Below are positions 1-38,859 of a DNA stretch of 38,859 nt, piece after piece. Under the pieces are notes generated by a model, which was not told the origin of the DNA, searched no databases, and was given only the letters and a program-made list of their open reading frames with translations. Positions within the stretch are counted from its first letter, which is position 1. Each line of letters opens with the position of its first letter. The stretch comes from a virus. The translations under genes were made by a program, and so were the position numbers. Location: positions 1 through 38,859 of the IMG/VR virus record IMGVR_UViG_3300020202_000157. One strand, written 5' to 3'.

Positions 1-116
1 TGATCCCTAACCTGATCCCTAACCTGAGCCCCAACCTGATCCCAAACCTGAGCCCCAACCTGAGCCCCAACCTGATCCCCAACCTGAGCCCCAACCTGAT
101 CCCAAACCTGAGCCCC
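1..116 (-). repeat. 12-bp tandem repeat, left-end part
   Basis: About ten units of a 12-bp repeat (plus-strand form CCTGA[T/G]CCC[T/C/A]AA), the first and last partial. It continues the array at the other end of the window (38559-38859). Every unit is identical except at two fixed positions. Read on the minus strand in the frame of the flanking gene, each unit encodes [R/G/W]-[D/A]-Q-V. The array ends abruptly at 116 in unique coding sequence. Confidence 0.97.
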
Positions 117-359
117 GCTTACTTGCAAGTGTTTGCCCCAGGCTTTTGCGTATAGCGTAGCGTATTGACACGCCATTGGGGAGTCAACAAATATTACTAT
201 GGGCTTATTAAGGCCGCAGAATTGATAAAGCCAGTCGATTGATATCTTAGCTTTTTCCCGGTTAAGGGAGTTCTTGCAGGAAAAAATGTAGTCCAGCCAG
301 TATTGCTTCACTTGAAGCATTTTTGATTCTTGTTCTTTTGTGAGTTTTTCTAATTTCAT
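1..359 (-). CDS. DUF6745-like repeat protein, N-terminal part (runs off the contig start)
   Basis: The ATG at 359 opens a minus-strand frame that is still open at base 1. About 80 residues of unique sequence (start MKLEKLTKEQ, with an 'IFVDSPMACQYA' strand/helix segment) are followed by [R/G/W][D/A]QV tetrapeptide repeats. The same frame is found at 38859 and ends at 37711, so this is the first part of one gene cut by the contig ends; supplying one missing base gives 502 aa. From memory, DUF6745 proteins of bacteria and phages have this layout: an N-terminal 'VDSP' segment, degenerate W/D/QV-type repeats, then a 'LH..TGPAI' C-terminal domain. Function is unknown. It is a late member of the leftward early operon. 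Confidence 0.75.
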   Translation of the reverse strand, partial: MKLEKLTKEQESKMLQVKQYWLDYIFSCKNSLNREKAKISIDWLYQFCGLNKPIVIFVDSPMACQYATLYAKAWGKHLQVSGAQVWDQVGAQVGDQVGAQVGAQVWDQVGAQVRDQVRD

Positions 360-377
360 AATCGTTTGTTTTTGTTT

Positions 378-743
378 TTAGGTGGTAATTTCGTTTAGGA
401 CGGTTTTATATTCTTCAATAATCCTTTCCATTTCTCCCTTGTACCATACTTCAAAATCCGTTGGGATTTTATTAGCTTCGTGAACTCTGAACATCACCGC
501 CCTTAATCTTTGCCCTGGGGACTTAGCTTTTTTGCCGCCTTGTATTTCAGTTTCATCAACGAGCTTTTCTTCAATGGCAGAAATATTGCTATCGGATAAA
601 AGACACTTAACGTACCTGTTCCTCAGCTGAAATAAGTTAGCAGCCTGGCTGGAATCCATTTCTTGCGAGGCAAGGGTGACGGCGATTGATCCGTCATTCC
701 TTGTCCTCAGGCCCTCTATCGTCCCTTCAACTATTAACTTCAT
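378..743 (-). CDS. Conserved phage protein of unknown function
   Basis: 121 aa, starting MKLIVEGTIEGL. A beta-rich N-terminus ('VTLASQEMD') is followed by a helical segment 'LFQLRNRYVKCLLSD' and a charged C-terminus. I recognise the pattern as recurrent in early/recombination regions of Bacteroidota phages but know no function. Its ATG lies inside the end of the upstream gene (17-nt overlap), so the two are probably translationally coupled. Confidence 0.8.
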   Translation of the reverse strand: MKLIVEGTIEGLRTRNDGSIAVTLASQEMDSSQAANLFQLRNRYVKCLLSDSNISAIEEKLVDETEIQGGKKAKSPGQRLRAVMFRVHEANKIPTDFEVWYKGEMERIIEEYKTVLNEITT

Positions 744-1116
744 CCTTTACCAGTTTTACCGCGATTGTTGATTTGCCTTCGATCTTTACCGCCTTCTCAA
801 TTTGCTCTGTGGTTTCTTCATCGTAGCCACCGCCGGCCTGCGCGATCTTTTCAACGTAGGTTAATTTGCTTTTAGCGGTTTGCCACGCCGGGATGTGTGA
901 ATAATCCCACCGACTCGCGGCGCTTTTCTTTTCTATGATAGCCCCGGCGTATTTAAAGGACTTTTCCTTCCATTTCTCGGCCTCGTCGATAGCCAATGGC
1001 TGAACCATTTTCAAAGCTTGATTTAATTCATCTTCGATTTTCTTGAGCTCAACGTAAGCGCTGAGGGGGTCGCAGTCTCCACTCTTAGCGGATAATGCTA
1101 GTTGTAGTAATTCCAT
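727..1116 (-). CDS. Conserved phage protein of unknown function
   Basis: About 129 aa, starting MELLQLALSA. The ATG at 1116 is chosen because the upstream gene ends TAATAATG there; a longer frame to 1152 would need an unsupported start within the neighbour. The protein is mostly helical and Lys/Glu-rich with a 'WDYSHIPAWQ' segment. It lies between the OB-fold-like gene and the 121-aa gene, which suggests a part in phage replication or recombination, but no family motif is visible. Confidence 0.75.
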   Translation of the reverse strand: MELLQLALSAKSGDCDPLSAYVELKKIEDELNQALKMVQPLAIDEAEKWKEKSFKYAGAIIEKKSAASRWDYSHIPAWQTAKSKLTYVEKIAQAGGGYDEETTEQIEKAVKIEGKSTIAVKLVKDEVNS

Positions 1117-1118
1117 TA

Positions 1119-1535
1119 TTATTGTTTTAAGGTTGATTTTTGAGTAGCCCACTGATAAAACTTCTCCGCAGTCGTTAATACTGAATTAGGGTCTAAGATG
1201 GCGCTTGATTGCTGATGAAGGTTACATGCAGAAGAAAGGCAGGATAGCGCGGTAATTACCCCCTGATCTTTGTTGCCTTTAGCGAACTGCCCGTTTTGCT
1301 GGCTGACAGGTTTGATTTTGTAATTAGTGTACTGCCCGTTTTGCTGCGTCTTGATTTCAAAAGTGGCTGTTTCGCCTACCTTGAACTTCTCGCATTTATC
1401 AGACTTTGAGTCATAGGTCCACACCGTGTCTGATCCTTCAAACTTAATGAAGTGTTTGAAGTGGGTGGTCCCGTTGTAATTCCAATTACCCTGGTTTTCT
1501 TGCACAGAAGTAATTTTTGCCGTTTTCGTTTCCAT
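1119..1535 (-). CDS. OB-fold-like, possible single-stranded DNA-binding protein
   Basis: 138 aa, starting METKTAKITSVQ. The first 80 residues alternate beta strands with aromatic residues: 'GNWNYNG', 'FKHFIKFE', 'VWTYDSKSDKC', 'FKVGETATFEI' and 'YTNYKIKPV'. This resembles small phage OB-fold proteins annotated as SSB-like. The C-terminal third is Gln/Ser-rich with a helix. The classical SSB acidic tail is absent, so the ssDNA-binding role is inferred from fold pattern and operon context only. Confidence 0.6.
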   Translation of the reverse strand: METKTAKITSVQENQGNWNYNGTTHFKHFIKFEGSDTVWTYDSKSDKCEKFKVGETATFEIKTQQNGQYTNYKIKPVSQQNGQFAKGNKDQGVITALSCLSSACNLHQQSSAILDPNSVLTTAEKFYQWATQKSTLKQ

Positions 1536-1542
1536 TTGTTTT

Positions 1543-1791
1543 TTATTTTAGTTTATTGTATTTATCCGGCATTTTGCCATTCAGTATTCGGGTAGCAGCG
1601 AACATCCTTGTTAACTCGTCTTTCAATTGAACTTCTAAAGACCATGTTTCTAAACCCGCCATTCTATGAGCTGCGATAGACTCTGCTATTAATATGGCTT
1701 TTTCATCTGAACACTTAGCTACCATGTCGCTTAGTCTTACGTTGTGATTGTATTCTGATACTTTCCTCATAGTGGTTTCGTAGTTTTTCAC
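1543..1791 (-). CDS. Small hypothetical phage protein
   Basis: 82 aa, helical and charged, with no recognisable domain. The start is probably GTG at 1791, because GTGA overlaps the stop of the upstream gene, as in the rest of this operon. An internal ATG at codon 8 is the alternative. Confidence 0.6.
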   Translation of the reverse strand: MKNYETTMRKVSEYNHNVRLSDMVAKCSDEKAILIAESIAAHRMAGLETWSLEVQLKDELTRMFAATRILNGKMPDKYNKLK

Positions 1792-2039
1792 AGGGGTTTA
1801 ACTAATAATAAAGTAGAATTGATTTCTCTTTTTGTTAACCCAGCCGCCTGCCAGTTTCTTATGTGCAGTCCTTCGTTAATACAGTAGTCGCAGAAGTGCT
1901 CCTGATCGTAGCTTTTACCGCATCCTGATTCAAACCCTACACCACACTCTAAGCAGTGATAAGAATATCCACTTGCTTTATCCTGATCACAGAAATAAGC
2001 CTGAGCGTCTTGTATTGGGTTTCCTGAGTGGTAGTTCAT
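1788..2039 (-). CDS. Small zinc-finger-like protein
   Basis: 83 aa, starting MNYHSGNPIQ. A 'CLEC', then 'GCGK', then 'HFCDYC' arrangement gives two CxxC pairs typical of a small zinc ribbon or knuckle. A helical tail follows ('LTKREINSTLLL'). The ATG at 2039 overlaps the TGA of the upstream 55-aa gene (ATGA). The target of the putative zinc-binding domain is unknown. Confidence 0.65.
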   Translation of the reverse strand: MNYHSGNPIQDAQAYFCDQDKASGYSYHCLECGVGFESGCGKSYDQEHFCDYCINEGLHIRNWQAAGLTKREINSTLLLVKPL

Positions 2040-2203
2040 GACCAAAAAAATAATATCATTGTGACAATCGAAAAGGCAAACCCCATCAAACCTATAACCC
2101 AGGCCCTAACTTCCAGAGCGCCTTCAAGGTCACTGATTCTTTCGTTTTTCATCTTAAGCAATTCTTGTTGTGACTTGCTTAGCTCGTGCCATTCATTTTC
2201 CAT
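2036..2203 (-). CDS. Small single-pass membrane protein (55 aa)
   Basis: It starts MENEWHELSK at 2203 and ends in TGA sharing ATGA with the next gene at 2039. A charged, coiled-coil-like N-terminal half (to about residue 32) is followed by one transmembrane helix ('WVIGLMGFAFSIVTMILFF'). Exact coupling to the downstream gene supports it as real despite its size. A Nin/Cout topology is likely. Confidence 0.6.
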   Translation of the reverse strand: MENEWHELSKSQQELLKMKNERISDLEGALEVRAWVIGLMGFAFSIVTMILFFWS

Positions 2204-2292
2204 TTTGCAAAAGCCTTGTAGGCGTTTAAAGAGTGATTAATACCGAGTGAGATTAAAAAGTGAACCCCCATTTGTTTAACGAAGTCTTTCAT
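2179..2292 (-). CDS. Very small hypothetical protein (37 aa)
   Basis: It starts MKDFVKQMGV at 2292. Its ATG overlaps the TGA of the upstream gene, and it overlaps the next gene's start by 25 nt. It is amphipathic ('VHFLISLGINHSLNAYKAF') with no known family. Overlap coupling is the main support. Confidence 0.45.
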   Translation of the reverse strand: MKDFVKQMGVHFLISLGINHSLNAYKAFAKWKMNGTS

Positions 2293-2543
2293 GATATCAG
2301 CTTTTCTTTTTCGTTAAAGGCTATCCCAAAGTATTTATAGCGAAAGCCTGAAATTTCTTTTGATGGGAAAAAGCTGATAAACCGTAAATTATACTCAGGC
2401 TCAATCTCAACTTTTGTAACAATAGCCTTGCCCACTCGGTCCCCAACTTTATACTTGGGGGGATTGTCGAGCCGAAATTTCAGCTCCTTGTTTTCATACT
2501 CAAGATTATCGAGGCGTTTTTTTATTTCACTAATTCCAAACAT
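2289..2543 (-). CDS. Small coiled-coil hypothetical protein
   Basis: 84 aa, starting MFGISEIKKR. Residues 4-28 form a short coiled coil ('IKKRLDNLEYENKELKFRL'). Residues 33-80 form a beta-rich, SH3- or KOW-like stretch ('YKVGDRVGKAIVTKVEIEPE') followed by 'FRYKYFGIAF'. Its stop overlaps the next ATG. Function is unknown. Confidence 0.65.
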   Translation of the reverse strand: MFGISEIKKRLDNLEYENKELKFRLDNPPKYKVGDRVGKAIVTKVEIEPEYNLRFISFFPSKEISGFRYKYFGIAFNEKEKLIS

Positions 2544-2677
2544 TCGTCTTTATTTAAAGTGATTATTATCCAAATAGCATAAGCCACAACAGTAAGAATA
2601 GCCACGTAAACCGTCAGAGTGAAGTAGTCGTACTTCTTTACTGCTAGGTAGTACCATATCTTTTTAAAGAGGTTCAT
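2522..2677 (-). CDS. Small single-pass membrane protein (51 aa)
   Basis: It starts MNLFKKIWYY at 2677 with ATGA overlap to the upstream gene's stop. A basic N-terminus is followed by one strong transmembrane helix ('YVAILTVVAYAIWIIITL'). It overlaps the next gene by 22 nt. It is the second tiny membrane protein in the same coupled chain. Confidence 0.6.
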   Translation of the reverse strand: MNLFKKIWYYLAVKKYDYFTLTVYVAILTVVAYAIWIIITLNKDECLELVK

Positions 2678-3045
2678 TGGACAGCCTTTAATTGATTTAA
2701 TTCATTTTCCAGGCTTTTAATTCTGCGATCACGCTCTTTAAGCATCTCTTGACGAACTTCCTGAGCTTTATCATTTTTGAACGAGTCGAACTCCGCAAGG
2801 GAATCTTCGTATATTTTTTCGAGGTTACTGAGTTGATCAATTTTCAGTTCAACTTTATTTGAGTATAAGGATATTTCAACTGCTTCGTTTCCGAAAATAG
2901 CCGCTCGAGTTCTATACCCATCCGCTAAATACACCCGTATGTTGGTTCCTTCAACGTCCGTCCATGTTTGACGAAAACCAAGCCCTTTGCAGAAGTCAGT
3001 CACTTCCTGCGCCAGTTGTTTGAATTTTAAAATTGTGTTTTCCAT
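2674..3045 (-). CDS. Hypothetical protein with C-terminal coiled coil
   Basis: 123 aa, starting MENTILKFKQ. The N-terminal half has mixed structure ('FCKGLGFRQTWTDVEGTNIRVYLADGYR'-type, given here only as a guide to residues 18-45). Residues 80-122 are a charged coiled coil ('ERDRRIKSLENELNQLKAV'). Operon position is the only clue to function. Confidence 0.65.
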   Translation of the reverse strand: MENTILKFKQLAQEVTDFCKGLGFRQTWTDVEGTNIRVYLADGYRTRAAIFGNEAVEISLYSNKVELKIDQLSNLEKIYEDSLAEFDSFKNDKAQEVRQEMLKERDRRIKSLENELNQLKAVQ

Positions 3046-3053
3046 TGTAGTTT

Positions 3054-3332
3054 TTATTTTAGTTTATATTTATGAATTGCTTTACCATAGGGGCCGAGTA
3101 TCATTTCACTTGTCCTGAATAAACACCCCTGATCTTTTAAGTTCGTCACAGCTCTTTTAATGCTTCCCTCGTGCATATCTTCTCCTAACAATACTTTTAC
3201 TTCACTCCACGCTAAGGGCTTGTTGTAAAGCCTGAAGACCCTTAGGACTTTTTCTTCCTGTGTCTTAGCTTGCGATTCAAACAAATCAAGCTGAGGACCA
3301 ACAGCACTTATTGTATTGTGAAAAGACTTCAT
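3054..3332 (-). CDS. Winged-helix-like small protein
   Basis: 92 aa, starting MKSFHNTISA at an ATGA overlap with the upstream gene. 'EEKVLRVFRLYNKPLAWSEV' followed by 'GSIKRAVTNLKDQGCL' and a basic wing resembles the winged helix used by small phage regulators that stop one gene from reading through to the next. A DNA-binding role is inferred from this pattern alone. Confidence 0.55.
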   Translation of the reverse strand: MKSFHNTISAVGPQLDLFESQAKTQEEKVLRVFRLYNKPLAWSEVKVLLGEDMHEGSIKRAVTNLKDQGCLFRTSEMILGPYGKAIHKYKLK

Positions 3333-3523
3333 AGGCTATTAATAAACTCCAAAGCTTTTTTGTATTTATCCCGAGGCCACAGCCAGCCGCCGTGTTTTTT
3401 GTTGTACCTGAAATACCGGCTTATAGTATCAGGGTCCACTTGAAGCGCTTGAGCAAGTCTTTTCTTATCCCCTCTTTCCAGCATATCGTTAAACACGTTT
3501 ATTTCTTCAGCCTGTAATACCAT
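3329..3523 (-). CDS. HTH-like small protein
   Basis: 64 aa from the ATG at 3523 (MVLQAEEINV), 7 nt after the upstream stop; an ATG at 3544 would add 7 residues and overlap that gene. 'KKRLAQALQVDPDTISRYFR' is a plausible helix-turn-helix with recognition helix 'DTISRYFRYNKK'. It may be a minor regulator in the early operon. Confidence 0.55.
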   Translation of the reverse strand: MVLQAEEINVFNDMLERGDKKRLAQALQVDPDTISRYFRYNKKHGGWLWPRDKYKKALEFINSL

Positions 3524-3530
3524 AGTGTTC

Positions 3531-3677
3531 TTACGCAGCGTCATTATTAATTTTGCTACTCGGTAACATGGTATTCCTTGCCTTCGCTTTAAACAATCTT
3601 CTCGGCTCTGGCTGAACTAAGACAAACTTCCCGGTCTTTCTGTCCAGTTGTTTGTAGGGTTTAGGGGTGTAATACAT
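3531..3677 (-). CDS. Small basic hypothetical protein (48 aa)
   Basis: It starts MYYTPKPYKQ at 3677. It is rich in Lys/Arg/Pro ('PEPRRLFKAKARN'). An upstream in-frame GTG/ATA extension is not supported by any leader. It has no family; nucleic-acid contact is possible given its charge. Confidence 0.5.
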   Translation of the reverse strand: MYYTPKPYKQLDRKTGKFVLVQPEPRRLFKAKARNTMLPSSKINNDAA

Positions 3678-3704
3678 ATTTTTAGTTTTTATTATATTAG
3701 CCTT

Positions 3705-3914
3705 ATGGATAACAATCAATTGGAAAACGAAAAATCAATGCGGCGCTTTCTCAACTGGAAGTATTTTTGGGATAACCTCTCCCTCGCCCTTATTCTCACT
3801 ACTCTTGTTTTTTGCGCTTGGTTCAGGCTTATTGATACCTGCACAACATCCACAATTTTTGGCGCTGTCGTTGGTTACTTTTTGGCGGGTATCAAAAAAA
3901 TACACGAGAAATAA
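3705..3914 (+). CDS. Possible small membrane protein, antisense to the early operon
   Basis: 69 aa, starting MDNNQLENEK. A charged N-terminus ('SMRRFLNWKYFWDN') precedes two hydrophobic segments ('LSLALILTTLVFCAWF' and 'IFGAVVGYFLAGI') and a basic end ('KKIHEK'), a convincing membrane-protein layout. It lies inside and opposite to the minus-strand gene at 3735-3983. No convincing plus-strand promoter was found, so it may be chance coding of a complementary membrane gene. Confidence 0.35.
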   Translation: MDNNQLENEKSMRRFLNWKYFWDNLSLALILTTLVFCAWFRLIDTCTTSTIFGAVVGYFLAGIKKIHEK

Positions 3915-3983
3915 AGAGGCAAGCCCAATCAGAATCAAGCCCAAAAAGAAGCTCAGAAAGATTATTAGCTCTATTGTTTTCAT
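3735..3983 (-). CDS. Small single-pass membrane protein
   Basis: 82 aa, starting MKTIELIIFL. One long transmembrane helix (residues 5-29) is followed by a soluble tail with a 'CGCC' motif and a Lys/Glu/Ser-rich end. Its ATG overlaps a TGA just upstream and its direction matches the operon, which favours it over the opposing frame at 3705-3914. Confidence 0.55.
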   Translation of the reverse strand: MKTIELIIFLSFFLGLILIGLASLFLVYFFDTRQKVTNDSAKNCGCCAGINKPEPSAKNKSSENKGEGEVIPKILPVEKAPH

Positions 3984-4195
3984 TTTTTCACTCTATGGTT
4001 TTTACACTGGCGGGGCTGTTCAGACGTCAGCCCGTAGCTTGGTTTTGTTTTTCGCAGAGCACAAGCTTCGACCGTCTTACCGTTAACTCCGTGATCTGTT
4101 TTTATTTCATTCCAGTGCCATCAAATCTGCCTGTGCCGACCAGGGACTCCCTAATCCATTTCACAAGCTGCCGCCTTTGGAGCGGCTAGAGATGA
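3980..4195 (-). other. Gap with remnants of small reading frames
   Basis: No complete ATG-started gene was found. On the minus strand a short frame from GTG 4164 to TAA 4102 reads VKWIRESLVGTGRFDGTGMK. In another frame, a stretch with no ATG reads '..NGKTVEACALRKTKPSYG..' and ends in a TGA overlapping the ATG at 3983. The two look protein-like and adjacent, as if one small gene had been broken by a frameshift near the A-run at about 4097-4102. Confidence 0.35.
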
Positions 4196-4420
4196 TTACT
4201 TTGAGGCCAGTAAGGGCTGACCCTTAACGCCCGCCTTAGACTTTTCAAGTTCAAAAGAAGAAAGGGCGATAGCCTTCCCCGCAAGGTTTCCAACCTCTTT
4301 GCTTTGCGCAATAAGCTTAGTCATGTTGCGATCATTGATATCAGTTTGAGATAGTGTTCTAAGTTGCGTTGCAACAATTTGCATCAACTCTTTTGCCGTA
4401 AGTTCATTTTGTTGTTTCAT
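4196..4420 (-). CDS. Small hypothetical phage protein
   Basis: 74 aa, starting MKQQNELTAK. It is helical, with regularly spaced hydrophobics ('LMQIVATQLRTLSQ', 'MTKLIAQSKEVGNLAGKAI'), compatible with a small helical bundle. The ATG overlaps the upstream stop (ATGA). Similar small proteins occur near phage repressors; function is unknown. Confidence 0.65.
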   Translation of the reverse strand: MKQQNELTAKELMQIVATQLRTLSQTDINDRNMTKLIAQSKEVGNLAGKAIALSSFELEKSKAGVKGQPLLASK

Positions 4421-4752
4421 TTGTTTTTGGTTTTTATTTCTCGTGTAAGTTTTATGTATAGGCGTTTTAATTCTATGATTTCTTGTGTAGGGTTTTCAAA
4501 ACCTCCCCTCACTAGACACCCCCGCACGTAACAATCGTAAAGTTTTTTAATCGTTTTCCTGTTAAACTCCCTTAATTTTTCAGGATGCTTTTTGCCATAT
4601 TCTCTGCTTCTGTTTCTAATGCAAATAGAACATCCCGCATCCCAATAGGCTTTATTTTTCTTCCTGTTCTTATGCAGATAAAATTTATCCTTCAAGGCCC
4701 CGCACTTTTTACAGTAAGGTTTTCTCAATTTTAAATTTTTAGGCGGGGTCAT
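4417..4752 (-). CDS. Zinc-ribbon phage protein
   Basis: 111 aa, starting MTPPKNLKLR. 'YCKKCG' and, 28 residues later, 'CSICIRNRSREY' give two CxxC pairs of a zinc ribbon. 'KHPEKLREFNRK' and 'LYDCYVRGCL' follow. The layout recalls the zinc-binding part of small HNH-adjacent phage proteins, but no HNH catalytic His-Asn-His is present, so nuclease activity is not claimed. A DNA or RNA contact role is plausible. Confidence 0.6.
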   Translation of the reverse strand: MTPPKNLKLRKPYCKKCGALKDKFYLHKNRKKNKAYWDAGCSICIRNRSREYGKKHPEKLREFNRKTIKKLYDCYVRGCLVRGGFENPTQEIIELKRLYIKLTREIKTKNK

Positions 4753-4775
4753 TTTACAGATTGGTTTTTTGAGAT

Positions 4776-5000
4776 TTAGCTAAGTACTTCCGACTGCTTA
4801 AGTTTCAGTTCCTCACAGATCACATTAAGGCAGGCCACCTGAGTTAGCAACTGGCTATTCTGTTCCAGCCACCTCATTACTGTAGGATAGCTCTTTCCGG
4901 TCGCTGTGATGATCTTTGCTACTATTTGCTGGTTACCCTTCACCTTCCGCAACACCGCCTTATTAAGGGCTGGTTTAGATTTTTTAGTTTTAACACTCAT
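4776..5000 (-). CDS. Cro-like HTH regulator
   Basis: 74 aa, starting MSVKTKKSKP. A basic N-terminus is followed by an HTH-like segment: 'QIVAKIITATGKSYPTVMRWL' with recognition helix around 'YPTVMRWLEQ'. It is the first gene of the leftward operon, directly downstream of the operator-covered promoter and divergent from the CI-like repressor. That is the position of cro in lambda-like switches. Its identity as Cro is inferred from position and fold. Confidence 0.65.
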   Translation of the reverse strand: MSVKTKKSKPALNKAVLRKVKGNQQIVAKIITATGKSYPTVMRWLEQNSQLLTQVACLNVICEELKLKQSEVLS

Positions 5001-5050
5001 TTTATTTGCACCTATTGTATTTATTATTACTTTTGTTCTTAATTATGGTA

Positions 5051-5082
5051 CAAATATATGGTTTGTGCTAACACCGTGCAAA
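5051..5082 (-). promoter_or_regulatory. Leftward early promoter (PL/PR-type)
   Basis: On the minus strand a -33 TTTG (5082-5079) is followed after exactly 20 nt by TATATTTG (5058-5051). This is an exact match to the Bacteroidota primary promoter consensus TTTG-N19-21-TAnnTTTG. It points at the Cro-like gene and the whole leftward operon. Confidence 0.75.
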
Positions 5083-5088
5083 CACAAA
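5062..5088. promoter_or_regulatory. Operator dyad in the lysogeny switch
   Basis: A 27-bp imperfect palindrome with arms TTTGTG and CACAAA and inner CAC/GTG, centred on base 5075. It fills the spacer of the leftward promoter, so a bound repressor would block it. A weaker related pair (GTGCTA and TAACAC, 9 nt apart, about 5099-5119) lies between this site and the repressor start. A less certain rightward promoter (TTTG at 5032, TA(n3)TTTG at 5057) would overlap the same operator. Confidence 0.6.
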
Positions 5089-5135
5089 AATGTTAAATGT
5101 GCTAAAAATAAACTAACACTAAATTGTTAATAACG

Positions 5136-5546
5136 ATGAAACAGACAGTAAATGACCGAGTGCGGCAGTTAAGGATTGCTGCGGGAAAGAGCCAGGCTGA
5201 GTTTGCGAATGACGTAGATGTATCGCACAGTCTGCTATCTAAAATTGAAGTGGGGGCGAAAGACATCAACCCAAAGCTGATAGACAAAATCAGCACCGTT
5301 TACAAAATAGAACCAGCCAACTGGTTAATAGACGGAAAAGGGGAGTTGAAGTTTACTCGACCTTCCAGCACCGTTAAATTCGACCCGGCCACCGACACCC
5401 TCTACAAGGAGCTGCGCGAAAGAATCACAAGGCAGGATACTATAATAGATCGACTGACCCAGGCTTTAATAGGCAAGGGGAATTTTCGGTTAGCTCTTAA
5501 CGGAACCGGCCTTCCAAAAAGAAGGTCGTTAGGAGCAGCGGCCTAA
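5136..5546 (+). CDS. CI-like repressor, XRE-family HTH
   Basis: 136 aa from the ATG at 5136 (MKQTVNDRVR). Residues 5-60 are a classic XRE helix-turn-helix: 'RVRQLRIAAGKSQAEFAN', 'VSHSLLSKIEVG' and 'INPKLIDKISTVYKI'. A short C-terminal part with a helix (about residues 85-110) is likely used for dimerisation. There is no LexA/S24 peptidase domain, so induction is not by RecA-stimulated self-cleavage. It is divergent from the Cro-like gene across the operator and should maintain lysogeny. Confidence 0.85.
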   Translation: MKQTVNDRVRQLRIAAGKSQAEFANDVDVSHSLLSKIEVGAKDINPKLIDKISTVYKIEPANWLIDGKGELKFTRPSSTVKFDPATDTLYKELRERITRQDTIIDRLTQALIGKGNFRLALNGTGLPKRRSLGAAA

Positions 5547-5555
5547 GTGGCCGTA

Positions 5556-5644
5556 TCGGTTAGAATCAGAACATCCCCTAGTTCGGAGCCCAAGAAAAAT
5601 AAAGCTTAGCGCTCGAATCCCAGCGGGATCACTAGTCTAACCGA
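5556..5644 (+). repeat. 9-bp inverted repeat enclosing the putative attachment region
   Basis: TCGGTTAGA at 5556-5564 and its exact reverse complement TCTAACCGA at 5636-5644 bracket 71 bp of non-coding sequence between the repressor and the integrase. They could be integrase arm-type sites or the closing stem of a structured RNA. Confidence 0.5.
5611..5634 (+). other. attP-like core resembling a tRNA 3' end
   Basis: The sequence GCTCGAATCCCAGCGGGATC, followed by ACTA, reads like the 3' end of a tRNA gene: T-loop CGAAT, T-stem strand CCCAG, 7-nt acceptor strand CGGGATC, discriminator A, then CTA in place of CCA. No matching tRNA 5' part is nearby. A tRNA 3' end next to the integrase is the usual signature of attP, so integration into a host tRNA is inferred. 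Confidence 0.5.
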
Positions 5645-5662
5645 GAAAGACACAGAAACGCT

Positions 5663-5688
5663 AAGCCTAGAGAAATCTAGGCTTTTTG
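5663..5688 (+). terminator. Rho-independent terminator after the repressor
   Basis: Nine-bp stem AAGCCTAGA / TCTAGGCTT with a GAAA loop, followed by a T-run. It separates the repressor/attP segment from the integrase. Confidence 0.8.
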
Positions 5689-5794
5689 CGTTATTAACAT
5701 TCTAGTGTTCAAAGTATTAGGCCTTTATGCAGAATCTACATTTTACTTAAAAAACTTTAGGAATATGTTTGCGAAAATTCTAACCCCCTGTTCT

Positions 5795-6691
5795 ATGTTC
5801 AAGTTTCTTTTCAAAAGAAAGAACGCCCCAATGGCCTTTTACGATGTTTACAAGGAGTATGTAAACAAGTACGTCACCGAAAACCAGCTACTTGACCAAA
5901 CCACGCAGCGCTATGAGTCCTACCGGCGAAACCTTCATTTGTTCCTTTCTCACAAAAAACTGATGGAATTGCCTATTAGCCTGGTTCAGGTCTATCACAT
6001 GGAAGAATACCGATCCTGGTTGTTCTTAAACCTTAGGACATGCACGAAGCGCCACGCCTCGCGGCAAATAGAGCTTTGTCAGCGTGTAATGAAGTACGCT
6101 GTAACAATGGGGTATGTTTTACAGAACCCGATCGAAGCCATTAAGCCGCAAAGGAACCCTAAGAAAAACATAGTCTTTTTAGAGACAAACGAGATAAAAA
6201 AGCTTATGGTTTGGAACTTCAAAAATGACATTTACCGTACGTGCGCGGATCTGTTCTTATTTCAATGCTTCACAGGTTTAAGTTACTCGGACATCTGGCG
6301 CTATCAGGCCGTAGAAAGAAACGGTAACCTGTGGCTTTGCGGTGAAAGACAAAAGACCGGCGAGGCTAACGACATATTCTTTTTTAGAGAAGCAAAAGAG
6401 ATAATAATAAAGTACAACGGTGAGCTTCCCAGGATAGCAAACCAAACCTATAACAGGATATTAAAAGAAATCGCCGAGCAGCTTAATATAAAAAAGCACC
6501 TCACGACCCACGTAGGAAGAAAGACCCACGCCACTTTATTAGCGGAAAGGGGAGTAGGGTTAAAGCCTATATCAATGCAGCTGGGCAATACAATAAGGGT
6601 CTGCGATGAAGATTATGTAGGAAACACATACAAGATCATTGAAAAGGAACTAGAGCGAAACGGTTTAAAAGAAAGTCTTATATTTACTTAA
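5795..6691 (+). CDS. int: Tyrosine recombinase (phage integrase)
   Basis: 298 aa from the ATG at 5795 (MFKFLFKRKN); the frame extends upstream to GTG 5705 and ATG 5765, so the start is uncertain. Residues 15-110 form a SAM-like core-binding domain. The catalytic domain shows 'FTGLSYSDI', where Ser replaces the usual box I Arg (a swap known from Bacteroidota integrases such as IntDOT), then the HxxR box 'THVGRKTHATLL', 'LGN' in place of LGH, and the candidate nucleophile Tyr in 'CDEDYVGN'. It lies next to the tRNA-like attP and should insert and excise the prophage. Confidence 0.88.
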   Translation: MFKFLFKRKNAPMAFYDVYKEYVNKYVTENQLLDQTTQRYESYRRNLHLFLSHKKLMELPISLVQVYHMEEYRSWLFLNLRTCTKRHASRQIELCQRVMKYAVTMGYVLQNPIEAIKPQRNPKKNIVFLETNEIKKLMVWNFKNDIYRTCADLFLFQCFTGLSYSDIWRYQAVERNGNLWLCGERQKTGEANDIFFFREAKEIIIKYNGELPRIANQTYNRILKEIAEQLNIKKHLTTHVGRKTHATLLAERGVGLKPISMQLGNTIRVCDEDYVGNTYKIIEKELERNGLKESLIFT

Positions 6692-6702
6692 AAATTGACC
6701 AA

Positions 6703-6888
6703 ATGAAAAAACTAATTTATGCCCTGCCGGTTTTGGCAATGTTGTCTTGCGGCGAATCAGAAGAAGCAAAACAAAAGCGCCTGTCTAATGAGCTGATGAA
6801 AAATATTAACGCTGCTCAAGATAAGTTGGCTAACGACACCAGCGAGTTAAACAGGAAAATAAAATTGGAAAAAGCTGGCCAAAATTAA
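6703..6888 (+). CDS. Small lipoprotein
   Basis: 61 aa, starting MKKLIYALPV. A type II signal peptide ends in a lipobox 'LAMLSCGES' (Cys16), leaving a 45-residue charged helical mature part. It lies between the integrase and a terminator, so it may be expressed in the lysogen as a moron-like surface protein; superinfection exclusion is only a guess. Confidence 0.7.
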   Translation: MKKLIYALPVLAMLSCGESEEAKQKRLSNELMKNINAAQDKLANDTSELNRKIKLEKAGQN

Positions 6889-6911
6889 AGACAATCTTCA
6901 CCCTTTCTTTC

Positions 6912-6937
6912 AAGCCTCACTAACTGTGGGGCTTTTT
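6912..6937 (+). terminator. Rho-independent terminator after the lipoprotein
   Basis: Stem AAGCCTCAC / GTGGGGCTT (one T-G pair) with a 5-nt loop and a T6 run, 24 nt after the lipoprotein stop. Confidence 0.75.
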
Positions 6938-6946
6938 TGTTTCCAT

Positions 6947-6974
6947 AAAAAACCCCAACCTTACGGGGCTGGGG
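6947..6974 (-). terminator. Terminator-like hairpin on the minus strand
   Basis: Read on the minus strand, CCCCAGCC..GGTTGGGG is followed by six T. No minus-strand gene upstream needs it, so it may block antisense transcription or, with the previous hairpin, act in both directions. Confidence 0.5.
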
Positions 6975-7104
6975 CAATCACTAAATGAAAAAAAACTACA
7001 TCACAAAGTTACAACGCCCTTCTCCCAAATTTTTCACCCACATAGAAAACCGACACAAAACCGACAGAAAGTTTAGCCAATTTTTTGCTTTGTGATGGAA
7101 CTTT

Positions 7105-7692
7105 GTGTGCGTGACCAACGGTGAGATCGTAGAAGAAATCTTTAAAACAGGGAAGTATAAGGCATTATGTGTAACGATAGCAAAAAAGTCCCACTTAGCC
7201 GAGGAGTTGTACTCAGAGTTTTTAAAGGCTTTACTTGAAATAAAAGACAGCGGGCTACAGGATGCACACAAAGGAGGTTACCTAGATTTCTTTTGCGTCA
7301 GAGTGATAAAGAATATTTGGGGGACAAAGGACCGGGTTAAAGCTTATTCGATGGGAACGACAAGCCCTTTGTTTGAGTTCACCAGTACTTACGAAGGCAG
7401 AGAAGAAGAAATGTTCAGCGAGCCAGTGCCAAGTGAGCCCTACAATATTAAGATCGACTACATAAGTAACGAGGTAAAAAGAATAATAAAAAAGGAGTTC
7501 GACAATGCAGACAAGGATAAGATGTACGCCGCGAGAGTGTTTCATTATTCCTACATCGAAAACAAAAACCCCGTCGAGTTCAGTAAAAAGTCCGGGATTC
7601 CTTATTGGGCTGTGATAAAGACGTGTGATAAAATGAAAAAGTATTTAAAGAAAAAGCTAGGTAAAAAATGGTCGACCATATTACAATACTGA
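7105..7692 (+). CDS. Sigma-70-like (ECF-type) transcription factor
   Basis: 195 aa; the start appears to be GTG at 7105, as no ATG lies near the N-terminus. 'HLAEELYSEFLKALLEI' and 'GYLDFFCVRVIKNIWG' resemble sigma region 2 helices. 'NPVEFSKKSGIPYWAVIKTC' and 'KMKKYLKKKL' resemble the region 4 helix-turn-helix. Similar sigma-like proteins occur in Bacteroidota phages ahead of late genes. It is the best candidate for reading the recurrent ATTGCTATTTA motif upstream of late genes. It overlaps the next gene by 25 nt. Confidence 0.55.
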   Translation: MCVTNGEIVEEIFKTGKYKALCVTIAKKSHLAEELYSEFLKALLEIKDSGLQDAHKGGYLDFFCVRVIKNIWGTKDRVKAYSMGTTSPLFEFTSTYEGREEEMFSEPVPSEPYNIKIDYISNEVKRIIKKEFDNADKDKMYAARVFHYSYIENKNPVEFSKKSGIPYWAVIKTCDKMKKYLKKKLGKKWSTILQY

Positions 7693-7928
7693 TTCCCTTA
7701 GTGGCTTTTTGGTTTGCTAACATCACGGGCATACCTCAAGGAGTCCCGGCGTTTAAACGTAAGCCGTTCAACTGCGCTAAGTGTTTGGCGTTTTGGGTGG
7801 CCTTGGCTTATCAGATTTACTCAGGCTTCACACTTGATTCCGTGTGGGTTATTGCTTTGAGTTCACTCGGTGGTTATCTGTGGGAAGTGGTATTTACTAA
7901 GCTAAGAATTTCAATAAATAAAGGTTAA
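7668..7928 (+). CDS. Small membrane protein with Cys motif
   Basis: 86 aa, starting MVDHITILIP. Transmembrane segments lie at about residues 5-22, 40-55 and 60-75, with a conserved-looking 'KPFNCAKCLAFWVAL' between the first two. I know this 'FNC..C..FW' arrangement from uncharacterised membrane proteins of Bacteroidota phages. Function is unknown. Confidence 0.65.
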   Translation: MVDHITILIPLVAFWFANITGIPQGVPAFKRKPFNCAKCLAFWVALAYQIYSGFTLDSVWVIALSSLGGYLWEVVFTKLRISINKG

Positions 7929-7938
7929 ACAAACAACT

Positions 7939-8562
7939 ATGAACAAAATCACAATTCACCGCGCATTAGCTGAACTGAAGCTTATCGACGCTAAAATCGA
8001 AAAGGGCATAAACGAAATTTATCCCACAGGAATATTCCAAAAGGGTCGCAAAATAGATAACTGGATTTCAGAAGACGAGTTTAAAAAGAACGCCCAAAGC
8101 CAGTACGATTCAGTGACTGATCTCATTAATCGAAAGGTTAAAATAAAATCCGCTATTGTCAATGCCAACTGCGTGACAAAAATCAAGGTGGGCGAACGCG
8201 ATATGACAATAGCTGACGCCATCAACTTCAAGCGAGTAATCGAAATGAAAAAGAAGCTCGTAAATGAAATGAAGCGTAAACACATGGTCGCGGTGGGGAA
8301 CATGAATAAGAACAACGAGATTGTGCAGAAGAACGTAGAAACGCTTTTAGCGAATGCTCTTGGTAAGGATAACGTGAAGACCTCAAAAGAAGACGTGGAC
8401 GCGATTTCTAAGCCGTATTTGGATAACAACATCTTCAGCCTGTTTAATCCACTGGAAACTGAAAAGAAAGTTGAGGCGCTTGAGAAAGAGATAAATGAAT
8501 TTGAGTCGGAAGTTGACGCTTGTCTTAGTGAGGCCAACGCCACGACGTTCATAGAATTTTAA
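7939..8562 (+). CDS. Helical phage protein, DIP1984-like arrangement
   Basis: 207 aa, starting MNKITIHRAL. It is almost entirely helical. 'IHRALAELKLIDAKIEKGI' near the N-terminus, a short loop region, 'SVTDLINRKVKIKSAI', then a long Lys-rich coiled coil and a C-terminal 'KVEALEKEINEFESEVD'. The layout recalls DIP1984/septicolysin-like helical proteins, but the match is by pattern only. It lies just upstream of the structured RNA and may share its transcript. Confidence 0.55.
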   Translation: MNKITIHRALAELKLIDAKIEKGINEIYPTGIFQKGRKIDNWISEDEFKKNAQSQYDSVTDLINRKVKIKSAIVNANCVTKIKVGERDMTIADAINFKRVIEMKKKLVNEMKRKHMVAVGNMNKNNEIVQKNVETLLANALGKDNVKTSKEDVDAISKPYLDNNIFSLFNPLETEKKVEALEKEINEFESEVDACLSEANATTFIEF

Positions 8563-8655
8563 AAAGACTTAACCGGCCATGCGAAAATCGCAAACACTAT
8601 CCCCCGCTTTAGGGTTAGAAAAGCACCCAAATGTTTATTGGAAAACAGCCAGGTC

Positions 8656-8687
8656 CACAGGGTCGCCGGTTCGACTCCGGCATCTGC
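8656..8687 (+). tRNA. tRNA 3' half (permuted order)
   Basis: It reads: anticodon-stem strand CACA (8656-8659), variable loop GGGTC, T-stem GCCGG, T-loop TTCGACT, T-stem CCGGC, acceptor strand ATCTGC (8682-8687). An ATA follows, and then the 5' half begins. The T-arm is a perfect consensus. CCA is not encoded. No 5' half lies upstream. Confidence 0.75.
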
Positions 8688-8690
8688 ATA

Positions 8691-8720
8691 GCAGATTAGC
8701 TCAGTTGGTTAGAGCATGTG
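8691..8720 (+). tRNA. tRNA 5' half (permuted order)
   Basis: It reads: acceptor strand GCAGAT (pairing with ATCTGC of the 3' half), TA, D-stem GCTC, D-loop AGTTGGTTA, D-stem GAGC, A26, then TGTG (8717-8720), which pairs with CACA of the 3' half. All cloverleaf stems can therefore form between the two halves in swapped order. The anticodon loop is not contiguous anywhere and cannot be assigned. No T-arm follows downstream. Confidence 0.75.
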
Positions 8721-8903
8721 AAAACACGGAAAGCTCAAGGTTGAAAGCTGAAAGCATAAAGGTAAAAAATCAAAGTTATTATCTGTCAAAGGTGAAAACT
8801 GAAACACAAAAGCTCTTTCAAATCCTGTCAAAAGTTTTGAAAGGCTGTGATAGTATGGCCTCGCGGTTTGTATCAGGCTGCATGGCCGGTTAATTTATTT
8901 AAC

Positions 8904-9140
8904 ATGACACAAGAAGAAGCGCTAACCGCATTACATAAACACAAGGTATTCTTTGAGCACTTTGAAAAGACCGGGAGCTTTCCCGATGTTTCTTCAGACC
9001 TGGTGCAGGACATCCATAACATTTACAAAGCCCTAAGACCGGATTTTGTTTTGGATTCATGCTGCGGTAACTGTGTTTTAAATATGCTAACAGACGCTAA
9101 TAGATACCGGGTAAATAATTTAAAGTTCCATAAGCTTTGA
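8904..9140 (+). CDS. Small hypothetical phage protein with Cys pair
   Basis: 78 aa from the ATG at 8904 (MTQEEALTAL), 10 nt after the structured RNA; a longer upstream frame runs into that RNA and is not used. It is helical, with 'VLDSCCGNCVLNML' giving three Cys that could bind a metal. It is probably translated with the following glycosyltransferase gene, whose start overlaps its stop (TTGA). Confidence 0.65.
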   Translation: MTQEEALTALHKHKVFFEHFEKTGSFPDVSSDLVQDIHNIYKALRPDFVLDSCCGNCVLNMLTDANRYRVNNLKFHKL

Positions 9141-10291
9141 ATGTATTATTAATAAATAATCTTTTTGTTCACGAAGGCCGATCAATGGTCGGCGGGGTTG
9201 AGTATCACAGAATGGTACAACCTCACAAAGTACTAAGGCGACACTATGCAGAATACGACTTGCAGATGTCAAACTTACTCGACCATGTGCCGGACACGTT
9301 GTTAGCCGAAAAAGACTTAGTAATATTCAGCCGCACAATTCACGACTCAGCAGCAGAAAGGCTTAATCAAATGTCAATACCTTTTGGATTAGACCTTGAC
9401 GACTGGTGGATTGTTCCCGAAAACCATATAGCTTACGCAGGTTATAAAGAAGCCGACGTGCCCGGCTGGACGGAGAGAAGCATAAGAAACGCGCACTTTG
9501 TTACCTGCACCACGCCAATACTCGCGGAGAAGATAAAGCCATTAAACCCTAATGTCTACGTAATTGAGAACGGCATTGATTCAGAAGACCCAATCTGGCA
9601 GCCAAACAAAATCCCTTCAAAGCGTTTAAGATTCGGATTCACTCAAGGAAACTCACACTACGAAGATTTAAAAAGTATTGCCGACAGCGCTTCAAAATGC
9701 TTTAACGACATTCACTTTTACTTCAAGGGTCAGTTAGTGTTGTGCGGTTTCTACGGTGAAGATTCATCCTGGAAGAAGTTAACAATGGAACAGATATACG
9801 AGCTGATGTTAACCGGGAACCATAAAGGGTTGAAGCAGGAAAGAGAATATCTCAGGGAGCTGTTAATGTTAAACAAACCTGATGGCTCCGACGAGCCCTA
9901 CGCAAGACAGTGGGGCGTTACTGTTGACAAGTTCGGAAGTGTTTATGATTCATTCGACGTGAGTGTTGCCCCGTTAGTAAAAGGTGAGTTCAACTCTTGC
10001 AAATCAGAATTAAAAATGCTCGAGGCGGCAGCGAAGGATTGCGCTATTATTTGTAACCATAATGCCCCTTATGACTTGCTGGCAACGGATAAAAATTCAT
10101 TTGACTTGAATAAAAAAACCTTCAGGGAGTGGGCGCGAATCCTGATAAACAACCCTAACATGATTGAAGATTCAAAGGCCCAACTGAAGGAAGATGTAAA
10201 GAGATACGATTTAAAAACCCTTAGTATAAAGAGAAACGAAGTTTATAAAAAATATGGACGAAAAAACAATAACAGCCAGTCTGCCGCCTAA
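9137..10291 (+). CDS. Glycosyltransferase, GT-B fold (GT4-like)
   Basis: 384 aa. The start is probably TTG 9137, overlapping the upstream stop, because 'NVLLINNLFV' forms the first Rossmann strand. The N-terminal half holds 'IPFGLDLDDWW' and 'VIENGID', as in GT4 enzymes. The C-terminal half holds 'RFGFTQGNSHYEDL' and 'FNSCKSELKMLEAAA', which resembles the nucleotide-sugar-binding E-x7-E region. It should transfer a sugar from an NDP-sugar to an unknown acceptor. It heads a cassette of three glycosyltransferases and a methyltransferase-like gene. Confidence 0.75.
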   Translation: MNVLLINNLFVHEGRSMVGGVEYHRMVQPHKVLRRHYAEYDLQMSNLLDHVPDTLLAEKDLVIFSRTIHDSAAERLNQMSIPFGLDLDDWWIVPENHIAYAGYKEADVPGWTERSIRNAHFVTCTTPILAEKIKPLNPNVYVIENGIDSEDPIWQPNKIPSKRLRFGFTQGNSHYEDLKSIADSASKCFNDIHFYFKGQLVLCGFYGEDSSWKKLTMEQIYELMLTGNHKGLKQEREYLRELLMLNKPDGSDEPYARQWGVTVDKFGSVYDSFDVSVAPLVKGEFNSCKSELKMLEAAAKDCAIICNHNAPYDLLATDKNSFDLNKKTFREWARILINNPNMIEDSKAQLKEDVKRYDLKTLSIKRNEVYKKYGRKNNNSQSAA

Positions 10292-10388
10292 AGAGCAGCT
10301 AACAGTAAAAGACTACGAGGCTTTGCTAAAGTACGTACAGGAAGCCGGAGAAGTATTTAAAAGCGTTAAACAAATAAAAGTGAAATGA
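10254..10388 (+). CDS. Small hypothetical protein (44 aa)
   Basis: It starts MDEKTITASL at 10254 inside the end of the glycosyltransferase gene and stops in ATGA shared with the next gene. It is helical and charged ('LTVKDYEALLKYVQEAGEVF'). Exact coupling on both sides supports it. Confidence 0.5.
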   Translation: MDEKTITASLPPKEQLTVKDYEALLKYVQEAGEVFKSVKQIKVK

Positions 10389-10636
10389 AAAGACACGAAT
10401 CAAGAAACATTAGCCGTAGCCGTTTAGCAGTAGAGGCGCTAAGCCCATGCACAAGGTACTCTGTAGCCGCTGGCATCAATCCATTTTCTTCCCTACTTCA
10501 GCAAGCTGGCATCGCGAAAAAAGTAGACAATGCCGAATTAACAGAAGAAGAAAGGCAAATCAGGCACGAAGTAAAAATGGCGTCGGAGCAAAAAGCAGCA
10601 CGCGCAAGACAACTAAGGAAAAGAAATAAAGTATGA
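10385..10636 (+). CDS. Small basic hypothetical protein
   Basis: 83 aa, starting MKRHESRNIS. It is Arg/Lys-rich, with a C-terminal charged helix ('ERQIRHEVKMASEQKAARAR'). It overlaps the next gene by 4 nt. No family is recognised. Confidence 0.6.
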   Translation: MKRHESRNISRSRLAVEALSPCTRYSVAAGINPFSSLLQQAGIAKKVDNAELTEEERQIRHEVKMASEQKAARARQLRKRNKV

Positions 10637-11424
10637 GCGTACTAATAGCAATAGCGGTTTACTCTACGATCGAAAACAAAAAGGACGAGTGCTTAAGAAA
10701 AACCCTTGAAGGCTTACGTAACACCGTGGACTTTTCACGGCACGACCTCGGCTTGTCAATCAACGGCCACACAGAAGAAACCGGCAAGATCATTAACGAG
10801 TATCACGACATTATCGACTTGATTGTCTGGAACCGTGAAAACTTAGGAACCGCGGAAGCCATCAACCAAATATGGAAGGACCGCAAACCGGGTCAGCACT
10901 GCATTAAGATGGATGACGACATCTTAATACACGAAGCCGGATGGGTTGACAAGCTCGTGGAAGTTGTCACGCTAGACCCTACAATAGGTCAAGCAGGTTT
11001 AAAGCGTAAAGACTGCATCGAAACTCCCTGGCACCCCGATGAATACTACCGCAGTGAATTAAAAATGCTACCCCACACTCCCGGACATCCGTGGGTTATC
11101 GTCGAACAGGCAAGCCACGTAATGGGAAGCTGTGTGCTGCATTCTGCGGATCTGTTAAAGAAAGTAGGCTATCTCTGCCAACCTCGCCAATACGGATGGG
11201 ATGATGTTTTGATGTCTGCCAGGTCAATCGGGGCGGGATTCAAAAACGTCTTTTTGCCGCAAATAAACATTGATCACATTGATCACGGCCAAACCCCCTA
11301 CCAGGGATGGAAGGAACGAGTAGCAATGCAGGACTTACACAACATCAACACAATGATTTACGAATACAAAAACGGCATAAGGAATGTATTCTATAACCCA
11401 TTTGAAGCCACAGTAACAACATGA
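10633..11424 (+). CDS. Glycosyltransferase, GT-A fold (family 2-like)
   Basis: 263 aa, starting MSVLIAIAVY. The N-terminal Rossmann-like strand, 'LSINGHTEET', 'NLGTAEAINQIW' and especially 'CIKMDDDILIHE' (the DxD metal and nucleotide-sugar motif) are typical of GT2. 'YGWDDVLMSARSIGAG' further on resembles the ED/catalytic-base segment. The acceptor is unknown. It is coupled by ATGA to its neighbours. Confidence 0.75.
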   Translation: MSVLIAIAVYSTIENKKDECLRKTLEGLRNTVDFSRHDLGLSINGHTEETGKIINEYHDIIDLIVWNRENLGTAEAINQIWKDRKPGQHCIKMDDDILIHEAGWVDKLVEVVTLDPTIGQAGLKRKDCIETPWHPDEYYRSELKMLPHTPGHPWVIVEQASHVMGSCVLHSADLLKKVGYLCQPRQYGWDDVLMSARSIGAGFKNVFLPQINIDHIDHGQTPYQGWKERVAMQDLHNINTMIYEYKNGIRNVFYNPFEATVTT

Positions 11425-12017
11425 TCAAACACCACTACTCAAGCACCGGCGACAGACCTTTAGAAGAAATCAAAGGCTTAAAGCTTATCGACGTTGGCGG
11501 CTCCTGCTCTTTTGCTGATGGCTACTTAGACGCTGTCGTGGACTTCCGGCCCCCGCGAGTTCCAGTTAAAAACCTCTTTGAGGGAAACATGGACTATCCT
11601 GATGTATGGCAAAAAGTACTAAAGCACGTAGAAAAGAATGGCAAGTGGGATTACTGCATTTGTACCCACACCCTCGAAGACATTAACAATCCTGTCTACG
11701 TTTCTTCCATTATTGAAAAGATCGCTAAAAAAGGCCTGTTGATCTTTCCTTCTAAGTACCGTGAACTCGCAAGGTTCTCAGGAGGTTTTAGGGGTTTCAT
11801 TCATCACCGCTGGATCTTTGACGTTAGGGACAATAAGCTACTCGCTTTGCCAAAGATCAACTACATCGAAGATCCCTACTTCGACAAAGCTGCTGACCCA
11901 AGAGACAACAAAGAAGAACTAATAATAGAGTGGGAAGGTGAAATAGGAATGGTTAACGCCATGCTATCAATGGACTCCGACGAAAACATTAAACAACTGT
12001 ACAAAGACATTTTATGA
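11421..12017 (+). CDS. SAM-dependent methyltransferase-like protein
   Basis: 198 aa, starting MIKHHYSSTG. 'KLIDVGGSCSFADGYLDAVVDF' (cited as residues 21-42; glycine-rich motif I and an acidic motif II-like end), 'WDYCICTHTLEDINNP' (motif IV-like) and 'AKKGLLIFPSKY' follow the class I methyltransferase order. Motif I is degenerate (DVGGS), so activity is not certain. Lying between two glycosyltransferases, it would most plausibly methylate a sugar. Confidence 0.5.
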   Translation: MIKHHYSSTGDRPLEEIKGLKLIDVGGSCSFADGYLDAVVDFRPPRVPVKNLFEGNMDYPDVWQKVLKHVEKNGKWDYCICTHTLEDINNPVYVSSIIEKIAKKGLLIFPSKYRELARFSGGFRGFIHHRWIFDVRDNKLLALPKINYIEDPYFDKAADPRDNKEELIIEWEGEIGMVNAMLSMDSDENIKQLYKDIL

Positions 12018-12691
12018 AAGTAAAACTATTAACCTGCGTTTCCGACATTAACCACCCAGGCCTAGCAAAGTTTCGACACTCCCTTGATAAGTTCAAGTGG
12101 GACTATCATATTATCCACGACCCTAATATCGGCTGGGATTGGGGCGGCTGGGACAACTTCTATAATTGGGCTAAAGCTGAAGCAGAAAAGCCCGACGGTT
12201 ATACTCATGTAATACTAAGCGATGGCTTCGATGTCGTGGCATTGGGGGATATGCAAGAAGTGATTGAGAAGTATAAAAAGATATGCGGGGGTGAAAAAGG
12301 ATTCCTTGTATCAACAGAAAAAGCCGCCTTCCCGGTATTTGATTTACACTATCGAAGGGAAGACTACCCCACTCCGACCCGTTGGCCTTACATTAACTGT
12401 GGTGGATTAATGACCGACCTTGAATCCCTCTTTAAAATATACCATGAATCGGACCGATCAATAGTAAGCCAGCTGTGGTTTCACAAAAGATACTTATACC
12501 AAAACCAGGACGAAACCTTAAAGCTCGACGTTAACTGCGAGATATTCCAAACCCTGGCCTTTAAAGACGATACCGACTTTACAACAGAAAACGAACGATT
12601 AATTAACAACCACACACAAACGCAGCCCGTCCTAGCTCATGGCAACGGAAAGGTAGATATGCAGTTTGTTTATGATATATACGGATTATGA
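12014..12691 (+). CDS. PLOD/procollagen-type glycosyltransferase
   Basis: 225 aa, starting MKVKLLTCVS. 'YTHVILSDGFDVVALGDM' carries the DxxD-like metal-binding motif, 'WPYINCGGLMTD' follows, then 'LDVNCEIFQTLAF' and 'PVLAHGNGK' with a late His ligand. This is the order seen in lysyl-hydroxylase/procollagen glycosyltransferase-like GT-A enzymes common in large viruses and phages. Substrate is unknown. It is the fourth gene of the sugar-modification cassette. Confidence 0.7.
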   Translation: MKVKLLTCVSDINHPGLAKFRHSLDKFKWDYHIIHDPNIGWDWGGWDNFYNWAKAEAEKPDGYTHVILSDGFDVVALGDMQEVIEKYKKICGGEKGFLVSTEKAAFPVFDLHYRREDYPTPTRWPYINCGGLMTDLESLFKIYHESDRSIVSQLWFHKRYLYQNQDETLKLDVNCEIFQTLAFKDDTDFTTENERLINNHTQTQPVLAHGNGKVDMQFVYDIYGL

Positions 12692-12864
12692 AAGCTTACA
12701 TCTTAATAATGTTAATAATCGGCTTAGTTAACGCTATCAGCACCACAGAAATAAGCCTCAAAAAAGAAACTGACGCTCAAGACCGGGGGGCTACCGCAAT
12801 CGCAGGATTATTGATAATTATCGCGTGGATTGTAGCAATAGCATTCATGACCAAAATACTTTAA
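12688..12864 (+). CDS. Small two-pass membrane protein (58 aa)
   Basis: It starts MKAYILIMLI with ATGA overlap to the glycosyltransferase stop. Transmembrane segments lie at residues 3-18 and 37-55, with a short charged loop ('LKKETDAQDRG') between them. It might anchor or assist the glycosyltransferase cassette; that is inference from position. Confidence 0.6.
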   Translation: MKAYILIMLIIGLVNAISTTEISLKKETDAQDRGATAIAGLLIIIAWIVAIAFMTKIL

Positions 12865-12867
12865 AGA

Positions 12868-13083
12868 ATGAAACCCAAACCACCAAAGAAGAAAGATCCG
12901 AAGCCTAAAGAGGTAAGCGGCAAAGTAAAGCAAAACACCAAGCCTTACACTTTAGAATTTGAGCTTAGCTGCTCGAAAAGCGACGACAGTTATTTAGGCG
13001 GCATTAGCCACATAGGAGTAGTAAAATATAAACCAGACGGCTCAATCGACTGGGCTAATATTGTTTGGCATAAACTAAAGTAA
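12868..13083 (+). CDS. Small hypothetical protein
   Basis: 71 aa, starting MKPKPPKKKD. A Lys/Pro-rich N-terminal 25 residues is followed by a beta-rich part ('YTLEFELSCSKSDDSYLGG' then 'GVVKYKPDGSIDW'). No known family. It is immediately upstream of the small terminase gene. Confidence 0.6.
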   Translation: MKPKPPKKKDPKPKEVSGKVKQNTKPYTLEFELSCSKSDDSYLGGISHIGVVKYKPDGSIDWANIVWHKLK

Positions 13084-13084
13084 C

Positions 13085-13552
13085 ATGGCAAAGCATAAGT
13101 ACATAGAATCCCCCGAAAAGATGTGGGAGTTATTTGAAGGGTACAAAAAGGATTCAAAAGAAAACCCATTGCTCGAGCATGATTTTGTAGGTAAAGACGG
13201 GGATTCAGTTTACAGAAAGAAGGAAAGGTGCCTATCCATGGAAGGCTTTGAGTGTTACGTATTGGATCACACAGAGTTAACTTATCCGGATTTGACTAAT
13301 TATTTTGAGGGAAAGGACTCGTATAAAGATTTTCTCCCTATCTGTTCGCGCATAAAGCGGGAAATCAGACGTGATCAAATCGAAGGCGGCATGGCTGGCA
13401 TCTACAATCCTAGCATCACGCAGCGCCTTAACGGCTTGACAGAGAAGCAGGACGTAACCACCCAAGGGGAGAAGATCAACAAGATCACGGTGGAAGTAAT
13501 AAAGTCAGAGGCCCCGCTGGCGAGTAGTGAAAACGAAATAAAACTGGATTAA
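13085..13552 (+). CDS. terS: Small terminase subunit, gp3-type DNA packaging protein
   Basis: 155 aa, starting MAKHKYIESP. 'PEKMWELFEGYKK', 'SMEGFECYVLD', 'FLPICSRIKREIRRDQIEGG' and 'AGIYNPSITQRLNGLTEK' are the characteristic sequence of the phage gp3-type packaging family widespread in Bacteroidota prophages. It should recognise the packaging site and load the large subunit encoded 270 bp downstream. Confidence 0.88.
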   Translation: MAKHKYIESPEKMWELFEGYKKDSKENPLLEHDFVGKDGDSVYRKKERCLSMEGFECYVLDHTELTYPDLTNYFEGKDSYKDFLPICSRIKREIRRDQIEGGMAGIYNPSITQRLNGLTEKQDVTTQGEKINKITVEVIKSEAPLASSENEIKLD

Positions 13553-13641
13553 TGATACAGGAAATTCTATTAAGCTTGGGATGTTTCATGCTCGGCGCAT
13601 TAGCTGGGTTTGTGGCAGCTTCGTGCATAAGGAGGAAATAA
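13552..13641 (+). CDS. Tiny membrane peptide (29 aa)
   Basis: It starts MIQEILLSLG at 13552 in a TAATG overlap with the small terminase stop. It is one hydrophobic helix ('LLSLGCFMLGALAGFVAA') ending CIRRK. A purine-rich AAGGAGG just before its stop may serve the next gene. Confidence 0.45.
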   Translation: MIQEILLSLGCFMLGALAGFVAASCIRRK

Positions 13642-13654
13642 ATTCGTCGAACAA

Positions 13655-13825
13655 ATGAGTAATAAAGTATCAAAAAAAGCGGAGGGTAGACGGGATTCGT
13701 CGAAACAGACTAAATACAAGCCTTGGCCTAAAGGCACATGCTTATTGAAAAAGGCTCATGGTTGCGGATGCGGTTACACGTCGGGTCAATGTAACGGCGG
13801 TGGAGGGAAGTATGGCCTTTGCTAA
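13655..13825 (+). CDS. Cys/Gly-rich small protein (56 aa)
   Basis: It starts MSNKVSKKAE at 13655, preceded by an AAGGAGG-like site 18 nt upstream. A basic N-terminus is followed by a Cys/Gly-rich end ('TCLLKKAHGCGCGYTSGQ' then CNGGGGKYGLC) with five Cys. Its TAA overlaps the ATG of the large terminase. A small metal-binding or structural role is possible; the family is unknown to me. Confidence 0.5.
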   Translation: MSNKVSKKAEGRRDSSKQTKYKPWPKGTCLLKKAHGCGCGYTSGQCNGGGGKYGLC

Positions 13826-14979
13826 TGTTCACCACCTCCTGCCTATACGAAGCCAACTACAACGCCACGGAAGATATTATTGTTAACCAGGGCGGTTCAT
13901 CTTCCGGCAAAACTTACGCTATCCTTCAGGTTCTTTTTACCCATTTCGTAAAAGAAAGAAACGTTATTACGGTAGTAGGTGAGTCGATCCCTAACTTAAA
14001 AGCCGGTGCCCTGCGTGATGCTGTGGACATTGTAAACAACTCCCCTATCCTTAACGGGTTTATCGTTGACTACAACAAAACCGACCGCGTGTTCACGGGA
14101 AGTAACGGCTCAATAATGGAGTTTAAATCCTACCTCACGGCTCAGGATGCCAAGTCGGGTAAAAGAGATTACCTGTTCATGAATGAGGCCAACGGCATTA
14201 TAAAAGACATTTGGGACCAGTTAGAGATAAGAACAAAGAAGCAAGCCTTTTTAGATTACAACCCCACAGCAGAGTTTTGGGTGCACGAACAGATATTAAC
14301 ACAGCCAAAGGTTAAGTTAATAATTTCCGACCACAGGCACAATCCTTTTGTACCCGACAAGATCCGGGAGAAGTTAGAAGGGCTAAGATTTAAAGACCTC
14401 GATCTGTTCAAAGTGTACGCCCGAGGCATGACAGGAAAGATCGAAGGCCTAGTTTTCAGGAACTTTGAAACCATAAAAGATGTGCCGTTAGGCGCTGAGT
14501 TAATAGCCTGCTGGCAGGATTGGGGCTTTACTAACGACCCTTCATCATTCGGCAAGGTGTTTAAATGGAACGGGGATTTAATAGTAGACGAGCTCTTTTA
14601 TGAAACCGGGCTGACGAACGCCGACATAGTTCAAAAGTATAAGCACTTGGGCATTACTAAGCAAATGTCAATTGTTTGCGACTCAGCAGAGCCAAAGAGC
14701 ATAGAAGATTTAAGACGTGCCGGGTTTAGGGTTGAGGCTGCCGAGAAAGGCCCAGACAGCATAAAGAACTCAATCGACAAGCTAAAGCAGTTTAAGATAT
14801 GGATTACGCGCCGGTCCGTAAACACAATAAAGGAATTTAGGAATTATAAGTGGGCTAACGACTCACAAGGCAAACCTTTAAATATCCCGGTTGACCACAT
14901 GAACCACTCAATAGACGGTATCAGGTATGTGGCTCTTAACAAAATAGGTAAAAACAGCGGCAAGTACCACGTTATTTAG
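13825..14979 (+). CDS. terL: Large terminase subunit
   Basis: 384 aa from the ATG at 13825 (MFTTSCLYEA; TAATG with the preceding gene). Walker A 'NQGGSSSGKTY' is at residues 21-31, Walker B/catalytic Glu in 'YLFMNEANG' at about 115, and the RNase H-like nuclease domain shows 'QDWGFTNDPS' and 'VCDSAEPKSIEDL'. This is the PBSX/Terminase_3 type. It is the packaging ATPase and headful or site nuclease. A 36-nt gap with an ATTGCTATTTA motif separates it from the next gene. Confidence 0.95.
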   Translation: MFTTSCLYEANYNATEDIIVNQGGSSSGKTYAILQVLFTHFVKERNVITVVGESIPNLKAGALRDAVDIVNNSPILNGFIVDYNKTDRVFTGSNGSIMEFKSYLTAQDAKSGKRDYLFMNEANGIIKDIWDQLEIRTKKQAFLDYNPTAEFWVHEQILTQPKVKLIISDHRHNPFVPDKIREKLEGLRFKDLDLFKVYARGMTGKIEGLVFRNFETIKDVPLGAELIACWQDWGFTNDPSSFGKVFKWNGDLIVDELFYETGLTNADIVQKYKHLGITKQMSIVCDSAEPKSIEDLRRAGFRVEAAEKGPDSIKNSIDKLKQFKIWITRRSVNTIKEFRNYKWANDSQGKPLNIPVDHMNHSIDGIRYVALNKIGKNSGKYHVI

Positions 14980-14999
14980 TCCACAAAACATTTTCCCGA

Positions 15000-15015
15000 A
15001 TTGCTATTTAATAGC
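15000..15015 (+). promoter_or_regulatory. Recurrent ATTGCTATTTA motif, copy 1
   Basis: ATTGCTATTTA (15000-15010), then 5 nt (ATAGC), then the ATG at 15016. The identical motif and spacing occur before three other late genes. It is probably a phage promoter -7 element giving a leaderless or near-leaderless transcript, or a translation signal. Confidence 0.6.
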
Positions 15016-15663
15016 ATGAGGGTACCTAAATCATTCAACCAAGTAACCGTCGAGCAGTACCAGGAACTCGCTCCAATCCACAAAAAGGTTAAGTCCGAAG
15101 CCGACCCCGTGAAGTACTTCACTTGCTGGGCGAACATTATCTCAATCCTTACTGACAAGCCTATTGATGAAATACAGGCTTTACCAGCGGAACAAATAGC
15201 AAAGATCGCGGGGGAATTAACCTGGCTGGACATGGAAGTTAAGGGCTGGCCATCGCCTTTTATTTTTCACAAAGGCAGGCTATACCGCGCCCGACTTAAC
15301 GCAAAGAAACTAAGCCCTGGGCAATACATCGACATTAAATCTTTCTTAATGCATGGCTCGGTGTCGGAGCAGCTACATAATCTTCTCGCGGCGATTTACG
15401 TGCCTCTCTCTTTAAAAGGATTTGTTTACAAAGGCGAAAACCATGAGCGAACGGCTAACGCAATGAAGTCTGTCAGGGTTGGGAAGATAGCGCCAACGGT
15501 TTTTTTTTACTCAAAAGCATTGAAAGCCTCGATAGAAACTATTCGGCAATATGGGATAAGGCTAGCGCAGGAGAAAATGAAGGAATCAGACGAGGCCTTA
15601 ATGGAGACCCTGAAGCTGATTTTAGAAGACGTTGGGGCTGGTACATCACGATCGACGAAATAA
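15016..15663 (+). CDS. Tail assembly chaperone-like protein, 0-frame product
   Basis: 215 aa from the ATG at 15016 (MRVPKSFNQV). 'SFNQVTVEQYQELAPIH' and 'LSPGQYIDIKSFLMHG' match a family placed directly after terminase in Bacteroidota phages. The frame contains T9 at 15500-15508, which includes a canonical heptamer T TTT TTT in phase. After it the 0-frame ends at 15663, while the -1 frame stays open to 15788, as in G/GT-type tail chaperones. Role assignment rests on this frameshift pattern and on position upstream of tail genes. Confidence 0.65.
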   Translation: MRVPKSFNQVTVEQYQELAPIHKKVKSEADPVKYFTCWANIISILTDKPIDEIQALPAEQIAKIAGELTWLDMEVKGWPSPFIFHKGRLYRARLNAKKLSPGQYIDIKSFLMHGSVSEQLHNLLAAIYVPLSLKGFVYKGENHERTANAMKSVRVGKIAPTVFFYSKALKASIETIRQYGIRLAQEKMKESDEALMETLKLILEDVGAGTSRSTK

Positions 15664-15788
15664 CCGGGGGAGATCCATTTAAAGAAGATGAGATGTTTAA
15701 ATGGAGTTTAATACGATTCTTAAACCGCATCGCCTATCAGAAGGAAAAGAATTTTGTTTTAAGCCAAAGGATAAAAGCTAAGAAGTGA
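15507..15788 (+). CDS. -1 frameshift extension of the tail chaperone-like gene
   Basis: The frame is open from about 15456 and has no usable start before an internal Met (15691), so it is expected only through -1 slippage on T TTT TTT (15501-15507). After slippage it reads FFLLKSIESLDRNYSAIW and then 'RRWGWYITIDEITGGDPF' and 'LIRFLNRIAYQKEKNF', ending in TGA at 15788. The fusion would be about 257 aa. The W-G-W-Y ... GGD ... LNRIAYQKEK pattern looks like the conserved C-terminus of this family. Ending in GTGA with the next gene's start supports translation. A homopolymer sequencing error is the alternative. Confidence 0.6.
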   Translation, partial: LLKSIESLDRNYSAIWDKASAGENEGIRRGLNGDPEADFRRRWGWYITIDEITGGDPFKEDEMFKWSLIRFLNRIAYQKEKNFVLSQRIKAKK

Positions 15789-16381
15789 ATTTGACAGATA
15801 AAATAGCTGAAGCGCAAAAGAAGTGGGGGAAGGAGTTTGCCACAGACTTAAAAGCGTCTCTAGAAACTGCTTTGAAAAAAGGCCGAAAGGGCAACCCCCA
15901 GGAAGCTTCATTACACTTCGACGAGCAAATCGAGTACTCTAGCGACGGGGTAAAAGTTCAAATCATTGCTTCGGGAGATTACTGGCTTAACATCGAAAAA
16001 GGAAGGAAGCCAGGAGCGAAAAGACCGCCTTCAGAAGTTGTAGGAAAGAAGTGGCAGAACGCTAACAACATCAATGCAAAGAAAGTCTTAGCCGAGATCG
16101 CAGTTAACTACAAAAGGAAAAACGGCCTTTCTGTTACGGATAGAAAAATAACAAGGCGAAAAAAGGAACTGTCTTACGACGAAGCTGCTAAGAGATTGTC
16201 CTTTATTCTCGCAGGTTCCATTAGTAAAAAAGGAATCAAGGCTAAGCCATATGTTCAGGAAGTTTTAAACGACGGGCGCGTGGATGAGCTAAAGCAAACC
16301 ATTTCAGGTATCGTAGGGCGTGAGATAGTCCTTGAATTGAATTTTAAAAACGAGTTTGAAAACATAACAATAGTAGTATAA
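15785..16381 (+). CDS. HK97 gp10-like tail completion protein
   Basis: 198 aa; GTG start at 15785 overlapping the TGA of the frameshift product. 'YWLNIEKGRKPGAKRPP' (the 'Y...E.G..PG' segment) and the C-terminal 'KAKPYVQEVLND' are typical of HK97 gp10-type neck/tail-completion proteins. It lies among the tail genes and ends in TAATG with the next gene. Confidence 0.65.
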   Translation: MNLTDKIAEAQKKWGKEFATDLKASLETALKKGRKGNPQEASLHFDEQIEYSSDGVKVQIIASGDYWLNIEKGRKPGAKRPPSEVVGKKWQNANNINAKKVLAEIAVNYKRKNGLSVTDRKITRRKKELSYDEAAKRLSFILAGSISKKGIKAKPYVQEVLNDGRVDELKQTISGIVGREIVLELNFKNEFENITIVV

Positions 16382-17661
16382 TGGCAGTAACAGTAATAAG
16401 CCAGCCTTCAGCTTATACCCCGGCATTTAACCCTCAGTTTTGGGTTGCTAGTTCTAACCAAACTGCGCAGCCTAACTTCAGGTACAGAGTTATTCTGACC
16501 GACTTAATCACCAGCGAAACCGTAACAAAGGACATGGACGCTGACCCGGTAACGGGAAGATTGGAGCTTGACTCGGGATCATTCTCTGAAAACTTTTGTA
16601 CCCAGGTTAACCCTTCAGGCCTTTACGGATTCCAAAAGAACACCGGGGCAATAAGAAAGATCAGGGTTAACATCGGGGAAGTGTACGGCGCAACGCCTAC
16701 TTATTTCGCGGGGGCAAACACCGATTATATTATTTGGAACGCCGCTTTAGACTTCTTAGAGTTTCAAAACTTCGATTACACCGATTACTTATACACCGCA
16801 AGTCCTAACATACAATACATCTGTAACGACAAAAACCCGGAATACAACTACGCAGCAAGCACTATACCCTACCGTTTGCGCGAAAAGACAATGTCAGGGC
16901 ACAGCTCATATTTATACTGTCTTAATTCTGCGGCGGGGGATTTTGAAAAGATCGAAGTAGTAGGATTCGACGCCGCTGGTAACACAATCACCAGCACAAC
17001 AATAGGAAACATTAACCTTTCGGGTTCTACCACTTACACGGATAAATACCAATTCATTGATATTGGTTACGACGGGTTAGTGAACGTTCCGCAGTCCCAG
17101 GTTATTTCGGGGACTTATCCTATCCCGGTTTCTACGTACGCTTCTTATTTAGTAAGGGAGACTTCAACATGGATCGGAGTAAACCCAAGAAAAGCAATAA
17201 AGTATTTCGATGTTGTTTGTGAGCCGAGGTACGATTCACTAAGCCTTCACTACTTAACGCCCGAGGGTGATTTTGCCACACAGTTATTTACTAAGCTCAA
17301 GCTGAGAAAAAGCGAGGTCAATAAATCTTATTACTCTAAAATCCCTTACGAACAAACCTTAGTGAACGGTAATTACACCGTCACGTACTCAAGGGGTGCG
17401 GCTATTGAAAACACCCTTAGCTCCACGATAAAAGACTCCATCACAGTTCATACGGATTGGCTGGAAGAATACGAAGTAACAAGGTTAAAAGACGCTGCAA
17501 GCGCACCGGTGGTTTATGTTTCGTTTGGCGATGGGTTGGGATTCGTGAGCATGAAGATCAAACAAAATTCATTCGAAGAAAGAAGGAAGTACAATGAGCA
17601 GCTTTTATCCGTGTCGTTTGACCTTGAATACACTCATGTTAATGTAAGGCAGAAAGGATGA
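16381..17661 (+). CDS. Phage tail/baseplate structural protein
   Basis: 426 aa, starting MAVTVISQPS. It is beta-rich. The N-terminal 'QPSAYTPAFNPQFWVASSN' and 'FRYRVILTDLI' match a family of large structural proteins in Bacteroidota siphophages, found just before the next (810-aa) tail protein. A distal-tail or baseplate role is inferred from order; no enzyme motif was seen. It overlaps the next gene by 4 nt. Confidence 0.65.
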   Translation: MAVTVISQPSAYTPAFNPQFWVASSNQTAQPNFRYRVILTDLITSETVTKDMDADPVTGRLELDSGSFSENFCTQVNPSGLYGFQKNTGAIRKIRVNIGEVYGATPTYFAGANTDYIIWNAALDFLEFQNFDYTDYLYTASPNIQYICNDKNPEYNYAASTIPYRLREKTMSGHSSYLYCLNSAAGDFEKIEVVGFDAAGNTITSTTIGNINLSGSTTYTDKYQFIDIGYDGLVNVPQSQVISGTYPIPVSTYASYLVRETSTWIGVNPRKAIKYFDVVCEPRYDSLSLHYLTPEGDFATQLFTKLKLRKSEVNKSYYSKIPYEQTLVNGNYTVTYSRGAAIENTLSSTIKDSITVHTDWLEEYEVTRLKDAASAPVVYVSFGDGLGFVSMKIKQNSFEERRKYNEQLLSVSFDLEYTHVNVRQKG

Positions 17662-20090
17662 ACGCTAAGTTAATAGTATACTCACCTTCGGGCAATCCAA
17701 CTTCAGTAGGAATAAAAGAAGAAATCCCTATTAACATCACTATTGCTATTGCGGATGTAAGGGAGCCGGATAAAAGGAATAGTTCTTTTAGTAAGACTAT
17801 TGTTATACCCGGAAGCCAAACGGTTAACCGATTATTCGAACACATTTTTGATGTAACAACAGAGCTGACAAACTTCAACCCTAATCTTAAAACAAGGTGC
17901 GAATATTTCGTAAAAAGCGAAAGGGTTTTTGAAGGTGACCTTCAGTTATTAAGGATCAAGCCTAGAGGTAAATCGCCATACATTGAAGTAGAATACGAGT
18001 GCTCCGTGGTGGGAAGATTGGCTAACGTGTTCCTTGATTTGGGCAACGCGATGCTGACGGACCTTGACTTCTCTGACCTTAATCACACATTTGACTATCC
18101 AAATAGAAACTGGACTCCGACACTAGGAACAGGATATACTTATCCTTTTATTGATTACGGCGTAACTGGTGGTAATACTGGCAGCTGGACTTTTGAGCAT
18201 CTTAAGCCAGCGATATTCGAAGTTGAATACGTTAATAGAATACTCACCAGCATCGGTAAGACTAAAACATCAACTTATTTTTCTTCCACGTACGCAAGGT
18301 CTATTATCATTCCCGATGTAAACGAAGGCCCCCTGAAGATGACCGCGACGCAGGTTAACGCCATGAGTTTTTACGCGGGTAAATCGGCCCTAACGACTTT
18401 TAGCAACCTTACGGGAGCCTACACCGGGGGCAGTTTCGGCGCTTGGGTGTTCGGGGGATTTAACTACGATGGAATAGTAGGGAACTTAGTTTTTAACGAC
18501 GACTCAACTTTACCATTTTACGACGGTGGTAACAACTACAGTACCGTAAGCTCAACCTACACCACGCCTTTTGAGGGAAGCTTTAACCTGGTAACGTTTA
18601 ACAAGTTTGAGATACTGGTCAATCCACCTGCGGGCACGGTTTCAATGGGTATAGTAAACACTTACTATACTTTCAAGGTAGACATTGTTACAAGCGGCGG
18701 CACTCTAATTACTACCCAATCGGTTCAAACTACTGCTAACTTTTCTACTTACACAGAGTTCACGGTTCAGGCTCAGATACCAAGCGTTTACCTCGGATTC
18801 GGCACCCAGTTAAGTTGCAGGATCACAAAAGACGACCAGAGCAATTTGTCTACTAAATTCTTTGACGCAGGGATGTCGCCTATTACTTCTGGAACAGCAA
18901 GCCTAACTATCCGGCAAAAAGTCGGCTCATGGTATTCCGGCACCACCGCCAACGGTTACCTGCCTTTGACTTACACCGTGGACATGAACTCTACAGTGCC
19001 AAAGAACGTAAGGCAGATTGACTTTCTGATGTCGGTTATCAAAGCCGAGAACCTTTACATGGAGCTGGACCTCACAGACTCTAATAACTACATAATAGAA
19101 AAGCGCGACGACTTCTTTTTAAACTCCGCGCCTTTGGATTGGACGGATAAATGGGACTACCAAAGAGGCGACGAGATTATACCAATGGGTGACCTGGATT
19201 GGCGGGAGTACTTATTTACATACAAGTCAGACGGTGACAAATACAACAAGCTTTATAAAGACGCTTACGGTGAAGTATACGGCCAGGAGCAGATTTACGT
19301 AAACAACGACTTCATTAAGAGCACGAAAAAGAATGAGTTGATTTTTGCCGCGACGCCTTTAGTCGGCAACACGGTAAATAATATCGTCGCCCCCGTACTC
19401 GCTCAGATCGACGGCGTGAACATTAAGCCAATGACCTGCCAGATCCGTAGGCTGTATTGGGGTGGATTACTTAACAGCACCGGGTGGAACCTCGTTTACG
19501 CTAACACTAATTATAACAATCAGATACAATACCCTTACTGCGGGCACTTAGATAACCCATACAGCCCTACAATAGACCTGTGCTGGGATAACCCCAAAGA
19601 GCTTTACTACTTCCTTCCCGCACAGACCTACACTAATAACAATTTGTATGTAAGGAACTACAAAAAGATGATCGACCAGATCACTGATCAAAACAGCAAG
19701 ATCGTTATTAAGTGGATGTACCTAACCCCAAAGGACATTGCAAATTTTACATTCAGGAAAAAGATTTGGATTCATGATTCGCTTTACCTCGTAAATAAAA
19801 TCATGGACTACGACCCGCAAGAAGTTTCATTGTGCCGGGTTGAGTTTCTGCGCCTTGCTTTTGTTGATAATCCCGTGACGGAAGTTATAGAGCTATGGAA
19901 CAACGGGGAAGGAAGTTCAAGCGGTTCCCAATACGGGATCAAAGTAAACTACGGCAACAACCCCAATGATATTTCAGGGGATTCTCCTGCCGGCTCTAAT
20001 AACTATGTCTACGGGGGCAACAGCTCAATCATTGGGGGATATAACAACTACGTAGGAGGAATAACAAACGCTGACACTGACACGCCATGA
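17658..20090 (+). CDS. Large tail/baseplate protein with C-terminal adhesin-like repeat
   Basis: 810 aa, starting MNAKLIVYSP. The N-terminal 'VREPDKRNSSFSKTIVIPGS' and 'NRLFEHIFDV' are typical of the large tail proteins of Bacteroidota phages. The middle is beta-rich with aromatic stretches. The last 60 residues are Gly/Asn/Ser-rich with 'NNYVYGGNSSIIGGYNNYVG', which resembles the G-N-x-S-x-I-x-G-G repeats of trimeric (YadA-type) adhesin heads. It probably forms the tail tip and carries a trimeric fibre-like end. Confidence 0.7.
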   Translation: MNAKLIVYSPSGNPTSVGIKEEIPINITIAIADVREPDKRNSSFSKTIVIPGSQTVNRLFEHIFDVTTELTNFNPNLKTRCEYFVKSERVFEGDLQLLRIKPRGKSPYIEVEYECSVVGRLANVFLDLGNAMLTDLDFSDLNHTFDYPNRNWTPTLGTGYTYPFIDYGVTGGNTGSWTFEHLKPAIFEVEYVNRILTSIGKTKTSTYFSSTYARSIIIPDVNEGPLKMTATQVNAMSFYAGKSALTTFSNLTGAYTGGSFGAWVFGGFNYDGIVGNLVFNDDSTLPFYDGGNNYSTVSSTYTTPFEGSFNLVTFNKFEILVNPPAGTVSMGIVNTYYTFKVDIVTSGGTLITTQSVQTTANFSTYTEFTVQAQIPSVYLGFGTQLSCRITKDDQSNLSTKFFDAGMSPITSGTASLTIRQKVGSWYSGTTANGYLPLTYTVDMNSTVPKNVRQIDFLMSVIKAENLYMELDLTDSNNYIIEKRDDFFLNSAPLDWTDKWDYQRGDEIIPMGDLDWREYLFTYKSDGDKYNKLYKDAYGEVYGQEQIYVNNDFIKSTKKNELIFAATPLVGNTVNNIVAPVLAQIDGVNIKPMTCQIRRLYWGGLLNSTGWNLVYANTNYNNQIQYPYCGHLDNPYSPTIDLCWDNPKELYYFLPAQTYTNNNLYVRNYKKMIDQITDQNSKIVIKWMYLTPKDIANFTFRKKIWIHDSLYLVNKIMDYDPQEVSLCRVEFLRLAFVDNPVTEVIELWNNGEGSSSGSQYGIKVNYGNNPNDISGDSPAGSNNYVYGGNSSIIGGYNNYVGGITNADTDTP

Positions 20091-20560
20091 GTAACCCTAG
20101 AAATAACAATGTAAATCTATTCGGTTGTATTAACGTAATCACCACAGGAGCGTGTGAGAACATCGCATTTATTAACTGCTCAGGAATGAGTGGCAACCCC
20201 TCCATGAACAACCGCACCTACAATTTAAATACAAGAGTGCTAGCGAATAAGTGGATTGAAATAGACAGCACCACGGCCTCAGCTTTAGCCCCTAAAGTAA
20301 TTGACGGGGGTTTGGGTAATAAGATCAAAGCAGATATGTCAGCGGGACATTGTTACGTGCAGTTAGATGTTGAAGCCCTCGACGGTGAAACGGTGACAGT
20401 GAAAGTAATGGACGGGACAAATAATTTAATCGTAAGCACCCTGAACAACACAGAGACTTACTTCGATACCGTGAGCAATGCCCTTCCTTACACCATAAAC
20501 CCCGCGACGGGGGATGTAATAAGAATATCAAGTGACGGAACCAAATTTATTCAGATATGA
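20087..20560 (+). CDS. Small tail fibre-like protein
   Basis: 157 aa, starting MSNPRNNNVN, coupled by ATGA to the 810-aa tail protein. Its first 35 residues continue the Asn/Gly/Cys-rich repeat style ('VNLFGCINVITTGACENIAF', then 'INCSGMSG'), suggesting a beta-helical stalk. The rest is a beta-sandwich-like head. Together with the preceding C-terminus it may form the receptor-binding tip. Confidence 0.6.
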   Translation: MSNPRNNNVNLFGCINVITTGACENIAFINCSGMSGNPSMNNRTYNLNTRVLANKWIEIDSTTASALAPKVIDGGLGNKIKADMSAGHCYVQLDVEALDGETVTVKVMDGTNNLIVSTLNNTETYFDTVSNALPYTINPATGDVIRISSDGTKFIQI

Positions 20561-20643
20561 TCGAACAGCAATTAGAACAAGGCTTTAATGCCTTAATAAC
20601 ATTAATCGAACTAACAATTATCGACGATGGCAGAGCAAAATAA
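20557..20643 (+). CDS. Very short coupled peptide (28 aa)
   Basis: It starts MIEQQLEQGF at an ATGA overlap with the previous stop and runs 17 nt into the tape-measure gene. Mostly helical. It may serve mainly to couple translation of the two genes rather than encode a functional protein. Confidence 0.35.
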   Translation: MIEQQLEQGFNALITLIELTIIDDGRAK

Positions 20644-22276
20644 AGTAGTATTTGAAGTCGAAATAGGCGGCGAAAAGAGAACCATAAATAGTTTAGCCGA
20701 AATCAAAAAGGCCTTAAATGACGCTAAGAACGCTGCTATAAATGGTGATGGCAAAGCGGCTAAAGCAGTAGCCGAGTTAAACCAAAAACTAAACGACTTA
20801 AAAAAGTCAACTAGAGAGGCGGGCAGCTCTGGTATAGAAAACCTGCGCAGTAATTGGGGGTTATTCAGAGAAGGCCTTGATAATTGGGACACTGGAAAAA
20901 TCAAAGCTTCTTTAGGCGGCTTGACGCAAGCATTTAAAGCAATTCCTATTTTTCTTATTGCTGAAGGCGTAAGGTATCTAATTGAAAACTGGAATGAGTT
21001 GTCAGAAGGCAACGGCATAGTTGCAAAGACGCTTCAGTTTGTCGGGCAGATATTCGACGAGATCGGGGACAAAATAACTGAGTTCACTGACTTGATTGGA
21101 CTCACGAACAGCAAGCTTGAAGAACAGGGTGATTTATTAAAGACAAATGCTGACAAGGCTAAAGAGGCGCTAACAACTCAGACTGCAGAGTATGACAGGC
21201 AAATTACCGTCGCTAAAGCAGCAGGCAAAAGCACAGTCGATTTAGAAAAAGCAAAACAGAAAGCTATCATAGATACCAACGTTCAGGTAGCTAAACAGAT
21301 CGAAGCTTTTGTAAGGGCCGGGGGCACACTGGACGACGAAAAGAAAAGACTCCTCACGGCAAGCTTAAACGCCATTAAAGACGCTAAGGTACAAGAGTAC
21401 GTAATAGAGCAAGGGCACAGCCAAAAGCTAAACGAAGAACACGCGAAACGACTGGCAAACGCTGAAGCTAAGAAAAAAGCTGAAGATGAATTAAGAAAGC
21501 AAAGGCATCAAAAGGAACTCGACGAACTCAAGGCCCAAGCCGACGCTGAAGCTTACTTGATTGAAAAAGACAAGCTTGAGCTTAAGCAAAAAATGGAAGA
21601 TGCCGACGCTTTGGCGGCGTACCAGGCTGAGAAGCTTAATATTTCGGCGCAGCTTCAGGAAGCTCAATCTTTAAAAGAACAGGAAGACCGGGCCCGCGAA
21701 CGACAAGAGTATGAACATGACTTAGCCCAAAGATTTGCTATAGCTCAAGCGGCCTCAACTGCTTTACAAGGCTTATCCGATACGGTTTTTTCTATACGCA
21801 TGGCGAACGTAAAAAAAGGATCGGTCGAAGAAGAAAAGCTGGCAAGGAAACAGTTTCAGATTAACAAAGGCCTTCAGCTTGCCGCAGCAGCGATTAACGG
21901 CGCACAGGCAATCACGGCGTCTTTAGCTTCAGCACCTTTGGCTATTGGACCTTTACCTAATCCTGTGGGTATTGCATCACTTATTGCGGTTTCAGCTTCT
22001 ACGGCGGCTACTATTGCAAAGATCGCATCCACGCAGTTTCAATCTTCGGGCGGCGGCTCGGCTTCGTCAGTTGGTTCGGTTCCGAGCCTGAACAGCGGCG
22101 GCGGCGTGTCAAACACTCAGGCCCCCACAACTCAAGCCCAACCTTTTACTCGTTTGGATGAAAATGGAAATGTTACACAAAGAAGCCAGCCTTTAAAAGC
22201 TTACGTTGTTGAGTCTGAAATGTCTGACTCACAAAAAAGAGTAAGCCGTTTAGAGGGACAGGCATCCTTCGGTTAA
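20627..22276 (+). CDS. Short tape measure-like protein
   Basis: 549 aa, starting MAEQNKVVFE. A long helical, Ala/Lys/Glu/Gln-rich coiled-coil body (residues 150-390) is followed by hydrophobic segments ('LQLAAAAINGAQAITASLA' and 'IASLIAVSASTAATIAKIAS'). A Gly/Ser/Thr-rich linker follows, and the end 'KAYVVESEMSDSQKRVSRLE' is conserved in Bacteroidota phage tape measures. A hydrophobic 'FKAIPIFLIAEGVRYLI' lies at about residue 104. Size would suit a short tail (roughly 80 nm by the usual length rule). Confidence 0.7.
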   Translation: MAEQNKVVFEVEIGGEKRTINSLAEIKKALNDAKNAAINGDGKAAKAVAELNQKLNDLKKSTREAGSSGIENLRSNWGLFREGLDNWDTGKIKASLGGLTQAFKAIPIFLIAEGVRYLIENWNELSEGNGIVAKTLQFVGQIFDEIGDKITEFTDLIGLTNSKLEEQGDLLKTNADKAKEALTTQTAEYDRQITVAKAAGKSTVDLEKAKQKAIIDTNVQVAKQIEAFVRAGGTLDDEKKRLLTASLNAIKDAKVQEYVIEQGHSQKLNEEHAKRLANAEAKKKAEDELRKQRHQKELDELKAQADAEAYLIEKDKLELKQKMEDADALAAYQAEKLNISAQLQEAQSLKEQEDRARERQEYEHDLAQRFAIAQAASTALQGLSDTVFSIRMANVKKGSVEEEKLARKQFQINKGLQLAAAAINGAQAITASLASAPLAIGPLPNPVGIASLIAVSASTAATIAKIASTQFQSSGGGSASSVGSVPSLNSGGGVSNTQAPTTQAQPFTRLDENGNVTQRSQPLKAYVVESEMSDSQKRVSRLEGQASFG

Positions 22277-22299
22277 CCTTCATTCCAATAACTCCATGA

Positions 22300-22315
22300 A
22301 TTGCTATTTACTTAC
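22300..22315 (+). promoter_or_regulatory. Recurrent ATTGCTATTTA motif, copy 2
   Basis: ATTGCTATTTA (22300-22310) with exactly 5 nt (CTTAC) to the ATG at 22316. A second block, CTTCATTCCAAT, lies 10 nt upstream (22278-22289) and is repeated at the same distance in copy 3. Confidence 0.6.
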
Positions 22316-22966
22316 ATGGAGCTTATCAGGCTATTTATTAGTGAAGACCTCGCAGACAAAAGCGGCGTTTCAGCGATCGCGTTAGTTGACTCACCCGCCA
22401 TTGAAGAAGGGTGGATGGCTTTTTTAAAAGCGAACCAGGACACCAAGTTAAAAAGGTATTCGATTCAACTCGCCAATCAAAAAGGGGACTTTGCCCCCGT
22501 GGGGGATCAGCAGTTGTTAGCCGGTGCCTTAATGGTCCCTAACAAGAAAATCTTACGAAAAGAAGGTGACCGCGAGTTTGAGGTTTACTTCACCCCGGAC
22601 GACATTAAAAAGATTCAGGAAAAGTTTGCCTTAAGCAACATCAACACTTCCTTAAATCAAATGCATAACAATTCCTTCCCCGTCGCAGGGGGAGTAGTTC
22701 AGCACTTCATTATCGACAGGAAACAAGGCATCATGCCGCCTTTAGGTCAGGAACATTTAGAAGATGGCACCTGGTTCGGGTACATAAAAGTAAAAGACAA
22801 GTCTAAGTGGGAAGAATACATAAAGACCGGAATTTATACCGGCTTCTCGGTTGAGGGTTTTTTTTACGAAGAATCCGAAAAATCACCTGAAGCAACCGAA
22901 GATTTCAGCGAGCTGGAACAACTCATAGACTACCTGATTTCAGAGGGTTACGAGGTCGTGACGTAA
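22316..22966 (+). CDS. Prohead protease, XkdF-like
   Basis: 216 aa from the ATG at 22316 (MELIRLFISE). 'SGVSAIALVDSPAIEEGWMA', 'LLAGALMVPNKKILR', 'SLNQMHNNSF' (candidate catalytic His), 'GTWFGYIKV' and 'GIYTGFSVEGFF' (candidate Ser) follow the XkdF-type phage serine protease pattern. The usual gene order protease, scaffold, capsid follows directly. It should cleave the scaffold during head maturation. Confidence 0.8.
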   Translation: MELIRLFISEDLADKSGVSAIALVDSPAIEEGWMAFLKANQDTKLKRYSIQLANQKGDFAPVGDQQLLAGALMVPNKKILRKEGDREFEVYFTPDDIKKIQEKFALSNINTSLNQMHNNSFPVAGGVVQHFIIDRKQGIMPPLGQEHLEDGTWFGYIKVKDKSKWEEYIKTGIYTGFSVEGFFYEESEKSPEATEDFSELEQLIDYLISEGYEVVT

Positions 22967-22990
22967 ATCTTCATTCCAATTTTTTCACCT

Positions 22991-23006
22991 ATTGCTATTT
23001 ACTAGT
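22991..23006 (+). promoter_or_regulatory. Recurrent ATTGCTATTTA motif, copy 3
   Basis: ATTGCTATTTA (22991-23001) with 5 nt (CTAGT) to the ATG at 23007, and CTTCATTCCAAT 10 nt upstream (22969-22980), the same two-block arrangement as copy 2. Confidence 0.6.
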
Positions 23007-23645
23007 ATGAGCGAAACAAAGTTCAAATTCAAAAACCTTAAAAAGGAAACCCTTGACAAGTTAACAGCTTTAGCCGAGGCCTTTAATATAATTCAGCCCG
23101 TAAACCCTGTGCCTGTTCCCTCGACTCCTGCACCCGAAGTAAAAAAATTCGGCGAAGGCAAGTTAAAAGACGGTACTGTGATTAAGTGGGAAGGCGAAGC
23201 CCTCGCGGTTGGTGTTCCAGTAATGGTAATTGACCCCGCGAATCCTAACGGATTTCTGCCACATCCTGACGCTTCAATCGAACTGGAAGACGGTACAAAG
23301 ATCACCGTAAAAGACGGTAAAGTTTCTGAACTGACTCCGGCACAAGCTCCCGCTGTTGACCCTAACGCTGGTGCAATGTCCGCAATGGTTGCGCAAATGA
23401 GCAAAGAACTAAGCGAGGTTAAAAGCCAATTCGCTGCCGTGACCAAAGAAAAAACCGAGCTGGAAGTAAAGCTAAGCGCTCAAATCACCGAAGCCAAAAA
23501 AGAAACCGCAGACACTAAGCAATTAGTAAAGCAACTCTTTGAACTCGTGCAAGAAATGATTGAAACCCCGCAAGCCGAACCAATCGTGAAGCCAGAAAAC
23601 AAGCTTTCTAAAAAAGAAGTCTTACGTCAAAAATTACAAGCCTAA
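23007..23645 (+). CDS. Capsid scaffold protein
   Basis: 212 aa from the ATG at 23007 (MSETKFKFKN). A Pro/Val-rich linker and a small beta domain ('GEGKLKDGTVIKWEGEALAV' and 'ELEDGTKITVKDGKV') precede a long charged coiled coil (residues 125-190) and a basic end. Composition and position between protease and major capsid fit a scaffold. Confidence 0.75.
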   Translation: MSETKFKFKNLKKETLDKLTALAEAFNIIQPVNPVPVPSTPAPEVKKFGEGKLKDGTVIKWEGEALAVGVPVMVIDPANPNGFLPHPDASIELEDGTKITVKDGKVSELTPAQAPAVDPNAGAMSAMVAQMSKELSEVKSQFAAVTKEKTELEVKLSAQITEAKKETADTKQLVKQLFELVQEMIETPQAEPIVKPENKLSKKEVLRQKLQA

Positions 23646-23664
23646 AAATTAAAAACACATAACA

Positions 23665-24582
23665 ATGGGATATACCGTATCAGCATTACCGAACTATACT
23701 AACGAGCCAGTTGAAAAGCTTATAATGAATAAGCTGTTTGACGAAATTCCAACGCTCAAATATTGCGAAACGCAAACCGGCATTAAGAGTGCCGAAACAA
23801 TCAATATCATTTCTACTGACCCTGTATGGCAGGAAGTAGCGTGTAACTTCTCGGCTTCGGGAACTACCACGTTTACACAGCGCACTATTACCGTAGGTAA
23901 GAGGCGTATTAACATGAAGTGGTGCGAGGACGATTTGGAGCCTAAGTACACCCAAAAAGCCCTTAAGAAGGGAAGTGAATATACTTCTTTGACCTTCAAC
24001 ACAGAAATTGTTTCTGACACGCTTCAAAACGTGAACAAGAAAATGGAGACCGCTTTGTGGCAGGGTGATACCGCAAGCTGGAACACCGCGCTTAACGCTG
24101 CGGACGGTTTTGTGAAAATAATCAACGCTGCGACTATCGGCGGTACTTTATCAGGCACCACTTGGTCAAAAGCAAACAGCCGTACCGTAATGACTGGCCT
24201 GGCGGACCTGGTAGCCGCTGACGTGGATGTATGGAGAGACGGGAACACTAATGTTAAGTTCTTCATGAACCCAACAATGGTACATCAGTACCGCATGAAG
24301 TTGGTGTCAGATAACCTTTACCACATCACCGGCGAAGAGTCAAAACTCTATGTAGAAGGAACCAACATTGAAATCGTAGCTGTGCCAGGCCTCGCAGGAC
24401 TGAACTACATCTACGCCATCGAGCCAGAGAATATGTACTTCGGTACTGACCTTGAGAACGAGTGGGAGAAATTCAAAGTTTGGTATTCTCAGGACAACGA
24501 CGAGATCCGCTTCAAGGCGAAGTGGAAGTATGGTGTACAAGTCGCCTTCCCATTGAGGATCTACAAATATCTCGGAGTGTAA
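23665..24582 (+). CDS. Major capsid protein (HK97 fold)
   Basis: 305 aa, starting MGYTVSALPN. 'IPTLKYCETQTGIKSAETIN', 'RRINMKWCEDDLEPKYT', 'FNTEIVSDTLQNVNKKMETA', 'VKFFMNPTMVHQYRM' and 'VAVPGLAGLNYIYA', with a C-terminal 'QDNDEIRFKAKWKYGVQVAF', are the layout of Bacteroidota phage capsid proteins: E-loop, P-domain helix and A-domain. It follows the scaffold and precedes the probable major tail protein. Confidence 0.85.
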   Translation: MGYTVSALPNYTNEPVEKLIMNKLFDEIPTLKYCETQTGIKSAETINIISTDPVWQEVACNFSASGTTTFTQRTITVGKRRINMKWCEDDLEPKYTQKALKKGSEYTSLTFNTEIVSDTLQNVNKKMETALWQGDTASWNTALNAADGFVKIINAATIGGTLSGTTWSKANSRTVMTGLADLVAADVDVWRDGNTNVKFFMNPTMVHQYRMKLVSDNLYHITGEESKLYVEGTNIEIVAVPGLAGLNYIYAIEPENMYFGTDLENEWEKFKVWYSQDNDEIRFKAKWKYGVQVAFPLRIYKYLGV

Positions 24583-24588
24583 ATAATA

Positions 24589-24607
24589 GAGGGGTTAACA
24601 GCCCCTC
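24589..24607 (+). terminator. Hairpin after the major capsid gene
   Basis: Stem GAGGGG / CCCCTC with a 7-nt loop, 7 nt after the capsid stop. Only a weak T-run follows, so it may attenuate transcription or protect the capsid mRNA 3' end rather than terminate fully. Confidence 0.5.
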
Positions 24608-24629
24608 TTAACCATTAAAATTTTATAAT

Positions 24630-25154
24630 ATGCCTTGTGCAATACAATCGGGAATATCCAATGACTGCCGCGATTCAATCGGTGGCATAGAGTTGGTTTA
24701 CATCACTGAGCTAGCAAATAAATCAACCCTTACTTATGCTTCAGGATCAGTAACCGCGCTTACACTTACTTCAGGAAAGAAGTTTTACACTTTCGAAATG
24801 GAGCAGGGTGTAGGAACCGCGAGTGACGATCCTAAAGTAAACGCTTCGAACGGTACTTACTACTGCGAGCACAAAACCAGCCTGAAGTTCAACAAGCGTA
24901 CTGCGACAATTTCGTACCAGATCAAAAACCTGGCGCAAAACAACACAATGCAGATTGTAAAAACAAAAGACGCTACGCCTAAGTACTGGCTGTTGGGTTA
25001 CACTAACGGCATGAAAATGCAAGACTCAACTTCACCTTTCGGTACGGCGATGGCTGACCGCAACGGCTACGAGCTTGAGTTCTTAGGAATGGAACCCGAT
25101 ATGGCCATAGAAATTCCTTCCAACTTGATTCCGGCCTTACTAGCTCCTGCATAA
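24630..25154 (+). CDS. Probable major tail (tube) protein
   Basis: 174 aa, starting MPCAIQSGIS. 'NDCRDSIGGIELVYITEL', 'SGKKFYTFEMEQGVG', 'YYCEHKTSLKFNK', 'YWLLGYTNGMKM' and 'DRNGYELEFLGMEP' form a beta-rich pattern known from abundant structural proteins next to the capsid gene in Bacteroidota siphophages. The tail-tube role is inferred. It is followed by a strong terminator, so capsid and this protein form the most strongly delimited unit. Confidence 0.65.
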   Translation: MPCAIQSGISNDCRDSIGGIELVYITELANKSTLTYASGSVTALTLTSGKKFYTFEMEQGVGTASDDPKVNASNGTYYCEHKTSLKFNKRTATISYQIKNLAQNNTMQIVKTKDATPKYWLLGYTNGMKMQDSTSPFGTAMADRNGYELEFLGMEPDMAIEIPSNLIPALLAPA

Positions 25155-25173
25155 CCCCTCTGTGACTAAAGAG

Positions 25174-25197
25174 AAGCCTCCGAAAGGGGGCTTTTTT
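25174..25197 (+). terminator. Strong Rho-independent terminator
   Basis: Eight-bp stem AAGCCTCC / GGGGGCTT with a GAAA tetraloop and a T6 run. The next gene, 38 nt downstream, carries the ATTGCTATTTA motif and needs its own promoter. Confidence 0.85.
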
Positions 25198-25218
25198 ATT
25201 AAGGAAATAAATCCGCGA

Positions 25219-25234
25219 ATTGCTATTTATTAAT
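25219..25234 (+). promoter_or_regulatory. Recurrent ATTGCTATTTA motif, copy 4
   Basis: ATTGCTATTTA (25219-25229) and 5 nt (TTAAT) to the ATG at 25235. It lies 21 nt after a strong terminator, which is the best evidence that the motif is part of a promoter. The CTTCATTCCAAT block of copies 2 and 3 is absent. Confidence 0.65.
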
Positions 25235-25663
25235 ATGATCACCCTTCAGTCTGGCGCGAATACCGTATACCTGACCTTAAGTGAAATGAAAACCTTAAGT
25301 AACCCGGTTTATGTATTGGTGTTTGTAAATGATAACACGAAGGAAAAGTACATGGTTACCAACACGGCGACCACAGTACAAGACGACATCCAGCAGTTTA
25401 CGATCACAGTCCAGGCTAACCCGACCTGGACGAGTGGGCAAGTAGCTCTAAGCAAGTACGGGTTTTATCACTACTACGCTTATGAAGTTTCAACGGTGGT
25501 GGGATTGAACTACAACACAATTATCGCTGCCGATATCAGGACTTACGTGCCGACTTACTTCACTACTCTTTTGGAACAGGGGAAAATGCACTTTAAAGCG
25601 CCAGCGCAGACTGTGAACGATTACAGAGACTCAGTAGAAACAGTAAAAGCTTATGGAAGTTAA
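25235..25663 (+). CDS. Phage structural protein, beta-rich
   Basis: 142 aa from the ATG at 25235 (MITLQSGANT). 'NTVYLTLSEMKTLSNPVYVL', 'FTITVQANPTWTSGQV' and 'GFYHYYAYEVST' make a small beta-sandwich protein that recurs beside portal genes in Bacteroidota phages. The exact role (neck, decoration) is unknown. It overlaps the portal start by 11 nt. Confidence 0.6.
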   Translation: MITLQSGANTVYLTLSEMKTLSNPVYVLVFVNDNTKEKYMVTNTATTVQDDIQQFTITVQANPTWTSGQVALSKYGFYHYYAYEVSTVVGLNYNTIIAADIRTYVPTYFTTLLEQGKMHFKAPAQTVNDYRDSVETVKAYGS

Positions 25664-27722
25664 GGTATCAAAAAACAGGTTCATGGTCGTGGAGCTTCAA
25701 AACCATGTAATGCCGGTATTTGAATACTGCGCCAATAAGCCCTGGGTTTCATTCGGAAAGAATAATAATTACCCTGACTACTTGATTGAACTGTATAACC
25801 GTAATGCGGTACACGGCGCTTTAGTCAAGGGAAAGTCGGATTATGTATACGGAAAGGGCCTAACTTTTGAAAGAGAAAGCTCAACCATTTTAGAGGCCGC
25901 CAGGATTGAGAATTTTATCGATCACGCTAACCGCTACGAGTCATGGAACGAAGTTTATAAAAAAACCTGTTCGGACTATGAGTTATTCAACGGTTTTGCC
26001 TGGCAGATTATTTGGAATAACGGGGGCAGGATCGCGGAAGTTTACCGGGTTGAACTTGGCAAGTGCCGCAGGTCAAAAGACGGTAAAAAAGTTTACTACT
26101 GTGACTCTTGGTCCATTGATAACAACGGAACAGTAGAACCAAATCCAAATCCTGAAAGACACCCATCCTTTAAAGAGTTCGATGTTTTCAATCCTTCGAT
26201 AAGAACTGGAACGCAGATATTTTACTACAAAAAAGACGAACCCACCGCAGATCCTTACGGTTATTTATATCCTATCCCTGAGTACTCCGGGGCCGTGGCA
26301 GATATTGAGACGGACGTTGAAATAACAAATTTTCACTTCCACAACTTAAAGAACGGGATGTTTGCTTCAGCGATCCTTTCGCTGTTCAACGGCGTTCCAT
26401 CAAAGCAGGAGCAAAAGAAGCTTAAAAAGATGTTCAACTATACCCACTCAGGAACACTGAACACGGGTAAAGTAATGTTGACGTTTAACGATAAAGGAGG
26501 CCAGGCCCCGGATTTAAAAACGATCACGCAGTCCGACTTAGACAAAATGTTCGAGCAGCTGGGGAAAAGGCTTCAGCAAAACATCTTTACGGCACACCGG
26601 GCCGACCCGGTTTTATTCGGAGTAATGACTGAAGGAAGCCTAAGCGACACTGGTGGCCGGGCGGTACTAAATAAGTGGGATAAATTCTTACGCGCTTACG
26701 TTGAAAAAAGACAGGAATCGATTTTAGACCAAATCAAATTTATCGCCTCGGTTAACGGTTTGGATGTTTCTAAGTTGAACATCGAACAGACTACGCCGGT
26801 AGGGATCGAGCTGCCTGAAGACCCAAAAGTATTACTTGAGTTATTCGACCGCGCTACAGTGCAAAAAGCCTACGCTAAAAAGTATGGTATTGAAGTTGAA
26901 GTCGTGGAAGCCGAAGGGGAAGTAATGAGCGCTTTACCCGTTAACGAGAATATCAAGAGTTTAACGGGAATGCAGTACAAAAGGCTTCAGGGCTACATTG
27001 CTAAATACAAAGCCGGTAAAATCACCTACGACGAAGCTGCGCATTTAATAAAAGGATATGGATTAGGGGATGATTATGTAAGCCTGGTGCTGGGCCAGAG
27101 ATTTTCTAAGCATGAATCTGCTTTAGCCCTGTTTGAAAAATTTGCGATTGACGATAACGACGACCCGGTAATTAAGGAAGAATTTGTATGCGGGGAAACC
27201 GCCGCTTTAAAACTCGAACTTTCCATGCAGAAGTTCGAACAAGCTGACCCCGAGTTACAATATAAGTTACTTGACCTTTTAGCTGGTGACCCTACTTTAA
27301 CCCCGGAGAAAGCCGCAAAAATGTTAGGCGTAAATCCTTTATTGATTCTCGCCGCGATCACCGCTTTACTCGCAGGGGGCTACATAGTAGAATCCGCAAG
27401 GGGCGTTTACCAGCCCACAGAAAAAGCAATTAAGAGGGACATTGAAAAAGTAAAAACAGAAACTTACACTGTTTACGCTTATGTCACTCGGCCCGACGTT
27501 CCCGAGGCCGAAAACTCAAGGCCGTTTTGCAAGAAACTTCTAAAGATGTCACGCGAGGGTAAACGCTGGACCCGCGAAGCAATAGAAGAAATCACTAACG
27601 AACTCGGAGAAGATGCCTGGGTTTACCGGGGCGGGTTTTATACCAACCCGGAAGATGGTGAAACTACACCTTATTGCAGACATATTTGGAAGGGAATAAT
27701 TAAAAGCCGGAGAAAGAAATAA
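25653..27722 (+). CDS. Portal protein with MuF-like C-terminal extension
   Basis: 689 aa, starting MEVKVSKNRF. Residues 1-400 have the portal pattern: 'KPWVSFGKNNNYPDYLIELY', 'VHGALVKGKSDYVYGKGL', 'HNLKNGMFASAILSLFNG', and the stem/wing segment 'DTGGRAVLNKWDKFLRAYV'. After a helical linker ('MQYKRLQGYIAKYKAGKI', 'YDEAAHLIKGYGL') the C-terminus holds 'ENSRPFCKKLL' and 'WTREAIEEITNELG'. This 'RPFC' domain is usually found in MuF/minor-head proteins, so portal and minor head functions appear fused. It ends in TAATG with the next gene. Confidence 0.8.
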   Translation: MEVKVSKNRFMVVELQNHVMPVFEYCANKPWVSFGKNNNYPDYLIELYNRNAVHGALVKGKSDYVYGKGLTFERESSTILEAARIENFIDHANRYESWNEVYKKTCSDYELFNGFAWQIIWNNGGRIAEVYRVELGKCRRSKDGKKVYYCDSWSIDNNGTVEPNPNPERHPSFKEFDVFNPSIRTGTQIFYYKKDEPTADPYGYLYPIPEYSGAVADIETDVEITNFHFHNLKNGMFASAILSLFNGVPSKQEQKKLKKMFNYTHSGTLNTGKVMLTFNDKGGQAPDLKTITQSDLDKMFEQLGKRLQQNIFTAHRADPVLFGVMTEGSLSDTGGRAVLNKWDKFLRAYVEKRQESILDQIKFIASVNGLDVSKLNIEQTTPVGIELPEDPKVLLELFDRATVQKAYAKKYGIEVEVVEAEGEVMSALPVNENIKSLTGMQYKRLQGYIAKYKAGKITYDEAAHLIKGYGLGDDYVSLVLGQRFSKHESALALFEKFAIDDNDDPVIKEEFVCGETAALKLELSMQKFEQADPELQYKLLDLLAGDPTLTPEKAAKMLGVNPLLILAAITALLAGGYIVESARGVYQPTEKAIKRDIEKVKTETYTVYAYVTRPDVPEAENSRPFCKKLLKMSREGKRWTREAIEEITNELGEDAWVYRGGFYTNPEDGETTPYCRHIWKGIIKSRRKK

Positions 27723-28270
27723 TGGCGATAAACTTAATACTCACAGAAAATTACCTCAAGGAAAATTCTATTATCCGGGGTAACGTTGATATGCAGTTGA
27801 TCACGCCTACTATTGTCAATGTGCAGCAAATGTACATGGAAGACTTGTTAGGGACCAAGCTTTACAACCAGATCCTTTCGCAAATCGGATCAAGTTCGGT
27901 TTCTACTGCTAATCAAACCTTGCTAGACGATTATGTTATCCCTTGCATGATTGAGTACATCAAGTCAGAAATGACCCCGGTGTTACAGTTTCAATACATG
28001 AATATTGGCGTAGTAGAAAAGACCTCAGAGCACACGCAAACAATTGACCTGGAAAAGATACTTTTCTTAATGGACAAGTGGCGAAACAACGCTGAGAAAT
28101 TAGCGGAGAAAGTCACAAAGTTCTTAAAGAAAAACTCTACGACCTACCCGCTTTATTTAGACAATACCGAGATCGACGAAATCAAACCGCTAAGCACCAA
28201 CTTTTTCGGGGGGCTTTACCTGGACGATAATGGCGACGAGGATTGCTGTGATAATAACGAAGACCAATGA
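27722..28270 (+). CDS. Head-tail connector, DUF6712-like
   Basis: 182 aa, starting MAINLILTEN. 'DMQLITPTIVNVQQMYMEDL' and 'GTKLYNQILSQIG' with 'DDYVIPCMIEYIKSEMTPVL' fit the all-helical connector next to the portal in Bacteroidota phages. The C-terminus is acidic with adjacent Cys (DEDCCDNNEDQ). Confidence 0.75.
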   Translation: MAINLILTENYLKENSIIRGNVDMQLITPTIVNVQQMYMEDLLGTKLYNQILSQIGSSSVSTANQTLLDDYVIPCMIEYIKSEMTPVLQFQYMNIGVVEKTSEHTQTIDLEKILFLMDKWRNNAEKLAEKVTKFLKKNSTTYPLYLDNTEIDEIKPLSTNFFGGLYLDDNGDEDCCDNNEDQ

Positions 28271-28389
28271 AAGTAAAAAAAGAAAATTTAAAACTATTAA
28301 AGTTATACGAGGAGAAAAATGCTAAGCCTGGAAGAACTGAAAAAAAAGGCCGACACAATAAGGCAAACGATAAACCTGCTCAGCAGTAG
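28267..28389 (+). CDS. Small basic hypothetical protein (40 aa)
   Basis: It starts MKVKKENLKL at an ATGA overlap with the connector stop. It is Lys-rich. It overlaps the next gene by 71 nt in a different frame, so it may be a leader peptide or a coupling frame for that gene. Confidence 0.4.
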   Translation: MKVKKENLKLLKLYEEKNAKPGRTEKKGRHNKANDKPAQQ

Positions 28390-28762
28390 TTCGAATCCCG
28401 GCACTTTTCGTTACGGGGAGGCGCCGAATTACGATGCTACTGACATTAGTTTCCCTTTGTTAGGAATGAGATTCGTAAGCAGTAACGTAGACGGAAAAGT
28501 ACTAAGGGACAACTATAACTTTTACTTCGCTGACTTGGTACATAAAGATCAGGACAACTTGGTCAATGTACAAAGCGACATGAAAAGAGCGGCGTTAAGG
28601 TTTTACTCTGAGCTAAGGGCCAGTATTATCAGTGATACTAGCGGGACTTTAGGATTATCCGCGCCCATTACTCCTTTTGAAGAAAGGTGGGGCGATGAAT
28701 GCGCGGGAGTGGAAATTAACATAGTATTTGAGCAGTTTTTTGACAGATCAACTTGTGATTAA
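28319..28762 (+). CDS. Neck/tail-completion structural protein
   Basis: 147 aa from the ATG at 28319, preceded by GAGGAGAAAA. 'ATDISFPLLGMRFVSSNV', 'YNFYFADLVHKDQDNLVNVQ' and 'SDMKRAALRFYSELRA' match a recurrent protein after the DUF6712-like connector. A neck or tail-terminator role is inferred from position. Confidence 0.6.
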   Translation: MLSLEELKKKADTIRQTINLLSSSSNPGTFRYGEAPNYDATDISFPLLGMRFVSSNVDGKVLRDNYNFYFADLVHKDQDNLVNVQSDMKRAALRFYSELRASIISDTSGTLGLSAPITPFEERWGDECAGVEINIVFEQFFDRSTCD

Positions 28763-28780
28763 AAATTTAAAATAAACAAT

Positions 28781-29074
28781 ATGAACCCAGGAAGAATAAC
28801 CGCAGAAGGCGGGTGTAAATTTATCGACTCTGCAGCGACAGGCGTTGGCGCTTACTGTTTTGTAGTTAACGCGGATTGTGTGTTAACCGTTTTGTTAGGC
28901 GGCGATACCGCTGGCACAACAGGAACGTCGATCGGCACAAACTACTTAACCGACATTGGCTTAAGCGGCAAGACCATTAAACAGGGAACTCTTATCGTAG
29001 CCCCCGAGGGAAAGTTATTTAACAGCATCACGCCTTCAAGCGGCTCAGTAATTGCTTATAAACCTGCAAGCTAA
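28781..29074 (+). CDS. Small beta-rich structural protein
   Basis: 97 aa, starting MNPGRITAEG. Gly/Thr-rich strands ('GVGAYCFVVNADCVLTVL', 'IKQGTLIVAPEGKLF') give a small beta-barrel-like pattern that could be a decoration or tail-fibre adaptor. Its TAATG joins it to the SGNH tail-spike gene. Confidence 0.55.
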   Translation: MNPGRITAEGGCKFIDSAATGVGAYCFVVNADCVLTVLLGGDTAGTTGTSIGTNYLTDIGLSGKTIKQGTLIVAPEGKLFNSITPSSGSVIAYKPAS

Positions 29075-30261
29075 TGCCTGGTATTGGTATAGGTATAAGC
29101 CCTTGCTTGCGTCGGCCTTCAGCCGGTGCCGTAGCGTTTGGTGACATCATCAACGATAGCTTTTCCCCGCAAGTAGGAACGTACAGCGCTAACTCAACAG
29201 CAAGCTTTGTTGTTACGAGTGGAAACATGGCTATTGCCGGAGGTAACTCGGATTTATCCCACTACATCCAATGCGATGACTACCAATACGACGTTGAGAA
29301 TATTAAGTTTTCAATGACGTACCGAATGACCAACACCAACACAAACCAAATCGGGCCCCTAATCATCAAGAAAAGCCTTAATGCGGCGGGGTTGTTCTAC
29401 CAGGTTTATTTCGGGATTTACTTTTGCCCCGCGAATAACAAAGCTATTCTTCAGGTTTTTGGTTCAACAGTAAACTCGCTTTATGTAGGGTCACAGTTTG
29501 ACTTAACGACATCCGACGATGCGACAATAGAGGGCGAGTATTTAGAGTCTTCTTTTGCAATAAGAGCGAAAGTTAACGGGGTTCAAAGGGACTCTTATAC
29601 TATTAACTATAACATCTTAAATAATCCTTTGTCGGGAGAAGGAAAGCCAAACCGCAGTATTTATCGAATTGTTGAAGCTTCCAGCACAATTAACGTATCA
29701 AACATTACTATAAGCTCACAGGCCTACAAGTTCGCTGATCTTGCTACGGTGGGAGATAGTAACGGTGCGGGTTATTTCGTAACAAACCAGGCGGCGAGGT
29801 TTCAGCAGCTCTTAAGGACCAATAATAATTTAACGGTAACAATATTTTCCGGCAGCGGGGATAACACCGCGGATGTTTTAGCTTGTCTTAACAGCATTAA
29901 ATTATTTAAGCCTACTAAATTGTTTTTAGCGATTGGAACCAATGATTACAACGTAAGCCCTGCGACGTGGCAGACTAACTACGCAAGTATCGTTACTCAG
30001 TTGCAGGCGGCAGGAATCACTGTTATAGTAGCGTCGCTTTTGCCCAGAAACGGATTTAATTACTCTGGGGCGAAAACTTGGATTGACACGACTTACTCAG
30101 GGACTAACACGATTGTGGATCTGTACACTAATTTTCTTGACCCGGATCAGGGTGGAAACCCCAACGGAATTAACCCGGTGTACTCAAGCGATGGCCTTCA
30201 CTTAAATGCTGCCGGCGCCGTGCTTTACGCTTCACTTTTAGAAACTGCTTTAGGAATATGA
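29074..30261 (+). CDS. Tail spike with C-terminal SGNH/GDSL hydrolase
   Basis: 395 aa, starting MPGIGIGISP. Residues 1-215 form a jelly-roll-like beta domain. Residues 220-395 are an SGNH hydrolase: 'ATVGDSNGAGY' (block I, nucleophile Ser), 'FSGSGDNTADVL' (block II Gly), 'AIGTNDYN' (block III GxND) and 'SSDGLHLNAAG' (block V DxxH). It likely removes acyl groups from a host surface polysaccharide during adsorption. It is placed between structural and lysis genes. Confidence 0.85.
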   Translation: MPGIGIGISPCLRRPSAGAVAFGDIINDSFSPQVGTYSANSTASFVVTSGNMAIAGGNSDLSHYIQCDDYQYDVENIKFSMTYRMTNTNTNQIGPLIIKKSLNAAGLFYQVYFGIYFCPANNKAILQVFGSTVNSLYVGSQFDLTTSDDATIEGEYLESSFAIRAKVNGVQRDSYTINYNILNNPLSGEGKPNRSIYRIVEASSTINVSNITISSQAYKFADLATVGDSNGAGYFVTNQAARFQQLLRTNNNLTVTIFSGSGDNTADVLACLNSIKLFKPTKLFLAIGTNDYNVSPATWQTNYASIVTQLQAAGITVIVASLLPRNGFNYSGAKTWIDTTYSGTNTIVDLYTNFLDPDQGGNPNGINPVYSSDGLHLNAAGAVLYASLLETALGI

Positions 30262-30467
30262 ACTTAACCCAAAACGAATCATCTTTTTTAGTGTGGGCTG
30301 CTATAACCCTGTTAAGTATTCTTGCTTTTGTTGGCGCTATTGGAGTAAAGGCTCTTTTAGGAATGGCAAAAGACATTAACGAGATAAAGACTTCAATACA
30401 GGTGCAAAGCACAAAGCACGACGGATTAGAAAAGAGAGTAGAACACTTAGAGGAAAAGGTATTATGA
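30258..30467 (+). CDS. Holin-like membrane protein with coiled coil
   Basis: 69 aa, starting MNLTQNESSF. One transmembrane helix ('FLVWAAITLLSILAFVGAIG') and a C-terminal coiled coil ('HDGLEKRVEHLEEKVL'). It directly precedes the endolysin and overlaps both neighbours by 4 nt. It may be a holin or a tail-spike/lysis accessory membrane protein. Confidence 0.55.
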   Translation: MNLTQNESSFLVWAAITLLSILAFVGAIGVKALLGMAKDINEIKTSIQVQSTKHDGLEKRVEHLEEKVL

Positions 30468-30922
30468 ATGGATTTAAGATAATTCAAATCGCTAAGGGTG
30501 AGCTTGGCAACTCGGAAAACCCGCCTAACTCTAACCTTACTAAATATGGTGAGTGGTTTGGCTGGAATGGTGTCGCGTGGTGCGCTCAGTTTGTTTCCTG
30601 GTGTTACGCCCATGCTGGATGTCAGCTGCCTAACATAGGCTTTTCTAAGGGTTTCGCTGGGTGCCAAACGGGGTATAATTACTTCTTAAAAAACAAATGG
30701 ATTACCACCAACCCACAGGAAGGCGATATTGTTTTATTCGACTGGAACGGCGATCACCGCTACGATCACACGGGATTATTTGTTAGGTGGGTTGACGAAC
30801 AAAAAGGAGTATTCGAGTCCATCGAAGGAAACACAAGTTTAACCAATGACAGCAACGGCGGCAAAGTTATGATAAGGAACAGAAATAAGAGCGTCGCCGT
30901 GTTTGTTCATCCACATATATAA
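30464..30922 (+). CDS. CHAP-domain endolysin
   Basis: 152 aa, starting MNGFKIIQIA. 'NGVAWCAQFVSWCY' holds the CHAP catalytic Cys, 'GDIVLFDWNG' and 'YDHTGLFVRWV' the catalytic His, and 'IEGNTS' the third polar residue. It should act as a cell-wall amidase or endopeptidase. There is no signal peptide, so it needs a holin. No cell-wall-binding domain is present. Confidence 0.88.
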   Translation: MNGFKIIQIAKGELGNSENPPNSNLTKYGEWFGWNGVAWCAQFVSWCYAHAGCQLPNIGFSKGFAGCQTGYNYFLKNKWITTNPQEGDIVLFDWNGDHRYDHTGLFVRWVDEQKGVFESIEGNTSLTNDSNGGKVMIRNRNKSVAVFVHPHI

Positions 30923-31281
30923 TGAGCCAGTACGACAAAAAACCTATTCATGCTAGGCCTAGCCTTTACGCTTATTACTTCTTTCAATTAAAGGAAATTG
31001 CCCTAAAGTATGGCTACAACCTTGTATTACATGGCAGCCTACAAAGGGATTTGGATTTAATTGCTATCCCGTGGCAAAACAAGGTTAAGTCGTGTGATAA
31101 AATGATTGATGAATTTGCAAAGGCAATTGGTGGCACTGTTCAACTATGGGGAAAAGCCAGATTTACTCAAATGCCACACGGTCGAATCGCTTACGTTATA
31201 AATCTAAACAGAGGTGAAAAAAGCCAGGACCACAAAGACCCGCAATATTACATTGATATTTCTGTAACGCCTAAAATTTAA
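30922..31281 (+). CDS. Conserved phage protein with nucleotidyltransferase-like motif
   Basis: 119 aa, starting MSQYDKKPIH. 'YGYNLVLHGSLQRDLDLIAI' resembles the 'hGS..rD.Dl' motif of nucleotidyltransferase-fold proteins. Found in lysis/late regions of many phages; catalysis is unproven. Confidence 0.55.
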   Translation: MSQYDKKPIHARPSLYAYYFFQLKEIALKYGYNLVLHGSLQRDLDLIAIPWQNKVKSCDKMIDEFAKAIGGTVQLWGKARFTQMPHGRIAYVINLNRGEKSQDHKDPQYYIDISVTPKI

Positions 31282-31284
31282 ACA

Positions 31285-31548
31285 ATGAAACAATTCTTTC
31301 AAAAAATCACCGCCGCCCTCGACACACACTCTAAAGGTTATTCAGCCCGTAAGCTGAGCGCCTTTGTTGTAATCCTGTGCATTATCGCCGCTCACATCGC
31401 CTGGCTCAAGAACGCCTTTATTAAAGACGATTTTAACCTCCTGGAAGGCGTTTTGATTATTGACTATGGTTTTATCTCGCTCTGCCTGGGAATGACCACC
31501 TACGAGTCGATAAAAAAGAAACCGGAAGATCCTCCGCCAGCTGCTTAA
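31285..31548 (+). CDS. Two-pass holin-like membrane protein
   Basis: 87 aa, starting MKQFFQKITA. Transmembrane segments are 'LSAFVVILCIIAAHIAWL' and 'VLIIDYGFISLCLGMTTY', followed by a Lys/Pro-rich tail. 'YSARKLSAFVV' before the first segment is typical of a small phage holin family in Bacteroidota prophages. It is a second holin candidate beside 30258-30467. Confidence 0.65.
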   Translation: MKQFFQKITAALDTHSKGYSARKLSAFVVILCIIAAHIAWLKNAFIKDDFNLLEGVLIIDYGFISLCLGMTTYESIKKKPEDPPPAA

Positions 31549-31552
31549 CACG

Positions 31553-31810
31553 ATGCGTTATACATTTTGTATAATATTAGCGGCCTTTCTGGCCAACTGC
31601 TCCTGCGACTGGCATTTGAAGAAATTGCAGCAGAAGTGCAACAAGTTCACATCGGATACGCTTGTTATCCATGACACACTGATCACTGAAGAAGTGAAAC
31701 ATGATACGGTGTTTAAGGTTTTCCAGCGCGATACTGTAATTGTAAGGGAAGGCAAGCTCACCATGAAGGACAATGAAAACAAACTCAAGCAAGTAAACAT
31801 TAACCCATAA
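31553..31810 (+). CDS. Spanin-like lipoprotein
   Basis: 85 aa, starting MRYTFCIILA. A signal peptide with lipobox 'FLANCSCDWHLKKL' is followed by a periplasmic part with repeated 'DT' strand motifs ('SDTLVIHDTLI', 'HDTVFKVFQRDTVIV'). This matches lipoproteins at the end of lysis cassettes in Bacteroidota phages, often called Rz1- or spanin-like. It would disrupt the outer membrane. It lacks a C-terminal transmembrane helix. Confidence 0.6.
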   Translation: MRYTFCIILAAFLANCSCDWHLKKLQQKCNKFTSDTLVIHDTLITEEVKHDTVFKVFQRDTVIVREGKLTMKDNENKLKQVNINP

Positions 31811-31814
31811 CCCT

Positions 31815-32069
31815 ATGGAAACAATGTCGGAGCAAGTTTTGATTGAAAATGGTTTTAAGTCCAAACACGGCTGGATAGACGGGGCTTGTCATTACCGTAA
31901 AGGTAATGTTGAAGTGCGGTGCGTGGATTGGGGGACGTTTTGGTTGGTCACGACCGGGAATCAAATTTATCAAGTGGTAAGGCAGATAAAAACAAAAAGA
32001 CTGCTTCTGAACTTGGTGAAAAGAAATGACCTGATAACACTTGAAAATTACAAGAAATTTAAAAAATAA
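31815..32069 (+). CDS. Small hypothetical protein
   Basis: 84 aa, starting METMSEQVLI (an internal ATG at codon 4 is also possible). It is beta-rich ('VEVRCVDWGTFWLVTTGNQI') with a basic end. No family is recognised. It follows the lysis genes closely. Confidence 0.6.
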   Translation: METMSEQVLIENGFKSKHGWIDGACHYRKGNVEVRCVDWGTFWLVTTGNQIYQVVRQIKTKRLLLNLVKRNDLITLENYKKFKK

Positions 32070-32070
32070 A

Positions 32071-32682
32071 ATGGAAGAAACAAACAACAAGATGACTAAA
32101 GTAAAACTTGAAGAAACAGAAAGCGGGCGTAGGCTCACTATTGGCAGCTATTTCACTGACCTAAATGAATCAGACTATCAGGAATTGGTTCGGATATTTT
32201 CGGAAGTAAAAACCGCCTCCCTACAAAAAGAGCTGGAAGAGGTGAGGTCTGCATTATCAGCAAGTGAGCGGTTTAGAATACAGGATGCGGCTGAAAGCAA
32301 CGACGACAGATACCAAAGCTGGGAAAAGATAAACACACAAGCCGCCGAAATCACCTCGCTGAAGCAGCAGATAGAGGAGTTGAAGTTCCAAAACGAGCAA
32401 GTAAAAAAGTTTGTAAATAACACCCCTAATGAAGTAATAGAGGGATTTGATACTGTGATAAATATTAGAAACAGAGAAATCTCCGAGTTAAAGCAGCAGC
32501 TAAAAGAAATGGCGGGGGCGTTGGACTATTTACATGGAGAGGCAAGCGGCGGCGTTTTAGGAGCGCTAAGCATGAAAGAAATAAAAGATAGCTATTATGG
32601 ACTGTATAAGGCTTGTAATACCGCTGAGGCCGCCCTCTCCAAATACAGGGAAGCTAATACTACAAACGATAGCAACAAGTAA
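32071..32682 (+). CDS. Coiled-coil hypothetical protein
   Basis: 203 aa from the ATG at 32071 (MEETNNKMTK), directly after the previous stop. A beta-like N-terminal 40 residues ('GRRLTIGSYFTDLNESD') is followed by long coiled coils ('LQKELEEVRSALSASERF', 'LKQQIEELKFQNEQVKKF'). It may be an accessory (moron) gene; function is unknown. Confidence 0.6.
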   Translation: MEETNNKMTKVKLEETESGRRLTIGSYFTDLNESDYQELVRIFSEVKTASLQKELEEVRSALSASERFRIQDAAESNDDRYQSWEKINTQAAEITSLKQQIEELKFQNEQVKKFVNNTPNEVIEGFDTVINIRNREISELKQQLKEMAGALDYLHGEASGGVLGALSMKEIKDSYYGLYKACNTAEAALSKYREANTTNDSNK

Positions 32683-32695
32683 CTTAACTTAGTCT

Positions 32696-32703
32696 TAAAT
32701 TTG
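32696..32703 (+). promoter_or_regulatory. Putative -7 element (TAAATTTG)
   Basis: An exact match to the Bacteroidota -7 consensus TAnnTTTG, 4 nt before the ATG at 32708, but without a clear TTTG 19-21 nt upstream. If functional the transcript would be leaderless. Confidence 0.4.
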
Positions 32704-32707
32704 AAGG

Positions 32708-32965
32708 ATGGAAGACAAGTTGAACGGGAGAATCCTGGACAGGGTGATAAAAGAAGGCTTGGTGCAAATGCCTTTAAATTTAAAAGAAGAAAAGCAGAGG
32801 AGGTTTCCAAGGCTGGGATGTTTTTGCCACGACGATGGGTCAGAGCATTGGTATTGGAATGATGGATCAAACGACGGTTTACATTTGATCAGCTTTTATC
32901 CTAACAAACACTTGGCTCCCGCGTCAGAAGACAATAAATTGGCCGCGGCCTTCTATTATCGATAA
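32708..32965 (+). CDS. Small hypothetical protein at the end of the rightward arm
   Basis: 85 aa, starting MEDKLNGRIL. 'RFPRLGCFCHDDGSEHWYWN' and 'LHLISFYPNKHLAPASED' give a Cys/His/Trp-rich middle that could bind a metal. It converges tail-to-tail with the minus-strand gene ending at 32969; no clear terminator lies between. Confidence 0.6.
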   Translation: MEDKLNGRILDRVIKEGLVQMPLNLKEEKQRRFPRLGCFCHDDGSEHWYWNDGSNDGLHLISFYPNKHLAPASEDNKLAAAFYYR

Positions 32966-32968
32966 AAA

Positions 32969-33182
32969 TTATTTTAGCATTCGTAAGACAATTGCCACCA
33001 CCACGGCCAGGCCAATCAACCAAATAATCCACTCCGGAAAGTAATCAAAATCCTATCCGGCAGCAAAATGGCTTATTCTTATCGTATTCACACCCCGTAT
33101 CACCATCCGATTTACACCCCCCGTAAATACCTATCCAGTCGGCCAACTGGTTTGCTAAATCTTCTACTGTTTCAATTTCCAT
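32969..33182 (-). pseudogene. Small Cys-rich membrane protein gene, split by a frameshift
   Basis: The ATG at 33182 (MEIETVEDLA) reads 45 codons with five Cys ('YGGCKSDGDTGCEYD', 'KPFCCRIGF') to TGA at 33045. Overlapping in the next frame, 'FDYFPEWIIWLIGLAVVV' plus a basic end continues to TAA at 32969. The two parts join smoothly at a TTTT run (about 33048-33051) into one protein of about 70 aa ending in a membrane helix. It is therefore a frameshifted gene, an assembly error in the T-run, or a +1 recoding site. It is the last gene of the leftward operon. Confidence 0.55.
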
Positions 33183-33210
33183 CTGTCTTTTGTCTTATTG
33201 TTGGTTTAAC

Positions 33211-33447
33211 TTATTCAACTATGTGATTACGCCATTCGGGGTAAAAGGCGTCTAATTCTTGTTCGCCGAATCCGCCACGCTCCACTAATCGGGTCATGCT
33301 TTGGGAGCTTCCAAACAACAGCGAGTATGCACAGTAGGCGCGCCAGCACGCAACCCATGTAATGCAAACGTAACGCCCGTTCTGCACTACCTGTGTTTTG
33401 GCCTTACCCTGAGGTAGTTTGTCTGCAATCATTTTTTCTAAATCCAT
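33211..33447 (-). CDS. Small hypothetical protein
   Basis: 78 aa, starting MDLEKMIADK. 'TQVVQNGRYVCITWVACWRA' and 'YCAYSLLFGSSQS' are Trp/Cys/aromatic-rich. No family is recognised. An A-rich leader precedes the ATG. Confidence 0.55.
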   Translation of the reverse strand: MDLEKMIADKLPQGKAKTQVVQNGRYVCITWVACWRAYCAYSLLFGSSQSMTRLVERGGFGEQELDAFYPEWRNHIVE

Positions 33448-33503
33448 CTTTTCTTTTTTTATTGTTGTTTATTCACCCTCATGATCTTTTCAGGGGGTGG
33501 GGA

Positions 33504-33617
33504 TTACTTTAACTTCGGAAGCAGTTTTTTAAGTCCTTGTTCCCATTTTGGTTTTGTGATTTGATCGACATATCGACCAAGGTAGTTAGCTAAAAACGAT
33601 CGCCCGCGCTTAAACAT
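33504..33617 (-). CDS. Very small basic protein (37 aa)
   Basis: It starts MFKRGRSFLA at 33617 and overlaps the end of the upstream 40-aa frame. Amphipathic and basic ('WEQGLKKLLPKLK'). Support is weak: protein-like composition and operon direction only. Confidence 0.4.
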   Translation of the reverse strand: MFKRGRSFLANYLGRYVDQITKPKWEQGLKKLLPKLK

Positions 33618-33712
33618 ATTTGGGTAACGCAAGGATTGTTATAGTCAAACCTGAAAAGCCTTACACCCTGATAAAGTTCGTGTTCTTTTTTTGTTTTGTA
33701 ATACTCCATCAT
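33590..33712 (-). CDS. Very small hypothetical protein (about 40 aa)
   Basis: It starts MMEYYKTKKE at 33712 (or the second ATG at 33709) and ends in TAG at 33590. 'YQGVRLFRFDYNNPCV' looks like the start of a beta-domain. It overlaps the next small frame, so the two may be pieces of one shifted gene. Confidence 0.4.
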   Translation of the reverse strand: MMEYYKTKKEHELYQGVRLFRFDYNNPCVTQICLSAGDRF

Positions 33713-33721
33713 TTCTCTTTT

Positions 33722-34027
33722 TTATACATTTTGTATAATGCTGTTTGTTCTTTTAAACTCGTTGTAAAGTTCTGAGGTTGTGTATGCTACATAGCTCTTT
33801 GTCCATTTATCCGAACTGTCAGATGGTGAATAATGATTAGCGTTCAGCCACTCCGCAAAAGCCACCGCCTCTTTCTCCTTTTCTATGGCGGCAAATTCGT
33901 TCAGCCTATCCATTGCTGTAAAAATCAGCATTTCGACCTCGTGTAGTTGCTGTTCGTTAACCGGCGCTTTGAATGACTGAATGCGTAAATCCATCAGTCT
34001 ATCCGTGGCTTGTTTTAATATTTCCAT
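33722..34027 (-). CDS. Hypothetical helical protein
   Basis: 101 aa from the ATG at 34027 (MEILKQATDR), 13 nt after the upstream stop; a longer frame to 34153 would overlap the neighbour by 113 nt and is less likely. 'EAVAFAEWLNANHYSPSDSS' and 'WTKSYVAYTTSELYNEFKR' recur in small proteins of Bacteroidota phages. Function is unknown. Confidence 0.6.
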   Translation of the reverse strand: MEILKQATDRLMDLRIQSFKAPVNEQQLHEVEMLIFTAMDRLNEFAAIEKEKEAVAFAEWLNANHYSPSDSSDKWTKSYVAYTTSELYNEFKRTNSIIQNV

Positions 34028-34040
34028 TGCTTTGTCTATT

Positions 34041-34280
34041 TCAATTAAACTTGTTTCTGCTTTTAAGAACCCCGTTAATAAATTCGTGTTTTTGGTTTCG
34101 CTCAGTTGGTAGTATTGCAACCATACCGATTTCTTTGTGCTTGCCAACTTCATAAAAGATATTTTTCTCTATCGGATTTCCGAAGCTGTCAATTGTACCG
34201 CCTTGTATTTGTAGCGCCATTCCTATCACGGCCTGTTCCGTCCAGTTGTATTCTTCCCTTTTTATTTCATTTGCTGTCAT
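34041..34280 (-). CDS. Small hypothetical protein
   Basis: 79 aa, starting MTANEIKREE. 'WTEQAVIGMALQIQGGTIDS' and 'IGMVAILPTERNQKHEFING' look like a folded small domain. No family is recognised. Confidence 0.55.
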   Translation of the reverse strand: MTANEIKREEYNWTEQAVIGMALQIQGGTIDSFGNPIEKNIFYEVGKHKEIGMVAILPTERNQKHEFINGVLKSRNKFN

Positions 34281-34361
34281 GTTACTTGCGGTTTAGGTTT
34301 GAATACTCCACCACCATTCCTTCAGGGGTGGATTTTAATAAGGTGTGTTTAAGCATATTTC

Positions 34362-34964
34362 TTATATTTTACAAGTTTTAGCTACTTCTATTAACCACTT
34401 AGCAAATTCAACCGGGGTTTGTTCCCGTTCTCGCTTGGTAATCTCCTGAACTGATTTTATACCGCGCTCTTTTCTTAGTTTCCATTGGTACTTACTGTAT
34501 CTTACACAGTAATCTATACGGTCAAAGCTCAAAGGAATTTCTGGCATGTTTTGCTCAGTAGTTCCGCAGATATACAACAGCGTTTTTTTTTCAGCCTTAT
34601 GGCCCCACCAGCTTTGATTTACGCAAATTGAAAAGCCGCCGTATTCGTCAATCGTTCCGGGAAGCGGTAACCAGTCAGGCCATAACCTGGAATTTACCGG
34701 ATGCTCCAGCACGCCACCCCATTTACGAATTTGATCTATTGACCATATGGCCAGCAATTTTTCGTCGGGACGTGGCTTTGCGAATTGTGCGAGCGTGGCC
34801 CATGCCCTGCAAGGCGGGTGAAATATTCCAGCGTGGCCGCCTGGCCAATTCCGCGCGTCCCGGTCAATATCCCAAACATCACAGCCCAGCTTCTTATACA
34901 CTGAATCGCGCCTTGCGAACAGGACCGGCACTTGGCTGTTGCTATGGGAAATGTTTTTATTCAT
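34362..34964 (-). CDS. Putative phage DNA methyltransferase-like protein
   Basis: 200 aa, starting MNKNISHSNS. 'VLFARRDSVYKKLGCDVWDI' with 'DRDARNWPGG', then 'IFHPPCRAWATLAQFAKPRP' (a PPC motif like motif IV of cytosine methyltransferases), then 'WGGVLEHPVNSRLW' (like the Glu of motif VI). 'EYGGFSICVNQSWWGHKA' follows. I know this compact family as a phage methylase-like protein. The standard FxGxG motif I is not evident, so substrate and activity are uncertain. Confidence 0.5.
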   Translation of the reverse strand: MNKNISHSNSQVPVLFARRDSVYKKLGCDVWDIDRDARNWPGGHAGIFHPPCRAWATLAQFAKPRPDEKLLAIWSIDQIRKWGGVLEHPVNSRLWPDWLPLPGTIDEYGGFSICVNQSWWGHKAEKKTLLYICGTTEQNMPEIPLSFDRIDYCVRYSKYQWKLRKERGIKSVQEITKREREQTPVEFAKWLIEVAKTCKI

Positions 34965-34979
34965 CGCTGGTGGGGTTTC

Positions 34980-35795
34980 TTATTTAATCAATTCTTTTAA
35001 GTGCTTACCTTCTTTTATTAAACTGTCGAAGTAGTGCTTTAGGGCGAGTTCTTTTTGCTTGTTTACTAGTACCTGATCTTCCGTTAATCCTGAAGCCACC
35101 ACGCTCATTATCGCTTCCGCAGCCCCTAAATCCCCTCTTTTCTCACATCTTACTTTTTCGCTTAACAATTCATTCCTTCTCTTAGCCTCGGTGTTTTTTC
35201 TTATTTCCCGGTATACTTCAACCGAAATCAAACTCTTAACCCCGAGTAATTTTTTAATTTCTTCGTAGTAAGCAAAGGCAAAGAATCCTAGTTTGCCGGT
35301 GGTTTGATATTCTTCAAAATACTTAACCAATCCTTCGCGATCTTTTTTGGGATCTAGAACGGTTGGGGCTGAGATTCTTTTTAAGCCGTCCAGTAAGTTC
35401 AAATACTCGGTTTGTGCCTTTGATCTTTCAGGTAAGTAGAAGTAGTGTTTTAGGAACTGGTGATAGGTTTTCGGGCAGAATCCAAACCACTGCCCAGATT
35501 CCCCCCGGATTCCTAATTTAAACGCCCTTCTCACTTCAGTGATAGTCATGGTGCCGAACTCCCCAGAAAACTCTTTAAAAAGCCCTTCTGTTTGAAAAAA
35601 CAGTATTTCTTTATCGTCAGCCATAGACTGCCCGGCGTCAAATGATGCCTCTGTTAAAACATCTACAAGCGCTGACTTAGCCTCATTAACTCCCATGCGA
35701 TTAACCGGCGTGCCTTGACGGGCTTTAACAAACGGTATAAGGGCCGTTGGCAGGGATTCGATTCTTTTAAGTTCCTGTGTTACTAGTTGGTTCAT
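34980..35795 (-). CDS. Replication-associated hypothetical protein
   Basis: 271 aa, starting MNQLVTQELK. Helical. 'MTITEVRRAFKLGIRGESGQ', 'WFGFCPKTYHQFLKHYF' and a charged coiled C-terminal half. It overlaps the DnaD-like gene by 29 nt. Proteins of this type regularly follow DnaD-like initiators in Bacteroidota phages, so a helicase-loader-like or accessory role is possible but unproven. Confidence 0.6.
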   Translation of the reverse strand: MNQLVTQELKRIESLPTALIPFVKARQGTPVNRMGVNEAKSALVDVLTEASFDAGQSMADDKEILFFQTEGLFKEFSGEFGTMTITEVRRAFKLGIRGESGQWFGFCPKTYHQFLKHYFYLPERSKAQTEYLNLLDGLKRISAPTVLDPKKDREGLVKYFEEYQTTGKLGFFAFAYYEEIKKLLGVKSLISVEVYREIRKNTEAKRRNELLSEKVRCEKRGDLGAAEAIMSVVASGLTEDQVLVNKQKELALKHYFDSLIKEGKHLKELIK

Positions 35796-36468
35796 GTTGA
35801 TATAGTTTTTTTACTTCTATGTTAGCAGTGGATTTTTTTCTGACGGCGTTAAGCTTTTCTGGTGGGTATTCTTTTTGCAGCCATTTCCGCGCAGTGAATA
35901 GCAGGTTGACGTACTTCGTATTTCCACGGTAATTTTCTATGGCGTCTAGGATTCCGTTAACCTGATCTGCTGACCAACCTTCCCCCAAAAGCTTATCGAA
36001 ATCCGCATGTGTGAGTTTAAGGTGCTTAATGACTCGGTAGTAATTTTCCCCCACACCCCCTTTATCTTTATCCATATCTTTATCCATATCTTTATCTTTA
36101 GCTCCTTGTAAGGGGCTTGTAAGGGGCTTATTTTCCCAATCTATTCCGTACTTATTTAAAAGAGTGATAACAGAAAAATGGGCGCGGTTGAGCGGGTTTA
36201 GGGTACCGTATTGAAACTCTATAAAGTCGAAGACAAACCATTTTTGCCCGCCGTCAAACTCAAAAATACGGTCGCCGAAAGCGGCCAGCGCCGCCGCTTT
36301 ATTTAACTTTTCCCCGGTCTTAATTTGAGCCACCTCGAAGTCAACTTGCCAAATTCCAGCGTGATCACACTCGTCAAGTATGTAAAGCCAAAGGAGTTTA
36401 TAAGGGGCTTTCATGGACCTTAAAAAAGGCTTTTTCCATTTATTAGTATCTGTGAATCGCTTAGCCAT
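35767..36468 (-). CDS. DnaD-like phage replication protein
   Basis: 233 aa, starting MAKRFTDTNK. 'DTNKWKKPFLRSMKAPYKLL' then 'WLYILDECDHAGIWQVDFEV' is the N-terminal winged-helix signature of phage replication initiators. A linker with a microsatellite 'KDKDMDKDMDKDK' (about residues 124-136) separates it from a C-terminal helical domain ('WSADQVNGILDAIENYRGN'). It should bind the replication origin, not located here. Confidence 0.7.
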   Translation of the reverse strand: MAKRFTDTNKWKKPFLRSMKAPYKLLWLYILDECDHAGIWQVDFEVAQIKTGEKLNKAAALAAFGDRIFEFDGGQKWFVFDFIEFQYGTLNPLNRAHFSVITLLNKYGIDWENKPLTSPLQGAKDKDMDKDMDKDKGGVGENYYRVIKHLKLTHADFDKLLGEGWSADQVNGILDAIENYRGNTKYVNLLFTARKWLQKEYPPEKLNAVRKKSTANIEVKKLYQHEPTSNTGT

Positions 36469-36856
36469 TAACTACCTCCCCGAGCTTTATTACGAAGCAC
36501 CTGCCGCCAAATCCCCACTCGGATTTTCCTTCTCGGATTTCTAGCCCTTTAAATTCAACCTCCATTACTGGCGAAGTTTTATTGTAACCGTTTTTGAAGA
36601 CAATTTTTTCAAACTGTTTCGGCTCGGCCCAATAGGACGTTAGGACCTTTTCTACTGGGTGCACCCTTAAATCATAAGCAATATTATGTTTGTCAACCTG
36701 CCTTTCTCTTAAAGACTCAACCGGGCCGGTCAGGTTCAATAGTCGCTCTACCCAATAAGGTTTTAACTCCCGGTATTCTTCTTTTTTCTCACCCGAAGCA
36801 ATCATATCAAACCACTTCTTTTTTAGCGTAAGGTGTAATGTTTTTGTTTCAGCCAT
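36461..36856 (-). CDS. ASCH-domain protein
   Basis: 131 aa, starting MAETKTLHLT. 'LHLTLKKKWFDMIASGEKKE' with 'EYRELKPYW' is the ASCH (PUA-like) signature. The domain then closes with 'GFGGRCFVIKLGEV'. ASCH domains bind RNA or nucleosides and some act as nucleases. Its role in the phage early operon is unknown. Confidence 0.75.
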   Translation of the reverse strand: MAETKTLHLTLKKKWFDMIASGEKKEEYRELKPYWVERLLNLTGPVESLRERQVDKHNIAYDLRVHPVEKVLTSYWAEPKQFEKIVFKNGYNKTSPVMEVEFKGLEIREGKSEWGFGGRCFVIKLGEVVNG

Positions 36857-36910
36857 TTATATCAGTTCTGTTTGGTTGTGGTTAAAAAATGTTTCTCACT
36901 TAAGTTGTTC

Positions 36911-37462
36911 TTAGCGTAGGGGTCCATTTAATTCTTTTATTTGTTTTTTGTAGTGTGCAATTTTTTCTTTCATTTCAGGGATGGAAAGCTTAGCTTCTTT
37001 GTGTCGATTGGCGTAAAGCCAGTCAAACTTCTCTTGCCCAATTTTCTTCACAAGTTCTTTTTGGTACTCAATTAAGTTGCCGTGTTTTTCCTTGTTGCAG
37101 TTTTGACCGCATTGCTTGTGCACGTTGTCTTCGTGGAACCTTAAGCCCGGATAGCCCCCCACGGAAAAGAAGTGCCCTGCGTGATACTGAACCTTGTTTG
37201 TTGTGCCGCAGCTGATACAAGGCAAGTCTTTATCCCGCGTCCTTACAAATTCATTAAAAACCGCTTGAAGCTTTTGCGTCCACCAAGAATGATTTTTTAA
37301 ATCCTCGCGCATCTTCGTGATTTTTAAATCCACGGCTTTTTCTTCTTCATATTTAGCCTGGCACAAAGGAGAGCAAAACCGTTGCAAGGAGGAGCTTCGA
37401 TAAAGGAGCTCACTCCCGCAGGGCTTATAAGCGCAGAATTTAATTTTGTGCTTGCGAAGCAT
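36911..37462 (-). CDS. ninG: NinG/Rap-like recombination protein
   Basis: 183 aa, starting MLRKHKIKFC. 'FCAYKPCG' and 'FCSPLCQ' form an N-terminal zinc site. The core holds 'FNEFVRTRDKDLPCISCGTT', 'VQYHAGHFFSVGGYPGLRFH' and 'DNVHKQCGQNCNKEKHGN', the hallmark of lambda NinG (Rap), a structure-specific nuclease aiding recombination. Length fits the family. Confidence 0.88.
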   Translation of the reverse strand: MLRKHKIKFCAYKPCGSELLYRSSSLQRFCSPLCQAKYEEEKAVDLKITKMREDLKNHSWWTQKLQAVFNEFVRTRDKDLPCISCGTTNKVQYHAGHFFSVGGYPGLRFHEDNVHKQCGQNCNKEKHGNLIEYQKELVKKIGQEKFDWLYANRHKEAKLSIPEMKEKIAHYKKQIKELNGPLR

Positions 37463-37698
37463 TAATCCCTTGATTTAGAGTACATCTTTTCAAAAGGATT
37501 ATAGACTACCTGGCACGTAATAAGGCAGCTGTCTTCGATATCAAGGGACGTGTGATTTTTTGTCTCAAGCGTCGCAGCGCCTTCGACAAAAAAGGTTTCG
37601 TTTACATTGTCGAGGCTTACGACTTTCTTTGCGCCCTTGATAAAATGTCCTTCCGTGGAAGATGGCGCTACGTTTACTTTTTCAATTGTTTCTTTCAT
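37462..37698 (-). CDS. Small hypothetical protein
   Basis: 78 aa, starting MKETIEKVNV. Beta-rich ('VVSLDNVNETFFVEGAATLE'). Its stop abuts the ninG start. It follows the DUF6745-like gene closely. No family is recognised. Confidence 0.6.
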   Translation of the reverse strand: MKETIEKVNVAPSSTEGHFIKGAKKVVSLDNVNETFFVEGAATLETKNHTSLDIEDSCLITCQVVYNPFEKMYSKSRD

Positions 37699-37710
37699 GG
37701 TTGTTTTTGT

Positions 37711-38859
37711 TTAATATTCGTACTTCATTAATTTAAAATATTCGTCACCCTTTAATCCCGTGACGTTTGAGATTTCTTCTTTTGATAAAGTGTTCAGCAG
37801 AGTAACACCGGCTTCCGTAAGGATAGTGCTAAACCTTTCCCCCTGCCGCGAGATTGATTTAATGTGGCCCTTGAGCTTCGCGGGGATTCGGTATAAAGAG
37901 GCGATAGCGTCTTTTGCCGTGGCGTGTTTACTGTCAACCCCCAGGAAAAACATTCTGTCAGTCGAGGGACAATAGCACCTCACGTAAGCGATCTTTTCGC
38001 CGTTAATTGTTCCCTTGAAAAGCGTGTAAACTCCCACATTCATTCCTCCCGTGGTGCCGACTAAATACGCATCAGGTTTTTTGTCAACGTAGGAATCAGC
38101 TTCTTTAAGATGCTCCCGGAAGAAATTTACTAAGTAGTCTTCCCCAAATTTTTCTTGCATCAAGGCGATACAAGTAGATTTATATTCCTCGTTGCTTTCA
38201 TTAATGAAATCCTGCATTGTGTATTTCCCCTCGCAAATCGCAGCGAAGTATTTTTCTGGTAGGAACCTTCCGTTAACGTAGTGCTGAGAATAAGAGTCCT
38301 TAAAAGCTATTGCGGGGCCTGTTACGGAGTGAAGCTGGTTATTCTGATTACGGCTAATTTCCTTCGGCAAGTCCGACACAATGCAAAATCCCTTAAGCTG
38401 AATCATGTCATATATTCCTGAGCTAAGAAGATTCCTAAACTCATTATAGTCCTTGTGATTTATCACGCCGATTTGAGTAAAAAAATCGTAGAAGGAAACC
38501 CAACCGTAATCGTACACGCTACCCCCCTGGTAGCCCGCGAAATTTTCAAATTCGAATCCCTGATCCCTAACCTGAGCCCAAACCTGAGCCCAAACCTGAT
38601 CCCCAACCTGAGCCCCAACCTGATCCCCAACCTGAGCCCCAACCTGATCCCAAACCTGATCCCTAACCTGATCCCTAACCTGAGCCCCAACCTGATCCCA
38701 AACCTGAGCCCCAACCTGAGCCCCAACCTGAGCCCCAACCTGATCCCTAACCTGATCCCTAACCTGAGCCCAAACCTGAGCCCCAACCTGATCCCTAACC
38801 TGAGCCCCAACCTGAGCCCCAACCTGATCCCCAACCTGAGCCCCAACCTGATCCCAAAC
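37711..38859 (-). CDS. DUF6745-like repeat protein, C-terminal part (enters from the contig end)
   Basis: This is the continuation of the gene starting at 359. The frame enters through 25 tetrapeptide repeats and passes a short linker (GFEFENFAGYQGGS). It then encodes about 268 residues beginning VYDYGWVSFYDFF and ends in TAA at 37711. The motif 'QLHSVTGPAIAFKDSYSQHY' followed by 'VNGRFLPEKYF' is the hallmark I associate with DUF6745. A GTG at 38517 could be called as a start if the repeat were ignored, but the frame is open far upstream, so that would truncate the protein. No catalytic residues are recognised. The repeat probably forms an elongated, length-variable segment between two folded ends. 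Confidence 0.7.
   Translation of the reverse strand, partial: VWDQVGAQVGDQVGAQVGAQVRDQVGAQVWAQVRDQVRDQVGAQVGAQVGAQVWDQVGAQVRDQVRDQVWDQVGAQVGDQVGAQVGDQVWAQVWAQVRDQGFEFENFAGYQGGSVYDYGWVSFYDFFTQIGVINHKDYNEFRNLLSSGIYDMIQLKGFCIVSDLPKEISRNQNNQLHSVTGPAIAFKDSYSQHYVNGRFLPEKYFAAICEGKYTMQDFINESNEEYKSTCIALMQEKFGEDYLVNFFREHLKEADSYVDKKPDAYLVGTTGGMNVGVYTLFKGTINGEKIAYVRCYCPSTDRMFFLGVDSKHATAKDAIASLYRIPAKLKGHIKSISRQGERFSTILTEAGVTLLNTLSKEEISNVTGLKGDEYFKLMKYEY
38559..38859 (-). repeat. 12-bp tandem repeat, right-end part
   Basis: Twenty-five complete 12-bp units of the same repeat as at 1-116, plus one further base. The two variable sites give R-D, G-D, G-A, W-D and W-A units on the coding (minus) strand. Joined to the left-end part there are about 35 units, of which G-A is commonest (15) and R-A never occurs. 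All other positions are invariant, including third codon positions. Joining base 38859 to base 1 leaves the array one C short of perfect 12-bp phase. Confidence 0.97.

Follow-up and report, generated by a model that had tools for sequence, protein, structure and literature searches.

The window analysed here, the whole 38,859-nt stretch of viral DNA from record IMGVR_UViG_3300020202_000157, carries a 325-nt structured RNA (8569-8893). On our best overall explanation, this RNA and the phrog_1491 gene directly upstream are probably the two components of a protein-RNA module conserved among phages. Inside this RNA lies a tRNA in permuted order, its 3' half placed upstream of its 5' half. The features are as follows:

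7939-8562, + strand: gene of the phrog_1491 protein (207 aa, database label "tail fiber"), directly upstream of the RNA (phrog_1491 match, E 2e-56)
8569-8893, + strand: structured non-coding RNA, whole element, with transcript ends as suggested by the outer helix (full-length alignment with L352-L357, covariation)
8569-8582, + strand: outer helix, 5' strand, 14 bp with 8880-8893 (both-side changes in 12 of 14 pairs; 31 of 31 anchored members)
8583-8595, + strand: conserved CGAAAANC box, starting at C8582, between the outer helix and the "P7" strand (invariant alignment columns; anchor in 40 family members)
8596-8601, + strand: "P7" first strand, pairing with 8849-8854 (100% paired; both-side changes in 5 of 6 pairs)
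8602-8624, + strand: CCC/GGG hairpin (8602-8604/8612-8614), with a loop (8606-8610) able to form a pseudoknot with 8620-8624
8627-8641, + strand: small hairpin CCAA...TTGG (both-side changes in 3 of 4 pairs)
8655-8687, + strand: tRNA 3' half, comprising the anticodon-stem 3' strand, variable loop, T-arm and acceptor 3' strand (YrlA match, alignment, covariation)
8691-8720, + strand: tRNA 5' half, comprising the acceptor 5' strand, D-arm and anticodon-stem 5' strand, anticodon loop lost (YrlA match, alignment, covariation)
8721-8812, + strand: A-rich tract with AAA at a spacing of ~7 nt (family-wide periodicity)
8824-8827, + strand: first strand (CCTG) of a P3-like helix, pairing with CAGG 8874-8877 (UCCNNN/NNNGG match, 38 of 40 anchored members)
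8849-8854, + strand: "P7" second strand (covariation)
8874-8880, + strand: CAGG strand of the P3-like helix and conserved GGCTG box (8876-8880) (family anchors, alignment)
8880-8893, + strand: outer helix, 3' strand (shuffle test, covariation, partner-swap test)

The tRNA arm is recognized by a T-stem (8665-8669/8677-8681) and an acceptor 3' strand (8682-8687), followed after an ATA linker (8688-8690) by the acceptor 5' strand (8691-8696), a D-arm (8699-8715) and the TGTG at 8717-8720, which pairs with CACA 8656-8659. An earlier note, made from the DNA letters alone, had proposed just such a permuted order within one RNA; this is confirmed, and compensatory changes in homologues back the arrangement. 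The Rfam model of YrlA, which is likewise a mimic of a tRNA in permuted order, matched the tRNA part in a permissive scan with 48.2 bits (E 9e-10), a score below the gathering score of 69 that is mainly a statement on the tRNA part, and by this match the permuted domain stands far above chance. No family reached threshold in the Rfam scan of the window, and ARAGORN found no tRNA in normal order there. A DNA similarity search of a phage collection with the window returned tRNA pieces only.

The window copy has neither an anticodon loop nor a CCA, and its acceptor arm counts 6 bp closed by a triloop. Its halves pair with each other, yet rotating them gives no proper anticodon loop; the earlier remark that no sensible loop could be built was thus right, the alignment showing that the loop is kept by relatives and missing in the window. 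T-arm, D-arm and acceptor pairing are nevertheless still perfect in this decayed copy. Judged by its sequence, it is a decayed tRNA-like arm and no longer a tRNA, and a functional tRNA is therefore unlikely to come from it. As to the statement that no gene fits here, a 104-codon ATG frame exists at 8579-8893, but this frame crosses the tRNA and no support for it was found. We also considered an attP site or a remnant of tandem tRNAs, and rejected both because the halves pair mutually and the homologues keep the order.

A permuted tRNA was found in the variable middle of the RNA in the six closest relatives (L352-L357) and in L436 (identified by eye in L352 and L436, and by script as well in the others). 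Halves in normal order in related phages would have spoken against the permuted reading; all seven relatives keep the permuted order. In native order, ARAGORN detected no tRNA in L352-L357. When the halves were rotated, with join points picked by us to close a 7-nt loop (or a variable arm for Leu) and with CCA added for L352, L353 and L357, it read Cys(gca) in L352, L355 and L357, Tyr(gta) in L354, Leu(tag) in L356 and a doubtful Phe(aaa) in L353, that is, a normal tRNA in five of the six relatives. CCA is encoded in L354, L355 and L356, where a spacer then precedes G1, and the anticodons of these three are intact; degenerate copies are found in the window, L352 and L353. In the Tyr and Cys relatives the break falls where the anticodon loop ends (38/39), and in the Leu relative it falls in the variable arm. 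Two further sequences were set aside: L424, in which ARAGORN reads a normal tRNA-Tyr, and L425, which looks permuted and has no clear anticodon loop. Permuted tRNA genes escape standard tRNA finders. Outside subscription papers we found no report of such genes in bacterial viruses, and the papers found concern algae and archaea.

The outer parts of the RNA hold together as a structure of their own. The inverted repeat 8569-8582/8880-8893 is, as first described, a perfect 14-bp helix, and a helix of at least 12 bp arose in 0 of 300 dinucleotide shuffles of the flanks. The proposed "P7" (8596-8601/8849-8854) is at chance level when taken alone, some 6-bp match occurring in 94% of shuffles, but is made real by the homologues, in which 100% of cells are paired. 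A full-length alignment of seven sequences (the window and L352-L357) has 87.5% of cells paired and both-side changes in 33 of 55 pairs, including 12 of 14 in the outer helix, 5 of 6 in "P7" and 5 of 6 in the acceptor arm; the compensatory changes that the earlier note had suggested looking for in related phages are therefore present in all three. The covariation score was 0.511 versus 0.195 in shuffles, none of 500 shuffles reaching the observed value; this control leaves some kinship effect among seven related sequences, which is removed in slid versions, where the score was at most 0.126. The CCC/GGG hairpin and its pseudoknot show 95% and 76% of cells paired with little covariation in the same alignment.

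The earlier note had read these outer elements as a permuted group I intron that would splice out a circular RNA, while reporting that no P3 could be found. A P3-like helix does exist (CCTG 8824-8827/CAGG 8874-8877), conserved in the family and only 4 bp long in the window. The P3-like and P7-like helices cross each other, and the opened outer helix stands where P8 would be, an arrangement that resembles the topology of group I. This arrangement and the Tyr and Cys breaks at the end of the anticodon loop, with rotation yielding normal tRNAs, speak for a self-splicing group I (or new group I-like) ribozyme that would join the tRNA halves and release a circular tRNA precursor. The spacing, however, differs from group I. 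Some 20 nt separate the P3-like and P7-like 5' strands (8828-8848 in the window, similar in relatives), so P4-P6 cannot fit, and on the 3' side the distance from P7 to P3 is ~19 nt against 0-1 for group I. Group I introns follow the rule that the 5' exon ends in a U paired to G and that the intron ends in G (PMC11915505); at the tRNA breaks of L352-L357, neither a conserved U-G pair at the 5' splice site nor a terminal G is found. Moreover, the break moves to the variable arm in L356, most members of the family have the core with no tRNA halves, and the Rfam group I model found nothing on the native strand up to E 10, although the model is blind to permuted order. We therefore rejected the permuted group I intron as originally described, for its P4-P6, joining lengths and splice signatures, and a group I identity of the outer RNA is unsupported. 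Group I chemistry appears unlikely from the sequences compared, and a permuted intron-exon gene of any such kind is in our estimation quite improbable.

What the outer RNA does belong with is the neighbouring gene. In the syntenic genome L263 (terminase 66% identical), the genes that flank 7939-8893 are directly adjacent, and the phrog_1491 gene and the RNA are therefore present or absent together. Matches to phrog_1491 occur in 759 phage records, the homologues lying frequently within tRNA clusters, and in each of the 12 homologues inspected (T5 T5.085, KIL1, Bennett, P1048, DLP2, LC76P1, Jenst, Dulem virus 39, Hena1, L095 and the near-identical L122 and L123) a non-coding stretch of 260-600 nt follows the gene on its 3' side. 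The protein has no Pfam or NCBIfam match. Its AlphaFold model is all-helical and confident (pLDDT 90.5); the best solved fold is 3kdq_C, an uncharacterised Corynebacterium protein (probability 1.00, E 0.004), and the top matches in a viral library are uncharacterised phage proteins only. Pfam DUF6847 matched weakly in 3 of 46 phrog_1491 members, and a cellular cousin of the protein (3kdq, DUF6847) may exist, judging from these model-based comparisons. Neither the glycosyltransferase neighbour of the element nor nhmmer searches with the window flanks, in a sequence set that lacked the right relatives, gave a lead.

Homologues fetched from viral contigs gave 93 family sequences; a non-redundant set comprised 73. 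From the 5' end, the shared layout runs through an outer helix of 10-21 bp and free sequence, CGAAAAC, a helix strand, the CCC/GGG hairpin and a variable middle, and continues with the A-rich tract, UCCNNN, the second helix strand, GUUUGU, NNNGGCUG and the closing strand of the outer helix. Strict anchors found this core in only 40 of the 93, and distant members are therefore connected to the family in part through position and motifs. The anchored outer helix was seen in 31 of the non-redundant 73 and in none on the reverse strand; all 31 anchored members have it, and swapping partners between members lowered this from 100% to 10%. The UCCNNN/NNNGG match of the P3-like helix was seen in 38 of 40 anchored members. 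Across the family, the AAA period of the A-tract was evident at lag 7 (82 vs 12 expected) and lag 14 (70 vs 12). The window shows every one of these family traits: a phrog_1491 gene just upstream, the outer helix, the CGAAAA box, the P7-like and P3-like helices, the GGCTG box and the 7-nt AAA tract. In T5 and most other members of the family, this core encloses no tRNA halves.

In T5 itself (L346, AY543070, 43062-43505), 443 non-coding nt with the motifs of the window RNA follow T5.085, and the outer helix of this region reaches 21 bp with one mismatch allowed; Rfam has no match in 43062-43505. The RNA family is already partly in Rfam, as motifs with unknown function. Rfam places skipping-rope (RF02924) and RAGATH-27 (RF03100) in the gap 3' of the phrog_1491 gene in Jenst and Dulem virus 39, two relatives in which these motifs sit exactly at the start of the RNA; the relatives with a match are L343 and L344. 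Unlike the window RNA, the two models are 80-86 nt long and hold no tRNA, and they describe candidate RNAs of unknown function; they appear to be 5' fragments of the phrog_1491-associated kind of RNA. In the Rfam scans, neither matched the window, the 12 relatives scanned or T5.

The YrlA match raises another possibility, namely a bacterial Y RNA, which carries a tRNA mimic on a stem, binds Ro60/Rsr and links this protein to an RNase. Y RNAs are known in bacteria and mycobacteriophages (PMC12282133; PMC8394870), and YrlA (RF02553) shares with the window RNA a permuted tRNA-like domain with the same hairpin acceptor arm of 6 bp and a triloop. In a pattern scan, permuted units were many in viral contigs, and a TROVE (Ro60) gene accompanied them in 33 of 44 other phage records versus 1 of 25 control records. 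The units of these Ro-phages have their own covarying outer stem, and we take them to be Y RNAs, look-alikes of the window RNA. The window RNA differs from YrlA in having no Ro-binding stem, another outer core and another partner protein: model R1 of the Ro-phage Y RNAs matches positions 52-111 only, the tRNA part, and leaves the stem out. No TROVE gene is present in the 38.9-kb window record, which is possibly a fragment, and a host protein could serve instead. The outer core is that of the phrog_1491 family, and the tRNAs of relatives are complete, including anticodon and CCA. On the misfit of the stem to R1 and the membership of the core in the phrog_1491 family, the Ro60/Y RNA reading was rejected for the window, and we regard it as very improbable indeed.

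Several of the other permuted units deserve description in their own right. Ro60-type units (L024, L029, L044, L057, L068, L089, L107, L118, L124 and others) often have a full anticodon arm split at 28/29, and in 27 of 71 permuted units a 5-bp stem with a U33 loop is restored across the break; Ro60-type phage Y RNAs with an anticodon arm may be true permuted tRNAs or derived from them. Ligation by RtcB was considered for them, and RtcB was found in 0 of 19 Ro-type records. Xanthomonas phage Olaya (L124, MW802488, 18958-19540) has an unannotated array of ~4 permuted tRNA-like units immediately 5' of a hypothetical gene found to encode TROVE (Ro60). Two tandem permuted tRNA-like domains each, the second D-arm being followed by an intact anticodon arm, occur in three genomes without TROVE, a Lewinella MAG (L244), Bacteroidetes MAG RI_132 (L248) and Maribacter algarum (L245); the first two lie near a WYL-type-regulator-like gene and the third near a slipin-like gene (names assigned by eye). 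Permuted tRNA-like units with neither TROVE nor the phrog_1491 core were also seen in L016, L035, L085, L092, L098, L140, L200, L204 and L224, in the first of which TTCATCCTTCTA is repeated near the units; these are possibly further kinds.

To return to the phrog_1491 module, the RNA and the phrog_1491 protein likely form an RNP, and the 7-nt AAA repeat would be a natural candidate for repeated protein contacts, setting a binding register. Most members, T5 among them, have no tRNA, and therefore the main role of the RNP cannot depend on one. In one branch, which includes the window, the permuted tRNA sits between the 5' part of the core and the A-tract. Where relatives encode CCA, RNase P and the 3'-end enzymes should cut at the tRNA's own ends in the middle of the transcript, which would leave a two-piece tRNA with its opened loop fused to the RNA core. 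This parallels permuted tmRNA, in which tRNA enzymes cut at the tRNA's own ends and base pairing keeps the two resulting pieces of the transcript together (PMC11915505); both have the 3' half before the 5' half, a spacer between CCA and G1, and a loop region that opens out into a bigger RNA with pseudoknots. Unlike tmRNA, the relatives of the window RNA retain real anticodons, no tag reading frame is seen, the partner is the phrog_1491 protein and not SmpB, and the core structure is different; in the window, ARAGORN found no tmRNA and permuted tmRNA models scored at most 9 bits. The permuted tRNA genes of algae and archaea likewise have the 3' half first, a short spacer and halves that rotate into normal tRNAs. 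The phage units differ from them in lying inside a conserved phage RNA, and here no bulge-helix-bulge motif or archaeal-type endonuclease is expected and no ligase was identified. For the relatives, splicing of the halves into a normal tRNA would compete with the two-piece reading. The arm in the window would have no role beyond that of a structural mimic of a tRNA.

Recombination in a tRNA-rich region could instead have dropped neutral tRNA remnants into the RNA by accident. Such an origin would account for the lack of a tRNA in most family members and its varying identity among relatives, for the degenerate copies in the window, L352 and L353, and for the frequent position of homologues in tRNA clusters. 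It fits poorly with seven relatives that share both the permuted layout and its position, with acceptor pairs that covary (5 of 6), with CCA and anticodons intact in L354-L356, and with a decayed window copy that keeps perfect T-arm, D-arm and acceptor pairing, and we consider it unlikely.

Altogether, the protein-RNA pair stands side by side in T5, Vibrio, Pseudomonas, Lactococcus, Acinetobacter and Bacteroidota-type phages and seems to have gone unnoticed, the gene being labelled tail fiber and the RNA mostly unannotated. We tentatively propose, as a possibility that we hold well short of probable, that T5-like and many other phages share a widespread RNP whose RNA core can take up a permuted tRNA, and that in some of them tRNA enzymes may make from it a chargeable tRNA in two pieces, joined to an RNA of 250 nt, tmRNA-like and equipped with its own anticodon and partner protein. 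As phrog_1491 occurs in so many phage records, cultured models such as T5 make the function of the pair directly testable.
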